Below are positions 1-51,818 of a DNA stretch of 51,818 nucleotides, piece after piece (the first letter of the stretch is position 1; each line of letters opens with the position of its first letter). The position numbers were made by a program, and so were the translations under genes. Below the pieces are notes generated by a model, which was not told where the DNA came from, did no database searches, and worked only from the letters and a program-made list of their open reading frames with translations. The stretch comes from an uncultured Erysipelotrichaceae bacterium. Lineage in GTDB: Bacteria > Bacillota_I > Bacilli_A > Erysipelotrichales > Erysipelotrichaceae. The stretch covers positions 1-51,818 of the forward strand of contig CALVGQ010000065.1 of NCBI GenBank assembly GCA_944327135.1. The letters run 5' to 3'.

Positions 1-660
1 TTCTGGTTCTCCAAGGTGAAGCGGAATGTTCTGCTTGTGGCTGGCTTCATGCAGCTTGTCCCAGATTTCCTTGATTTCTTTGGTCAGATACCAATAGGTT
101 CCGCCGAATCCGGCATTATGCAAAGAATACATGAAATCCGGCTGCAGTTCATCGATCAATTTCATCAATGCCTGAGTTTCTGGAATCGGCTTATCATAGC
201 TGTATTTTTTATAATGGAACGGGAAGGTCCATTCGACCTGTTCATAGCCAGCTGGCCGGAAATAATTGCGGGCGTAGTTGCTAAGTGTGATCGGTCCTTT
301 GAACCATTTCTCGTTTAGCTGGGTGCCGTCGATATCGATGCTTTTGATCAGATACCAGGTATAGCCCAGTTCTTCGCGCAAAGCGTCATCCTCGGCCAAA
401 GCACGGCTGAAATATTCCAGCATCATGGCGCCCATTGGCTCATTTGGATGCGGGCAGCCAAACATCAGCGCTTTCTTTGGACCATCTCCAATTTTCAAAC
501 ACAGAATCGGATGTCCTTTACGGGATTTTCCGGCTTCGAAGACCGTGACGATATCTGGATATTCCTTTGCTAATTTGCGGGAGCTTTCATCCATTTCGTC
601 GACAGTCAGAAAAACCTGATAATCCGGAATGTTGTTAATCAGTTTTGAAAAATCTGCCAT
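1..660 (-). CDS. M14-family zinc carboxypeptidase (3' part missing)
   Basis: The gene starts at an ATG at 660 behind a strong AGGAGGAG site and reads open to the window edge, so only the first 220 residues are visible. His71 and Glu74 form the HxxE zinc motif in the segment CPHPNEP. His181 in LHNAGFGG is the expected third zinc ligand of the M14 (carboxypeptidase A) fold. No signal peptide is visible, so the enzyme is probably cytoplasmic and trims imported peptides or related amides. It lies downstream of an S9 peptidase and near two amidohydrolases and a peptide-type importer, which fits peptide scavenging. The exact substrate cannot be told. The C-terminal part with the catalytic glutamate is outside the window. 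Confidence 0.8.
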   Translation of the reverse strand, partial: MADFSKLINNIPDYQVFLTVDEMDESSRKLAKEYPDIVTVFEAGKSRKGHPILCLKIGDGPKKALMFGCPHPNEPMGAMMLEYFSRALAEDDALREELGYTWYLIKSIDIDGTQLNEKWFKGPITLSNYARNYFRPAGYEQVEWTFPFHYKKYSYDKPIPETQALMKLIDELQPDFMYSLHNAGFGGTYWYLTKEIKEIWDKLHEASHKQNIPLHLGEPE

Positions 661-688
661 GTTTTCTCCTCCTTGAACAGTTAATTTC

Positions 689-694
689 ATTATA
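689..694 (-). promoter_or_regulatory. -10 element for the M14 gene
   Basis: On the minus strand the sequence reads TATAAT, about 30 bases before the start codon of the M14 gene. No convincing -35 hexamer was found at 16-18 bases, so this is a candidate only. Confidence 0.35.
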
Positions 695-755
695 CTAGTT
701 TTGATGGTTTTTCATAGCAGAACTTTTCAAACTGCTGAAAAATTTTCAAACAAAT

Positions 756-780
756 GAAAAAAGCAGCGTTTAGCTGCTTC
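756..780 (-). terminator. Intrinsic terminator of the S9 peptidase gene
   Basis: On the minus strand GAAGCAGC, a TAAAC loop and GCTGC form a stem of seven pairs followed by a run of six T. It lies just after the S9 peptidase stop codon and separates that gene from the M14 gene, so the two are probably transcribed separately. Confidence 0.75.
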
Positions 781-783
781 GTT

Positions 784-2772
784 TTATTTTAAATGAGCAT
801 CAAACCAGTTCAGCATTTCAGTCAGCCGTTTGATCCGATGGGAAGGCTTTCCAAAGATCGGCAGTCCATGATGATCGCCATGGAACAGCAAAAACCGGGT
901 TTCGGTTTGATGCAGCTTAAGCGCATAGAACATTTGGATTGGCTCTGCGATCCAGCAGCGGTAATCCTGATCGGAATGAATGAACATCGTTGGGGTCTTG
1001 ACCTGATTGGCATATTTTAGCGGAGACTGCTCCCAAACCAAGCCGATATCGCTCCACGGGTCAGCGGCTTGATTGGAAATGTTGTAAGTAAAGCCGATAT
1101 CGGTGCAAAGGAATTTGGTCACATAGTTGGAAATGCTGGCTTCCGGAATGGCTGCTTTGAAACGGTTGGTCTGGGTGATGATCCAGTTAGTCATGTAGCC
1201 GCCATAAGAGCTTCCGGTGACGCCCAATCGATTTTGATCCAGCGCTGGATAGCGGCGGAGCACTTCGTCGGTAAAGGTCATCAGGTCCTGATAATCCTCT
1301 TTGCCAAAGCGGCCGCGAATGTCGGCAAAGGCATTGCCACGGGAATCCGAACCGCGCGGATTGCAGAAAAAGACAAAGTAGCCGTTGTTGGCAAACCATT
1401 GCATTTCATGGTTGATGACTGGACCGAAGGTGCCTTTTGGGCCGCCATGGATTTCCAGGATCCCTGGGTATTTTTGATTTGGATCGTAATCGACTGGCTT
1501 GATCACAAAGCCTTCATGACGGATCCCGTCGCTTTCAAAGGCAAATGTTTCGATCGGGCTGAAGCTGGTGCTTTCCATCATTGGTGTATTGAAATGGGTA
1601 AGCTGGATTTCTTCATTATCTTTGAGCAGATAGATTTCCTGAAGCTTCTGATCGCGCAGTCCGATAAATAGGATGCGGCCGTCCTTAAAGACATCAAAGC
1701 TTTCAATGCCGCCATGATAGCCGCTAAGCTGAGTGATTTCGCCTTTTTCATTGAAGCATTTCATGCAGCCGTTGTTTTCATCGCTGCAGCTGAAATAGAT
1801 CCAGCCATTGGCTTCCTTGACGGCAGAGCCGAATTGCTGGATGCAATCGGAGCCCAGGGAGGCGCCATAGCTATTATCGAAATGAACCAGCGCATGACGT
1901 TTTCCATCGGAATCGATTTCAAACAGGGTCCCATGCTGATGATAGCCGTATTTTTCAAAGCTGCTCAAGCTGGCAATGATTTTGTTTTGACAGAAGAAAG
2001 CCCAGTTTACGGCCACCTCGCCTGCTTCAACTAGTGTTTTCTTTTCATGGCTTGCCAGATCGTAAAGGATCAAAGCGCTTGGAATGACACGCACATCAAC
2101 CATGGGATTTTCGATCAACAGCAGCTTGCCGTCTTTAACATGGGCGATCGACGCATTGGCCATGCGGTTTGAGATCGGCTCATAGGCTTGTGTCTGGCAG
2201 TCGAAAAGATAAAGCTGGGTCCGCTTTTGATTGGTAATGCCGGCACCATTGGCCCAGAACGGGATTTCATCAAACCATTCAAATTCTTTCTGGCTTTTGA
2301 GCGTTTCTTTGACTTGGGAACGCTTTTGTTCATTTTCACATTCAAAGAAGTTCAGACCATCAGCCCGGACGGAAACACTCAGGATCAGATGATTATCATC
2401 TGCTTTTTCAAAACCACTGACATTCATCGGAAGGCGAAACCATTCCTGGGCTTCGCCGCCATGGATATTCAGCTTGTAAAAGACAGTCCAGGATTCCTGA
2501 TCGGCTTTTTTCTCCTGCAGCTGTTTGTCGCGGCAGCCGCTGAAAACGATCGTGTCTGAATCCCACCAGATGAAGCTGCGTTCTTCCTGTCCGCTGGTTA
2601 GCGGGAAGACCGCATGACTAGCCAGGTCCATCCGCCACAGATTACCAGGATAACTGTCGGTCTGCTGATCTCCGGTAATGAGGGCAAACACCGCCTGTTT
2701 TTCATCTGGAGAAATCTTAAGGTTGCCCAGATAAAAATAATTAATAAAATCTTCCGCTTTGACTTTGTTCAT
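784..2772 (-). CDS. S9-family serine peptidase (acylaminoacyl-peptidase type)
   Basis: This 662-residue protein is an alpha/beta-hydrolase peptidase of the prolyl oligopeptidase family, which cleaves short peptides or acylated N-terminal residues in the cytoplasm. The N-terminal ~400 residues have the irregular repeats of a beta-propeller. The C-terminal domain carries the nucleophile Ser522 in GSSYGG, Asp603 in HSDQDYR and a His at about 634 in HGDHHG. I chose the ATG at 2772 because GAGGAG sits just upstream. An in-frame ATG at 2862 would add 30 residues with no homologous look. An extended -10 (TGC TAAAAT, minus strand 2803-2798) precedes it. A terminator follows. Confidence 0.9.
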   Translation of the reverse strand: MNKVKAEDFINYFYLGNLKISPDEKQAVFALITGDQQTDSYPGNLWRMDLASHAVFPLTSGQEERSFIWWDSDTIVFSGCRDKQLQEKKADQESWTVFYKLNIHGGEAQEWFRLPMNVSGFEKADDNHLILSVSVRADGLNFFECENEQKRSQVKETLKSQKEFEWFDEIPFWANGAGITNQKRTQLYLFDCQTQAYEPISNRMANASIAHVKDGKLLLIENPMVDVRVIPSALILYDLASHEKKTLVEAGEVAVNWAFFCQNKIIASLSSFEKYGYHQHGTLFEIDSDGKRHALVHFDNSYGASLGSDCIQQFGSAVKEANGWIYFSCSDENNGCMKCFNEKGEITQLSGYHGGIESFDVFKDGRILFIGLRDQKLQEIYLLKDNEEIQLTHFNTPMMESTSFSPIETFAFESDGIRHEGFVIKPVDYDPNQKYPGILEIHGGPKGTFGPVINHEMQWFANNGYFVFFCNPRGSDSRGNAFADIRGRFGKEDYQDLMTFTDEVLRRYPALDQNRLGVTGSSYGGYMTNWIITQTNRFKAAIPEASISNYVTKFLCTDIGFTYNISNQAADPWSDIGLVWEQSPLKYANQVKTPTMFIHSDQDYRCWIAEPIQMFYALKLHQTETRFLLFHGDHHGLPIFGKPSHRIKRLTEMLNWFDAHLK

Positions 2773-2901
2773 AATTCTCCTCTTTTCCTCTGTGGCTATT
2801 TTAGCATAGAAAACAGAAAAAGAATGGTTCATTTTTGCTTTCTTGTGAATGGTTAAGCACAAAGTCCTGGAGTTTTTTCTTCCTCCTTTGAAAGATTGCG
2901 C

Positions 2902-2907
2902 TATAAT
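2902..2907 (+). promoter_or_regulatory. -10 element upstream of the amidohydrolase pair
   Basis: TATAAT occurs 37 bases before the amidohydrolase start. The -35 region is poor (T/C-rich), so either an activator or a weak promoter is implied. Confidence 0.4.
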
Positions 2908-2943
2908 AGAAGCAACATGGATAGAAAAAGGGGGAGATCAAAC

Positions 2944-4089
2944 ATGAAGATCGTGATTAAAAACGGAAATCTGCACGACGGAAGAGGCAGCGTGCTGCCT
3001 AAGACCGATGTGCTGATCGAAGATGGAAAGATCATGCAGATCGCAAAGGATCTTTCGATTAAAGCAGACTGCGTCATTGATGCAGAAAATAAGGAAGTGC
3101 TTCCAGGATGGATCGATCCGGTTAGCGGCTGGGGCTGTGCAGCAGGAAGAGGACAAGCGCGGGATAACGATGAGCAAAGTGAGGCCATCACGCCGCAGCT
3201 GTCTGCTTACTATGCCTTTGATCCAGAAAGTATGAAATATCAGAAGCTGTATGAAATGGGAATTACCAGTGCAGGAATTGCACCCGCCAATTCCAATCTG
3301 CTGGGCGGCAGCATGGCCGTGTTCAAATGCTGGGGAGAAGGCCTGGAAGACATGCTGGTGAAGGAAGGCTGTGCAATGAAAGGCTCCCTGACTCAGTTCA
3401 AAAACGTTTATGGAAGCCGCAAGGTGCTGCCAATGACCCGCATGGGAGCGTTTGATCTGCTGAAGGAAACGCTGCGTAAGGCAGAAAAGATGGAAGAGGC
3501 AGAAAAGGATGAGAAGCTGAAGGCGCTTGAACCGGTATTAAAAGGAGAAAAAGCGTTGGTCATGAGCTGCAATACGGCAGCAGATATCGCGGCCTTAAGG
3601 CATTTGCTGAAGGATCGAAAGATCCGGCTGACGATTGCCAATGCCTATGGTCTTTCCAAGGCGCTGCTGGAAACAGACTGCCCGATCGTTTTGGGTGATC
3701 TGACTGATGGTTTCAGCAAGTTCAATCAGGCGGTGGATTATGATACGCTGTTTGCGATGATTCAGCAGGGCCGTCCTGTGGCCTTGAGCGCCTTCGGAGA
3801 TGGAGCATCGCCAGGCCGAGAGATCCTGCTTTGGAACGCGCAGGAGATTGCCCGGCAGGCGGCCAAACGAGGATTGGATTTTAATGAGGAAGATCTTTTG
3901 ATGCTGCTGAGCTGGAATCCGGCTAGGATCCTGGGGGTAGAGGATCAGATTGGAAGTCTGGCCCCGGGATTGGATGCAGATCTGATCGTTTGGACGGCCA
4001 ATCCGCTGGTCAGCAACCGTGCTCAGGCAGAAACGGTTATCATTTCAGGAAAGATCGTAAAAGGGGGAAATCAGGATGAAGCTGATTAA
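2944..4089 (+). CDS. Amidohydrolase paralogue lacking metal-binding histidines
   Basis: This 381-residue protein aligns end to end with the amidohydrolase encoded directly after it: shared PMTRMG, shared IT-SA-IAP, and C-terminal NPAR/NPAK with the usual GSLAPG-DADLIVW ending. The catalytic residues are gone. The DAHSHIG motif of its neighbour is DPVSGWG here (Val60 and Gly62 for the two His), the MHC motif is MSC, and LDHAWG is IANAYG. Only the late Asp (GDG) seems kept. The reading frame is intact and overlaps the next gene by 14 bases, so this is not simple decay. It is probably a partner or regulatory subunit of the active paralogue. The ATG at 2944 follows a GGGGGAGA site; the longer frame to 2896 has no ribosome site. 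Confidence 0.8.
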   Translation: MKIVIKNGNLHDGRGSVLPKTDVLIEDGKIMQIAKDLSIKADCVIDAENKEVLPGWIDPVSGWGCAAGRGQARDNDEQSEAITPQLSAYYAFDPESMKYQKLYEMGITSAGIAPANSNLLGGSMAVFKCWGEGLEDMLVKEGCAMKGSLTQFKNVYGSRKVLPMTRMGAFDLLKETLRKAEKMEEAEKDEKLKALEPVLKGEKALVMSCNTAADIAALRHLLKDRKIRLTIANAYGLSKALLETDCPIVLGDLTDGFSKFNQAVDYDTLFAMIQQGRPVALSAFGDGASPGREILLWNAQEIARQAAKRGLDFNEEDLLMLLSWNPARILGVEDQIGSLAPGLDADLIVWTANPLVSNRAQAETVIISGKIVKGGNQDEAD

Positions 4090-5227
4090 AAATGCGAAGA
4101 TCATGACGATGGATGCGCAGGGCGTCCTGGAAAAAGGCGATCTTTTGATCGATCAGGGAAAAATCGTAGAAATCGGGACAAATCTTTTTGAACCTTCGGC
4201 AGAAATCATCGATGCAGAAGGATTGATTGCTTTGCCGGGATTGGTTGATGCACATAGCCATATCGGAGGTTTTGATATCATCACCGGGGCACAGGATGTC
4301 AATGAGATGACTGATAAAGTGACGGCTGAGATGGAAATTGCCGATGGACTGGATCCGTACTCACCGATGTTTCTTGAAGCGCTGGAAGCTGGAATCACGA
4401 CCAGTGCCATTGCCCCAGGCAGCGGCAACGTCATCGGGGGCCTGGTTTCAGCTGTGAAGTCCAGCGGAAAAACGATGGATGAGATGATCCTGAAAAAAGA
4501 GGTTGCCTTGAAGATGGCGATGGGCGGCAATCCGAAGGGGGTCTATGGCTCTCGCAATCAGCTGCCGATGACACGGATGGGAGTGGCGGCCGTTTTACGC
4601 AAGTATTTCCGAGATGTAAAAGAATACATGCGAAAGCAGGAAGAAGGAAAAACAGATCCAACCAAGCTGCCTGTGTATGATCCGGCAATGGAAAACGGAG
4701 CCAAGGTGCTGCGTAAGGAAATTCCGGTCAAGATGCACTGTACCCAGTTTGATATGATGACGGTGATCAATCTGGCGAAGGAATTTGATTTTGAATTTAC
4801 ACTGGATCATGCGTGGGGCGCGTCACGCTATCTGGATGAGTTGGTCGCAGCGCATTGTCCGATCCTGTTTGGCCCGATTGCTGTTGCGAAGGGCTTTGGC
4901 GAGTCGCTGCTGATCGATATTGACAGCGTGGCTGAGCTGGATCGGCGCGGTGTGGAATGCAGCCTGATCACAGATGGACCGGTGTATCATCCATGGACGC
5001 TGCTGCAGGAAGCAGGCGAAGTTGTACGGGCAGGGCTGGAAACCGAGCGTGTGCTGCGGATGGTGACTATCAACCCTGCGAAGGTTATGGGCTGTGCCGA
5101 TCGGATTGGTTCTTTGGCGAAGGGCAAAGATGCGGATATTGTTTTGTTTCATGGAATGCCGGCAGAAAGCGTTTCGGCCTATGCGGTCATGACTTTGGTC
5201 AACGGAGAGATCGTTTATCGCAATTGA
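4076..5227 (+). CDS. Metal-dependent amidohydrolase
   Basis: This 383-residue cytoplasmic enzyme belongs to the amidohydrolase superfamily (imidazolonepropionase/dipeptidase-like group), which hydrolyses C-N bonds with one or two metals. The expected ligands are visible: His60 and His62 in DAHSHIG, a His in VKMHCTQ, a His in LDHAWG and an Asp in ITDGP. The C-terminal NPAKVMG...GSLAKGKDADIV strand pair is typical of the family. It starts inside the end of the degenerate paralogue (14-base overlap), so the two are translationally coupled and may form a complex. An importer of peptide type follows after a terminator. The substrate is unknown; a dipeptide or cyclic amide is likely. Confidence 0.85.
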   Translation: MKLIKNAKIMTMDAQGVLEKGDLLIDQGKIVEIGTNLFEPSAEIIDAEGLIALPGLVDAHSHIGGFDIITGAQDVNEMTDKVTAEMEIADGLDPYSPMFLEALEAGITTSAIAPGSGNVIGGLVSAVKSSGKTMDEMILKKEVALKMAMGGNPKGVYGSRNQLPMTRMGVAAVLRKYFRDVKEYMRKQEEGKTDPTKLPVYDPAMENGAKVLRKEIPVKMHCTQFDMMTVINLAKEFDFEFTLDHAWGASRYLDELVAAHCPILFGPIAVAKGFGESLLIDIDSVAELDRRGVECSLITDGPVYHPWTLLQEAGEVVRAGLETERVLRMVTINPAKVMGCADRIGSLAKGKDADIVLFHGMPAESVSAYAVMTLVNGEIVYRN

Positions 5228-5248
5228 AAATTTTTACATTTAAAAATA

Positions 5249-5281
5249 ATCGGCCGAATGAGGGCATTCGGCTGATTTTTG
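5249..5281 (+). terminator. Intrinsic terminator after the amidohydrolase pair
   Basis: ATCGGCCGAATG and CATTCGGCTGAT form a 12-pair stem (one G-U) with an AGGG loop, followed by TTTTT. It ends the amidohydrolase operon before the importer operon. Confidence 0.85.
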
Positions 5282-5366
5282 TCACAAAAAAATCGGAAAA
5301 TGTTGGATAAATGGGACTTTCTGATAAAAAAAATCGGTTCAAACTTCCATTTTAAAAATTTTAAGG

Positions 5367-5372
5367 TATAAT
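5367..5372 (+). promoter_or_regulatory. -10 element of the peptide importer operon
   Basis: TATAAT lies 79 bases before the first permease gene, in an A+T-rich stretch. No good -35 was found at the right distance. Confidence 0.4.
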
Positions 5373-5451
5373 GGTTAGGTGAAATTCTTTTCATTTGTAT
5401 GAAACAAGAATTTTTTCTTACAAAATTTGCTGTAAAAAGGAGAAGAAGAAA

Positions 5452-6417
5452 ATGAAACGTTACATTGGAAAACGTGCGCTCAGTGGAATTCTGGTCGTTA
5501 TCCTGTCAGTTTGTTTCAACTTCACGCTGATTCGGCTGGCGCCAGGCGATCCAGTGCGGATCATTGCGGGCTTGGATAACCCAAATGAGCAGCAGATCCA
5601 GGTGCTTCGTGAGAAGTATGGCCTGGATAAGTCGATTCCGGAACAGTTCGTCATGTTCCTGAAACAGGTTTCTCAAGGGGATCTTGGGTATTCGTATGTC
5701 AGTGATCGTCCGGTGGTGGACATGATCGTTGAAAAAGTCGGACCGACCCTGACGCTGACGCTGACCGCGGTGCTGCTTTCAGTAACCCTGGGAACGCTGA
5801 TCGGAATTTACGCGGCACGAAAAAATGGTTCCTGGTTTGACAAGCTGGTGTGCAATCTGTCGTATTTCTTTGATGCGACACCGGGCTTCTGGCTAGGACT
5901 GATGATGATCATCGTCTTTGCATCGTATTTGAAGCTGCTTCCGACCTCCGGGATGGTCAGCTTGAAAAACAATTATACAGGCCTGAAATATATTCAGGAT
6001 GTGGCGCGTCATCTGGTTTTGCCGATTTCGACGATGGTTTTGACCCAGACCCCATATTATTTCCGGATTGCCCGTTCTTCAGTACTGCAGGCGATGTCAG
6101 AGGATTACATTATCACCTTCCGGGCAACCGGAATGAAAGAAAGTCGTATTTTTAATAAATATGTTCTGCGAAATGCGATCCTGCCAACCGTTACGGTGTT
6201 GGGAATGAGCCTTGGTTTCCTGCTTTCCGGTTCCGTTTTGATTGAAACCGTTTTTGCATGGCCAGGCATGGGCCGGATGATGTTTACTGCGATTGGTAAG
6301 CGGGATTATCCGCTGCTGACCGGAATTTATCTGGTAACATCGGTCATGATTTGCATCGCGATGATTTTGGTGGATATCCTGTATGGATTGATCGATCCGC
6401 GAATTCGCTATGATTAG
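5452..6417 (+). CDS. Peptide-type ABC transporter permease (OppB/DppB family)
   Basis: This 321-residue membrane protein is the first of two permeases of a peptide/nickel-type ABC importer. It has the family N-terminal pattern (YIGKRALSGI, then FTLIRLAPGDP), about six membrane segments, and the cytoplasmic EAA-like loop (FRATGMKESRIFNKYVLRNAILP) that contacts the ATPases. The ATG at 5452 follows AAGGAGAAG; an in-frame start 57 bases upstream has no such site. It is followed 11 bases later by the second permease. No binding-protein gene is in this operon. Confidence 0.9.
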   Translation: MKRYIGKRALSGILVVILSVCFNFTLIRLAPGDPVRIIAGLDNPNEQQIQVLREKYGLDKSIPEQFVMFLKQVSQGDLGYSYVSDRPVVDMIVEKVGPTLTLTLTAVLLSVTLGTLIGIYAARKNGSWFDKLVCNLSYFFDATPGFWLGLMMIIVFASYLKLLPTSGMVSLKNNYTGLKYIQDVARHLVLPISTMVLTQTPYYFRIARSSVLQAMSEDYIITFRATGMKESRIFNKYVLRNAILPTVTVLGMSLGFLLSGSVLIETVFAWPGMGRMMFTAIGKRDYPLLTGIYLVTSVMICIAMILVDILYGLIDPRIRYD

Positions 6418-6428
6418 AGGGGGAAACC

Positions 6429-7280
6429 ATGAAAAAGAGAACATTTTTCAGTCAGTTTAAGCATGTGATCAAAACCAATGCACAGCTTCGAACCGGCTTG
6501 ATCTGCCTGGTGATTTTGGTGACGGTAGCCTTGCTGGCACCGGTATTGGCACCATGCGATCCTTATAAATTGTATGATTCCATTCTGGCTAAGCCGGGAA
6601 CTTCAGGTCATATTTTAGGGACAGATGGTTTGGGCCGGGATGTTTTGAGCCAGATCCTGTATGGCGCAAGAACTTCGTTGATGATCGGTGTTGTTGCGGC
6701 TTCGATTTCTGGAATTATCGGAACCTGTATCGGCGGCATTGCCGGATTTTTCGGAGGAAAAGTTGACCGGTTTGTTTCGGAGTTTATGAACTTCTTTTTG
6801 ATGACACCGTCTTTCTTCCTGATTCTGATCATTGTTGCTTTGTTTGGCAGCAACATCATGTATATCATGATTGTCATCGGTTTTACTTCCTGGACAGGAA
6901 ATGCTCGTTTGATGCGGGCCCAGGCGATTTCTTTGAAGGAACGGACCTTTGTAAAAAGTGCGACAGCAATGGGCGAAGGCAAGTTTGCCATCATGTTTAA
7001 GCATATCATTCCAAACGGAATTTTCCCGATCGTGGCTCAGACGACCATGAACGTTTCCAGTGCGATCCTTTCAGAGGCAGGACTTTCCTTCCTTGGCTTG
7101 GGAGATCCTAATGTTGTCAGCTGGGGACAGATGATTTCACATGGCAAACAGTACATGCTGAAGGGCTGGTGGATTGCCGCCTTTGCGGGAATTGCCGTTA
7201 TCTTTACCGTTCTGACCTTCTTTATGATCGGTGACGGAATGAACCGCGTTCTCTCTCCGAAGATGAACAGCAATAACTAG
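6429..7280 (+). CDS. Peptide-type ABC transporter permease (OppC/DppC family)
   Basis: This 283-residue integral membrane protein is the second permease of the importer. The N-terminal cytoplasmic segment, one membrane span and the motif HILGTDGLGRDVLSQILYGARTSL are diagnostic of the OppC/DppC family. The EAA loop follows at about residues 160-200 (GEGKFAIMFKHIIPNGIFPI). It starts 11 bases after the first permease behind AGAGGGGG and ends 14 bases before the first ATPase start, so it is in the same operon. Confidence 0.92.
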   Translation: MKKRTFFSQFKHVIKTNAQLRTGLICLVILVTVALLAPVLAPCDPYKLYDSILAKPGTSGHILGTDGLGRDVLSQILYGARTSLMIGVVAASISGIIGTCIGGIAGFFGGKVDRFVSEFMNFFLMTPSFFLILIIVALFGSNIMYIMIVIGFTSWTGNARLMRAQAISLKERTFVKSATAMGEGKFAIMFKHIIPNGIFPIVAQTTMNVSSAILSEAGLSFLGLGDPNVVSWGQMISHGKQYMLKGWWIAAFAGIAVIFTVLTFFMIGDGMNRVLSPKMNSNN

Positions 7281-7294
7281 GAAGGAGAATGAGG

Positions 7295-8257
7295 ATGAGC
7301 TTATTAGAATTAAAAGATGTGAATGTCCAGTACATTCTAAAAGATAAAAAGATCATGGCTTGTCAGCATATCGATCTGGAAATCGAAGAACGGGATTCGA
7401 TCGGAATCGTAGGAGAATCCGGATCGGGAAAGTCGACGCTGGCCAATGCGATCCTGCGGCTTTTGCCAAAACGGATCACGGCCGTTGATGGAGAAATCCT
7501 TTTTGAAGGAAAAGATTTGCTGAAAATTACGCCGGAAGAGCTGAATGCCCTTCGCTGGAAAGAAATTTCTGTCGTTTTCCAGAAATCCATGAATGCTTTG
7601 AGTCCGGTGCATAAAGTGGGAAAACAGATGGAAGATGTTTATCGGATCCACGAGCCGAAAGCTAATCGTGATGAAATCCGTAAACGGGTCTATGAACTGT
7701 TTAAGATCGTCAATCTTTCTGATCGGGTTTATGAATTGTATCCACATGAGCTGTCCGGAGGAATGATGCAGCGGGTATCGATCGCCCTTTCGCTGCTGCA
7801 TAATCCAAAGCTGCTGGTCTTGGATGAAGCGACGACCGCTCTGGATGTGGTCACTCAGAGCCAGATCCTGCAGGAAATCATGAAGCTGGAAGAAAACATG
7901 AACCTGACCCGGATCATGATCACGCATGATGTTTCCGTTGTAGCCAGCACCTGTAAAAAGATTGCGGTAATGTATGCCGGATGCTTGATGGAAACCGGTA
8001 CCGTTCAGGATGTATTGGTCAATCCGAAGCATCCGTATACTCAGGGACTGTTGAAATCGTTCCCGTCCTTTAAGGGGGCAAAGAACGATCTGCGGGGAAT
8101 TCCAGGATCGCTTCCAGATCTGAGCCAGGAAATCCAAGGCTGTGTTTTCGCAGATCGCTGTCCATATGCCGATGATCGCTGCCGTCAGGAAAAACCGGTA
8201 TTGCGGGTTGTGAATGGCTGCTGGAAAGTCGCATGTCATAAAGCAGGAGGTGAATAA
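7295..8257 (+). CDS. Peptide-type ABC transporter ATPase (OppD/DppD family)
   Basis: This 320-residue ATPase energises the importer. It shows Walker A GESGSGKST, signature LSGGMMQR and Walker B LLVLDEATTALD. The C-terminal region has the cysteine-containing oligopeptide-transporter tail (CVFADRCPYADDRCRQ), typical of OppD/OppF proteins. I chose the second ATG (7295) because GAAGGAG at 7281-7287 is only one base from the ATG at 7289 but seven from this one. The next gene begins two bases after its stop. Confidence 0.9.
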   Translation: MSLLELKDVNVQYILKDKKIMACQHIDLEIEERDSIGIVGESGSGKSTLANAILRLLPKRITAVDGEILFEGKDLLKITPEELNALRWKEISVVFQKSMNALSPVHKVGKQMEDVYRIHEPKANRDEIRKRVYELFKIVNLSDRVYELYPHELSGGMMQRVSIALSLLHNPKLLVLDEATTALDVVTQSQILQEIMKLEENMNLTRIMITHDVSVVASTCKKIAVMYAGCLMETGTVQDVLVNPKHPYTQGLLKSFPSFKGAKNDLRGIPGSLPDLSQEIQGCVFADRCPYADDRCRQEKPVLRVVNGCWKVACHKAGGE

Positions 8258-8259
8258 GC

Positions 8260-9270
8260 GTGTCCAACGTGAATGAAGAAGTCATCAGCGTCAAAGACCT
8301 GACACGCTGGTATGTTCAAAAAAAGGTCACCAAGCAGGATGGCAAGACCAGCCGAAAACAAACGATCAAAGCGGTCGACGGAGTGACCTTTAGTTTAAAG
8401 GCCGGAGAAACACTGGGGGTCATTGGAGAATCCGGTTGTGGAAAATCGACCTTGGGAAGAGTTTTGATTTATTTGGAAAATCCTTCTACAGGAGAAATCA
8501 GCTATCATGGAAAGTCAGCGAAGCAGCTGATTAAAGAAGACCGGCTGAAATTCCGCCGGACCTGTCAGATGATCTTCCAGAATCCATTTGATACCTTTGA
8601 TCCGCGCTATACGATTGAAAAGATCTTCATGAGCACTTTGAAGCTTCATAGCATCGGGAAAAATGAGGAGGAACGCCGTCAGATCATTTTGGATACGTTG
8701 ACCAAAGCAGGATTAGCTCCGGCAGAGGATTATCTCTATCGGCATCCGCATGAGCTTTCAGGAGGTCAGCTGCAGCGAATTTCGATTCTTCGTTCGATGC
8801 TGCTGAAACCGTCCTTTCTAGTAGCGGATGAGCCGGTAAGCATGCTGGATGTATCCATTCGTGCTGATATCATCAACATGCTGCAGGAGCTAAGCGAAAA
8901 GGAAAATACAGCAATGGTCTTTATCAGCCATGATATTGCCACGACGCGGTATATTTCCAATCGGGTAGCCGTCATGTATCTGGGACGGATCGTAGAAACG
9001 GGCAATACCGATGAAGTTTTGCATAATCCGCAGCATCCTTATACCAAAGTGCTGATTTCCAACTGTGCATCGTTGGATCCGCTGGAAAAACGGGAGATCA
9101 TTGAGATTGACGGTGAACCGCCAACCCCAATTAACACAGGCCCGGGATGCTATTTCGCACCACGCTGTTATAAGGCATGCGAAAAATGCTTCAAGGAATA
9201 TCCGGGGGCAGTGGATCTGGGACATGGTCATATCGTACACTGTCATTTTGCCGAAAAAGAAGAACAATAA
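8260..9270 (+). CDS. Peptide-type ABC transporter ATPase (OppF/DppF family)
   Basis: This 336-residue ATPase is the second nucleotide-binding subunit of the importer. Walker A is GESGCGKST, the signature is LSGGQLQR, and Walker B is FLVADEPVSMLD. The C-terminal CYFAPRCYKACEKC segment is the family's cysteine-rich tail. The start is a GTG at 8260, set by AGGAGG at 8245-8250 and lying two bases after the previous stop. It is the last gene of the operon; a terminator follows at once. Confidence 0.9.
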   Translation: MSNVNEEVISVKDLTRWYVQKKVTKQDGKTSRKQTIKAVDGVTFSLKAGETLGVIGESGCGKSTLGRVLIYLENPSTGEISYHGKSAKQLIKEDRLKFRRTCQMIFQNPFDTFDPRYTIEKIFMSTLKLHSIGKNEEERRQIILDTLTKAGLAPAEDYLYRHPHELSGGQLQRISILRSMLLKPSFLVADEPVSMLDVSIRADIINMLQELSEKENTAMVFISHDIATTRYISNRVAVMYLGRIVETGNTDEVLHNPQHPYTKVLISNCASLDPLEKREIIEIDGEPPTPINTGPGCYFAPRCYKACEKCFKEYPGAVDLGHGHIVHCHFAEKEEQ

Positions 9271-9336
9271 AAAAACAGCGCAGCATGCTTGTCTTGTCGG
9301 TTGATCAGGGCAAGGATCAGTGCTGTTTTTCTTTTT
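9271..9336 (+). terminator. Terminator of the peptide importer operon
   Basis: AAAAACAGCG at 9271 pairs with TGCTGTTTTT at 9321-9330, with further inner pairing (CTTGTC with GGCAAG). A run of T follows. The first arm starts one base after the stop codon. Confidence 0.7.
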
Positions 9337-9342
9337 TCCAAG

Positions 9343-9362
9343 TTATTGACATATGCCAATAA
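9343..9362 (+). promoter_or_regulatory. 20-bp palindrome over a -35 hexamer: candidate operator
   Basis: TTATTGACATATGCCAATAA is an inverted repeat with a single mismatched pair. It contains the -35 hexamer TTGACA of the promoter of the DUF134-NifX gene. A partial third half-site (ATGCCATAAT) follows at 9365-9374 and overlaps the -10. The gene product has a DNA-binding domain, so autoregulation is the simplest guess. Confidence 0.5.
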
Positions 9363-9374
9363 TGATGCCATAAT
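9346..9374 (+). promoter_or_regulatory. Sigma-A type promoter of the DUF134-NifX gene
   Basis: TTGACA (9346-9351), a 17-base spacer and CATAAT (9369-9374) form a near-consensus promoter 22 bases before the start codon of the gene. Confidence 0.75.
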
Positions 9375-9395
9375 AGCTCATGAAGAGGTGAAAGG

Positions 9396-10094
9396 ATGCC
9401 AAGACCTTGTAAAAAACGAACGATCAGTGCTTTGCCAGGCTGCTGTCGGTTTCATCCTGATAAACAAGTTCATCCGCAGAATGCGGTGATCCTGTCCTTG
9501 GATGAATATGAAGTCATTCGTTTGATCGATCTGGAGGGCTGCAGTCAAAAGCATTGCGCGGACCGCATGGGTGTTGCACGTTCGACGGTTCAGGCGATCT
9601 ATGACAGCGCACGAAAAAAACTGGCACAGTTTTTAGTCATGCAGACCGAGCTGCGAATCGAAGGCGGAAATTTCACTTTAGATCAACACAAGGAGGAAAA
9701 GACAATGAGAGCAGCAGTTCCTTTTGAACAGGGCGAAGTATTTCAGCATTTTGGACATACGACACAATTCAAATTTTATCATCTGATGAATGGGCAGATC
9801 GTCTCAAGCATGATCGTGGATACGCAAGGACAGGGTCATGGCCAGCTGGCGGCCTTTTTAAAAAAGAACCAGGTGGATATCCTGATTTGCGGCGGGATCG
9901 GTCAGGGAGCAAAAAATGCTTTGCAGGAAAAGGGCATTCAGATCTTTCCGGGAGTTACGGGCAGTGCAGATGAGGCAGTCCAGTCTTATTTGAAGGGAAC
10001 GCTGAATTTTGATCCGGCCAGCCGCTGCGATCATCATGATCATGATCACGAGGCTTGCGGGGCTCATGAATGCCATTGCAGCGATCATCATTAA
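9396..10094 (+). CDS. DUF134 DNA-binding domain fused to NifX/NifB-type cofactor-binding domain
   Basis: Residues 1-90 match the DUF134 family (MPRPCKKR start, LDEYEVIRLIDLEG, then a helix-turn-helix GVARSTVQAIYDSARKKLA), a sigma-like DNA-binding fold. Residues ~103-205 match the dinitrogenase Fe-Mo cofactor-binding family (VFQHFGHT, then DILICGGIGQGAKNAL). The last 23 residues are rich in His, Cys and Asp and should bind metal. Together they suggest a metal- or cluster-sensing regulator. This fusion is known in anaerobes, but its role is not settled. The start follows AGAGGTGA. It is a single-gene unit between its own promoter with palindrome and its own terminator. No nitrogenase genes are nearby. 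Confidence 0.85.
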   Translation: MPRPCKKRTISALPGCCRFHPDKQVHPQNAVILSLDEYEVIRLIDLEGCSQKHCADRMGVARSTVQAIYDSARKKLAQFLVMQTELRIEGGNFTLDQHKEEKTMRAAVPFEQGEVFQHFGHTTQFKFYHLMNGQIVSSMIVDTQGQGHGQLAAFLKKNQVDILICGGIGQGAKNALQEKGIQIFPGVTGSADEAVQSYLKGTLNFDPASRCDHHDHDHEACGAHECHCSDHH

Positions 10095-10112
10095 ATGATG
10101 ATCGTTTTTTTT
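10082..10112 (+). terminator. Terminator whose loop is the stop codon
   Basis: CGATCATCAT and ATGATGATCG form a perfect ten-pair stem and the three-base loop is exactly the TAA stop codon at 10092-10094. Eight T follow. Confidence 0.85.
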
Positions 10113-10176
10113 CTAAAAAAGACAGAATCAAAGAAATTTGAACCAATACAGAAAAGTCAAGGACAGGAGGGACGCG

Positions 10177-10668
10177 ATGTCATTCTGGAAAAAGTTTCAA
10201 AGAAAAAAAGAACGGCTGATCGATCAGCTAGAAAAAAAAGGGGCTGCGGATCCAGCCGCAAACCGTCTGCTTTTTTTAGATTTTGATGGGGTCTTTCTTT
10301 CTGCTTCCAATGATCCCAGAGTCCTTATGGGCAACATCATGACCTTTGTGCAAGAATATGATTTTCATCTTGTGATCGCCTCTTCCTGGAGAACCCATCC
10401 GGAAACAGCCTATAAGACCCTGAAAAAATCAGGATGTACGGCGGTGATTGAGGGGAAGACGCCATTTCTTAGCGGGCCTCGTTACCGTGAAATTGCGGAT
10501 TATCTGATGAAGCATCCTTTTTCAGAATTTTTTATTTTGGATGATCTGGATATGGGACCGCTTCGCACTCATGCGGTTCGGACAGAGCTGATCATCGGAT
10601 TTAATCAAGAAAAATTAGAAGAAGCGCAAAGAAAGATGCAAGCCTTGCTTCAGCGCAAGGAAAGATAG
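10177..10668 (+). CDS. Small HAD-superfamily protein
   Basis: This 163-residue protein has HAD motif I LFLDFDGV (Asp35, Asp37), motif II Ser/Trp in ASSWRTH and the acidic motif ILDDLDM near residue 130. It resembles the HAD domains found with polynucleotide repair enzymes, where SSWR is common, rather than sugar phosphatases. The basic N-terminal ~25 residues could bind nucleic acid. The start at 10177 is set by AGGAGG at 10165-10170; a TTG start upstream would have no such site. It converges on glpK with only five bases between the genes. The substrate is unknown. Confidence 0.7.
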   Translation: MSFWKKFQRKKERLIDQLEKKGAADPAANRLLFLDFDGVFLSASNDPRVLMGNIMTFVQEYDFHLVIASSWRTHPETAYKTLKKSGCTAVIEGKTPFLSGPRYREIADYLMKHPFSEFFILDDLDMGPLRTHAVRTELIIGFNQEKLEEAQRKMQALLQRKER

Positions 10669-10673
10669 GGGTT

Positions 10674-12176
10674 TTATTGCTGCCCTTTTGGATCCAGGGA
10701 ATGCCAAAGACAGGATTCGACCGCTTTTTTCCAGCCTGCATAGCGCTGCTTTGCTTGGCTGCTTGAAAGTGCGGGTGTAAAACGCTGTTGGGTCACCGTG
10801 CCTAAATCATCGATAGTCCAGAATCCAACGGCTAAGCCAGCTAAATGAGCGGCACCTAGGGCCGTAGTTTCACTGATCGTGAGCCGTTCTACTGGAATTT
10901 GCAGAAGATCGCTTTGGAATTGCAGCAGAAAATTGTTGCGTGTTGCTCCGCCATCGACCCGCAGCACTTCGATCTTGGTTCCAACATCCTGCTGCATGGC
11001 CTCCAAGATATCGCGGCTTTGATAAGCGATCGCTTCTAAAGCGGCCCGTGCTAAATGGTTGCGGGTCACTCCGCGGGTCAAACCCAATATGGCTCCGCGG
11101 CACTGATCGTTCCAGTAAGGGGCTCCCAAACCGACAAATGCCGGGACGATGTAGACACCGTCGTTGTCTTCAAGGCTGGCGGCCATGGCTTCTGTTTCGG
11201 CTGCATCGTCAAAAAGGCCGAGTCCATCACGCAGCCACTGAATCAGACTGCCGCAGACAAAGATGCTGCCTTCCAGCGCATATTGTATTTTTCCGTCGAT
11301 TTCCCAGGCAATCGTGCTGACCAGACCATGCTTGGATTCGATTGGCTGATCGCCGGTGTTCATCAGTAAAAAGCCGCCAGTACCATAGGTGTTTTTCACC
11401 ATTCCTTTTTTCAAACATCCCTGACCAAACAGCGCGGCCTGCTGGTCGCCAATCACCGCAGTGATCGGAATCTGTTGATTAAAGAAATGATATGGAGCCG
11501 TCGTTGTGTAGGTACAGGAAGATGGCATGACCTTTGGCAGCATGATCTTAGGAATATTGAAGTAAGCCAACAGCTGATCATCCCAGCAGCACTGGTGGAT
11601 ATTATAAAGCAGGGTTCGTGAAGCATTGGAAACATCGGTAATATGAACCTGATCGCCGCTGAGCTTGTAGACCAGCCAGCTGTCAATGGTGCCAAAGAGA
11701 AGATCGCCGTTTTCTGCTCGTTTTTGGCCGTTTGGAATCGTATCCAGGATCCAGCGGATCTTGGATGCGGAAAAATACGGATCGACTTTTAATCCGGTGC
11801 GCTCTAGGATATCCGTTTCCAAACCACGCTGCTTGATGGTCTGGCAAATGGCATCGCTTTGGCGTGATTGCCAGACAACGGCGTGATAGACGGGCATTCC
11901 GGTTTGGCGATCCCAGACGACAGCAGTTTCTCGCTGATTGGTGATGCCAATGGCAGCGACCTGTTTGGGATCGATGCCGGCTTGTTGAACGACCTCAGCC
12001 ATGACGGAAAGGGTAGTGAGCCAGATCTCATTGGCATCATGCTCGACCCATCCGGGATGCGGAAAAAACTGGGTAAATTCTTTTTGAGCAACGGCTCGAA
12101 TTGATGAATCGTGATCAAATAAAATGGCCCGGGTGCTGGTGGTTCCCTGATCGATGGCCAAAATCAATTTTTCCAT
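10674..12176 (-). CDS. glpK: Glycerol kinase
   Basis: This 500-residue FGGY-family kinase phosphorylates glycerol to sn-glycerol 3-phosphate in the cytoplasm. The N-terminal LAIDQGTTSTRAILFD is the first phosphate-binding loop. GDQQAALFGQG and RVDGGATRNNFLLQFQSDLL are classic GlpK signatures, and the length is that of the family (~500). The start at 12176 follows AAAGGAG on the minus strand. No glpF or glpD is adjacent, so it is a lone gene here; the Ugp-like importer at 19.6-25.1 kb may supply related substrates. It faces the HAD gene tail to tail and is divergent from tmk. Confidence 0.95.
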   Translation of the reverse strand: MEKLILAIDQGTTSTRAILFDHDSSIRAVAQKEFTQFFPHPGWVEHDANEIWLTTLSVMAEVVQQAGIDPKQVAAIGITNQRETAVVWDRQTGMPVYHAVVWQSRQSDAICQTIKQRGLETDILERTGLKVDPYFSASKIRWILDTIPNGQKRAENGDLLFGTIDSWLVYKLSGDQVHITDVSNASRTLLYNIHQCCWDDQLLAYFNIPKIMLPKVMPSSCTYTTTAPYHFFNQQIPITAVIGDQQAALFGQGCLKKGMVKNTYGTGGFLLMNTGDQPIESKHGLVSTIAWEIDGKIQYALEGSIFVCGSLIQWLRDGLGLFDDAAETEAMAASLEDNDGVYIVPAFVGLGAPYWNDQCRGAILGLTRGVTRNHLARAALEAIAYQSRDILEAMQQDVGTKIEVLRVDGGATRNNFLLQFQSDLLQIPVERLTISETTALGAAHLAGLAVGFWTIDDLGTVTQQRFTPALSSSQAKQRYAGWKKAVESCLWHSLDPKGQQ

Positions 12177-12325
12177 GGTGGTCTCCTTTAAAAAAGCATT
12201 TCTTTAATTCCATCATACGCCGAACATGCGGAAAGAATCAAGATGTGCAGAGGATTTCGGCTTGGCGGCTGCACCAGTAGTTAACAGGATCTTGCAGAGT
12301 GACAATATTCAATTGACGGGGTTTG

Positions 12326-12334
12326 TGCTATAAT
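12326..12334 (+). promoter_or_regulatory. Extended -10 promoter of the tmk operon
   Basis: TGC TATAAT is an extended -10 element 30 bases before the tmk start. A TTGACG lies too close (10 bases) to serve as its -35. Confidence 0.55.
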
Positions 12335-12364
12335 TGTACAGAAAGATCATCAGGTGAAATTATC

Positions 12365-12997
12365 ATGAACAGATTAGGACATTTTATTACGTTTGAGGGA
12401 CCCGATGGAAGCGGGAAGACCACTGTTTCGCAGGCTGTTTGCAAGCGGCTTCAGGAAAATGGGATCAATGCGGTTTATACCCGTGAGCCAGGCGGGATTG
12501 ATATTGCCGAGCAGATCCGCAGGGTGATCCTCGATCCAAACAATACCGCGATGGACGAGCGAACCGAGGCACTGCTTTACGCTGCCAGCCGCCGCCAGCA
12601 TTTGGTTCAGAAGGTGTTGCCGGCCTTGGAAGCAGGCAAGGTCGTGATCTGCGATCGTTTTGTCGACAGCTCATTGGCCTATCAGGGCTTTGGGCGGCAT
12701 CTTGGGATGGAAGCCATCTTGATGATCAATCAATTTGCGATCGAAGATGTGATGCCGGAAAAGACCATTTATTTGGATCTTTCCGCAGAGGAAGGATTAA
12801 GACGTATCGCCGGACGAGAATTTCGCGATCGGCTGGATCAGGAATCGCTGCAGTTTCATTATGATGTGACCGAAGGATACCGACAGATCGTTGAACGGTT
12901 TAAAGATCGCATGGTCATGATCGATGCTTCAAAAGCAGTGGAAGATGTGATCGAAGCCGCTTATCAGCAGGTGGTGAGCATACTGAATGAAGGATAG
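12365..12997 (+). CDS. tmk: Thymidylate kinase
   Basis: This 210-residue enzyme converts dTMP to dTDP for DNA synthesis. The P-loop FEGPDGSGKTT is at residues 8-18, followed by TREPGG and DRFVDSSLAYQG, all diagnostic of Tmk. The length matches the family (about 205-215). The ATG at 12365 follows AGGTGA by seven bases; the longer frame from 12323 lies in the promoter. It overlaps holB by 11 bases and heads the operon tmk-holB-ricT-rsmI. Confidence 0.96.
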   Translation: MNRLGHFITFEGPDGSGKTTVSQAVCKRLQENGINAVYTREPGGIDIAEQIRRVILDPNNTAMDERTEALLYAASRRQHLVQKVLPALEAGKVVICDRFVDSSLAYQGFGRHLGMEAILMINQFAIEDVMPEKTIYLDLSAEEGLRRIAGREFRDRLDQESLQFHYDVTEGYRQIVERFKDRMVMIDASKAVEDVIEAAYQQVVSILNEG

Positions 12998-13958
12998 ATT
13001 AAAAAAAGAACAGCCGATCGTCTATCAAACGCTAAAAAATTGCCTGAAACAAAATCGGCTGTCCCACGCGCTTTTGTTCAGCGGTCCTAAGGGGACGCCG
13101 AAGCTGCAAACGGCTTTGTTTTTAGCGCAGAGCCTGGTGTGCGAGAAACATCAGGGATTTGCGTGTGAAGAGTGTGACAGCTGCCGCCGTGTTGCACAGG
13201 CAACCTATGCCGATGTGATCATGCTGGATGGCAGTCAGAAATCGATCAAAAAAGAGGATATTCTGAATGTGCAGCATGAATTCAACAAGACCGCACTTGA
13301 AGCAGATGGCCATAAGATCTATATTCTGAATCGGGCGGAAAATGCCACGCCGGAGGCACTGAACAGCCTGCTTAAATTTCTGGAGGAACCAAGCGGGGAA
13401 AGCACGATCGCGATCTTGGTGGTCGAAGAAATGGATCGGCTGCTGCCGACGATCATCAGCCGTTGTCAGATTTTGCCGTTTCGGCCGCTGGATCAGGAAA
13501 GCTGCTGCCAAAAAGCTCAGCAACAGGGTGTGAGCGAGGAAGACAGCTTTCTTTTGAGCCATTTTATCAAGGATGCTGAGGCAATCGCACAAACAGCACA
13601 AAAGGAAACTTACCAGAAAGCGCTGGCTGGAGTCCGTTATCTTTTGAGCCATCTTTTGCAGATGGAGGAGGCGCTAATCTGGCTGCAGAGCGAAGTCTTC
13701 AATGATCGTGAGACGATGAAGGAAACGTTGCTGTTGTTTATTGATTTGCTTTCGGCCATTCTACAGGATACAGCGAAGCAGAGCGATTGCTCTATTGTCT
13801 GGATCCGTCAGGAGATGGCGAGGATCCGTTCTTTGCAGATCGATCAAAGCCGCTGGCTTTTGATCCTGCTGAGCACCCGGGATAAATGCAGCCGGCCATT
13901 TCATATGGGACTGCTGTTAGATCAGATGATCCTGGAAATGAAGGAGGTTTTAGGATGA
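12987..13958 (+). CDS. holB: DNA polymerase III subunit delta prime
   Basis: This 323-residue clamp-loader subunit belongs to the AAA+ family. The start QNRLSHALLFSGPKGTPK is typical, with a degenerate P-loop as in delta prime. A four-cysteine zinc module follows (CEKHQGFACEECDSC). NSLLKFLEEPS and TIISRCQILPF are the conserved delta-prime/DnaX motifs. The position directly after tmk and before ricT is the usual Bacillota order, though the small yaaQ/yaaR genes seen in Bacillus between tmk and holB are absent. Confidence 0.92.
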   Translation: MKDRLKKEQPIVYQTLKNCLKQNRLSHALLFSGPKGTPKLQTALFLAQSLVCEKHQGFACEECDSCRRVAQATYADVIMLDGSQKSIKKEDILNVQHEFNKTALEADGHKIYILNRAENATPEALNSLLKFLEEPSGESTIAILVVEEMDRLLPTIISRCQILPFRPLDQESCCQKAQQQGVSEEDSFLLSHFIKDAEAIAQTAQKETYQKALAGVRYLLSHLLQMEEALIWLQSEVFNDRETMKETLLLFIDLLSAILQDTAKQSDCSIVWIRQEMARIRSLQIDQSRWLLILLSTRDKCSRPFHMGLLLDQMILEMKEVLG

Positions 13959-15136
13959 GCGAAGAAAAACAGGAAAATTTTAAATACATCGCTTCGATCC
14001 GTTTTCAGAATACAAGAAAGCCTTATACTTTTGGTACCAATGATGAAACCTTGGAATATGGAGATTTTGTCGTTGTAGAGACGGCCCGCGGTCTGGAAAT
14101 GGGAGAAATGATTTCTTCTTTACGTCAGGCGGAAACTTTCAGCGGACAGACGGTACTAAAGCCGATCTATCGCAAGGCAACACCACAGGACCGCCGTCAG
14201 CATGAGGAAAATAAGGAGCTGGCCAAGGAGGCGATGAAGAAATGCGCCGAATGCATCCAGCATCAGCAGCTGGATATGAATTTGATCAGCTGTGAATATA
14301 CGTTGGATCGCAGTAAGGTCATCTTTATCTATGTTTCAGAAAATCGAGTGGATTTCCGTGAGCTTTTGAAGGAGCTAACGCAAATCTTCAAGTGCCGCAT
14401 TGAGCTTCGTCAGATCGGTCCGCGGGATAAAGCTAAAATGGTAGGCGGATTGGGCGCCTGCGGTTTGGAAACATGCTGCTCACGTTTTTTAGATAATTTC
14501 GATGTGGTGTCGATCAACATGGCCAAAAATCAGCTGTTGGCATTGAATATTCCCAAGCTGAGCGGGCAATGCGGAAAACTGATGTGCTGCTTGAAATATG
14601 AGGATGCCTTATATAAAGAAATGCGCGAAGGACTGCCGAAGATGAACGCACAGCTGGAATATGAGGGCAAACTGTATCGCTTGACTTCGATGAATGTAAT
14701 TACTGGACAGTGCAAGATTGAAAACAAAGAAAACGCTTTGTTTATGACGATCGAAGAAATGCTTCAGAAGACAGTGGTTAAAAAGCCGGTTCAAAATCAG
14801 CCTCAGGCCCGTAAAGAAAAAGAAGCAAAGCCGGAAAAGAAAAAAGAAACACAGAAAGTCCAAGAGAACGGCCCAGCAGAACAGCGCAAAGAGAAAGCAA
14901 CGACCCAGCCGCAAAAGCGCGGGGAGGAAAAGCACCAAAGAAAAGAAGGAAAGAAAGAGGCCGGAAAAGCGGAATCGGGTAAAAAAGAAAACCGTGGTCC
15001 AAAAAGAAAGCCGGATGGGCGAAAGCAATCAGAAAAATCGGATGAAAACAACGAAAAAAAGGCAGAATCGACTAAACCGCGGCGCAGAAGACGGCGTAGC
15101 CGTCCAGACAACCCGACGGGGAAAGAAGAAGCATGA
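13955..15136 (+). CDS. ricT: PSP1-domain protein RicT (YaaT) with long basic tail
   Basis: Residues ~15-275 are a PSP1 (RicT/YaaT) protein. The family cysteines are present in GLGACGLETCCSRF and CGKLMCCLKYE; in Bacillus these help bind iron-sulfur clusters in the RicAFT complex, which modulates RNase Y mRNA processing, competence and biofilm formation. The last ~115 residues are an extra Lys/Arg/Glu/Pro-rich tail ending in PRRRRRRSR, absent from the ~275-residue Bacillus protein. It may bind RNA. The start overlaps the holB stop as ATGA and has AAGGAGG upstream. It is coupled to rsmI by another ATGA overlap. Confidence 0.9.
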   Translation: MSEEKQENFKYIASIRFQNTRKPYTFGTNDETLEYGDFVVVETARGLEMGEMISSLRQAETFSGQTVLKPIYRKATPQDRRQHEENKELAKEAMKKCAECIQHQQLDMNLISCEYTLDRSKVIFIYVSENRVDFRELLKELTQIFKCRIELRQIGPRDKAKMVGGLGACGLETCCSRFLDNFDVVSINMAKNQLLALNIPKLSGQCGKLMCCLKYEDALYKEMREGLPKMNAQLEYEGKLYRLTSMNVITGQCKIENKENALFMTIEEMLQKTVVKKPVQNQPQARKEKEAKPEKKKETQKVQENGPAEQRKEKATTQPQKRGEEKHQRKEGKKEAGKAESGKKENRGPKRKPDGRKQSEKSDENNEKKAESTKPRRRRRRSRPDNPTGKEEA

Positions 15137-15981
15137 TCCGTCAGAAAAGCTTTGAAAATGGAAAGCCTTCGCTGTATCTGGTGGCGACTCCGATTGGCAA
15201 TCTGGATGAAATGACACCGCGGGCGGTTGAAATTTTAAAGAAGGTCGATGTCATTGCGGCAGAAGATACCCGGACGACGATGAAGCTTTTGAATCATTTT
15301 TCGATTACGACCCATTGCATTGCCCACCACATGCACAATGAAAAAAAGAGTGCAGCAGGATTGTTGAATTTATTACAAGCCGGACAGAATGTAGCACTGG
15401 TATCCGATGCGGGATATCCGCTGCTTTCCGATCCTGGACAGCAGGCCGTCGATCGGATCCTTGAGGCAGGCTTTAATGTGATCCCGGTTTCTGGGGCCAA
15501 TGCGATGCTGAATGCTTTGGTGGCTTCCGGACAGATCGTGATGCCGTTTTATTTTCGGGGCTTTTTGTCCAGTACGGCTGCTTTGGCGAAAAAGGAATGT
15601 GAGGCTTTGAAACAACTGAACTGCACGTTGATTTTTTATGAAGCACCGCATCGAATTGCCAAAACGCTGCAGATTTTTTTGGAGGTATTTGGGGATCGCC
15701 GGCTGACGTTGGCACGGGAGCTGACCAAGAAACACGAAGAATTTCTGCGTGGTACGGTTTCTGAGATCTTGAAAGAGTCCGAAGGGCTCAAGGGAGAAAT
15801 GGTGCTGATTCTGGAAGGAAACAAAGAATTGGAAGATACTTGGGATGAAGCATCGCTTTTGGAATTGGTAAAGCAGCTGAAACAAACGGGATTGTCTACT
15901 TCTGAGGCGATCAAGCAGGCGGCAAAGCAGACGGGACAGTCTAAAAATGAAATTTATGCATTAGTGAATCGAAAGGCCTGA
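15133..15981 (+). CDS. rsmI: 16S rRNA (cytidine-1402-2'-O)-methyltransferase
   Basis: This 282-residue tetrapyrrole-methylase-fold enzyme 2'-O-methylates C1402 in the decoding centre of 16S rRNA. The motifs LYLVATPIGNLDEMTPRA, AAEDTRTT, LVSDAGYPLLSDPG, PVSGANA and FYEAPHRI are typical of RsmI. It starts at an ATGA overlap with ricT and is the last gene of the operon; its stop codon lies inside the terminator hairpin. Confidence 0.95.
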   Translation: MIRQKSFENGKPSLYLVATPIGNLDEMTPRAVEILKKVDVIAAEDTRTTMKLLNHFSITTHCIAHHMHNEKKSAAGLLNLLQAGQNVALVSDAGYPLLSDPGQQAVDRILEAGFNVIPVSGANAMLNALVASGQIVMPFYFRGFLSSTAALAKKECEALKQLNCTLIFYEAPHRIAKTLQIFLEVFGDRRLTLARELTKKHEEFLRGTVSEILKESEGLKGEMVLILEGNKELEDTWDEASLLELVKQLKQTGLSTSEAIKQAAKQTGQSKNEIYALVNRKA

Positions 15982-15995
15982 GGGCCTTTTTGATT
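15972..15995 (+). terminator. Terminator of the tmk-rsmI operon
   Basis: AAAGGCC and GGCCTTT form the stem and TGAG the loop, followed by T residues. The rsmI TGA stop (15979-15981) is in the loop. Confidence 0.8.
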
Positions 15996-16024
15996 TTCCC
16001 ATTTTTGGAAACGGCGAACAGTAT

Positions 16025-16053
16025 TTGACAGAATTCGATTTCCTTGCGACAAT
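16025..16053 (+). promoter_or_regulatory. Promoter of the MATE gene
   Basis: TTGACA (16025-16030), a 17-base spacer and GACAAT (16048-16053) precede the MATE gene by about 50 bases. Confidence 0.5.
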
Positions 16054-16103
16054 AATAGAAGGTTGCGCCTGCAACTGTTTGCGACGAAAATGGGGGATGA
16101 TGA

Positions 16104-17444
16104 ATGGCGAAGAAAAGCGTAGATCTAACACAGGGAGTCATCTGGAAACAGATGCTTATTTTTTCTCTTCCGATCTTGATCGGATATTTGTTTCAGAATT
16201 TGTATAACAGCGTGGATTCTTTGGTAGTAGGAAATTTTGTTGGAAAATCTGCATTGGCAGCAGTCAATGCCTGTCAGCCAATTTCTAATCTATTAGTAGG
16301 ATTTTTTACAGGAATGTCAACAGGGGCTTCGGTGGTTTTTTCCCGTTGCTTTGGATCACGCAATTATGAAAAGTTAAAGGAGTCGATCCATACGACCGTG
16401 TTGTTTGCGGTGATATTGGGGGTACTGATGGCTGCAGCTGGAATTTTGCTGACCGGCTTTCTTTTACGAGTGGTGGATTGCCCAGAGGATGTCTTTCCGG
16501 AGGCCAGCGCCTATCTTAGTGTTTATATTGCTGGTATCCTGTTTACCGCGATCTATAATGTCGGGGCGGGAATTCTTCGCGCGGTAGGAGATTCGAGAAA
16601 TCCGTTCATTGCTTTGGTCATTGCCAGTTGTGCCAACATCGTGCTGGATGTCTTGTTTGTGACGGTTGTTCGACTGGGGGTTTTAGGAGTGGCCATTGCC
16701 ACCATTTTGGCGCAGTGCTTATCGGTCATTCTGGTGTTTGGAAAGCTGTTGAAGGCAGATGAGCGCTATCGATTGGATTTTAAAGCGTTGCGGATCAACA
16801 AGACCCTGCTGATTGAAGTGATCGACTTGGGGCTGCCGGCCGGCTTGCAGACATGCATGATCTCCATTTCCAATATGTTCGTGCAGCGTTATATTAATGG
16901 CTTTGGCTCCACGGCAATGGCGGGAGTCGGCGTTGCTCAGCGGCTGGATAAATTCGCCAGCATGCCTTGTCAGTCGGTAGGACTGGCGATGACAACGTTT
17001 GTTTCACAGAATGTCGGGGCGAACCGGCATGATCGGATCGCTCAGGGCATGAAGGTATGCTTTGGGCTCTGTCTGGCTTCGGTAGCAATCATTGGCATTC
17101 CGTTGTTTTTCTGGAGCGAGCCGCTGGTCGCTTTGTTTAATCGAGATCCAGAAGTGATTCAATACGGAGTTGCGATGATGCAGACGATCATTCCTTTGTA
17201 TATAACGATGGTGGTGAATCAGGTCTTTTCCGGAGCGCTGCGAGGCTTTGGACGTTCCAAGGCGGTCATGTTTTTGTCGTTGATCGGCATGATCGGGGCC
17301 CGTCAGCTTTTCCTTTATATTTCGATGCGTCTGAATCCTGTAATTGAAAATGTATACTATGGCTATCCGCTGGCCTGGGGCATTTCCGGACTGACCCTGC
17401 TGCTGTATTATTTCTGGCTGAAGAAACATCATCAGCTGGTGTAA
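16104..17444 (+). CDS. MATE-family efflux transporter
   Basis: This 446-residue protein has about 12 predicted membrane segments in two halves, the usual size of MATE (NorM/DinF-like) cation-coupled drug or metabolite exporters. The start DLTQGVIWKQMLIFSLPILIGYLFQNLYNSVDSLVVGNFVG is the typical first helix pair of the clostridial MATE branch, and FVSQNVGANRHDRI recurs in the second half. It starts behind GGGGGA. It has its own promoter. The substrate cannot be told from sequence. Confidence 0.9.
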   Translation: MAKKSVDLTQGVIWKQMLIFSLPILIGYLFQNLYNSVDSLVVGNFVGKSALAAVNACQPISNLLVGFFTGMSTGASVVFSRCFGSRNYEKLKESIHTTVLFAVILGVLMAAAGILLTGFLLRVVDCPEDVFPEASAYLSVYIAGILFTAIYNVGAGILRAVGDSRNPFIALVIASCANIVLDVLFVTVVRLGVLGVAIATILAQCLSVILVFGKLLKADERYRLDFKALRINKTLLIEVIDLGLPAGLQTCMISISNMFVQRYINGFGSTAMAGVGVAQRLDKFASMPCQSVGLAMTTFVSQNVGANRHDRIAQGMKVCFGLCLASVAIIGIPLFFWSEPLVALFNRDPEVIQYGVAMMQTIIPLYITMVVNQVFSGALRGFGRSKAVMFLSLIGMIGARQLFLYISMRLNPVIENVYYGYPLAWGISGLTLLLYYFWLKKHHQLV

Positions 17445-17530
17445 AAAGGGGATAATCTTCTGGAAAAGGTTCTTCCGGATGAGGGCTTGATTTGGGTGTA
17501 CAATAGGCTTAACAGAACAGGAGGAATACG

Positions 17531-18394
17531 ATGAGAACAAGAATTTACAACAAATGTACCGATGCCGAAATTACCGAATATCTCAATCGCGGCGGAGATA
17601 CGCTGTTTATGAGCGTCGGTGTGACTGAACTGCATGGACAGCTTCCCGTGGACTGCGAATCGATCCTGGCAGAAGCCGCGGCAGTGAAAATGGCGGAGAA
17701 GGCGGATGGTCTGGCCGTGATCAATCTTCCCTTCTTCCATGCGGGGGCCACAGCGATTGGCCGCAGCACCGTGAATATTTCGATCAAAGCAGGCTATGAT
17801 TATCTGATGAGCCTGGTGCATGCGTTCTATAAGCTGGGATTCAAACGGATCTTCTTTCTGAGCATGCACGGACCGGCTTATCTGACGATCAATTCTGTTT
17901 GTATGGATTTTTTCCATGAAACCCATAATCCGATCTGCCATTTGGAACTGGGCCATGTGATGAACATCGCTCAGGAAAATGGCTGGTCGATGAAAGAGGA
18001 TCGGATGGAAACCTTTACCGATCTGATGTATGGCGCGTATAAGGCAATGAACCAGCTGGAGTTCATTCCGGTGATCCCAGAGTTCGATCGGGAAGCATTT
18101 TTGGCTAAACGGAAAGAGGGCAATGCCAAGCAGTGGTTCAAGAAAGATCTGCATAAATTGAATTTTAGTACCGGTGGATTTGGCTCTTTCTATGCCGAGC
18201 TGGAAGAACATGGGGGCTTAGAATATGCGACCAGTGAAGAAGAGCGCGAGCAGCGTGGAGAGAAGGGCTTAAAGATGCTGGAGGAAATGGTTGAGAAATT
18301 CGATCCGCAGCATTTTAATGAATTGCTTCAGGCTTTGGATACGGCCGTTAACGAGGAAATCGTACCGCGTTATCCACACTTGATGAAGAAATAA
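17531..18394 (+). CDS. Creatininase-family metal-dependent amidohydrolase
   Basis: This 287-residue protein matches the creatininase family, whose members hydrolyse cyclic or linear amides with a metal pair. The segment SVGVTELHGQLPVDCE holds the E-x-H-G and Asp ligands at about residues 31-41. A second metal region (SMHGPA near residue 115) replaces the usual NGHGGN, and GGFGSF...EEHGG gives the C-terminal family motif. The changed second motif points to a substrate other than creatinine. The start follows AGGAGG. A TACAAT at 17499-17504 may be its -10. It stands alone between the MATE gene and a terminator. Confidence 0.7.
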   Translation: MRTRIYNKCTDAEITEYLNRGGDTLFMSVGVTELHGQLPVDCESILAEAAAVKMAEKADGLAVINLPFFHAGATAIGRSTVNISIKAGYDYLMSLVHAFYKLGFKRIFFLSMHGPAYLTINSVCMDFFHETHNPICHLELGHVMNIAQENGWSMKEDRMETFTDLMYGAYKAMNQLEFIPVIPEFDREAFLAKRKEGNAKQWFKKDLHKLNFSTGGFGSFYAELEEHGGLEYATSEEEREQRGEKGLKMLEEMVEKFDPQHFNELLQALDTAVNEEIVPRYPHLMKK

Positions 18395-18408
18395 TTTATA
18401 GAGGATTG

Positions 18409-18454
18409 AATCCCTTTGGATCGCTTGAAGGATAGCGAGAAAAAGGGATTTTTT
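18409..18454 (+). terminator. Terminator of the creatininase-family gene
   Basis: AATCCCTTT (18409-18417) pairs with AAAGGGATT (18442-18450), with an inner TCGCT/AGCGA stem, followed by T residues. Confidence 0.8.
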
Positions 18455-18560
18455 GCTGGCAAGCGGTTAGTTTTTACGTTATCATCGCTGATTCTTTGAC
18501 CTGCAGCTTGGTCAAGTGTTTCCTTTTTATTGTCTTTGATTTCCATCCTGATTGTCCAAT

Positions 18561-18584
18561 AAAAAAGCAGATCTTCTGCTTTTT
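18561..18584 (-). terminator. Terminator (works in both directions) after the small membrane protein genes
   Basis: AAAAAGCAGA and TCTGCTTTTT form a ten-pair stem with a TCT loop. Runs of T follow on both strands. It lies downstream of the 141-residue minus-strand gene. The gap 18455-18560 shows no gene. Confidence 0.8.
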
Positions 18585-18601
18585 CTTTTCTAAATTTTCA
18601 A

Positions 18602-19027
18602 TCAGGTATCCATTTTTTCCTGAACGATCCGGCTGGCAAATTCTCCCAGAACTGGAACACGCCAGGATTGCCACATCAGCGCTTTATAGACGGCATAAAC
18701 TAAAAGTCCGAATAAAATAAGGGTAATCAGATTGCTGGCATAATAAGCCACGATCAGCAATGCTTCTGAGATCATGCAAAGCATGATCAGCAAATACATG
18801 ACGGCAGTAGAAAATAACGACATCAGAATATACTGCAGGGCATGAAAACGAACCAGCTTGCTTTTACGCTCGAAAAAATAAACAAGGATAGGAATCAAAA
18901 AAGTAAACGGGGCAATCGTTTCACTCAGCATTCCAAGAATGCCGGGAATGAGATAGACCATTCCAGCAACCAGATTGGCATTCAAGCCAAAGCTGGATTT
19001 GTGATGTTCATAAAGTTTCAGTTTCAT
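18602..19027 (-). CDS. Small Tic20/DUF4870-like membrane protein
   Basis: This 141-residue protein has about three to four membrane segments. It is paralogous to the next minus-strand gene upstream: both share E-H/P-H-K/R-SS, NL...YLIP, a LV-FHA-Q segment and a C-terminal P-x-GE. The LVRFHALQ segment between membrane helices is the hallmark of Tic20-like/DUF4870 proteins, whose function in bacteria is unknown. The ATG at 19027 follows AAAGGAG; the longer frame to 19093 lies in the gap after the upstream gene. It is probably cotranscribed with its paralogue. Confidence 0.65.
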   Translation of the reverse strand: MKLKLYEHHKSSFGLNANLVAGMVYLIPGILGMLSETIAPFTFLIPILVYFFERKSKLVRFHALQYILMSLFSTAVMYLLIMLCMISEALLIVAYYASNLITLILFGLLVYAVYKALMWQSWRVPVLGEFASRIVQEKMDT

Positions 19028-19058
19028 AAAAACTCCTTTTGATTTGTTCAGAAAAGAA

Positions 19059-19511
19059 TCATTCTTTGACAAACATGCCGGCAATTTCGCCAAAAATCGG
19101 AAGCCGGTAAGAAATCCAATGGTAGGCCTTGATCATGGCGACGATTTCCATCACAAGCACGATGCCGCATAAAAGCAGCGTCACGATTCCGGTGATTCCA
19201 ACTGTTCCAAAGAACGCCAGCACATTGAAACCAATGAGCAGGCTGGCCCCTGCTGAAACAGCAGCAATAAGCCAGAGCACAAAAGAGACCACCGAGACGG
19301 TCAATTGGATGATCAGACACTGGGCGGCATGAAATTTGACCAGCGGACTGTTTTTTTCAATCAGATAAGCGATCAGCGGAATGAGCCAGACAAGAATCCG
19401 AAAGGACTGAATGAAAAAACTAATCAGTGGAATCAGGTAAAGAAGGACACAAAGAAGATTGGCATCCAGATCCAAAATAGAGGATCGATGCGGTTCATAA
19501 ATTCGGTTCAT
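19059..19511 (-). CDS. Small Tic20/DUF4870-like membrane protein, first of a tandem pair
   Basis: This 150-residue protein has about four hydrophobic segments and the PLVKFHAAQ motif of Tic20/DUF4870-like membrane proteins. It is a paralogue of the gene that follows it 31 bases downstream on the minus strand. The start at 19511 follows GAGGG, and a good promoter lies 26 bases before it. Function is unknown. The C-terminal RLPIFGEIAGMFVKE is shared with its paralogue. Confidence 0.65.
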   Translation of the reverse strand: MNRIYEPHRSSILDLDANLLCVLLYLIPLISFFIQSFRILVWLIPLIAYLIEKNSPLVKFHAAQCLIIQLTVSVVSFVLWLIAAVSAGASLLIGFNVLAFFGTVGITGIVTLLLCGIVLVMEIVAMIKAYHWISYRLPIFGEIAGMFVKE

Positions 19512-19536
19512 TATTTTCCCTCACTTCATCGTTCTG

Positions 19537-19565
19537 ATTATATCACGGTGGGATAAGAAAGCCAA
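19537..19565 (-). promoter_or_regulatory. Promoter of the tandem small membrane protein genes
   Basis: On the minus strand TTGGCT (19565-19560), 17 bases and TATAAT (19542-19537) form a good promoter, with TGA just before the -10 (extended type). Confidence 0.7.
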
Positions 19566-19590
19566 TGATTCTTCCTCTGGTGATGGTGGA

Positions 19591-19617
19591 AATAAAAACC
19601 GCTTCCTAGGAAGCGGT
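19591..19617 (-). terminator. Terminator of the Ugp-like importer operon
   Basis: The perfect palindrome ACCGCTTCCTAGGAAGCGGT at 19598-19617 is followed on the minus strand by TTTTTATTT. It lies eight bases after the end of the last operon gene. Confidence 0.85.
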
Positions 19618-19625
19618 ACAGTGGC

Positions 19626-20462
19626 TTATCCCTTGATTCCGCCGCGGGCCACGCCGTTGACGATCTGTTTTCTGGCAAACAGGAACAGGATGATCATCGG
19701 AATGATGATGATCGTGGAGGCGGCCATCATCAGCTCAGTTTTGGCGCCGCCCTCGGAAACGAAAGCATACAGGCCAAACGGCAGCGTTCTAAGCTCACGA
19801 TTGACAACGGCCAGCATCGGCCACAGGAAGCTGTTCCAGCAGGAAATCGCATTCAGCAGGATAATCGTAACTAAGGAAGGACGGGCGATCGGAACCATGA
19901 CCCGCCATAAATATTTCCAGTTCGAGCAGCCATCGACGCGAGCCGCTTGGTATAAGCTGTCAGGAATACTATCAAAGAAGCCTTTGAGAATATACATGTA
20001 GAAAATACTGGAAGTAAATGGAATGATCAGCGCCAAAGTCGTATTATAAACGCCCAGATCGATGACGGTTCGATAGTTGGTGATGACGATCATTTCAAAG
20101 GGAACCATCATCAGTCCCAGCAGCAGTCCAAAGAGGATATGTTTTCCCGGGAAATTCAGCTTTGAGAAGGCAAACGATCCCAGAATGGTAGTGAGGGTAC
20201 ACAGTGTCACACAGCTGACCATTGCGATGACGGAGTTGATAAAGTAAATACCAAACGGCGCCATCCGCATCGCTTCCTTGAAATTGTCCAGACTGAAGGA
20301 AGCCGGCCACCAACGCGGTGGGAACATCTGAATTTCCAGCGTTGTTTTAAATGCCCCGGTAATCATCCAGTAAAATGGGAAAATCATGATGATTCCACCG
20401 AGAATCAAAAACAGATAAACCATCAGTTTTCCAAAACTGAAATGGTGAATGGCTTTTTTCAT
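19626..20462 (-). CDS. CUT1-type ABC transporter permease (MalG/UgpE family)
   Basis: This 278-residue membrane protein has six spans and the EAA loop YQAARVDGCSNWKYLWRVMVPIARP at about residues 185-210, as in the MalG/UgpE family. It is the last gene of a minus-strand operon in the order binding protein, phosphodiesterase, ATPase, permease, permease. It follows the first permease by 11 bases with an AGGAGGG site. The substrate is a sugar, polyol phosphate or glycerophosphodiester; see the phosphodiesterase entry. Confidence 0.92.
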   Translation of the reverse strand: MKKAIHHFSFGKLMVYLFLILGGIIMIFPFYWMITGAFKTTLEIQMFPPRWWPASFSLDNFKEAMRMAPFGIYFINSVIAMVSCVTLCTLTTILGSFAFSKLNFPGKHILFGLLLGLMMVPFEMIVITNYRTVIDLGVYNTTLALIIPFTSSIFYMYILKGFFDSIPDSLYQAARVDGCSNWKYLWRVMVPIARPSLVTIILLNAISCWNSFLWPMLAVVNRELRTLPFGLYAFVSEGGAKTELMMAASTIIIIPMIILFLFARKQIVNGVARGGIKG

Positions 20463-20473
20463 GTTGATCCCTC

Positions 20474-21391
20474 CTAATCCTTGGTTTTCTTTTCGATCCA
20501 GCGCTGGATCATCGTAAAGACGAAGATCACCAAAAACAAGACCACTGCGGCCGCCGCCGCATAACCGTATTTGCTAGGCATCTTCACCCGGAACTGATAA
20601 TAGATGTAATAAACCACGGTAAACAGGTTGTTGGAAACACCTGGTCCGTTGAACAGCGGGAACAGTTCATTGAAAACCTTGAAGGTGCTGATCGTATTGA
20701 TGATCAAGACCAGAAAGATCGTCGGCATCAAAAGCGGGATCGTGATCCTAAAAAAGCTTTTGATCGGACCGGCTCCGTCCACTTTTGCCGCGGTGTAATA
20801 CATGGGGTCGATGTTTTGAAGGCCCGACAGCAGCAGAATGATGGTAAAGGGCAGGATTGCCCAAATTCCATAAATACAAAGAGCCGGGAAATTGTAGGTG
20901 GTCACCTGGAGCCAGTTCAGGCTTTCAAAACCGAAGCAGTTCAAAAGATAATTGATTACTCCGGAGCGATAATTGAACATGAATTTCCAAGCCAGGCCGA
21001 CCGCGATGGTTGAGGTAACCATTGGCAAAAAATAGGCTGTTTGAAAGAGTCCGCTGAATTTGATCTTTTGATTCAGCAGGGTTGCGATCACTACAGACAG
21101 ACAGGTAGAGATCGGAATAACAATAAAGACATAGAAGAACGTATTTTTAAATGCCTGGATAAAATACGGGTCTTTTAAGATATATTGATAGTTGCCCAAT
21201 CCCCAGCCGCTGAATTCTTTGGTGATGTAATTGAAGTTTTCTTTGAAAGACATCAGAAAAACATTGATGATCGGATAAAGAGTAAAGACCAAGATCCCTA
21301 ATGCAAAAGGGGCCAAATAAAGAAACGGTTCTGCCTTGATGCGCATGACAGTAAGGGAAAAAGCGGATTTTTTTCTTTCCTGGGTACTCAT
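20474..21391 (-). CDS. CUT1-type ABC transporter permease (MalF/UgpA family)
   Basis: This 305-residue membrane protein has the family features: an N-terminal span (LYLAPFALGILVFTLYPI), the phrase NTFFYV, and the EAA loop YYTAAKVDGAGPIKSFFRITIPLLMPTI. It overlaps the ATPase gene by four bases (ATGA), with AGGAG upstream. It forms the membrane channel together with the second permease. Confidence 0.92.
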   Translation of the reverse strand: MSTQERKKSAFSLTVMRIKAEPFLYLAPFALGILVFTLYPIINVFLMSFKENFNYITKEFSGWGLGNYQYILKDPYFIQAFKNTFFYVFIVIPISTCLSVVIATLLNQKIKFSGLFQTAYFLPMVTSTIAVGLAWKFMFNYRSGVINYLLNCFGFESLNWLQVTTYNFPALCIYGIWAILPFTIILLLSGLQNIDPMYYTAAKVDGAGPIKSFFRITIPLLMPTIFLVLIINTISTFKVFNELFPLFNGPGVSNNLFTVVYYIYYQFRVKMPSKYGYAAAAAVVLFLVIFVFTMIQRWIEKKTKD

Positions 21392-22446
21392 GCTAAACGC
21401 TCTCCTGTTTCATCATCAAAAAGGAAGACGCCGCGTTTTTTCAAGCCAATGTTGACCTTCTGCCCCTTGGTAAACTCTTTTTCAGCCGGGATATAGGCGC
21501 GAACCTTATAATCTCCCAGCAGTACATAGGCAAGCACTTCTTTTCCCATGACATAGGTTTCTTCAATGATGCCTTTCGCGTTCTTTTCATTTTCATCCAC
21601 AGTAATGGCTTCTGCGCGCATGGAAAGGGTTACTTTCTGCCCTTCTTTGCAGATAGCCGCTTTATCTAAGGTAACACAACATCCGCCATCAAGAACAAGT
21701 TGTCCGTTTTGGATCACCCCGTGAGTCTTGTTGATTGGCGGGTTGCCAAGGAAGTCAGCAACGAAACAGTTGACCGGCTCGTCGTAGAGCTGTTGCGGCT
21801 GGGCCACCTGCTGCAAAAAGCCATCCTTCATTAAAACGATATGGTCGGAAATGCTCATGGCTTCTTCCTGATCGTGAGTGACAAAGATCGTGGTGACTTT
21901 GGTCTCTGTTTGGATCCGGCGAATTTCTTCTCGCATTTCGATGCGCAGCCGTGCATCCAGGTTGGACAGCGGTTCATCCAGCAGCAGCACCCGTGGATTT
22001 TTGATCAAGGCCCTAGCAATCGCGACTCGCTGCTGCTGACCTCCGGAAAGCTGTTTGGGTTTGCGATCCAGCAGCATATCCACATGGACCAGTTTGGCCA
22101 TCTCTTTGGCTTTGGCCTCCCGTTCTGCCCGTTTTACTTTTTTGATTTCCAGTGGGAAAGCGATGTTTTCCAAAACGGTCATGTGCGGATAAAGGGCATA
22201 GTTCTGAAAGACCAGTCCAATTCCGCGCTTTTCCGGGCTCAGATCCGTGACATCTTCTTCGTCGAAAAAAATCTTGCCTTCCGTGACAGGAAGAATTCCG
22301 GAAATCATGTTCAGCATCGTGCTTTTTCCACAGCCCGAAGGTCCTAAAAGGGCAATTAGTTCACCGGATTGGATTTCCGCGGAAAAATCATTGACCGCAG
22401 TTGTTGCGCCAAAGCGTTTTGTCAAATGTTGGATCGTAATTTTCAT
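21388..22446 (-). CDS. CUT1-type ABC transporter ATPase (MalK/UgpC/MsmK family)
   Basis: This 352-residue ATPase has Walker A GPSGCGKST, signature LSGGQQQR and Walker B LLLDEPLSNLDARLR. The C-terminal ~110 residues form the TOBE-type regulatory domain found in MalK and UgpC. It sits between the phosphodiesterase (17 bases upstream) and the first permease (four-base overlap). Having its own ATPase suggests a dedicated transporter. Confidence 0.93.
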   Translation of the reverse strand: MKITIQHLTKRFGATTAVNDFSAEIQSGELIALLGPSGCGKSTMLNMISGILPVTEGKIFFDEEDVTDLSPEKRGIGLVFQNYALYPHMTVLENIAFPLEIKKVKRAEREAKAKEMAKLVHVDMLLDRKPKQLSGGQQQRVAIARALIKNPRVLLLDEPLSNLDARLRIEMREEIRRIQTETKVTTIFVTHDQEEAMSISDHIVLMKDGFLQQVAQPQQLYDEPVNCFVADFLGNPPINKTHGVIQNGQLVLDGGCCVTLDKAAICKEGQKVTLSMRAEAITVDENEKNAKGIIEETYVMGKEVLAYVLLGDYKVRAYIPAEKEFTKGQKVNIGLKKRGVFLFDDETGERLA

Positions 22447-22462
22447 AGGAACCTTTCCCCCC

Positions 22463-23758
22463 TTATTGTTTGATCATTTCCACCCAAGGACTGCCTTCGG
22501 TATCGTTCATTTCCATCCCCAGCATAGCAGCCATGGTTGAGGCTTCATTCAGCATGGAGCTGCGTTCAATCACGACTCCCTGCTGAATATTTTTTCCGGC
22601 TGCAACAAACACGGTAGTTTCATCGCGGAATGGCAGATAGCCATGGGACGCTTTGCTGTGATGCCAGCCAGGTTTGAGGTATTCCTCAAACAGATCCTTT
22701 CCAGCGAGCGTGCTGTCAAAGCTCATTGGCAGCTTGCCTTCGATGACAAAATCAATGGCATCACTGACAAGGCCAAATTGTTGTTGCGCTTGTTCTTTGG
22801 TAAACACATATCCCAGATTATATTGCGGATCGGCTTGAATTCGTTTTAAGAAATCGGCCATTTGTTGTCTTAGCTGATGATCGTTGGGATCTTTGAGCTG
22901 GATCCATCCCGACATCGATGCAGAATGGCAGTATGCTTTCCAGTCAAGAAGCCGGTTGTTTTCGTCCGTGGTGATCCAGCCATTTTCTTTTAACAACAAG
23001 TTGAAATTGATATGACGCTCAATATCCTGCTGGCCATGATCGCCTAAGATGACAAAATTGGTCTCTTCAAAATCACCAAAGCGACGGATGGCTTCCAGCA
23101 GCCGTCCAAATTCCTCATTGTGTTTAGCCAGCTGTTTTTTAACCAGCTCATGATGGACTCCCTCACAATGCTTGACGGTATCCAGATCGCACATTTTGAC
23201 CAGCATGATGTCCGGCTGACCATAGTCTTCTAAGATATCCAGCGCCAGCGACATGGTGAAGCGGTCCAGATTGCGGTCCTCTCCTTGCAAAAGATGCTGA
23301 TATTTCCAGAAATAGCGGTCCAGAATTTCCTGTGTTGAATAATTGACATAGAACTGACCTGGGTCATCGCCTTGATAGCTGATTGGAACGATCATCGGCA
23401 TGTTGTAGTCGATATCGGCTCCGCCGGATACCGGCCAGGTCAAAGAGCAGGTTTTTTTGCCGTATTCATGCGCTACATCCATCAGCGTTCGGCATTGGAT
23501 CTGAGAACGCAGGGAATACCAGGGCGCATGATCATCTTCCACGTCAACAATTTCATTGTGCGGGATGCCGTGTCCCTGAACCGTTCTTCCGGTAAGGATC
23601 GTGCAGTGACACGGATAAGTCAGCGTTGGATAGATTGGTTCTACATGCTTGACAAAGGATCCTTTTTCAAAAAGAAATTTGAAATTAGAAAGACTCTTCA
23701 TCGTATCAATATCGGATGTACAGAGGGCATCTAAGCAGAATACCAGTAGTTTGCTCAT
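22463..23758 (-). CDS. Type I phosphodiesterase / nucleotide pyrophosphatase family enzyme
   Basis: This 431-residue protein belongs to the alkaline-phosphatase-fold NPP family. The metal Asp10 lies in VFCLDALC. The nucleophile Thr47 lies in PTLTYPCHCT. The later metal ligands are in LGDHGQQD and in HSKASHGY near residue 390. No signal peptide is seen, so it acts in the cytoplasm, presumably on what the surrounding importer brings in. Enzymes of this family split phosphodiesters such as glycerophosphodiesters or nucleotides. Being inside the importer operon, it suggests that the imported solute is a phosphodiester. The start follows AAAGGAG. Confidence 0.85.
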   Translation of the reverse strand: MSKLLVFCLDALCTSDIDTMKSLSNFKFLFEKGSFVKHVEPIYPTLTYPCHCTILTGRTVQGHGIPHNEIVDVEDDHAPWYSLRSQIQCRTLMDVAHEYGKKTCSLTWPVSGGADIDYNMPMIVPISYQGDDPGQFYVNYSTQEILDRYFWKYQHLLQGEDRNLDRFTMSLALDILEDYGQPDIMLVKMCDLDTVKHCEGVHHELVKKQLAKHNEEFGRLLEAIRRFGDFEETNFVILGDHGQQDIERHINFNLLLKENGWITTDENNRLLDWKAYCHSASMSGWIQLKDPNDHQLRQQMADFLKRIQADPQYNLGYVFTKEQAQQQFGLVSDAIDFVIEGKLPMSFDSTLAGKDLFEEYLKPGWHHSKASHGYLPFRDETTVFVAAGKNIQQGVVIERSSMLNEASTMAAMLGMEMNDTEGSPWVEMIKQ

Positions 23759-23790
23759 AGTTTTTCTCCTTTAGTCGTATTGTGGATTGC

Positions 23791-23830
23791 TAAAAAAAGA
23801 AGAGCTGAAGAAATTTCTTCCTTCAGCTCT
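23791..23830 (-). terminator. Partial terminator between binding protein and phosphodiesterase genes
   Basis: AGAGCTGAAG and CTTCAGCTCT form a perfect ten-pair stem with a ten-base loop. On the minus strand TTCTTTTTTT follows. It lies inside the operon, so it probably lets the binding protein be made in excess. Confidence 0.65.
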
Positions 23831-23845
23831 GCATCCACGGATAGA

Positions 23846-25123
23846 TTATTCGTTCATTGCGGCGATGGAAGCAGTAGCGGCGTCTTCCAGGGCCTTCTTG
23901 GCATCGAAGGATGGATCAGCGCAGCCGGTCATCATTTTCTTCAATTCATCACGCATCTGAGCGGAACCATCGAAGGTTGGAGTAACGATACCGTCATCCA
24001 TCTGTTCGCCCAAAGCGGTCAAAGCCAGATCCTTAGCGATAAATTCCTGATAGCTGGCTTCTTCCTGAACTGCGTAATATGGCGAATAGGCATTCATTTC
24101 CTCAACCCAGCGGCCATTTTGTTCGATGAAGTAAGCAACAAAGTCCGCTACAGCCTGATTCTGAGCTTCAGAATTGTTAGCGCTCTTGAAGCCAATTGCA
24201 GAACGGTTCCAAACCACGACTTCCTTGCTGTTTTCATCAATAACCGGAATTCGGGCAACAGCCAGTTCACATTCGATGCCGGAAAGATCCGTATAAGGAA
24301 TTCCAGCAGAAGAACCGATGTAAGCGGCAACCGCACCGGCATTCAAGTCCGAAGAGTTGTAATCACCGGTAGTCGGTGCTAACTGGAAGTATCCTTCCTG
24401 AACTCCTTCAGCCCACCATTCAACCCATTCCAGTGTCTTTTCATCATTCCACAGAACGGTCTTGTTTTCCAGATCAACATACTGTCCATCGTGAGACTGC
24501 AGGATCATGATCTGAGCAAAGTCATTCAGAGAATCGATTGCCAGACCAACCACTCCTTCGTTTTCATAAATGGTTTTGGAAGCATTTTTAACGTCATCCC
24601 AGGTTACTGGAGCTCCCAGATCATATTTATCGTACAGTGTCTTGTTATAGAAGAAGACCGGACCTGTCGTCTGAACAGCAACGGCATACAGCTTTCCATC
24701 ATCAAAGGCAGTGCCTTCTTCAACGATTCCTTTGGAGGTCAGTGTCGTAAAATCAAAATCAAAGTAATCATCGAATGGGATCAGCATGTCATAGCCATCA
24801 AAGTTCTTGGCAAAAGAAGCATAGTTGAAAACCAGGTTTGGACCGACTCCATTGGAAACAGCATCAGAAACCGTCGATTCAAAGGTAGTATAGTCATAGC
24901 CACCGATGACGTCGATCGTTACATTTTCATTGGCTGCTTCAAATTCGTCAACCAAGGTATTCAGGAGCTCTTCCTGACCGGCTGTGAAGGTATGCCAGAT
25001 TGTAAATGAGGTCTTTTCTGAACCTGTGCCGCCGTCATCGGCTGCAGGTTCGTTGTTGCCAGAGCATCCGGCGATACTTCCGGCAAGGACCAAGGCGAGA
25101 AGAATTTTTGCAAGTTTTTTCAT
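23846..25123 (-). CDS. Extracellular solute-binding lipoprotein (CUT1/UgpB family)
   Basis: This 425-residue lipoprotein captures the solute for the importer. The signal MKKLAKILLALVLAGSIAGC ends in a lipobox, so Cys20 should be lipidated. The mature part starts FTIWHTFTAGQEELLNTLVDEFEA, the usual family-1 binding-protein opening. I chose the ATG at 25123 because it gives a perfect lipoprotein signal and has AGGAAAG upstream; a longer frame to 25237 would spoil it. The operon begins here, and the promoter region (25139-25307) has several candidate regulatory sites. Confidence 0.92.
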   Translation of the reverse strand: MKKLAKILLALVLAGSIAGCSGNNEPAADDGGTGSEKTSFTIWHTFTAGQEELLNTLVDEFEAANENVTIDVIGGYDYTTFESTVSDAVSNGVGPNLVFNYASFAKNFDGYDMLIPFDDYFDFDFTTLTSKGIVEEGTAFDDGKLYAVAVQTTGPVFFYNKTLYDKYDLGAPVTWDDVKNASKTIYENEGVVGLAIDSLNDFAQIMILQSHDGQYVDLENKTVLWNDEKTLEWVEWWAEGVQEGYFQLAPTTGDYNSSDLNAGAVAAYIGSSAGIPYTDLSGIECELAVARIPVIDENSKEVVVWNRSAIGFKSANNSEAQNQAVADFVAYFIEQNGRWVEEMNAYSPYYAVQEEASYQEFIAKDLALTALGEQMDDGIVTPTFDGSAQMRDELKKMMTGCADPSFDAKKALEDAATASIAAMNE

Positions 25124-25138
25124 TTTCTTTCCTTTCCC

Positions 25139-25156
25139 CAAACGTGAAAACGTTTG
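25139..25156 (-). promoter_or_regulatory. Inverted repeat in the leader of the binding-protein gene
   Basis: CAAACGT and ACGTTTG are perfect inverted copies around GAAA. The repeat ends about 16 bases before the binding-protein start, so in mRNA it would form a hairpin beside the ribosome site; as DNA it could be a LacI-type operator. Confidence 0.4.
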
Positions 25157-25241
25157 TCCTTTCCTGTTGAAACCTGAGACTGATTCAAAAATACAGTCGG
25201 CTTTTTTGCGAAAGAAAACCACAACTGATATTTTCAATCAA

Positions 25242-25307
25242 AGTATATCATACTGTGATGGCTACAGTTAAGTTAAATTTAGGTTAATCCGGATTTTTTT
25301 CTGTTAA
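25242..25307 (-). promoter_or_regulatory. Promoter with TTAAC repeats (Pho-box-like) of the Ugp-like operon
   Basis: On the minus strand an extended -10 (TGA TATACT, 25247-25242) is preceded by TTAACT at 25271-25266, TTAACT at 25276-25271, TTAACC at 25287-25282 and TTAACA at 25307-25302. Two of them are exactly 11 bases apart (start to start), the spacing of PhoP boxes in Bacillus. The copies overlap the -35 position. Confidence 0.35.
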
Positions 25308-25352
25308 AAAAGCGCTAAAAGCGACTTTTCCAAAAATAGGAAAACATTTTGA

Positions 25353-25366
25353 TGTAAGCGCTGCCA
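25353..25366 (+). promoter_or_regulatory. cre-like catabolite control site
   Basis: TGTAAGCGCTGCCA matches 13 of 14 positions of the CcpA consensus TGWAANCGNTNWCA. It lies between the divergent Ugp-like operon and M32 gene. Confidence 0.45.
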
Positions 25367-25438
25367 TTTTTTTTAAAAAGAGACTCTTTTGGAAGGTCAA
25401 GGATATGGTATGATAAAAAATAAAAAGGAGGAAGGAAG

Positions 25439-26923
25439 ATGGAGGAGCGGATCCAGTTTTATTTCAAACGCCGGGCGGCTTTGCAGCATGCCCTTTCATT
25501 GCTGTCGTTTGACCGAAGCGTCACGCCGCTTTCAAAAGCGGTGACGAATCAAGCGGCAACCATGTCCGTATTACAAAAAGAATTGCTTTCCTTAAATCAG
25601 GATGAGGCATTGATTGATGCATTGAAAGCATTGGCCGAAGATCAGGAAGCAAGTTTTGAAGAACGAAGAATGGCCGAGGAAGGGCTAAAGGAAATTCAGG
25701 AAAACGAAGGAATCGACCCGGATCTTTTAATTGAAAGCCGGCAGGCGATCTTACGGGCTTCGTCAGCTTGGCCAGGACTGAAACAAAATAACGATTGGGA
25801 CAGCTTCTTACCATTGCTGAAAGAAGTCGTTGAACTGAAAAAAAAGAGCGCGGCCTGCAAGCAAGCGCCGGGGGAAACTTTGTATGATGCAATGCTGCGG
25901 GAATACATGCCCGGCTTTACGATTGAAATGCTGGATGCTTTTTTTGAACAGATCCAGACGAAGCTGGTTCCGCTACTGCAAAGGATCCAAAACGGACCAA
26001 AGATCGAAGAGGGATTTCTGCATCAGCCTTTTGATCCGCAAAAACAACGGCAGTATGTCCGGGATCTGATAGGCCGGCTGGGCTTTGATTTTGATTCCGG
26101 GGAGATCTTTGAAAGCGAGCACCCCTTTACGACGCATTTTCATAACCATGATGTTCGTTTTACCAATCATTATCATCCGGATAATCTGCATGCGGTTTTT
26201 TCTGCCATCCATGAAACAGGGCATGCCCTGTATGAAATGGGGATCCGAGATGAATTTAGCCGAACGCCGCTGGGAGGCGGAGCTTCTACGGTCATGCATG
26301 AGGGGCAATCCCGATTTTATGAAAATATGTTAGGAAGAAATCCGTTATTTTGGCAAAATGAATTTCCCCGATTAAAGCGTTTCTTTCCTGAAGCCTTTCA
26401 ATCGGTGTCCACGGAAGAGTTTTTGAGGGCTATCAATGCGGTTCATCCTCAGCCGATCCGTATCATGGCAGATGAGTTGAGCTACCCGCTGCACATTCTT
26501 TTGCGGTATGAACTGGAAAAGAAGATCATCAATGAAGACTTTGATCTTGCCAACGTTCCGCAGTATTGGAATCAAAGAATGCAAAAGCTGCTGCACTGTA
26601 CTGGAGCTACCGAAGCCGAAGGGGCGCTTCAGGACATGCATTGGGCCAGCGGAATGTTCGGATATTTTCCAGGGTATGCGTTGGGCAGTGCTGTTGCTGC
26701 CCAATTGGCGGCAGCCTTGAATCGATCCGGCTGGCTGGATGAACAAATACGCAATCAGGATTATGCTGCGATCCGCCAGCGGCTGAAAGAAGAAATCCAT
26801 CAGTATGGGAAGCTGTATTGTGATCAAAAGCTGTTAGAGAGGATCACGCAGGAAAAATTCAACCCCCAATATTATGTGGATTATCTGACCAAGAAATTCA
26901 AAGGAGTGTACGATCTTGAGTGA
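25439..26923 (+). CDS. M32-family metallocarboxypeptidase (carboxypeptidase Taq type)
   Basis: This 494-residue enzyme removes C-terminal residues from peptides in the cytoplasm. The zinc motif HETGH is at residues 258-262, and the surrounding segments (LHAVFSAIHETGHALYEMG, then TVMHEGQSRFYEN) are diagnostic of family M32. The length is typical (about 500). The start follows AAAGGAGG. The Nudix gene starts inside its last codons, so they are cotranscribed. Confidence 0.93.
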   Translation: MEERIQFYFKRRAALQHALSLLSFDRSVTPLSKAVTNQAATMSVLQKELLSLNQDEALIDALKALAEDQEASFEERRMAEEGLKEIQENEGIDPDLLIESRQAILRASSAWPGLKQNNDWDSFLPLLKEVVELKKKSAACKQAPGETLYDAMLREYMPGFTIEMLDAFFEQIQTKLVPLLQRIQNGPKIEEGFLHQPFDPQKQRQYVRDLIGRLGFDFDSGEIFESEHPFTTHFHNHDVRFTNHYHPDNLHAVFSAIHETGHALYEMGIRDEFSRTPLGGGASTVMHEGQSRFYENMLGRNPLFWQNEFPRLKRFFPEAFQSVSTEEFLRAINAVHPQPIRIMADELSYPLHILLRYELEKKIINEDFDLANVPQYWNQRMQKLLHCTGATEAEGALQDMHWASGMFGYFPGYALGSAVAAQLAAALNRSGWLDEQIRNQDYAAIRQRLKEEIHQYGKLYCDQKLLERITQEKFNPQYYVDYLTKKFKGVYDLE

Positions 26924-27365
26924 AAAAGCAATTTTTACCAATCTATGCATGATCGAGGATGATCAGGGAAGGGTCCTGGTACAAGACCGGAAAAATCCGA
27001 ATTGGCCCGGGATCACGTTCCCTGGCGGCCATGTCGAACCGGAGGAATCGTTCGTGGAGTCGTGCATTCGAGAGGTAAAGGAGGAAACCGGACTGACAGT
27101 GTTGGATCCGGTGTTGTGTGGGATCAAGCAGTTTCCAACAGAGGAGAACGAGCGGTACGTCGTCTTGTTTTTTAAAGCGACACGGTTTACAGGCCAACTG
27201 ACATTTAGCGAAGAAGGGGAAGTGTTCTGGATGGCAAAAAAAGACCTTCTGAATGCTCCGCTGGCCCCGGATCTTGAGCTGATGCTGGAAATCTTTGAGA
27301 ATCCTGAACAGAGCGAGTTTTATTATAAGAAGGAAAAGGAGGGGTGGTTGGTCATTCTTTATTGA
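26916..27365 (+). CDS. Nudix hydrolase (MutT-like)
   Basis: This 149-residue protein carries a full Nudix box (GGHVEPEESFVESC followed by REVKEETGL), so it hydrolyses a nucleoside diphosphate linked to another group. The family resemblance is to 8-oxo-dGTP diphosphatases, but the substrate is not proven. The start is a TTG at 26916 behind AAGGAG and overlaps the M32 stop by eight bases; there is no in-frame ATG in reach. A terminator follows. Confidence 0.85.
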   Translation: MSEKAIFTNLCMIEDDQGRVLVQDRKNPNWPGITFPGGHVEPEESFVESCIREVKEETGLTVLDPVLCGIKQFPTEENERYVVLFFKATRFTGQLTFSEEGEVFWMAKKDLLNAPLAPDLELMLEIFENPEQSEFYYKKEKEGWLVILY

Positions 27366-27377
27366 ACAAAGGAACAG

Positions 27378-27404
27378 GATCGCGTTAGAACGCGGTCTTT
27401 TTTT
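27378..27404 (+). terminator. Terminator after the Nudix gene
   Basis: GATCGCGT and ACGCGGTC pair (one G-U) around TAGA, followed by seven T. Confidence 0.8.
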
Positions 27405-27481
27405 AAGCCAAACCAAAAATGAAAAAAATTACATTCAATTTGGAAATTTTTTCATTCACCCTGTCCAAGTGATCACAAAAA

Positions 27482-27490
27482 TGTTAAAAT
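27482..27490 (+). promoter_or_regulatory. Extended -10 of the RRNPP-like regulator gene
   Basis: TGT TAAAAT lies 23 bases before the GTG start; the -35 is poor. Confidence 0.4.
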
Positions 27491-27512
27491 AAAAAAAAGT
27501 GGGGGAAGTTTT

Positions 27513-28715
27513 GTGAAGTGGGAAAGAAAGGGAAAATTACTGGAATTTTATCGTCTTTCAAAAAAGCTGTCAGTCTTAGAGGTAATCACACGGCCGGATG
27601 GCGTACCGATCTGCGAGTTGAGGACGTATCAGCGGATCATTACAGGAAAAAGAATGGTTTATGAGGAAATTCTCGTTGAGTTGTTTGAAAATATCGGACT
27701 TCCTTTTCCCGATAAGATCGAACAGCCGGATTTTTCCGCTTTGCACCGAGCGGTGGAGTATGGGAAAAACGAGGAAGCGCTGGCGGCTTGTTTGGTACTG
27801 ATCGATCAAATGAAGCCGGTTTCCAATCAGGCGGTGCATGATTTAACCTATCGCGGATTGAAAATTGTCGAGGATTATTTTACAAACGGCTATCCGTGCG
27901 AGGAAAGCGAGATCTGGGCTATTTTGGATAATCGCGATCTTGTGGATTTGCGGCTGTTGGATATTTTGATGATGATTTTCGGCAGGTATTGTACCCGAAG
28001 AAGCTATGAAAGGCGGGGAGAGATTAAAGAAATCTGTTTAACTTCTGATTTTTTGCCATGTTTGATTTCAAAACTGACTGTTTTAAATAATCAAGAAAAG
28101 ATTTTTGAAGCATACGAACTGGTAAATAAACTGGATTCTATGATTCAAAAGGATAATGTTTTGATAAAGTTGGATTTTCTTAGCCAAAAGGCAAGACTAT
28201 TTTCCATGATGAATGTTGACGCGAGCGCGCTATATCAAGAGATTGAACAAATGCTTGAGAAAGAAACGATTCCTGATCGAAAACGGGTACAGATTGCGGG
28301 AAATCTTTCAATGCGATATATAGTACAGAAACAGTATGAAGAGTCGTTAAAAATGATTCGTAGCATTTTTGAATTTAGCGGATATCATCAACTGGCACTT
28401 GCGGTTCATGGATTGTTTTGTTGTAGTCAGTTAAATCTTCCGCCGCTTCCGATTTTTAAGCAGATCGATGTAGAGCAGTTTTATGATCGAAAGGATATTC
28501 GTATGTTCCGCTATTTTGACTTTGAGAAGCGAACGCTGAAACGGCGGAATGAAATGGCGTTGCGGATCGTTGAAAAAGAACTTGATCTGAATGATTCCAT
28601 TTACCTTTATATCTTGGAGGAAGAAATCAAAAAGAACTGCAAAGCGATGAAAGGATCGGCAGCTTTGATCCAATTTGGTGAAATTCTCGAAAAAAAGCGT
28701 GCGCTGGGACGATAA
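27513..28715 (+). CDS. HTH/TPR-type transcriptional regulator (RRNPP-like)
   Basis: This 400-residue protein opens with a short XRE-like helix-turn-helix (GKLLEFYRLSKKLSVLEVI, then LRTYQRIITGKRMVYEE, residues ~7-60). The remainder is all-helical with pairs resembling tetratricopeptide repeats, e.g. residues ~195-290. That layout is that of Rgg/PlcR-type regulators controlled by small secreted peptides. The HTH is divergent, so assignment to the group is an inference. The GTG start follows GGGGGAAG. The gene directly after it encodes a small secreted peptide and then a bacteriocin-type export locus, so it likely controls these. Codon use turns visibly A+T-rich from about 28.05 kb onward. Confidence 0.6.
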   Translation: MKWERKGKLLEFYRLSKKLSVLEVITRPDGVPICELRTYQRIITGKRMVYEEILVELFENIGLPFPDKIEQPDFSALHRAVEYGKNEEALAACLVLIDQMKPVSNQAVHDLTYRGLKIVEDYFTNGYPCEESEIWAILDNRDLVDLRLLDILMMIFGRYCTRRSYERRGEIKEICLTSDFLPCLISKLTVLNNQEKIFEAYELVNKLDSMIQKDNVLIKLDFLSQKARLFSMMNVDASALYQEIEQMLEKETIPDRKRVQIAGNLSMRYIVQKQYEESLKMIRSIFEFSGYHQLALAVHGLFCCSQLNLPPLPIFKQIDVEQFYDRKDIRMFRYFDFEKRTLKRRNEMALRIVEKELDLNDSIYLYILEEEIKKNCKAMKGSAALIQFGEILEKKRALGR

Positions 28716-28748
28716 AAATGCGAAAAACTGGATTCTGACGAATAACGA

Positions 28749-28777
28749 TTGTTTATTTTCATTCTTTAATTGATAAT
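28749..28777 (+). promoter_or_regulatory. Promoter of the secreted peptide operon
   Basis: TTGTTT (28749-28754), a 17-base spacer and GATAAT (28772-28777) lie 45 bases before the 54-residue peptide gene. Confidence 0.6.
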
Positions 28778-28822
28778 ATATCCAAAGAAAATCCGGACTT
28801 TCTTAGAAAGGGGCTGAGAAAC

Positions 28823-28987
28823 ATGGTTAAAAAATTATTCTGCTTTTTCGCACCACTGCTTCTGCTTACCGTTGTATTGACCCCAACATGTTCTTGTCAG
28901 ATTGAAGAAGGACAGTGTGTGACAAAAAATTGCGAATGCTCTATTCATCACCTTTTCCCGCATGATGGGGGAGAATTTGAAGATTAA
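28823..28987 (+). CDS. 54-residue cysteine-rich secreted peptide (candidate signal or bacteriocin)
   Basis: The frame encodes 54 residues: a signal-like start (MVKKLFCFFAPLLLLTVVL), then a short tail with five cysteines (23, 25, 32, 37, 39), two adjacent His and an acidic end (GGEFED). The segment TPTCSC is not a standard lipobox, so either signal peptidase I or a lipoprotein route is possible. A GGGG-type ribosome site lies at 28810-28813 and a good promoter further upstream. The TAA stop touches the AGGAGG site of the next gene, so the two are coupled. I know no family for it. Position directly after an RRNPP-like regulator suggests a peptide signal or toxin precursor. Confidence 0.6.
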   Translation: MVKKLFCFFAPLLLLTVVLTPTCSCQIEEGQCVTKNCECSIHHLFPHDGGEFED

Positions 28988-28999
28988 GGAGGAAAACAG

Positions 29000-29344
29000 A
29001 TGAAAAAAATTTCAGCGTTGCTTTGCGCAGTGGCTTTATGTGCAATTCCGTTGGTTTCTGCACAGACGGCGTATTTTAGTGTTAATAATGGCACGGTAGT
29101 TTATGACGATGAATACTATAATGGTGTTTTAACAGACTATATAACAGACTTTTATGGAAATTCCAGCTGTCCTCATCCGGTTTATGTAACGATTCAAGTG
29201 ACAGGTTATGGATCGCAAACCAAAACGGCTTGGACAAGCAGTAATCCGGCTGTCGTGCGTGCTCCTGAAGAGGCAAAGCACACTCATTCTTACGTTGTGG
29301 ATACAAGCATTAGTCAAACAAGAAGTCAACCGATTGAGGAATAG
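29000..29344 (+). CDS. Secreted small protein, putative bacteriocin precursor
   Basis: This 114-residue protein has a clear signal peptide (MKKISALLCAVALCAIPLVSA, cleavage likely before Gln22). The mature part is ~93 residues, rich in Tyr, Thr and Ser, with one Cys (in SSCPHPV) and a KHTHSYV segment. It occupies the place that the lactococcin 972-family precursor has beside DUF1430 membrane proteins, and has the right size, but no clear sequence match to lactococcin 972. The ATG follows AGGAGG by seven bases. A hairpin covers its 3' end. Function by context only. Confidence 0.65.
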   Translation: MKKISALLCAVALCAIPLVSAQTAYFSVNNGTVVYDDEYYNGVLTDYITDFYGNSSCPHPVYVTIQVTGYGSQTKTAWTSSNPAVVRAPEEAKHTHSYVVDTSISQTRSQPIEE

Positions 29345-29360
29345 GGAACGCCTATTCCTC
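29336..29360 (+). other. Intercistronic hairpin without T-run
   Basis: GAGGAATAGG and CCTATTCCTC form a perfect ten-pair stem with a five-base loop. It includes the stop codon of the secreted protein gene. No T-run follows, so it looks like an mRNA-stabilising or processing element that sets the ratio of precursor to exporter. Confidence 0.6.
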
Positions 29361-29382
29361 TCCTTATATGGGAGGAATGACG

Positions 29383-31425
29383 ATGAAAAAAATAATTTAC
29401 TTGATTGCGATTTTATTCTCTGTCGTGAGTTTTAGCTTTTTTTACAGCTACCATACCTCTGAACATACTTCAACCTATGCCAATCGGAAAGAAAATGAAA
29501 AATATCCGGCAGATAGAGTCTTTTCTGTGCAATTTTATGAAGGTTATGATCAAGAAGATATTTTCGCCTTTATCGAATTGGCTCAAAGAGAAGCTATCCT
29601 TGTATCGGCGGGGTATTCCGATCAACAGACGATGACTCGATATTATGCCGGAAGTGCCGATGAAATCAATTCTCTGTATAGTTTGCTTGATTATGAAAGT
29701 TTGGATTTTTTTGACGTCAATGAGGAAGGCTATTATTCCAGCGACGCGTCAGACGATCAAAAATCGGGATATTTATTTTATATAAATCCATCAGAAAAGG
29801 TAATCGTGAAACCTTTAAGTCAGCTTGCCGATTCAGAAATCGAAGGGGCTTATTTCATGATCAACTGCCAAACAAAGGAACAGATGCGTCGGCTGGAAGA
29901 AGAAATTCAAGAAAAATTCCAAGATCGAGTTGTCATCAATGATAACTGGTCTGCTGGAGAGGGGCGCGATTATCAAGCGTTGAAATTGGATTATTGCCAA
30001 ACATCAGGATTTCTTTTAGCGATTTTGCTTTTGCTTTTGATTTTTGCGGAATATTTGGCGCAAGCAAAGGAAATCTCTATTCGCAATCTTCATGGACAAA
30101 GCGGTGTTACCATTATAAAAGATCTGTTTGGTAAGATGCTTTTAACGATTCTTGCGCTTTATTTCATTATTCAGGCTTTCTTGTTTTTCTTTCTTTTCCG
30201 CATTCCTGTCAACCAATATACGATCGGTTTGATCCAAACGTGTCTTGTCGGCTTTATGGCTCTGTCGGCGGCTGAATTGGCGGTATTTGGCGTGATGACG
30301 GTATTGGCGAATCGCATATCGATGATCAATTTTATTGGAAACAAAAGAAGGCTTCAAAGAATGATGCTAGCCAGCTTTGCTTTGTGTGGGTTATGGGGCG
30401 TGATGATGTTTCAAAACAATGCCGCGGCCTATGTCGAGGTGTGGCAAAGAATTGAAAATATTTTATCGATTCCGCGCAACTTTCCGACCCTATCATTTAC
30501 TTCTCTGAGTGGATATCAAGGAAGAATGCCAAGCAATCAGCTTTATATCGAATTGTTTCAACACTATTATGACGAGGGGTATTTACTGCCGGATTTGGTG
30601 GAAAAAACGGCCAACCCGCTGATTCCAATACCAATCGAAAACAATATAGACGTCTATTCGGTGAATTTAAATGTATGGGAAATGTTAGGCCCGTTTCATA
30701 ATGAAGCAGGAGAGCCGATCATCATTGATGAACAAGATTCAACCACAGTGCTGATTTCTTCATCTCTGAAAGAAGAGGCCTCGTCCATGGCGCTTTGTTT
30801 AGACCGCTTGAATCAATGTGAAGTCATCGTTTGCCAAGAGGATATTGTAGTCAGTGGATTTGATGTGCGGAAATACCATCGATATTTTCAATCAGAGCCT
30901 GCGATTCTTACCGTGTTAACGAAACAGAGCCAGCCGTTGATTTTAGACTTATCCGGCGTATTTTATGTTCCTGATTCGATCGATGAGATCAATCAATGGG
31001 TGAAGGAAAACAGTGAGGAATCGGTTCAGTTTAACGGTGCTACCATGGAAGAGAACTTAAAACAAGGATTGAGTCATAATCTTTATTATTTAAAGGAAAA
31101 CGGCAAATATACTCTCTTTGAATTTTTGATTTACTGCTGTCTTTTAATTCAATCCCTGCAATTTTATTTCCTTTGTTATCGAAAGGAGATCGCTATTCGT
31201 CAATACTTCGGCCAAAGGAAAAGTAGAATTTATCGCGAGTTAATTCAAATGATGATTCTTATGTTGGTTCCGGTTTGTTTATCATTGATGGTTCATGGCA
31301 ATGATATGGTGATTGTGATGAAACTGAATGGTTTACTGATTTTTATCAATATTGTGGCAGGGCTTTGGAAAGGGATAATGGCACAGAAGCACAAATCGAT
31401 TGGAGGAAAAGGGAATGATCTGTAA
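29383..31425 (+). CDS. Bacteriocin-associated integral membrane protein (DUF1430-like)
   Basis: This 680-residue protein has one N-terminal span (residues 2-22), a ~185-residue outer domain, four spans at ~208-343, a second outer domain of ~230 residues and three spans at ~579-665. Each membrane cluster contains a related cytoplasmic motif (EISIRNLHGQS, EIAIRQYFGQR). Size and layout match the ~650-residue seven-span family tied to lactococcin 972-type bacteriocins, thought to act in immunity or export with an ABC ATPase. The ATG at 29383 is set by GGGAGGA at 29370; two earlier in-frame ATGs overlap that site. The end overlaps the ATPase gene by 11 bases. Confidence 0.75.
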   Translation: MKKIIYLIAILFSVVSFSFFYSYHTSEHTSTYANRKENEKYPADRVFSVQFYEGYDQEDIFAFIELAQREAILVSAGYSDQQTMTRYYAGSADEINSLYSLLDYESLDFFDVNEEGYYSSDASDDQKSGYLFYINPSEKVIVKPLSQLADSEIEGAYFMINCQTKEQMRRLEEEIQEKFQDRVVINDNWSAGEGRDYQALKLDYCQTSGFLLAILLLLLIFAEYLAQAKEISIRNLHGQSGVTIIKDLFGKMLLTILALYFIIQAFLFFFLFRIPVNQYTIGLIQTCLVGFMALSAAELAVFGVMTVLANRISMINFIGNKRRLQRMMLASFALCGLWGVMMFQNNAAAYVEVWQRIENILSIPRNFPTLSFTSLSGYQGRMPSNQLYIELFQHYYDEGYLLPDLVEKTANPLIPIPIENNIDVYSVNLNVWEMLGPFHNEAGEPIIIDEQDSTTVLISSSLKEEASSMALCLDRLNQCEVIVCQEDIVVSGFDVRKYHRYFQSEPAILTVLTKQSQPLILDLSGVFYVPDSIDEINQWVKENSEESVQFNGATMEENLKQGLSHNLYYLKENGKYTLFEFLIYCCLLIQSLQFYFLCYRKEIAIRQYFGQRKSRIYRELIQMMILMLVPVCLSLMVHGNDMVIVMKLNGLLIFINIVAGLWKGIMAQKHKSIGGKGNDL

Positions 31426-32038
31426 AGCGGTGAAATTGAACAAATCATTTGGAGCGCACCATGTGATTCAGGATTTTAGCTGGGAGTTTGAACAAGGAAA
31501 GATCACTTGCATATCCGGTCGATCAGGGGCAGGAAAATCAACACTGCTGAATTTGATCGGCTTGCTGGAAAAAAGGGACAGCGGAGAGTTGATCCTTTTT
31601 GATCAGAACATTAAAAAGAATTTGAGAAATACGAGAAAACTGCTGAAATATAAGATCGGTTATCTTTTTCAGGATTATGCGTTGTTGGAAGAAAAAACGG
31701 TTGAAGAGAATCTCAAGATCGCAATCGAGGAACATCGGATAAAAAACAAGAAAGAAAAAATCGCAGAAGCGCTGAAAAGAGTCGGTTTGGAAAAGACCGA
31801 AAAGAAGCGGATCAGCGAATGCTCCGGCGGGGAACAACAGCGGGTGGCGATCGCACGTCTGCTTCTAAAACCGTGTGAGCTGGTGCTGGCGGACGAACCA
31901 ACGGGAAGTCTGGACCAGGAAAACAAGCTCATGGTGTTTGAGCTGCTGAAAGAAATGACGAAAGAGGGAAAAACGGTGATCATGGTCACGCACGATGAAG
32001 AGCTCAAAGCACTGTGCGATACGGTAATTGAACTGTAA
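31415..32038 (+). CDS. ABC transporter ATPase of the bacteriocin-type locus
   Basis: This 207-residue ATPase has Walker A SGRSGAGKST, signature SGGEQQRVAIAR and Walker B LVLADEPTGSLD. Its length and form fit the lactococcin 972-group and MacB/LolD-like ATPases that pair with FtsX-like or DUF1430 membrane proteins. The ATG at 31415 follows GGAGG at 31402-31406 and lies 11 bases inside the end of the membrane protein gene, so the two proteins surely form one complex. A weak terminator follows. Confidence 0.88.
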   Translation: MICKAVKLNKSFGAHHVIQDFSWEFEQGKITCISGRSGAGKSTLLNLIGLLEKRDSGELILFDQNIKKNLRNTRKLLKYKIGYLFQDYALLEEKTVEENLKIAIEEHRIKNKKEKIAEALKRVGLEKTEKKRISECSGGEQQRVAIARLLLKPCELVLADEPTGSLDQENKLMVFELLKEMTKEGKTVIMVTHDEELKALCDTVIEL

Positions 32039-32062
32039 AGGACAGAAATGGCTGTTTTTTTG
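32037..32062 (+). terminator. Weak terminator of the bacteriocin-type locus
   Basis: AAAGGACAG can pair with CTGTTTTTT (two G-U pairs) around AAATGG, ending in T residues. The gap to 32269 shows no other clear signal than the XRE promoter. Confidence 0.4.
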
Positions 32063-32238
32063 GCAAGCAAAAGCTTCTTTTTTGGTCTGTTTGCAGGATT
32101 GCCACAGATCAAATCAGTCTTTCAAGAGAATCTTTGGCTAGGAATCTGATTCAAGAAACGATTTGCGTTGGCGAGTGGAAAAGACAACCCAAGTTAGCAA
32201 AAAAGAACAGAAAAAGCGGTGGAACGTTCTTTGAAATT

Positions 32239-32247
32239 TGATAAAAT
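32239..32247 (+). promoter_or_regulatory. Extended -10 of the XRE regulator gene
   Basis: TGA TAAAAT lies 22 bases before the start codon of the XRE gene. No good -35 is seen. Confidence 0.4.
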
Positions 32248-32269
32248 GAACACGACAGGAGGGATCAAG

Positions 32270-32842
32270 ATGACATTGGGAGAACGGATCCGAGAAGAAA
32301 GAAAACGAATTGGGTTGTCTCAGGAGCAGCTGGCCGAGCACATCGGGGTTTCCCGCCAAACCGTTTATAAATGGGAAAATGAACAGGCGATGCCGGATTT
32401 GAAGAATTTGCAGAAACTGGCGGAGGCTTTTCATCAAAAGGTAGAACAGCTGCTGCAGGAAGAGCCGACTTCCGCACCGCAGCAAACGACATTGAATGAG
32501 GCCATCGATCAGGGTGAACGGCTGATTCGAAAGCACTGGCGTAAAGGAGGCTTCTTATTGATTTACCGCGGGGTGACGGGTTTGATTTTTGCCTTGCTGG
32601 CGTATGGTGCGTCCTATGCTTTTTTTAGCCAAGCGTTTCAAAAGACACAGGGCTTCTTTGGCGGTGACCTGCTGACTGGCCAAGTATCGCTGAGCTATAC
32701 GATCGGAAGCAGTCCATTCGGCGGAATGGAAATGATCTTCTATGGTTTTGCCTTTGTGATCGGAATGGTGGGGCTGGGACTTTTGATCAGCGGTGTGATT
32801 TTGGTTTGGAAAGATCGTGAAATCAATCGAAAAAAGGCTTAA
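32270..32842 (+). CDS. Membrane-anchored XRE-family regulator
   Basis: This 190-residue protein has a clear XRE helix-turn-helix at residues 1-60 (LGERIREERKRIGLSQEQLAEHIGVSRQTVYKWENEQAMPDL). Two hydrophobic segments follow at ~100-125 and ~160-183, so it should be anchored in the membrane with the DNA-binding domain inside. Such one-component regulators often react to membrane stress or to peptides. The start follows AGGAGGG; the frame from 32219 has no site. It lies just after the bacteriocin-type locus and could sense its product, but it has its own promoter and terminator. Confidence 0.85.
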   Translation: MTLGERIREERKRIGLSQEQLAEHIGVSRQTVYKWENEQAMPDLKNLQKLAEAFHQKVEQLLQEEPTSAPQQTTLNEAIDQGERLIRKHWRKGGFLLIYRGVTGLIFALLAYGASYAFFSQAFQKTQGFFGGDLLTGQVSLSYTIGSSPFGGMEMIFYGFAFVIGMVGLGLLISGVILVWKDREINRKKA

Positions 32843-32867
32843 AATCTTCTGATTAGGAAGATTTTTT
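32841..32867 (+). terminator. Terminator of the XRE regulator gene
   Basis: AAAATCTTC and GAAGATTTT pair around a seven-base loop, followed by T residues. The stop codon sits at its 5' edge. Confidence 0.75.
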
Positions 32868-32906
32868 CTTTTTCTTGACAAAGAAAACCGAAAAAAAGAG
32901 GCTTTA

Positions 32907-32950
32907 TGCTATACTGAAACTAACTAGGATCAAAAGGTGATGGCCTTTTT
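32907..32950 (+). promoter_or_regulatory. Extended -10 promoter and leader hairpin of the HD gene
   Basis: TGC TATACT (32907-32915) is an extended -10. About 17 bases later AAAAGG (32932) and CCTTTT (32944) can form a short hairpin ending in TTTTT, resembling a weak attenuator in the leader. Confidence 0.35.
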
Positions 32951-33015
32951 ATGCAGGATCAAACTGCGTTTTGGTGAATACAATAGAAAGGATCCAAATC
33001 AGGAGGAGAAAAAGG

Positions 33016-34260
33016 ATGTTTGAACGGTGTGATGAAGTCAAAGTACTGCGCGATCCGATCCATGGGTATGTCAACATTGAACTGAAAGTGATCTGGGATT
33101 GCCTGAATGCGAAAGAATTTCAGCGTTTACGGCGAATTCGTCAGCTGGGCGGGGCCTACATGGTCTATCATACGGCGGAGCATACCCGTTTTGCCCATTC
33201 ACTGGGCGTTTATGAGATCGTCCGGAAAATGGTAGAGGAAAATCGCAGCATTCGTACAGCGCTCAGCGAGATCGATCGGGTCACGGTGATGCTGGCGGGG
33301 CTGCTGCATGATCTGGGACATGGACCGTATTCGCATTCGTTTGAGCTGATTAGTGGGTTTCAGCATGAAGAGATGACGGTTGCGATCCTTTGCAAAAACA
33401 GTGAGGTTCATGAGGTGATGGAAAAGGCCATGCCGGGATTGGCTGAAAAGGTGGCCCAGGTGATCGAGGGAACGCATGAAAATCCGATCCTGATCCAGAT
33501 GATCAGCGGGCAGCTGGATGCCGATAGAATGGATTATCTGCTGCGGGATGCTTATTTTACTGGCACCAAGTATGGGGAATTCGATATCCAGCGGGTCTTG
33601 CGGACGATCCGGGTTCGGGATGGCAAGCTGGTAGTGAAGCAAAGCGGCATGCACAGCGTGGAAGATTACATCATGGCACGGTACCACATGTATTGGCAGG
33701 TCTATTATCATCCGGTCGCGCGCTGTTATGAACTGTTGATGAAGGCTTTTTTTCAGCGGCTGCGGGATGTGGCACAAAGCGATCCGTCGGTGTTAGATCG
33801 GTTTAGACCGTTTGCTTCGCTGGCCTTGAATGAAACGATGACGATCGAACAGCATTTTTCGATGGATGAGCCGTGCTTCAATTATGGACTGGCACAGTTT
33901 CAGCAGGCAAAGGATCCGATCTTGTCTGATCTGGCTTACCGCATCGTCAATCGTCATTTGTTTGGCTATGAAGATTGGATCTCGCAAGCACAGCAGGATT
34001 TCTGCCAAAGCCGACTGCTCAGCAGCGGATATGATCCGCGGTACTATCTGCTGAGCGACGAAGCCCGGCAGCGTCCGTATGTGCCTTATAAAGGAGATCG
34101 GAAGTCCTTGATCTATGTGGTTACCCCGCAAGAGGAAGTACAGGAGCTTTCTGAGGTCAGTGAAATCGTTAGTGCGCTGATCCGGGGAAAATCCGTGAAT
34201 GATGTGAAGCTGTATTATCCTAAAGAGATCCTACGTAAAAAAGCGGATCATGAGGCATAG
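33016..34260 (+). CDS. HD-domain phosphohydrolase (dNTPase/YwfO-like)
   Basis: This 414-residue cytoplasmic enzyme belongs to the HD superfamily. The metal residues are visible in HTRFAHSLGVYE (residues ~56-67), LLHDLGHGPYSHSFE (HD, ~96-110) and QLDADRMDYLLRDAYFTG (~165-182). That set is typical of deoxynucleoside triphosphate phosphohydrolases and of YwfO-like proteins in Bacillota. The ATG at 33016 follows AGGAGGAG. The N-terminal RDPIHGYVNIE is conserved in the family. Its 3' end overlaps a possible small minus-strand gene by 30 bases. Confidence 0.88.
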   Translation: MFERCDEVKVLRDPIHGYVNIELKVIWDCLNAKEFQRLRRIRQLGGAYMVYHTAEHTRFAHSLGVYEIVRKMVEENRSIRTALSEIDRVTVMLAGLLHDLGHGPYSHSFELISGFQHEEMTVAILCKNSEVHEVMEKAMPGLAEKVAQVIEGTHENPILIQMISGQLDADRMDYLLRDAYFTGTKYGEFDIQRVLRTIRVRDGKLVVKQSGMHSVEDYIMARYHMYWQVYYHPVARCYELLMKAFFQRLRDVAQSDPSVLDRFRPFASLALNETMTIEQHFSMDEPCFNYGLAQFQQAKDPILSDLAYRIVNRHLFGYEDWISQAQQDFCQSRLLSSGYDPRYYLLSDEARQRPYVPYKGDRKSLIYVVTPQEEVQELSEVSEIVSALIRGKSVNDVKLYYPKEILRKKADHEA

Positions 34261-34389
34261 CAGAAGAAGCAGCAAGCCTAAAAAGGGCAGCAGCGTCCAA
34301 AGGCCAAGCTGAGGAAGGCTGCCAGGGTGATGCTGAAGCAGAAATAAGATCCATAGAAAAGCCAGACAGATCGAAAGGTATCGTTTCAT
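34231..34389 (-). CDS. Possible 52-residue small membrane protein
   Basis: On the minus strand a frame starts with ATG at 34389, behind AGGAG with a seven-base gap, and encodes 52 residues. It has two hydrophobic stretches (LSICLAFLWILFLL and LWTLLPFLGLLLLLLCLMI) with basic ends (MKRY, MIRFFT). It fills the gap between the HD gene and gdhA and overlaps the HD gene end by 30 bases. No family is recognised. The ribosome site and the hairpin-like two-span layout are the only support. Confidence 0.4.
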   Translation of the reverse strand: MKRYLSICLAFLWILFLLQHHPGSLPQLGLWTLLPFLGLLLLLLCLMIRFFT

Positions 34390-34405
34390 CAGAGGGCTCC
34401 TTTGT

Positions 34406-34434
34406 TTGGTTTATTCTATGTGAAAACGGATAAA
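34406..34434 (+). promoter_or_regulatory. Candidate promoter of gdhA
   Basis: TTGGTT (34406-34411), 17 bases and GATAAA (34429-34434) precede gdhA closely. A weak cre-like sequence (TGAAAACGGATAAA, 12 of 14) overlaps the -10. Confidence 0.35.
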
Positions 34435-34455
34435 AAAGAAGGGAGAAAGGGAAAA

Positions 34456-35793
34456 ATGGATTATCTTGAACGTGTTCTTGCGGATCTGAAAGAAAAAGAT
34501 GGCGCTCAGCCGGAATTTCTTCAGGCGGCAGAAGAAGTGCTGCAGTCGATTCGTCCGATTTTTGAAGCGCATCCGGAATATGAGGAGCAGGCGGTACTGG
34601 AACGGCTGATCGAGCCGGAGCGGATCATCCAATTTAAAGTGCCTTGGAGAGATGATCAAGGCAAGATGCATGTGAACCGCGGCTGGCGGGTTCAGTTCAG
34701 CAGTGTTTTGGGACCGTATAAAGGCGGGCTGCGTTTTCATCCCAGCGTAAATCTGGGGATCATGAAATTCTTGGCTTTTGAGCAGATCTTCAAGAATGCT
34801 TTGACGACGCTGCCGATTGGCGGTGCCAAAGGCGGCAGTGATTTTGATCCAAAAGGAAAGTCAGATCCGGAGATTTTGCGGTTTTGTCAGAGCTTCATGC
34901 TGGAACTGGAGAAACACATTGGTCCGGATGTGGATGTTCCGGCTGGTGACATGGGCGTGGGAGCCCGTGAAATCGGTTATCTTTATGGGCAGTATCGGCG
35001 GATCCGAGGGGCAAGCGAACGCGGTGTGCTGACCGGGAAAGGGCTAAGCTATGGCGGCAGTTTGGCCCGCAAGGAAGCCACCGGCTATGGGCTGATTTAT
35101 TTTGCTTTGGAAATGATGAAGCGGTCTCACCTGGATCCGCAAGGCCTTCGGGCGATTGTTTCCGGCAGCGGCAATGTTGCGATCTATGCGGCAGAAAAAG
35201 CCATGCAGCAGGGAATGCGGGTGATCGCGATGAGCGATTCCAAGGGATATATCGTGGATGAAGCATTGGATCTGGATCTGATCAAACAGATCAAAGAAAA
35301 GGAACGCGGCGCTTTAAGCGAATACCCGGCACGAGCGAAGCATGGGGCATACTATCCGGGATCGGTCTATGATGCCGATCTGGCAGCAGAGGTGGCTTTT
35401 CCATGTGCAACACAGAATGAGATCGATCTGTCCCGCGCCAAAAAGCTGGTTTTGGGGGGCTGCCGGCTGATTGCGGAAGGGGCCAATATGCCGAATACGA
35501 ATGAAGCGATCGCTTATTATCGTGAACAGGGCGTGCTGTTTGCCCCGGGCAAGGCGTCCAATGCCGGCGGCGTGGCTACTTCCGCCTTGGAAATGAGTCA
35601 GAACAGCATGCGTCTTTCCTGGACCTTTGAGGAGGTCGATGAAAAGCTTCAGGACATCATGAAAGCGATCCATGAACAGTGTGTTCAGGCTATCGAGCAA
35701 TACCATCTGGATCCAAAGGACTATGTTTCTGCAGCAAATCTGGCTGGGGCGGCCAAGGTCATTGAAGCGATGGTGGCGATGGGCGATTATTGA
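34456..35793 (+). CDS. gdhA: Glutamate dehydrogenase
   Basis: This 445-residue enzyme reversibly aminates 2-oxoglutarate to glutamate. Length and motifs match the hexameric bacterial class (about 445-450): catalytic Lys125 in PIGGAKGGSDFDPKGKSD, VPAGDMGVGAREIGYLYGQY, and the Rossmann SGSGNVAIYAAEKA. The ATG at 34456 is chosen because it gives the family start and has GGGAGAAAGGG upstream; the frame to 34402 lies in the promoter. The NADP or NAD preference is not clear from sequence. The M28 peptidase gene follows 69 bases later without a terminator, so both may be cotranscribed and link peptide use to glutamate. Confidence 0.95.
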   Translation: MDYLERVLADLKEKDGAQPEFLQAAEEVLQSIRPIFEAHPEYEEQAVLERLIEPERIIQFKVPWRDDQGKMHVNRGWRVQFSSVLGPYKGGLRFHPSVNLGIMKFLAFEQIFKNALTTLPIGGAKGGSDFDPKGKSDPEILRFCQSFMLELEKHIGPDVDVPAGDMGVGAREIGYLYGQYRRIRGASERGVLTGKGLSYGGSLARKEATGYGLIYFALEMMKRSHLDPQGLRAIVSGSGNVAIYAAEKAMQQGMRVIAMSDSKGYIVDEALDLDLIKQIKEKERGALSEYPARAKHGAYYPGSVYDADLAAEVAFPCATQNEIDLSRAKKLVLGGCRLIAEGANMPNTNEAIAYYREQGVLFAPGKASNAGGVATSALEMSQNSMRLSWTFEEVDEKLQDIMKAIHEQCVQAIEQYHLDPKDYVSAANLAGAAKVIEAMVAMGDY

Positions 35794-35862
35794 TCGAAAA
35801 AACGGCAAAGCAAAATCAAAGGATGGCGCTGGCAAAAAAAAGAATATGAAGGAGATGATTTT

Positions 35863-37128
35863 ATGGAAATGGGACAACGGGAATGGGAATTGTTAAAAAA
35901 GATCGGAAAGACCCGGATCAGCGGTTCTAAGGAAGAAAAAGAAACAGCGGAACTACTAAAACAGGAAATTGAACAGCTTGGAGTCAAAGCGGAGCTGATG
36001 CCGTTTGAGGTCAGTGCCTGGACGATCCAAAAGGCGGCGCTGACTTCCAAGGAACGTTCGTTTGAGGTGGCTGGCTATGGCCATTGTGCCGATACGCCTG
36101 AGGAAGGCGTGACGGCAGGCTTTTACTACATGGAGCAGATGGATGAAGTGGCCAAGGCATTGGCCAAGGACAAGATCGTGCTGGTCAATGGATATTTGGG
36201 GCTGGATGGCTACAAGGCCGTCGTGGAATCCGGCGCAGTGGGCTTCATCACCTACAGCGGAGATATCCGCGATACGCTTGAAGACACCGATCTGTTCACG
36301 ACACGGGAACTGCGGCCGCAGCTGCAGAAGCTGGGAAAACTGCCGGGCGTTCATCTGCGCGTTCAGGATGCAATGGAGCTGGTGAAAAGCGAACCATCGG
36401 AATTGACCCTGACGGTGCAGCAAAACGAATCAACCGCCGTTTCGTACAATGTGCTATCGGAAATCCCAGGAAAAGAAAATCCGGAGGAAGTCATCTTATT
36501 GACGGCTCATCTGGATTCGGTGGAATTTTCTTCAGGAGTCTATGACAATGGCGCGGGCAGTGTGATCTTGATGGAATTGCTGCGCTATTTTAAGGAGCAT
36601 CAGCCAAAGCGGACCTTGCGTTTTCTGTTTTGCGGCAGTGAGGAGCGCGGTCTGCTGGGCAGCCATGCCTATGTTCAGCAGCATCCAGAGGCGCTGTCAG
36701 CCATTCGGCTGGTCGTCAATGTGGATGTTGCCGGCCCGGTCTTAGGACAGGAACGGATCTTTGTGATGGCAGAAGAGGAAACCGTGGCGATGGTCCAATT
36801 GCTGGCAAAGGAAGAGGGCTTTGCTGCAAAGATCGAATCGAACATTTATTCCAGCGATGCGATCCCGTTTGCCGATCAGGGGATCCCAGGGGTTAATTTT
36901 ACCCGTTTTGGAGTACCGGGAACGGCTTATATCCACAACCGGCATGATACGCTGCAGTTTATGAGCGCAGCCAGTCTGGAAAAGACGACTCGTTTTGTGT
37001 TAAGCTTTTTAAAACGGGTCGATGGCAGCAAAGTGTTTGCGATTCCGCGCCAGATTCCGAAAAATATTCGGGAGAAAGTGGACGAATATTTAAAGAAGCC
37101 AAAAAAGGAAGAGAAGAAAGAAAACTAA
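35863..37128 (+). CDS. M28-family aminopeptidase
   Basis: This 421-residue protein is a co-catalytic zinc aminopeptidase. The metal ligands and base are visible: His216 in TAHLDS, Asp228 in YDNGAGS, Glu260/Glu261 in CGSEERGLLGS, Asp288 in VNVDVAG and His361 in HNRHDT. Residues ~90-190 hold an inserted domain that resembles the PA lid domain of the family. There is no signal peptide, so it is cytoplasmic. The end is Lys-rich. The start follows AAGGAG. It ends at a bidirectional terminator. Confidence 0.88.
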   Translation: MEMGQREWELLKKIGKTRISGSKEEKETAELLKQEIEQLGVKAELMPFEVSAWTIQKAALTSKERSFEVAGYGHCADTPEEGVTAGFYYMEQMDEVAKALAKDKIVLVNGYLGLDGYKAVVESGAVGFITYSGDIRDTLEDTDLFTTRELRPQLQKLGKLPGVHLRVQDAMELVKSEPSELTLTVQQNESTAVSYNVLSEIPGKENPEEVILLTAHLDSVEFSSGVYDNGAGSVILMELLRYFKEHQPKRTLRFLFCGSEERGLLGSHAYVQQHPEALSAIRLVVNVDVAGPVLGQERIFVMAEEETVAMVQLLAKEEGFAAKIESNIYSSDAIPFADQGIPGVNFTRFGVPGTAYIHNRHDTLQFMSAASLEKTTRFVLSFLKRVDGSKVFAIPRQIPKNIREKVDEYLKKPKKEEKKEN

Positions 37129-37152
37129 AAAAACCGCGCAATGCGGTTTTTT
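37128..37152. terminator. Bidirectional terminator between the M28 and PBP genes
   Basis: AAAAAACCGC and GCGGTTTTTT form a ten-pair stem around GCAAT, giving T-runs on both strands. Its right edge touches the stop codon of the convergent PBP gene, and the left edge covers the end of the M28 gene. Confidence 0.85.
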
Positions 37153-39034
37153 AGTCGCTTTTTTTAAACCAGTAAATCGAACCATTGTTGTCCAGCTGCC
37201 CGGTAATCGGGTTGACCTTCCGTTCTTCCAGATTATGAGTCAAGGAATACCAAGGCCCGGGACTGTCCTTAGGATAAAGTTTATTCCAGATCGTTTGGAA
37301 CATCGAGCGCGCCAGCTTGCGCTCCTCGGTGGTTGTCAGGGCCTGATTTTCATCATAGCCGTTCCAGATGACCAGGGTCAGCTGCGGATTGTAGCCGGCA
37401 ATCAGGCTGTCCCAGTCGCTGGAACCGGATTTGGCAGCCACCGTGGTATAGGGCTCATAGCCCAGCAAGGAAGGACCGGATACATAATTGTTTTTGATGT
37501 CAAAGGGAGCCCGCAGCAGGGAAGTAAGAACCAGGGTGTCATTCTGATCCAAAAGCTGTTTGGGTTCGATCTGGCGTTGGTAGAGCACGTTGCCTTGGCT
37601 GTCCCGGATGCATTTGATGAATGCCGGTTCTTCGAATAGTCCTTCGGAGGCAAAGGTGTTGTAGATCTTGGCCAGATCGATCAGCGGGAAGTCGGTCGTT
37701 CCCAGTGCCATCGAAGCGGTCGGCTCTTTTTGTTCGATGCCAAAGGATTTCAGTGCTTCATAAAGCATGTCGATGCCCAGATAAAGATGGGTCTTGATGG
37801 CATAGACATTGTCGGAAGTGGAAATCGCGTGAATCAGAGAAATATCGGTGTTGGCGTAGAGGTTTTTGTAATTTTCTGGGGTATAGGCCACGGTCTGCGT
37901 CAGCTGAAAGCTGGTTTTTTCGCTTAAAAAGGTGGTATCGGGCTGAAAGCCTTGACTCAAAGCCAGATAATACAGCAGCGGCTTGATGGTCGAGCCGACC
38001 TGCCGTTGAGAATACAGGGCCCGATTGTATTGGGTATCAGTGTAGCGGGTCCCGCCGGAAATGGCCTTGACTTTAAAGGTGATCGGCTCCAGGGCCAGCA
38101 TGGCCGTTTGCTGGGTGGAATCGGCCATGGTCTCATCGATCGTGGCCTGCATGATGGCTTGCAGCTCAGGATCATAGTAGGTATAGATATCCAACCCGTT
38201 TTCCAGCTGTTCCTCACTACAGAAGCCCAGCTTTTGACATTCGGCAAAGACCGCGTCTTTGTAGTAGCCGGCGATATTTTTTTCGATCTGCTGATGATAA
38301 TCGCAAAGGGCGATTTCTTCGGCAAAGATGGCATCGGCTTCTTCCTGACTCAGCACGTGGTTGCTGACCATGGCATCCAGCACGGTACGCTGGCGCTGAC
38401 GGCTGGCTTGATAATCATTGAATGGGGAATAATAGGTGGGACCATTGGGAATGCCGACCAGCATCGTGATTTCTGCAAGCGAACATTCGGTAAGTGGTTT
38501 ATCGAAAAAGAATTGGGCAGCGGTATTGATCCCAGTGATCCCATGGCCGAAATAAGAAGTGTTCAGGTAGGTTTCCAGAATTTCTTCTTTGGTATAATGA
38601 AGCTCCAGTCGAATGGCCCAGACGAGTTCTTTTAATTTTCTTTCGAAGGACTGTTCCTGTGTAAGGTACAGATTTTTGGCGACCTGCTGGGTGATCGTGC
38701 TGCCGCCTTGGACGATCTTCCATTGGGTCAGATCGACCCAGGCGGCTTTAATCAGCCGCAAGGGATCGATCCCAAAATGCTGGAAATAACGCTTATCTTC
38801 AATGGAAATGATAGCGTCAATGACTTCCTGCGGAATGTCTTCATAAGCAATCCAGTCAATGCTGGCTGTATTGCTGGCTTGATAAAAGATGTTTAGCTCG
38901 TCATCGTAAAGCCTGATGGAAGAGTTTTCCATCAGTTTGGGAGCGGGCAGCAAAGCGCAGATCAAGGTGAATAGAAGAAGTGAAAAAAAGGTGCATATAA
39001 TCGTGATCTGAGCGATTTTTAGGAATTTTTTCAA
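37151..39034 (-). CDS. Bifunctional penicillin-binding protein (PBP1A type)
   Basis: This 627-residue enzyme polymerises and cross-links peptidoglycan at the outer face of the membrane. One N-terminal span (residues ~6-30) is followed by a GT51 transglycosylase domain with SIEDKRYFQHFGIDPLR, GGSTITQQVAKNL and SYFGHGITG. The transpeptidase domain has the Ser-x-x-Lys motif in GSTIKP, a Ser-Asp-Asn motif (STSDN) and KSGSSDWD in place of KTG. I prefer a TTG start at 39034 because GAGGTGA lies five bases before it. The GTG at 39043 overlaps that site and would add three residues. It is a single gene, divergent from the DUF1934-argS operon. Confidence 0.9.
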   Translation of the reverse strand: MKKFLKIAQITIICTFFSLLLFTLICALLPAPKLMENSSIRLYDDELNIFYQASNTASIDWIAYEDIPQEVIDAIISIEDKRYFQHFGIDPLRLIKAAWVDLTQWKIVQGGSTITQQVAKNLYLTQEQSFERKLKELVWAIRLELHYTKEEILETYLNTSYFGHGITGINTAAQFFFDKPLTECSLAEITMLVGIPNGPTYYSPFNDYQASRQRQRTVLDAMVSNHVLSQEEADAIFAEEIALCDYHQQIEKNIAGYYKDAVFAECQKLGFCSEEQLENGLDIYTYYDPELQAIMQATIDETMADSTQQTAMLALEPITFKVKAISGGTRYTDTQYNRALYSQRQVGSTIKPLLYYLALSQGFQPDTTFLSEKTSFQLTQTVAYTPENYKNLYANTDISLIHAISTSDNVYAIKTHLYLGIDMLYEALKSFGIEQKEPTASMALGTTDFPLIDLAKIYNTFASEGLFEEPAFIKCIRDSQGNVLYQRQIEPKQLLDQNDTLVLTSLLRAPFDIKNNYVSGPSLLGYEPYTTVAAKSGSSDWDSLIAGYNPQLTLVIWNGYDENQALTTTEERKLARSMFQTIWNKLYPKDSPGPWYSLTHNLEERKVNPITGQLDNNGSIYWFKKSD

Positions 39035-39086
39035 AGGAATCACCTCATGCTTATTGTGGTCATTTTTTGAAAGTTTAAACTGACTA

Positions 39087-39114
39087 TTGACATCGAGGTG
39101 GTTTTGTCTATAAT
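39087..39114 (+). promoter_or_regulatory. Strong promoter of the DUF1934-argS-rpoE operon
   Basis: TTGACA (39087-39092), a 16-base spacer and TATAAT (39109-39114), both perfect hexamers, lie 24 bases before the first gene. Confidence 0.8.
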
Positions 39115-39138
39115 CAAGAGGAAAAGGTTGGACGGGTC

Positions 39139-39528
39139 ATGAAAAAAAGGAAAATTCTTCTTGATTGTACACAAACCAATCTGCTGGAAAATACGGTGGA
39201 ATTACAAAATAATCTGCCGGGAATTTGGCTTGATGAACAAAATGTGGAATATAGGGAATCAGAAGCGGTGCAGGTCGTGCTTTCCTTTATGGAAGCAGGC
39301 TTGCGAATCGAACGGAAGAGCGAAAATCATACCCGGCTCTTTTGCTGCCCGAAAAGAAAAACCAAAGCATGGATGCAAACCGAATGGGGTGAATTTGTTT
39401 TCGATGTGGAAACAGATTACATCAGCAGGGAAGCGCATCAAATTGAGGTTCAATATCGGTTGAGTCAGAACGGCATGCTGATCCATCAGGTACGGTTCTG
39501 CTGGAAATTAAAGGAGGAACAGGCATGA
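39139..39528 (+). CDS. DUF1934 (YwiB-like) beta-barrel protein
   Basis: This 129-residue protein precedes argS and rpoE, the same order as ywiB-argS-rpoE in Bacillus. The length, the all-beta pattern and the ending (VEVQYRLSQNGMLIHQVRFCWKL-like Y-L...G-...) fit the DUF1934 calycin-like family of unknown function. The ATG follows a weak AGGTTGG site under a strong promoter. It overlaps argS by four bases (ATGA), so the two are translationally coupled. Confidence 0.7.
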   Translation: MKKRKILLDCTQTNLLENTVELQNNLPGIWLDEQNVEYRESEAVQVVLSFMEAGLRIERKSENHTRLFCCPKRKTKAWMQTEWGEFVFDVETDYISREAHQIEVQYRLSQNGMLIHQVRFCWKLKEEQA

Positions 39529-41171
39529 ATCAGATTGAAAACAAGTTGAAGCAGGCAATTCAGGAAGCGGTGCAGAAAGCTTTCGCGATAACCATCGAGA
39601 CAGAGGAGATCAACATTGAAATTCCAAAAGAGAAAAGTCATGGAGATTATTCGACCAATGCGGCCATGCGATTGACCAAACAGCTAAAGAAGAATCCAAG
39701 AGAAATTGCATCGGCACTGTGTGAGGCGCTGGATAAAGAAACCGCTTCAGTCGAACGGATCGAGATTGCTGGACCGGGATTTATTAACTTTTTCATGAAA
39801 AGCGACCGTTTGGCAAGCGTTATTCAGACCATTTTGAAAGAACAGGAAAACTATGGCAAAAGCGATGCTGGAAAAGGGATCCGGATCAACGTAGAATATG
39901 TTTCGGCCAATCCTACCGGTGATTTGCATCCGGGCCATGCCCGCGGAGCGGCAATCGGGGATAGCGTTACCCGAATGCTGAAAATGGCGGGCTATGAGGT
40001 TACTCGCGAATATTATGTGAATGATGCCGGAAACCAGATCGATAAAATGGGAAAGTCCCTGCAGGCCCGATATCTTCAATTATGCGGGGTCGAAGCAGAG
40101 GTGCCGGAGGATGGATATCATGGTCCGGATCTGATCGAGATCGCAAAAGAGCTAAAAAAGGCATATGGCGATCGTTATGCGCATACTAGTAAAGCGGAAA
40201 GCCTTGCTTTTTTCAAAGAAGAGGGGCTGAAAGCAGAATTAAAGAAGCTGAAAGACGACTTAGCCCTGTTCAATGTGGAGTTTGATGTGTGGACCTCTGA
40301 ACGCAGCGTTTATCAGCGTGGATTAGTAGAGAGAGCCGTAGCAACGCTGATTCAGCAGGGGATGACCTATGAATCTGAAGGAGCACTTTGGCTAAAGACG
40401 ACCGAATTTGGAGATGATAAGGATCGTGTTTTACGGAAAAGTGATGGCAGCTATACGTATCTGACTCCGGATATTGCCTATCATCTGGATAAGCTGGATC
40501 GCGGGTATGATCAGCTGGTCGATTTTTTCGGGGCCGATCATCATGGCTATATCGTTCGTTTGAAAGCGGCCATTCAGGCCTTGGGCTATCCAAGCGATAA
40601 GCTGGATGTGGATATCATCCAGATGGCTAGAATGATCAAAGATGGAGAAGAATTTAAACTTTCTAAACGTAGTGGAAAAGCGGTAGCGCTGCGGGATCTG
40701 ATCGAAGAGGCAGGCGCTGATGCGGTACGGTATTTCTTTGCTTCCAGAGCGGCGGATACGCAAATGGATTTCGATATTGATATGGCCAAAAAACAGACGA
40801 ATGAAAATCCGGTGTATTACGCTCAGTATGCTCATGCCCGGATGTGTTCGATCCTTCGTCAGGCAGAAGGAATCTCCATTGCGGATCAAACGAATTTGAT
40901 CGCTCATCCAAAAGAACTTGAACTGTGTAAGCATCTGAATGAATTTGCGGCAGTAGTGGCTGATGCGGCGAAGTGCCGTCAGCCGCATAAGATGTGCAAC
41001 TACATCCGGACGCTGGCGCAGGATTTCCACAGCTTTTATGCGGAATGCAAGGTGGTTGATAAAGAGAACCCAGAGCTTTCAGCGCAGCGGCTAGCGTTAG
41101 TAACTGCTGCGAAGATCACGATGAAAAACGCACTGAACCTGATTGGGGTTAGTGCGCCTGAAAAGATGTAA
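39525..41171 (+). CDS. argS: Arginyl-tRNA synthetase
   Basis: This 548-residue class I synthetase charges tRNA-Arg. The HIGH-type motif is in SANPTGDLHPGHARGA (residues ~127-142), the KMSKS-type motif is KLSKRSGKAV at about 380, and the N-terminal Add-1 domain (IEIPKEKSHGDYSTNAAMRLTK) is present. DALR-type anticodon domain follows at the C-terminus. Start is at an ATGA overlap with the DUF1934 gene, with AAGGAGG upstream. rpoE follows 18 bases later. Confidence 0.97.
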   Translation: MNQIENKLKQAIQEAVQKAFAITIETEEINIEIPKEKSHGDYSTNAAMRLTKQLKKNPREIASALCEALDKETASVERIEIAGPGFINFFMKSDRLASVIQTILKEQENYGKSDAGKGIRINVEYVSANPTGDLHPGHARGAAIGDSVTRMLKMAGYEVTREYYVNDAGNQIDKMGKSLQARYLQLCGVEAEVPEDGYHGPDLIEIAKELKKAYGDRYAHTSKAESLAFFKEEGLKAELKKLKDDLALFNVEFDVWTSERSVYQRGLVERAVATLIQQGMTYESEGALWLKTTEFGDDKDRVLRKSDGSYTYLTPDIAYHLDKLDRGYDQLVDFFGADHHGYIVRLKAAIQALGYPSDKLDVDIIQMARMIKDGEEFKLSKRSGKAVALRDLIEEAGADAVRYFFASRAADTQMDFDIDMAKKQTNENPVYYAQYAHARMCSILRQAEGISIADQTNLIAHPKELELCKHLNEFAAVVADAAKCRQPHKMCNYIRTLAQDFHSFYAECKVVDKENPELSAQRLALVTAAKITMKNALNLIGVSAPEKM

Positions 41172-41189
41172 GAGAGGAATAAATCAAAC

Positions 41190-41528
41190 ATGGCAAAATC
41201 AATGACGGATGTCGCTTTTGAATTGTTAGGTAAAAAAAAGAAAGAGGTTTCTTTCGCCAAATTGTGGGATGAAGTAAGTCAGACGATGGGCTTTTCCGTT
41301 GCCCAAGCAGAAAATAAGATTGCGAATTTCTATTCGGACATGATGCTGGATAAGCGTTTTGTCTCTCTTCCGGAAAACATGTGGGATCTGCGTCAGCGGC
41401 ATAAATTTGAAGAAGTTCATATTGAGCTGGACAGCATCGTTTTAGAAGATGATGAGGAAGAGAGCGAAGAAAACGAGGATTTTGAGGACGAAGAGGCGAT
41501 GGAGGATCCGCAAGAAGAATCTTTTTAA
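41190..41528 (+). CDS. rpoE: DNA-directed RNA polymerase delta subunit
   Basis: This 112-residue protein has the HARE-HTH-type N-terminal domain (residues ~1-75: MTDVAFELLGKKKKEVSFAKLWDEV, then NIANFYSDM-like and DKRFVSLPENMWDLR). An acidic, disordered tail follows (residues ~76-112, mostly Glu/Asp). The delta subunit improves RNA polymerase recycling and core specificity in Bacillota. The tail is shorter than in Bacillus (173 residues in total there). It is the last gene of the operon. Confidence 0.92.
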   Translation: MAKSMTDVAFELLGKKKKEVSFAKLWDEVSQTMGFSVAQAENKIANFYSDMMLDKRFVSLPENMWDLRQRHKFEEVHIELDSIVLEDDEEESEENEDFEDEEAMEDPQEESF

Positions 41529-41552
41529 AAAGGCTGGACAACAGCCTTTTAT
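41527..41552 (+). terminator. Terminator after rpoE
   Basis: AAAAGGCTG and CAGCCTTTT form a nine-pair stem around GACAA, followed by ATT. The rpoE stop codon is at its 5' edge. Confidence 0.75.
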
Positions 41553-41581
41553 TAATTAGGAAAAAGAAAGGGGAAAGAAGC

Positions 41582-42046
41582 GTGAAGGCTGCTTTTATCG
41601 ATCGGGATGGAACAATCTGTCAGGATGTTCCGGATGAACAATGGGCCAGCATCAAGGAGCCAATTCTAATAGAAGGGGCCATCCAGGGACTGCGTTTGCT
41701 GCTTGAAAGAGGCTATTCGCTGATCATGATCAGCAATCAATATTTGATTGGTGAAAAAATGATCACCGAGGAACAGTTCTGGCAGTTTCATCGACAGCTG
41801 ATGGCGATGTTAAAAAAGGAAGGTGTGGAATTTCTGGAGGTTTTGATCTGTCCTCACGCGCGAAACAGCGGGTGTTCCTGTATGAAGCCGGGACGGGGAA
41901 TGATCGATCAGGCCTTGGGAAAATACCCGGATCTAAACCTGCAGGAATCGCTTTTGATTGGAGATTCCCTTTGTGATCAGCAGCTGGCGGAAAAAATCGG
42001 TGTACCGTTTTATCCGATTGAGCAGCAGCGCTGGCCAAGACTATGA
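41582..42046 (+). CDS. HAD-IIIA phosphatase (GmhB/HisB-like)
   Basis: This 154-residue protein has HAD motif I FIDRDGT (Asp7, Asp9), ISNQ as motif II and IGDSLCDQQLA as the acidic motif. The zinc loop CPHARNSGCSCMKPG is the hallmark of the GmhB / histidinol-phosphatase subgroup, which dephosphorylates heptose bisphosphate or histidinol phosphate. No pathway partner is near, so the substrate is open. The start is a GTG at 41582 with GGGGAAAGAAG upstream. A terminator follows. Confidence 0.85.
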   Translation: MKAAFIDRDGTICQDVPDEQWASIKEPILIEGAIQGLRLLLERGYSLIMISNQYLIGEKMITEEQFWQFHRQLMAMLKKEGVEFLEVLICPHARNSGCSCMKPGRGMIDQALGKYPDLNLQESLLIGDSLCDQQLAEKIGVPFYPIEQQRWPRL

Positions 42047-42051
42047 AATTG

Positions 42052-42080
42052 AAGAAAGGAAAGAAACTTTTCTTTTTTTT
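42052..42080 (+). terminator. Terminator after the HAD-IIIA gene
   Basis: AAAGGAAAG and CTTTTCTTT pair around AAA (one G-U), followed by T residues. The stem is A+T-rich, so it may be weak. Confidence 0.5.
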
Positions 42081-42124
42081 GTGGGAATTTATGGGAAATG
42101 TGGGAAAAGTTAAAATATTTCATG

Positions 42125-42152
42125 TTGAAAAAATCACAAGCTGAGGTAAACT
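42125..42152 (+). promoter_or_regulatory. Promoter of the flavin reductase gene
   Basis: TTGAAA (42125-42130), a 16-base spacer and TAAACT (42147-42152) lie 52 bases before the gene. Confidence 0.5.
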
Positions 42153-42204
42153 TATCCCCAGAGAAGGCCTTGTCAAAAAAAGAACAAACTGGGAGGAAAA
42201 AGAA

Positions 42205-44004
42205 ATGAAGAGAATGCTTTGTCTGCTTCTGTCTGCGGCGATGCTTTTGGCAGCTGCTGGCTGCAGCGCCAATTCGCCGCAAGAGGAAACAGAAAACGCG
42301 GTCTATCAGCCGGGAACATATACCGGAACGGCCATTGGTCATAGCGGAGAAGTGAGTGTCGAGGTGACCTTGAGCGAAAATGCCATCGAGCAGATCGAAG
42401 TCATCGCAAGTGCAGAAACAAGCGGCATCGGTGATGTGGCTGCAGAACAGGTTATCGCAGACATTTTAAAGAATCAGTCCTTGGATGTTGATGCCGTCAG
42501 CGGCTGTACGGTCAGTGCCAATGCGTTCCGCAATGCGATCGAATCGGCCTTGGCAAGTGCAGGAGCAGATATCGAAGCGCTGCGAAAAGTTGAAAAGCAG
42601 CAAGTAGAAGCTGAAGAAGAAACGCTGGAAACGGAGGTTGTCGTCGTTGGCTCAGGAGCGGCTGGCTTGATGGCAGCACTGGAAGCGGCGCAAAATGGAG
42701 CGAAAGTCGTTGTTTTAGAAAAGCTGGCTCGTACTGGCGGTGCGACCCGGACTTCAAGCGGAATGATCGTTGCAGGCGGAACGAGCCTTCAGGAAGAAGC
42801 AGGAATCCAGGACAGTGTACAGAATCTGAAAGATTATTGGATCGAACGCGGAGAAGATCAGGTTGATGTTGAAATGGTGAATTATGTAGCAGATCACATC
42901 AACGAATGCTTGGATCAATTCTTAGAGTTGGGGATCGGATACAGTTCTTCTTTGATCCTTCAGTCGGGAACAGCGACGATCAACCGAGCACATATGCCAG
43001 CTGGAGCAGGAGCAGAACTGTGCGATAAGCTGATTGCAGCGTTACAGGATCTCGGAGTGGAAATTAGAACTGAGACGAAAGTAGAAAGCTTGATCCAGAA
43101 TGAAAATCAAGAAATCGTAGGGGTAAAGGCAACGACGGAAAACGGCAGCTTGACGGTGCAGGCCAAGGCTGTGATTCTGGCTACAGGAGGTTATGGCTGG
43201 AATGAAGAGCTGATTGCAGAATATTCACCGAAAGCCGAAGGCGCATGGCCTTGCACCAGCCCGGGCAATACCGGAGATGGCTTGCTGATGGCGATGGAAG
43301 TCGGAGCAGACACGGTATTTAAAGGCGGATTTATCGGATGGAAGGTCTGCACTCCGGCATACGATCATACTACGGCAATTGGAGCGCCTGTGTATGGCGC
43401 GGCTAATTTGATTGTCAATACGGAGGGAGAACGGTTCTGCAATGAAGTGTTGGACTATCCGTTTGTGTATAATGCCATGCAAGAAGATGGCAGTGAAAAA
43501 TTTTATTGGATCTTTGAAAGCGGCGACAGCGAGACAAAAGATCTGGTCAACAATGTCAGTGATACCGTGGCTAATTTGGAATTGGGAGTAGAAGCGGGGG
43601 TCGTTTATAAAGCGGACACGATCGAAGAACTGGCTGAAATCAGCGGATTGACCTCTTTGCCAGAGAGCGTTGCTGCGTATAATGAAGCGATTGAAAAGGG
43701 CGTCGATGAAGCCTTTGGCCGGGATACGGCAACGATGACGGCCATCGAGAATGGTCCATTCTATGCGATTGTTTCACAGCGGGCAACCTTGGGAACCTTT
43801 GGCGGCTTGAATACCAACATCAGCGGTGAAGTGGTGGATGCTGACGAGCAGCCGATCGCAGGCTTGTATGCGGCTGGAGAAGTCGCTAATGGGGAATTTT
43901 TCCCAGTGATTTATCCGGCTTCCGGCTCTTCGCTTTCGATGTGTATCGTTTTGGGAAAAGAAGCAGGAAAAAGCGCAGCAGCGTATGCCGCTACCAAAAA
44001 TTAA
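42205..44004 (+). CDS. Surface lipoprotein flavin reductase (FMN_bind plus fumarate reductase-type FAD domain)
   Basis: This 599-residue lipoprotein has a signal with lipobox (LLAAAGC, Cys20). Residues ~35-115 form an FMN_bind domain; Thr102 in DAVSGCTVSA is the expected site for covalent FMN added by a flavin transferase. A flavoprotein domain follows, with the FAD fold VVVVGSGAAGLMAALEAA (~residue 145) and a C-terminal GLYAAGEVANGEFFP. Such extracellular enzymes reduce small unsaturated acids as electron acceptors. The HTMGG motif of fumarate reductases is changed to GTFGG, and the Arg-containing stretch near the end reads PASGSSLSM, so the acceptor is probably not fumarate. It has its own promoter and terminator. 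Confidence 0.88.
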   Translation: MKRMLCLLLSAAMLLAAAGCSANSPQEETENAVYQPGTYTGTAIGHSGEVSVEVTLSENAIEQIEVIASAETSGIGDVAAEQVIADILKNQSLDVDAVSGCTVSANAFRNAIESALASAGADIEALRKVEKQQVEAEEETLETEVVVVGSGAAGLMAALEAAQNGAKVVVLEKLARTGGATRTSSGMIVAGGTSLQEEAGIQDSVQNLKDYWIERGEDQVDVEMVNYVADHINECLDQFLELGIGYSSSLILQSGTATINRAHMPAGAGAELCDKLIAALQDLGVEIRTETKVESLIQNENQEIVGVKATTENGSLTVQAKAVILATGGYGWNEELIAEYSPKAEGAWPCTSPGNTGDGLLMAMEVGADTVFKGGFIGWKVCTPAYDHTTAIGAPVYGAANLIVNTEGERFCNEVLDYPFVYNAMQEDGSEKFYWIFESGDSETKDLVNNVSDTVANLELGVEAGVVYKADTIEELAEISGLTSLPESVAAYNEAIEKGVDEAFGRDTATMTAIENGPFYAIVSQRATLGTFGGLNTNISGEVVDADEQPIAGLYAAGEVANGEFFPVIYPASGSSLSMCIVLGKEAGKSAAAYAATKN

Positions 44005-44007
44005 AGA

Positions 44008-44034
44008 TCAGGGCGGCGTAAGCTGCCTTTTTCT
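44008..44034 (+). terminator. Terminator of the flavin reductase gene
   Basis: GGCGGC and GCTGCC (one G-U) pair around GTAA, extended by A-T pairs, followed by TTTTTC. Confidence 0.75.
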
Positions 44035-44084
44035 TTAAAGACAGAATGCGAAAAGTAAGATAAAATAAAAAAGGAGGGAAAAAC

Positions 44085-45110
44085 ATGCGGAAACGGGTAA
44101 CATTGGAAGACATTGCAAAGGCCACCCATACCAGCAAATCAACGGTATCACGGGTGATGACCCAGAAGGGATATGTGGCTGAAGAATCCCGACAGGCGAT
44201 CCTGAAGGCGGCCCAGCAGATGAACTATCGCCCGCAGAAATCTCATCAGACCAATTATGTGCGTGATATGATCATGGTCATTGCCTGTCAGCTAAGCAGT
44301 GAAGCTCAGACCACTTTAGCCAATGCGATCCGTCTTGCTTTGGAGCAGCATGGAAAAAAAACTGCGATTGTTTCAGTGGATTTTGGAAGCCGGGCAGTGA
44401 TTGAATATATTGAATATGCAATGGAACGCAATTTTGGCGGGATTATCACGCTGGGGGTTTTGGAAACGGAAGAACTGCGGGAGACATTGCGAAGCCTGAG
44501 TTGTCCGGCAGTGATGTTGAATCAGACGATTGAGGGCGTGAATGCGGGCAAGGTAGAAATGGCGGATTATGAAGGGGCCTATCAGGCCACCGAATATTTA
44601 TTGAAACGCGGTCATACGGAGATTGCCTTTTTGAATGGATATGAAAATGCGGCGGCGATTGCCGATCGGGAACGGGGCTTTTGTGATGCGATGGCGGATC
44701 ATGGATTTTATGCCGAAGACATCCATATCATTTATAAAAGTTTTGAAGAAAGCAGCGGCCGTGAATTTGCGGAGGAGATGATTCGTGATCATCTGCCCTA
44801 TACGGCGGTGCTGACAGCCAACGATATGTTGGGGATCGGATTGCTGCAGCGCTTGAAGGAATGCCAGATCAAAGTGCCGGAACAGGTCAGCCTGCTGAGC
44901 TTTGGCGATACCTTGATTTCTCGGATGAGCAGTCCGGCGCTGACCGTTATGTATTACGATTTTCAAAAAATGGGTGAAGCTCTGGCCATGATGCTGCTGG
45001 AACACATAGAGCGTCCGTTCATGCGAGCGAAGACGATCAGCTTTCGTCCTAGGCTGATCGAGCGGGAAAGCGTGGCGGATCGCAACAAGCAAAGCGCTCA
45101 AAAAACGTAA
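44085..45110 (+). CDS. LacI-family transcriptional regulator
   Basis: This 341-residue regulator has the LacI helix-turn-helix (TLEDIAKATHTSKSTVSRVM, residues ~6-25) and hinge region, followed by a periplasmic-binding-protein-like sensor domain. It binds an operator and is released by a small sugar-like ligand. The sulfatase and the ADP-ribosylglycohydrolase-fold gene nearby share a LacI-type operator at 46979-46992, so these are likely targets. It could also control the flavin reductase gene. The start follows AAGGAGGG. Confidence 0.9.
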   Translation: MRKRVTLEDIAKATHTSKSTVSRVMTQKGYVAEESRQAILKAAQQMNYRPQKSHQTNYVRDMIMVIACQLSSEAQTTLANAIRLALEQHGKKTAIVSVDFGSRAVIEYIEYAMERNFGGIITLGVLETEELRETLRSLSCPAVMLNQTIEGVNAGKVEMADYEGAYQATEYLLKRGHTEIAFLNGYENAAAIADRERGFCDAMADHGFYAEDIHIIYKSFEESSGREFAEEMIRDHLPYTAVLTANDMLGIGLLQRLKECQIKVPEQVSLLSFGDTLISRMSSPALTVMYYDFQKMGEALAMMLLEHIERPFMRAKTISFRPRLIERESVADRNKQSAQKT

Positions 45111-45125
45111 AATTTCCCGGGAAAT

Positions 45126-45152
45126 AAAAAAAAGACGAGCCTTAAGGCTTGT
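45126..45152 (-). terminator. Second minus-strand terminator downstream of the sulfatase
   Basis: On the minus strand ACAAGCC TTAA GGCTCGT forms a stem (one G-U) followed by CTTTTTTTT. Confidence 0.65.
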
Positions 45153-45257
45153 GGATCAGCTTTTCTTGTAATGGAGAGCAAGCGGGTTTAAAACGCAAAC
45201 AAAATCAATTTTTGATGGTTTTGCGTTAAGGAGAACTTAAAAAATCTTTTTAAGATA

Positions 45258-45302
45258 GAAAAAATGGATGACCAAGCCAGTGCAAAAAACGCTTGGTCAT
45301 CC
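45258..45302 (-). terminator. Terminator of the sulfatase gene
   Basis: GGATGACCAAGC and GCTTGGTCATCC are perfect 12-base inverted copies. On the minus strand ATTTTTTC follows. It lies 22 bases after the sulfatase stop. Confidence 0.85.
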
Positions 45303-45323
45303 GTTTTGAAAAGCAGACCGTTT

Positions 45324-46931
45324 TTATTGGTTTTTACGCTGCTGATCGATCGCTTGAAGCCGTTCTTTCTTCAGGATCCCGCGATCGATGAAATAAGCGG
45401 TATCCAGTTTTTCCAGATCGACCACCGGTTCGTTTTGAATGGCTAGCTGTAATTCCTGTTCCAGGCTAAAGAGCTGGTCCTTTTCTTCTTTTTTGGCCAG
45501 GTTGGCAGGAAAAAATGGGGGATTGGCCTCGCGGTAGAAATTGATTTCAAAGTCCTCATAGCGGACAAAATCATCATCGACAATACAGCCCTTGAGACCC
45601 CATTGCTTTTCTTTTTCGATCAGCTGGCGCCGCAGATTTAGCCGGATCGATTCAAAATCCTCTGGGTGCGTGAAAAGCAGGTTTTCTGTTTCATGCGGAT
45701 CCTGGATCATGTCGAACAGCTCTTCTTTGCCGCCGCCATAGTAATAATTGTATTTGTACTGCTTGTTTCGCAGGCTGCACCAGCGGCGGGCGCCGTGCTG
45801 ATGCTCGATGTACTGAACGCTGCGGTCTTTTTCATTGCTGAAAAGAGAAGCTCCCGGCAAGGTGATCTTGCCCGGATAAGGGATACCGGCCGCATCGAGG
45901 AAGGTCGGGAAAAGATCATTGAGGTCGACAAAGTCTTCCATGATGGTACCTGGCTGAATGCGTTCCGGCCAGCGCAGGATCATTGGAATCTTGCTGGAGC
46001 CATCATAAGGCAGGAATTTCTGATAGGTGCCCATATCCCCGAGCATTTCTCCATGGTCGCTGGTAAAGACGACCAGGGTGTTGTCCAATTCCCCCATTTC
46101 TTCCAGCTTGGCCAAGATCCGGCCGACGTTTTTGTCGACGAAAGTAATGGCGGAATAATACAGCTCACGTGCCCGCATCAGCGTTTCGTGATTAGGATAG
46201 TCTGCGATGTTTTTGTTTTCTTCAGCTAAAGTCGAAATAGGGGTTTTGCTTTGATAAGGTTCTGGAATAGTCCGCCCTTTGTAACAGTCGGCATAGCTTT
46301 CCGGAACATCAAACGGCGGATGTGGTGCGATAAAACCAGCCCAAAGCAGAAACGGCTTGTTGATGGACTTGGTTTCCAGATAGCGGATGGCCTCGGTGGC
46401 AACCCAGCTGGAACCATGATCCTCTTCTTTCACCAGGGATTGCTGCGGCTGCATATAGAGCAGATGGCGAACGCCATGGACACTTTGCAAATGCGGATAT
46501 CCATGTTCCTTCAGATAAATCGCATAATCATCATCTTCCCGATAGCGCGGGATCTCATCCATCAGATAGAGCCGGTGGAAACCATTATGCCGACGGTAGG
46601 GCTGAAAATGCATTTTCCCGATGGCAATGGTATCGTATCCCTGATCAGAGAGGCATTGCGCAAAGGTAGGCAAATCATAGGGAATCTGATGGGAATCATC
46701 AAAATAATTATCATCAAAGGTATGCCAACGTGCGCTCAGGCCGGTGATGATGTTGTGCCGGGCCGGTAAACAGACCGGATTGGGAGAATAGGCATTGACG
46801 CAGTTGCAGCCTTCATGGACCAGACGGTCCAGATTGGGGGTGATCATGTGGGGATAACCGCTGGCGGCAATCGTGTCAAAACGCTGCTGATCGGTGGTGA
46901 TTAGTAAGATATTGGGTCTTTTTTCCGTCAT
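45324..46931 (-). CDS. Sulfatase (type I, formylglycine-dependent)
   Basis: This 535-residue enzyme belongs to the alkaline-phosphatase-fold sulfatases. The active-site cysteine to be turned into formylglycine is in CLPARHNIITG (Cys-x-Pro-x-Arg, residue ~54). The metal site opens with LLITTDQQRFD and the second Asp is in FTSDHGEMLGD. No signal peptide is seen, so it acts in the cytoplasm on imported sulfated compounds (or another sulfate/phosphonate ester). No maturase gene is in the window. The start follows AGAGGT. A minus-strand extended -10 (TGC TATACT, 46961-46956) and a LacI/cre-type operator lie upstream. Confidence 0.88.
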   Translation of the reverse strand: MTEKRPNILLITTDQQRFDTIAASGYPHMITPNLDRLVHEGCNCVNAYSPNPVCLPARHNIITGLSARWHTFDDNYFDDSHQIPYDLPTFAQCLSDQGYDTIAIGKMHFQPYRRHNGFHRLYLMDEIPRYREDDDYAIYLKEHGYPHLQSVHGVRHLLYMQPQQSLVKEEDHGSSWVATEAIRYLETKSINKPFLLWAGFIAPHPPFDVPESYADCYKGRTIPEPYQSKTPISTLAEENKNIADYPNHETLMRARELYYSAITFVDKNVGRILAKLEEMGELDNTLVVFTSDHGEMLGDMGTYQKFLPYDGSSKIPMILRWPERIQPGTIMEDFVDLNDLFPTFLDAAGIPYPGKITLPGASLFSNEKDRSVQYIEHQHGARRWCSLRNKQYKYNYYYGGGKEELFDMIQDPHETENLLFTHPEDFESIRLNLRRQLIEKEKQWGLKGCIVDDDFVRYEDFEINFYREANPPFFPANLAKKEEKDQLFSLEQELQLAIQNEPVVDLEKLDTAYFIDRGILKKERLQAIDQQRKNQ

Positions 46932-46955
46932 CCTTGATACCTCTTTTCTTTTTTC

Positions 46956-46964
46956 AGTATAGCA
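46956..46964 (-). promoter_or_regulatory. Extended -10 of the sulfatase gene
   Basis: On the minus strand TGC TATACT reads from 46964 to 46956, about 25 bases before the start codon. Confidence 0.5.
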
Positions 46965-46978
46965 GAATCCCCTTCAAT

Positions 46979-46992
46979 TGAAAACGGTTTCC
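46979..46992. promoter_or_regulatory. LacI/cre-type operator between divergent genes
   Basis: TGAAAACGGTTTCC fits 13 of 14 positions of the CcpA consensus and has the central CG and inverted halves of LacI-family operators. It lies at the -35 position of both the sulfatase and the ADP-ribosylglycohydrolase-fold genes. Confidence 0.55.
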
Positions 46993-47008
46993 AGGGAAAG
47001 GCGGGGCA

Positions 47009-47017
47009 TGATATAAT
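47009..47017 (+). promoter_or_regulatory. Extended -10 of the ADP-ribosylglycohydrolase-fold gene
   Basis: TGA TATAAT lies 25 bases before the start codon. Confidence 0.6.
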
Positions 47018-47041
47018 CAAAACGCAAAGGCAGGGATACGG

Positions 47042-49108
47042 ATGAATTATCAGGAATACATGGAAAAAACCTATGCCGCCTGGCTGGGAAAATGGATCGG
47101 AATCCGGCTGGGCGCTCCGGTGGAAGGATGGACAGCCGAGGAGATCCGCCGGATCTACGGATCGGTGAAAGGGTATTTGGTCGATTATGGGACGTTTGCA
47201 GCGGATGATGACGCGAATGGTCCGATGTTTTTTGTAAGGGCGTTGGAAAAACACTGCAGCGAAGAAATCCAGGCCGAGGAAATGGGAGAGAATGTCCTGA
47301 ATTGGCTGTGTGATGGACATGGCTTTTTCTGGTGGGGCGGAGAGGGGATCGCCACGGAACATACGGCTTACAACAATCTGAAAAAAGGAATTGCGGCCCC
47401 GCAAAGCGGCAGCGCTGCATTGAATGGAACGGCGCTGGCGGAGCAGATCGGCGGTCAGATTTTCAGTGACTGCTGGGGCTATGTGGCTTGTGGAAATCCA
47501 CAGCGGGCCAAAAATCTGGCGGCCAAGATGAGCAGCGTGACGCATGACAAAGACGGAATCCAAGGCGGAATCTTTGTGGCGGTTTCGATTGCCTTGGCGT
47601 ATCAGATGAACGACGCCCGGACAATCGTTGAACAGGCGCTGACCTTTCTTGATCCGCAAAGCAGTTATGTGAAGCTGTGCCGCTCAGTGATCGAACAGAT
47701 TCGTGCTGCACCGGATGATCCTCAGCGGGTCTTGAGCTGGATCTTTCATAAGCATGGCTATGATCGCTATCCGGGTGTCTGTCACATCCTGCCGAATACG
47801 GCGATCATGATCTGGGCCCTGTTTTATGGAAACAATGATTTTGACCGGACGATGACGATGCTTTGTGAGGCTGGCTGGGATACGGACTGCACCCTGGGAA
47901 ATGTCGGATCGATCCTGGGAGCGATGCTGGGACTAGCGGGGATCGATGAGAAATGGAGCCGGCCGATGGAGGATGTTGCGCTTTTTAGCAGCTGCATGGG
48001 GTCTAAAAATATTGATACGATCAGCCGTACGGCGCGGGTTTTTGCTGAATTGGGCTGGCAGCTGCAGAAAAAAAAGGTCCCGTCTTCTTTGCGGCAGGAT
48101 CCGCATCAAATCGATTTTATCTTGCCGCGGGCAACGGGTGGATTTCGGATTCGTTCCAACCGGTATTTTGAAGCCAACCTGATCCAGTCGGAAGGAAAGC
48201 TGAAGGTCGCCGTCAACAACATTTATCCGCAGGTTCAAGGAGAAATCTTTTTAAAAACATATTATCAGCCCAACGAGGTGTATGATTCCCGTTATGAGCC
48301 GTCCTTTTCCCCAACGGTTTATCCTGGCGAAACGATCTGGATGGAGCTGATCAACCCGGATCAGCTTAGCGGCTGTGTTGCGCTTTATGCTTTGGCCGTG
48401 GATGGCCGGCTTTTCATTCAGGAGAAGACGGCTTTCATACAGGAACAACGGCTGGAGTGGACGATCCCGCCCTCGGATGCGATCATTGCGGAAATCGGGT
48501 TGCGGATATGGGCTTTTGAAAGACAGATGCGCAAGTTCTTTTGGATCCAAAAGGCGGGGATTTATCCTCAGGCCTGTTATCAGATTGATTTTACCCGGAC
48601 GGCAATGGAAGACTGGGGAGTGGATTTTGGCAATCAGCAGCGCCATGAAGTAGCGCAGTGCGTGACTCATCATGGAACGGCCTATACCGATCGTCAGGGA
48701 CTGCATCTGCAGGGAATGATCACCTTTGGCGATGCCGATGGACAGCTGACGGAACTGACGGTTTGTTTTGAGAAGGAGCCGACAGCCGTTTTGACGGTGG
48801 CTTTTGATGTGGGCGGTTTCATGGATTACAAGGGGATCCGGATCGTGGAGAATCAGGTAGAATTTGTGAAAAAAAAGAAAGGGCTTACAAAAAATCTTAT
48901 TTTTACTTGTGAAAGTGCTGTTAATGGGAAAATTGCATTGAAAATAGACCGGAAACATGGTTTAATAAAAGTAGTTTCTAAGGAAGGTTCCCAAGCTTTT
49001 TTTGAAGAAACGATCATCAGGGGGCAGGGGGGCGTTGCCTTGATGACGGAGGGATCGGGATCCTGTATCATTCATGGTTGTAAACTGGAGACATCTGGTT
49101 TTCAATAA
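47042..49108 (+). CDS. ADP-ribosylglycohydrolase-fold enzyme with C-terminal beta domains
   Basis: Residues ~1-340 form an ADP-ribosylglycohydrolase (DraG) domain: AAWLGKWIGIRLGAPVEGW, the acidic ADDDANGP (~57-64) and WDTDCTLGNVGSILGAMLGLAG (~280-300) supply the metal ligands. The last ~340 residues are mostly beta strand and look like one or two carbohydrate-binding sandwich modules. Usual DraG proteins are ~300 residues, so this long form is probably a glycoside or nucleoside-glycoside hydrolase rather than a protein de-ADP-ribosylase. There is no signal peptide. A BMP-type nucleoside importer follows 26 bases later, so it may process what that imports. It is divergent from the sulfatase. 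Confidence 0.78.
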   Translation: MNYQEYMEKTYAAWLGKWIGIRLGAPVEGWTAEEIRRIYGSVKGYLVDYGTFAADDDANGPMFFVRALEKHCSEEIQAEEMGENVLNWLCDGHGFFWWGGEGIATEHTAYNNLKKGIAAPQSGSAALNGTALAEQIGGQIFSDCWGYVACGNPQRAKNLAAKMSSVTHDKDGIQGGIFVAVSIALAYQMNDARTIVEQALTFLDPQSSYVKLCRSVIEQIRAAPDDPQRVLSWIFHKHGYDRYPGVCHILPNTAIMIWALFYGNNDFDRTMTMLCEAGWDTDCTLGNVGSILGAMLGLAGIDEKWSRPMEDVALFSSCMGSKNIDTISRTARVFAELGWQLQKKKVPSSLRQDPHQIDFILPRATGGFRIRSNRYFEANLIQSEGKLKVAVNNIYPQVQGEIFLKTYYQPNEVYDSRYEPSFSPTVYPGETIWMELINPDQLSGCVALYALAVDGRLFIQEKTAFIQEQRLEWTIPPSDAIIAEIGLRIWAFERQMRKFFWIQKAGIYPQACYQIDFTRTAMEDWGVDFGNQQRHEVAQCVTHHGTAYTDRQGLHLQGMITFGDADGQLTELTVCFEKEPTAVLTVAFDVGGFMDYKGIRIVENQVEFVKKKKGLTKNLIFTCESAVNGKIALKIDRKHGLIKVVSKEGSQAFFEETIIRGQGGVALMTEGSGSCIIHGCKLETSGFQ
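48938..48966 (+). promoter_or_regulatory. Possible internal promoter for the BMP importer genes
   Basis: TTGAAA (48938-48943), a 17-base spacer and TTTAAT (48961-48966) lie inside the end of the upstream gene, in an unusually A+T-rich patch. Confidence 0.3.
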
Positions 49109-49134
49109 AAAAATTCATTTTGGGAGGAAGACAA

Positions 49135-50238
49135 ATGAAGAAATTTTTATCTTTGCTTCTTGTCGCTGTTCTGACACTGGGACTGGCGGCATGCGGTAAC
49201 GACACTACTCCTTCGACCTCGCCGGATACAGAAGGCGGAAATGAAGGAACCGAGGTAACGAAGGTAGCGCTGTTGCTTCCGTATACAGGAGACCAGTCTT
49301 ACTTTGATGTTACGGTAAAAGGTCTGGATCTTTTGAAGGACAAATACGGTGATGCCATCGAAGTCAAGCTGATTGAAATGGGAACCGATGAAGCAAACTG
49401 GGAAACAGCGAACCGTCAGGCTGCTGAGGCTGGATATGACATCATTATTTCCGGTAACTGGCAGTATGAAGCAGCGATGCTCCGTGTTGCACAGGAATAT
49501 CCAGATATCAAATATTTGAACTTTGACTATTCGGATGCAGCGCTGAACTCGATTGACAATGTTTACGGTATTACCTATGCTGCCAATGAAATCGGATATC
49601 TGGCTGGTGTTGTTGCTGCTGTTAAATCACAGAGCGGCATTATCGGCGGTGTCGGCGGACAGCAGAACAATGGTATCATGCAGTTCATGGCTGGATTCCT
49701 GCAGGGCGCTTCGGATGTCAATCCGGATATTCAGGTGATGATTTCGTATGTCGGTGATTTCCAGGATGCCAACAAGGCTAAAGAAATCTCACAGAATATG
49801 ATCAATCAGGGTGCTGATGTGATCTGGGGCTGTGCTGGCGGTGCCGGTAATGGAGTCTTTGCGGCTGTAGCAGAAAATGAAGGCACTTGGGCTATCGGTG
49901 TTGACTCTGACCAGTATGCAGCGATGGTTGAAGGACAGCCTGAATTGGCTAAGACGATTCTGACTTCTGGTTTGAAACGCTGTGATCAGGGTATTCTGGA
50001 TGCCGTAACGATGATGATCGAAGGAACGGCTCCATATGGAACTCAGAAAGTTTTGGGTTATGCTGACGGCGGTGTCGGACTGGCTGAAAATGAGTACTAT
50101 CTGGCCAACATGTCGGAAGAAGAGCTGGCAAAGGTCAAGGAATTCACGGACAAGGTTTTGTCGGGTGAAACGGAAGTTGTTGACGAGCTGGTAACTCCGG
50201 GCGTTTACGACGAATACCTTGAAAAATTTGGGAAATAA
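49135..50238 (+). CDS. BMP-family nucleoside-binding lipoprotein
   Basis: This 367-residue lipoprotein has the signal MKKFLSLLLVAVLTLGLAAC with a lipobox (Cys20), a Thr/Ser/Glu-rich linker, and the Bmp/PnrA fold (LLLPYTGDQSYFDVTVKGLDLL, IDNVYGITYAANEIGYLAGVVAA, GVDSDQYAAM). The family binds purine or pyrimidine nucleosides for an ABC importer, the ATPase of which is encoded next. The ATG at 49135 follows GGGAGGA; the one at 49120 overlaps that site. A hairpin after the stop suggests that it is made in excess of the ATPase. Confidence 0.9.
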   Translation: MKKFLSLLLVAVLTLGLAACGNDTTPSTSPDTEGGNEGTEVTKVALLLPYTGDQSYFDVTVKGLDLLKDKYGDAIEVKLIEMGTDEANWETANRQAAEAGYDIIISGNWQYEAAMLRVAQEYPDIKYLNFDYSDAALNSIDNVYGITYAANEIGYLAGVVAAVKSQSGIIGGVGGQQNNGIMQFMAGFLQGASDVNPDIQVMISYVGDFQDANKAKEISQNMINQGADVIWGCAGGAGNGVFAAVAENEGTWAIGVDSDQYAAMVEGQPELAKTILTSGLKRCDQGILDAVTMMIEGTAPYGTQKVLGYADGGVGLAENEYYLANMSEEELAKVKEFTDKVLSGETEVVDELVTPGVYDEYLEKFGK

Positions 50239-50256
50239 GTAAAAGTTTTAGCGTCG

Positions 50257-50290
50257 AAAGAATGCTCCGTCAGCTGATGGGGCATTCTTT
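50257..50290 (+). other. Intercistronic hairpin between binding protein and ATPase genes
   Basis: AAAGAATGCTCC and GGGGCATTCTTT form a 12-pair stem (one G-U) with a ten-base loop. Only TTTG follows, so it is more likely an mRNA stabiliser or partial terminator than a full terminator. Confidence 0.6.
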
Positions 50291-50310
50291 GTAAACAGCG
50301 AGGTGGTAGC

Positions 50311-51818
50311 ATGGAAGACATCATTTTAAAACTTGAAAATATTACCAAAATCTATCCGAACGGGACGGTGGCCAACAAAAACATCAATATCGAATTGCGA
50401 AAAGGTGAGATCCATTCGATCGTTGGAGAAAATGGCGCGGGCAAATCAACCTTGATGAAAATCATCTTTGCGATTGAAAAACAAACTGAAGGTAAGATTT
50501 ACTACAAGGGGCAGGAAATCAATTATCAGAGCTCAATGGAAGCAATCGAAAACGGGATTGGTATGGTACACCAGCATTTTATGCTGATCCCGTCGTTTAC
50601 CGGAGCGCAGAACATTGTTTTGGGAGCGGAGCCGCGAAAAGGCGCATTCATCGATATGAAGGCCGCAGTAGAACAAACCCAGGCACTGGCTCATCAGTAT
50701 AATTTTGAGATCGATGTCAATCAAAAGGTGGCCGATCTGAATGTTAGTGCCAAACAAAAAGTAGAAATCCTGAAAACATTATATCGCAACGCGGAGGTTA
50801 TCATTCTGGATGAGCCGACAGCAGTGCTGACTCCGCAGGAAACAGATCAGCTGTTTGAACAGCTCAAGAAGTTCAAGGAAATGGGACATACGATCGTTTT
50901 CATTTCGCATAAGCTGAATGAAGTAAAACAGATCAGTGATCGGATCACGGTCATTCGGCTGGGAGAGACCAAAGGAACGTATAATGCGGAAGAGGTTACG
51001 ATCGAAAAACTGACCGAACTGATTATCGGACGGAAGCTGGAAAGCTCCTACGATGAATTTAAAAAGCCTGTGGATCATCCAGAGCTGATTCTGGATGTTC
51101 GCAACATGAACGTGAAGGAAGCCGGAGTATCCAAGGTAAAAGACATTAATTTTTCGATCAAGGGCGGAGAAATTCTGGGCATTGCCGGAGTTCAGGGCAA
51201 TGGACAGGAAGAGCTGATTCGCTGTCTGAGCGGACTTTCAGGATTCCAGGAAGGAACCGTTCGGTTAGCTGGGCAGCAAATCGAGAAGCTATCGATTTTG
51301 GAAAAGCGGAATGCGGGCATGTCCTATATTCCGGAAGACCGGATGGAGGATGGCTGTGCGGCGGAAGCGAGCATTCAGGATAATCTGATCTCAACGACCT
51401 ATCAGCGCCCTTCGATGAGCGGAAAGGTGTTTTTAAAGGGAAAGAGCATTCGTGAGGCGGCCCGCAGCCTGATTGATCGGTTCAGTGTCAAAACGACTTC
51501 AGAAAAAGAAAAGGTCAGCTCTTTGTCAGGCGGAAACATCCAGAAAGTGGTTGTGGCGCGGGAATGGAGCACCCAGCCTAAGCTGATGATTGCGGAGCAG
51601 CCAACGCGTGGAATTGATATTGGCAGTGCGAACTATATCCATCATCAGCTGATCGATATGCGCAATGAGGGAGCGGGAATTTTATTGGTTTCAGCAGATC
51701 TGAATGAAGTCATGTCGCTGTCAGATCGTCTTCTGGTCATGTATGATGGTCAGATCGTGGCTTATTTTGACAGCTTAAAGGGAGTAACCGAGAACCAGCT
51801 GGGACTGTATATGCTGGG
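50311..51818 (+). CDS. Nucleoside-type ABC transporter ATPase with two domains (3' end missing)
   Basis: The frame starts at 50311 behind AGGTGG and is still open at the window edge (502 codons). It has two ATPase domains, as in the YufO/NupA/RbsA group that works with BMP-type binding proteins. Domain 1 has Walker A GENGAGKST and Walker B VIILDEPTAVLTP, but its signature reads LNVSAKQKVEI, without the glycine usual in the family. Domain 2 has the intact signature LSGGNIQK and the degenerate Walker A GVQGNGQEE. So only one composite ATP site looks functional, as is common here. Permease genes should follow outside the window. Confidence 0.88.
   Translation, partial: MEDIILKLENITKIYPNGTVANKNINIELRKGEIHSIVGENGAGKSTLMKIIFAIEKQTEGKIYYKGQEINYQSSMEAIENGIGMVHQHFMLIPSFTGAQNIVLGAEPRKGAFIDMKAAVEQTQALAHQYNFEIDVNQKVADLNVSAKQKVEILKTLYRNAEVIILDEPTAVLTPQETDQLFEQLKKFKEMGHTIVFISHKLNEVKQISDRITVIRLGETKGTYNAEEVTIEKLTELIIGRKLESSYDEFKKPVDHPELILDVRNMNVKEAGVSKVKDINFSIKGGEILGIAGVQGNGQEELIRCLSGLSGFQEGTVRLAGQQIEKLSILEKRNAGMSYIPEDRMEDGCAAEASIQDNLISTTYQRPSMSGKVFLKGKSIREAARSLIDRFSVKTTSEKEKVSSLSGGNIQKVVVAREWSTQPKLMIAEQPTRGIDIGSANYIHHQLIDMRNEGAGILLVSADLNEVMSLSDRLLVMYDGQIVAYFDSLKGVTENQLGLYML

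Follow-up and report, generated by a model that had tools for sequence, protein, structure and literature searches.

An overlapping gene pair encoding a metal-site-dead amidohydrolase paralogue and its live partner in Erysipelotrichaceae and other bacteria

The window (the whole 51,818-nucleotide stretch of DNA that was analysed, from an uncultured Erysipelotrichaceae bacterium) carries two overlapping genes of the amidohydrolase superfamily, the first of which encodes a protein, P0001, that has lost the metal ligands still present in its neighbour, P0002. Is P0001 a broken gene, or is it maintained for something other than catalysis? An earlier note on this DNA took the second view, and the evidence from sequence comparison presented here supports its reading of P0001 as a protein selected for a non-catalytic role. 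Most probably, P0001 is no broken gene but the non-catalytic partner in a two-part enzyme that requires both of its subunits.

The gene pair and its metal sites

P0001 (381 amino acids) is encoded by an intact reading frame at positions 2944..4089 of the + strand, and P0002 (383 amino acids) by positions 4076..5227 of the same strand. The coordinates, the intact frame and the 14-nt overlap agree with the earlier note: bases 4076..4089 on the + strand, ATGAAGCTGATTAA, are common to both genes. A Shine-Dalgarno-like AAAGGGGGAAA lies immediately 5' of this overlap, within the 3' end of the P0001 gene, and the overlap is likely to couple translation of the two genes. The region 2770-5460 contains no sigma-70-like promoter that we could find, and a comparison of 2700-5500 with Rfam gave no match. 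Just 3' of the P0002 gene, a GC-rich hairpin at 5253-5272 is followed on the + strand by TGATTTTT, and the scan listed this hairpin on the - strand only; the transcript of the pair could stop there, ahead of the transporter genes.

The two proteins are 33% identical over 389 columns (BLASTP, E 6e-52), with similarity that spans their whole length, and both score above the Pfam cut-offs for the amidohydrolase superfamily (PF01979/PF07969). The closest solved relative of each is an amidohydrolase of Thermotoga maritima, 3ooq (E 2.5e-79 for P0002 and 1.3e-38 for P0001). AF2 models of P0001 and P0002 have pLDDT values of 88 and 91, respectively, and the best match to the P0001 model in the PDB is again 3ooq, at a TM of 0.85-0.87. 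Both the Pfam scores and the model therefore bear out the claim that P0001 has kept the fold, a TIM barrel plus a beta-sandwich.

A catalytic metal enzyme of the amidohydrolase superfamily carries a His-x-His motif, a Lys, two further His and an Asp. P0002 has all six residues (H60, H62, K146, H221, H245 and D300), and P0001 retains a single one of them, the strand-4 Lys K146, which probably corresponds to the bridging Lys that is carboxylated in this superfamily. Codons 60-62 of P0001 (3121..3129, + strand) encode Val-Ser-Gly and align with the His-x-His motif of P0002, codon 208 (3565..3567, + strand) encodes a Ser aligned with the third His ligand, H221, and codon 233 (3640..3642, + strand) encodes an Asn aligned with the fourth, H245. 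The substitutions from P0002 to P0001 are thus H60V, H62G, H221S (MHC to MSC) and H245N (DHAWG to NAYG), and the Asp at the catalytic position (D300 of P0002, in the motif ITDGP) is absent as well. The earlier note had identified the replacement of all four His ligands correctly, but it had missed both the loss of D300 and the retention of K146. P0001 also lacks the active-site residues G115-S116, N152-P153, K219, E276 and P302, which are invariant in the live clade, and its version of the helical hairpin past residue 166 is shorter.

The same division extends to the homologues. Every one of 106 live homologues has the complete set of six site residues, and none of the 40 dead proteins (after duplicate removal and with a planctomycete locus excluded) retains the residue corresponding to H60, H221, H245 or D300; a His at H62 persists in one of the 40. 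The strand-4 Lys is found in 37/40 dead proteins, and the remaining three have Arg, Val or Met in its place. The loss of the site in P0001 is neither chance nor error. With its catalytic residues gone and its fold and selection retained, P0001 fits the sequence definition of a pseudoenzyme, and the dead half of such annotated 'amidohydrolase' pairs cannot be a metal hydrolase.

Distribution, pairing and origin of the family

A search of other genomes, which the earlier note had proposed as a check, found the same pair in many gut and other anaerobic bacteria, so it is not confined to the genome of the window. A scan of named genomes yielded 39 loci with the pair family, among them loci in Holdemania, Traorella massiliensis, Clostridium polynesiense, three Tissierella, Negativibacillus massiliensis, a Halanaerobiales MAG, and Erysipelotrichaceae and Lachnospiraceae MAGs; within the window's own bacterial family, dead/live pairs are present in several further genera. 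The genome of the window contains four tandem pairs of the amidohydrolase family, in two of which the first gene is dead (contig 65, which is the window, and contig 99), and four Holdemania genomes have three dead/live pairs apiece, which indicates that the pair has been duplicated as a unit.

In the other two tandem pairs of the window's genome, C97 (6480-8775) and C27 (9-2273), both copies have a full metal site, and similar live/live tandem pairs occur in Holdemania. These pairs may resemble the state that preceded the loss of one site. A further arrangement is seen in a Planctomycetota MAG (DRQF01000259, L111:2763-12798), where several amidohydrolase-like ORFs without a metal site are followed by a single live copy; one of the dead ORFs encodes a 964-amino-acid two-domain protein, and at least some of the N-termini resemble signal peptides. 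Judging by this example, the family may form 'many dead, one live' arrays elsewhere as well. We saw no natural fusion of dead and live proteins among these loci, and an apparent 1343-amino-acid fusion in Holdemania filiformis (L046) is an artefact in which an N run within the dead gene joins unrelated sequence.

The pairing of the dead and live genes is strict. Among loci located via the dead protein, the live gene lies directly downstream on the same strand for 38/38 dead genes with readable downstream sequence, the other two of the 40 being at a contig end. The two genes overlap in 37 of these 38 pairs and are separated by a 1-nt gap in the remaining one. Overlap lengths are mostly 1, 4, 7, 10 or 13 nt, compared with 14 nt for the window pair, and two pairs have a longer apparent overlap owing to an uncertain start codon. 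We also ran the reverse test, in which P0002 was searched against the 273 genomes of the window's own family only and live genes were assigned to the partner clade at E at or below 1e-100, after which the hits show a gap to 1e-83. In this search, 23/23 partner-clade live genes have a dead gene upstream; in one case the pair is split between two contigs, and in another a stretch of N interrupts the dead gene.

When the metal columns and those next to them are masked, all dead proteins group in a single clade (bootstrap 100, SH-aLRT 100). Its sister is a clade composed of live partners only, a result that a quick tree likewise gives, and the two clades have matching sub-groups. This sister relationship indicates that the dead copy was derived by duplication of the live enzyme, and the single dead clade at 100/100 rules out multiple independent losses of the site. 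The pairwise distance matrices of dead and live proteins are correlated, with r = 0.86 against 0.16 for the best of 500 permutations. For the 14 loci where both transporter permeases are linked to the pair, the dead-live correlation is 0.96, and the partial r after regression on OppB/OppC permease distances is 0.91, against 0.45 for the best of 1000 permutations. The co-divergence of dead and live proteins thus exceeds that of dead proteins and the transporter.

The dead genes are under strong purifying selection. Estimates of dN/dS (Nei-Gojobori, unsaturated dS) range from 0.05 to 0.32 among dead genes and from 0.03 to 0.19 among live genes; the values of 0.21-0.32 for the window dead gene versus Holdemania are rough, since dS is 1.6-2.0. 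The earlier note had offered a dN/dS near 1, or relaxed selection, as a test of its own reading, and this test came out in its favour. The dead genes do diverge faster, with an amino-acid distance about 1.4 times that of the live genes.

Peptide context and the role of the dead protein

The setting of the pair in the window is one of peptide import and degradation. Upstream and on the - strand are an M14 zinc carboxypeptidase gene truncated by the contig end (1..690) and a gene for an S9 prolyl-oligopeptidase-family peptidase (784..2862), which is divergent from the pair and a neighbour, not a pair member. Downstream on the + strand is a recurrent neighbour, an oligopeptide/dipeptide ABC transporter (5395..9270) with two permeases (5395-6417 and 6429-7280) and two ATPases (7289-8257 and 8260-9270). 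The peptide-degradation setting that the earlier note described recurs in other genera: within the fetched stretches of 35 pair loci, Opp-type transporter permeases are found at 20, M14 genes at 9 and S9 genes of one family at 8, and an M24 aminopeptidase-P-like gene lies near some Tissierella pairs. This recurrent context makes a role for the pair in the use of imported peptides likely. Peptide-related genes are absent from around several Holdemania pairs. The Holdemania orthologues closest to the window pair (L074, L075, L076 and L085; about 442-5809 and 8411-10697) have no adjoining peptide transporter; upstream of them are a PTS sugar system, a GH4 glycosidase and a second amidohydrolase-family gene, and downstream are a DUF362 ferredoxin-like protein and a PGA_cap protein.

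We consider it probable that P0001 and P0002 form an ancient enzyme/pseudoenzyme heteromer that acts as one unit and whose live subunit hydrolyses imported peptides. An ancestral, probably homo-oligomeric amidohydrolase gene, a relative of that of the T. maritima protein, would have been duplicated in tandem; one copy would have retained the metal site while the upstream copy shed all four His and the Asp, along with the substrate-contact residues around them, and retained the fold and a conserved D-x-x-E loop (D74/E77). The overlapping genes would couple synthesis of the two chains, and the dead chain would then join the live chain in a hetero-oligomer in which it may stabilise, position, gate or allosterically control the active subunit. 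The live subunit may act on small peptides or on N-acyl amino acids that enter through the neighbouring oligopeptide transporter, perhaps once S9, M14 or M24 peptidases have trimmed the imported peptides.

D74 and E77 are invariant across the dead clade, and their loop falls in a stretch that the monomer model of P0001 predicts with low confidence (residues 67-73 and 75-77 score below 50). Contact with the partner would be one explanation for a loop that is modelled with low confidence and yet invariant. It is possible, though we hold this only tentatively, that the family represents a widespread and so far undescribed class of obligate heteromeric amidohydrolase in anaerobic Bacillota, in which this loop takes on an ordered conformation only in contact with the live subunit, whose peptide-binding site it helps to form or gate.

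Overlapping genes and mirrored trees could also be expected of two proteins that have no more than a pathway in common. P0001 might be a stand-alone ligand-binding or regulatory protein, a sensor or buffer of substrate or product made from the same operon without a stable complex, and the barrel fold retained in its model, the strict linkage and the dead-specific conserved residues H11, G13, F170 and W297 are compatible with such a role. The lining of the former pocket is variable in the dead clade, however, which is a poor fit to a conserved ligand site, and co-divergence is stronger with the live partner than with the transporter, so that we regard this alternative as rather unlikely.

The pattern of conservation also bears on whether the dead protein has become an enzyme of another kind, with metal-free or differently metallated chemistry, for example via the retained strand-4 Lys. 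The positions that are constant across both clades are for the most part glycines and prolines of the scaffold, along with the D74/E77 loop and K146, and the high retention of K146, the scaffold and some invariant polar residues would suit such an enzyme. Fixed in the live clade alone are the ligands and G115-S116, N152-P153, R167, K219, E276 and P302, many of them adjacent to ligands in sequence; most of these positions are variable in the dead clade, with R167 becoming mostly Lys. The former metal-site positions drift freely among many residue types while the scaffold residues, D74/E77 and K146 stay constant, and the dead clade has no fixed replacement set for the lost ligands, which argues against a new active site. 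Moreover, the three dead proteins without the Lys belong to otherwise ordinary pairs. New chemistry is therefore improbable.

A transient folding or metal-loading chaperone of the live subunit, absent from the mature enzyme, would gain from the upstream position and the overlap, by which the dead chain is made just before the live chain, but nothing specific points to this role and a near-full-length paralogue would be an unusual chaperone, which leaves it very improbable. Finally, a decaying duplicate retained by chance would account for the faster evolution of the dead copy, but a pseudogene in progress or a sequencing error is ruled out for practical purposes by open frames and full length in 40 homologues across several bacterial classes, dN/dS well below 1, a single ancient origin and strict pairing.

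Comparison with known systems

The earlier note had considered a pair of this kind to be undescribed. In the open-licence literature we found no description of a dead/live amidohydrolase pair, which, given the literature covered, is weak evidence of novelty; papers naming TM0814 or 3ooq were likewise not found there, and matches to cd01309 were all unrelated. The claim may hold for the amidohydrolase family of such pairs, but not for the principle, as heteromers of an enzyme and its dead paralogue are already known. The 3ooq protein itself, which has no assigned function, differs from the window pair in being one protein with an intact His-x-His site and no known dead partner.

The best parallels in principle are the trypanosome AdoMetDC/prozyme and deoxyhypusine synthase/dead paralogue systems, in which a heteromer is needed for full activity and both binding and activation have been measured (PMC5201418, PMC3663545). 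Like these prozymes, P0001 is a dead paralogue of its enzyme derived by duplication. Those systems are eukaryotic and of unrelated folds, however, and for P0001/P0002 binding and activation are what we infer. In Pseudomonas aspartate transcarbamoylase, the pseudo-dihydroorotase (pDHO) chain is, like P0001, an inactive member of the amidohydrolase superfamily, yet its partner enzyme needs it in order to be active (PMC7053772). That partner is a transcarbamoylase (pyrB) and pDHO belongs to another branch of the superfamily, whereas the partner in the P0001 family is a live paralogue in 38/38 readable pairs. The AibH1H2 hydroxylase combines a catalytic and a structural chain, both from the amidohydrolase superfamily, with a Mn/Fe cofactor, and AibH1 still binds metal (PMC12141560). 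Both of its chains are metal-binding and the reaction is a hydroxylation, unlike P0001, which is without the ligand set, and no AibH entry is among the listed sequence or fold matches of P0001. M16 peptidases consist of two halves that are both needed, with active-site residues typically in one only (PMC12731061), but their fold and zinc motif differ from those of the window pair.

None of these analogues (prozyme, pDHO, AibH1H2 and M16) is the same family or arrangement as P0001/P0002. What began as a single odd gene is now a testable family with dozens of natural enzyme/pseudoenzyme pairs of one origin, and it offers several independent pair duplications and live/live tandem pairs in the same genomes. 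A live gene of the family that is assayed alone may fail with its dead partner missing. The family is well suited to studying how a homomeric enzyme turns into an obligate dead/live heteromer, and why.
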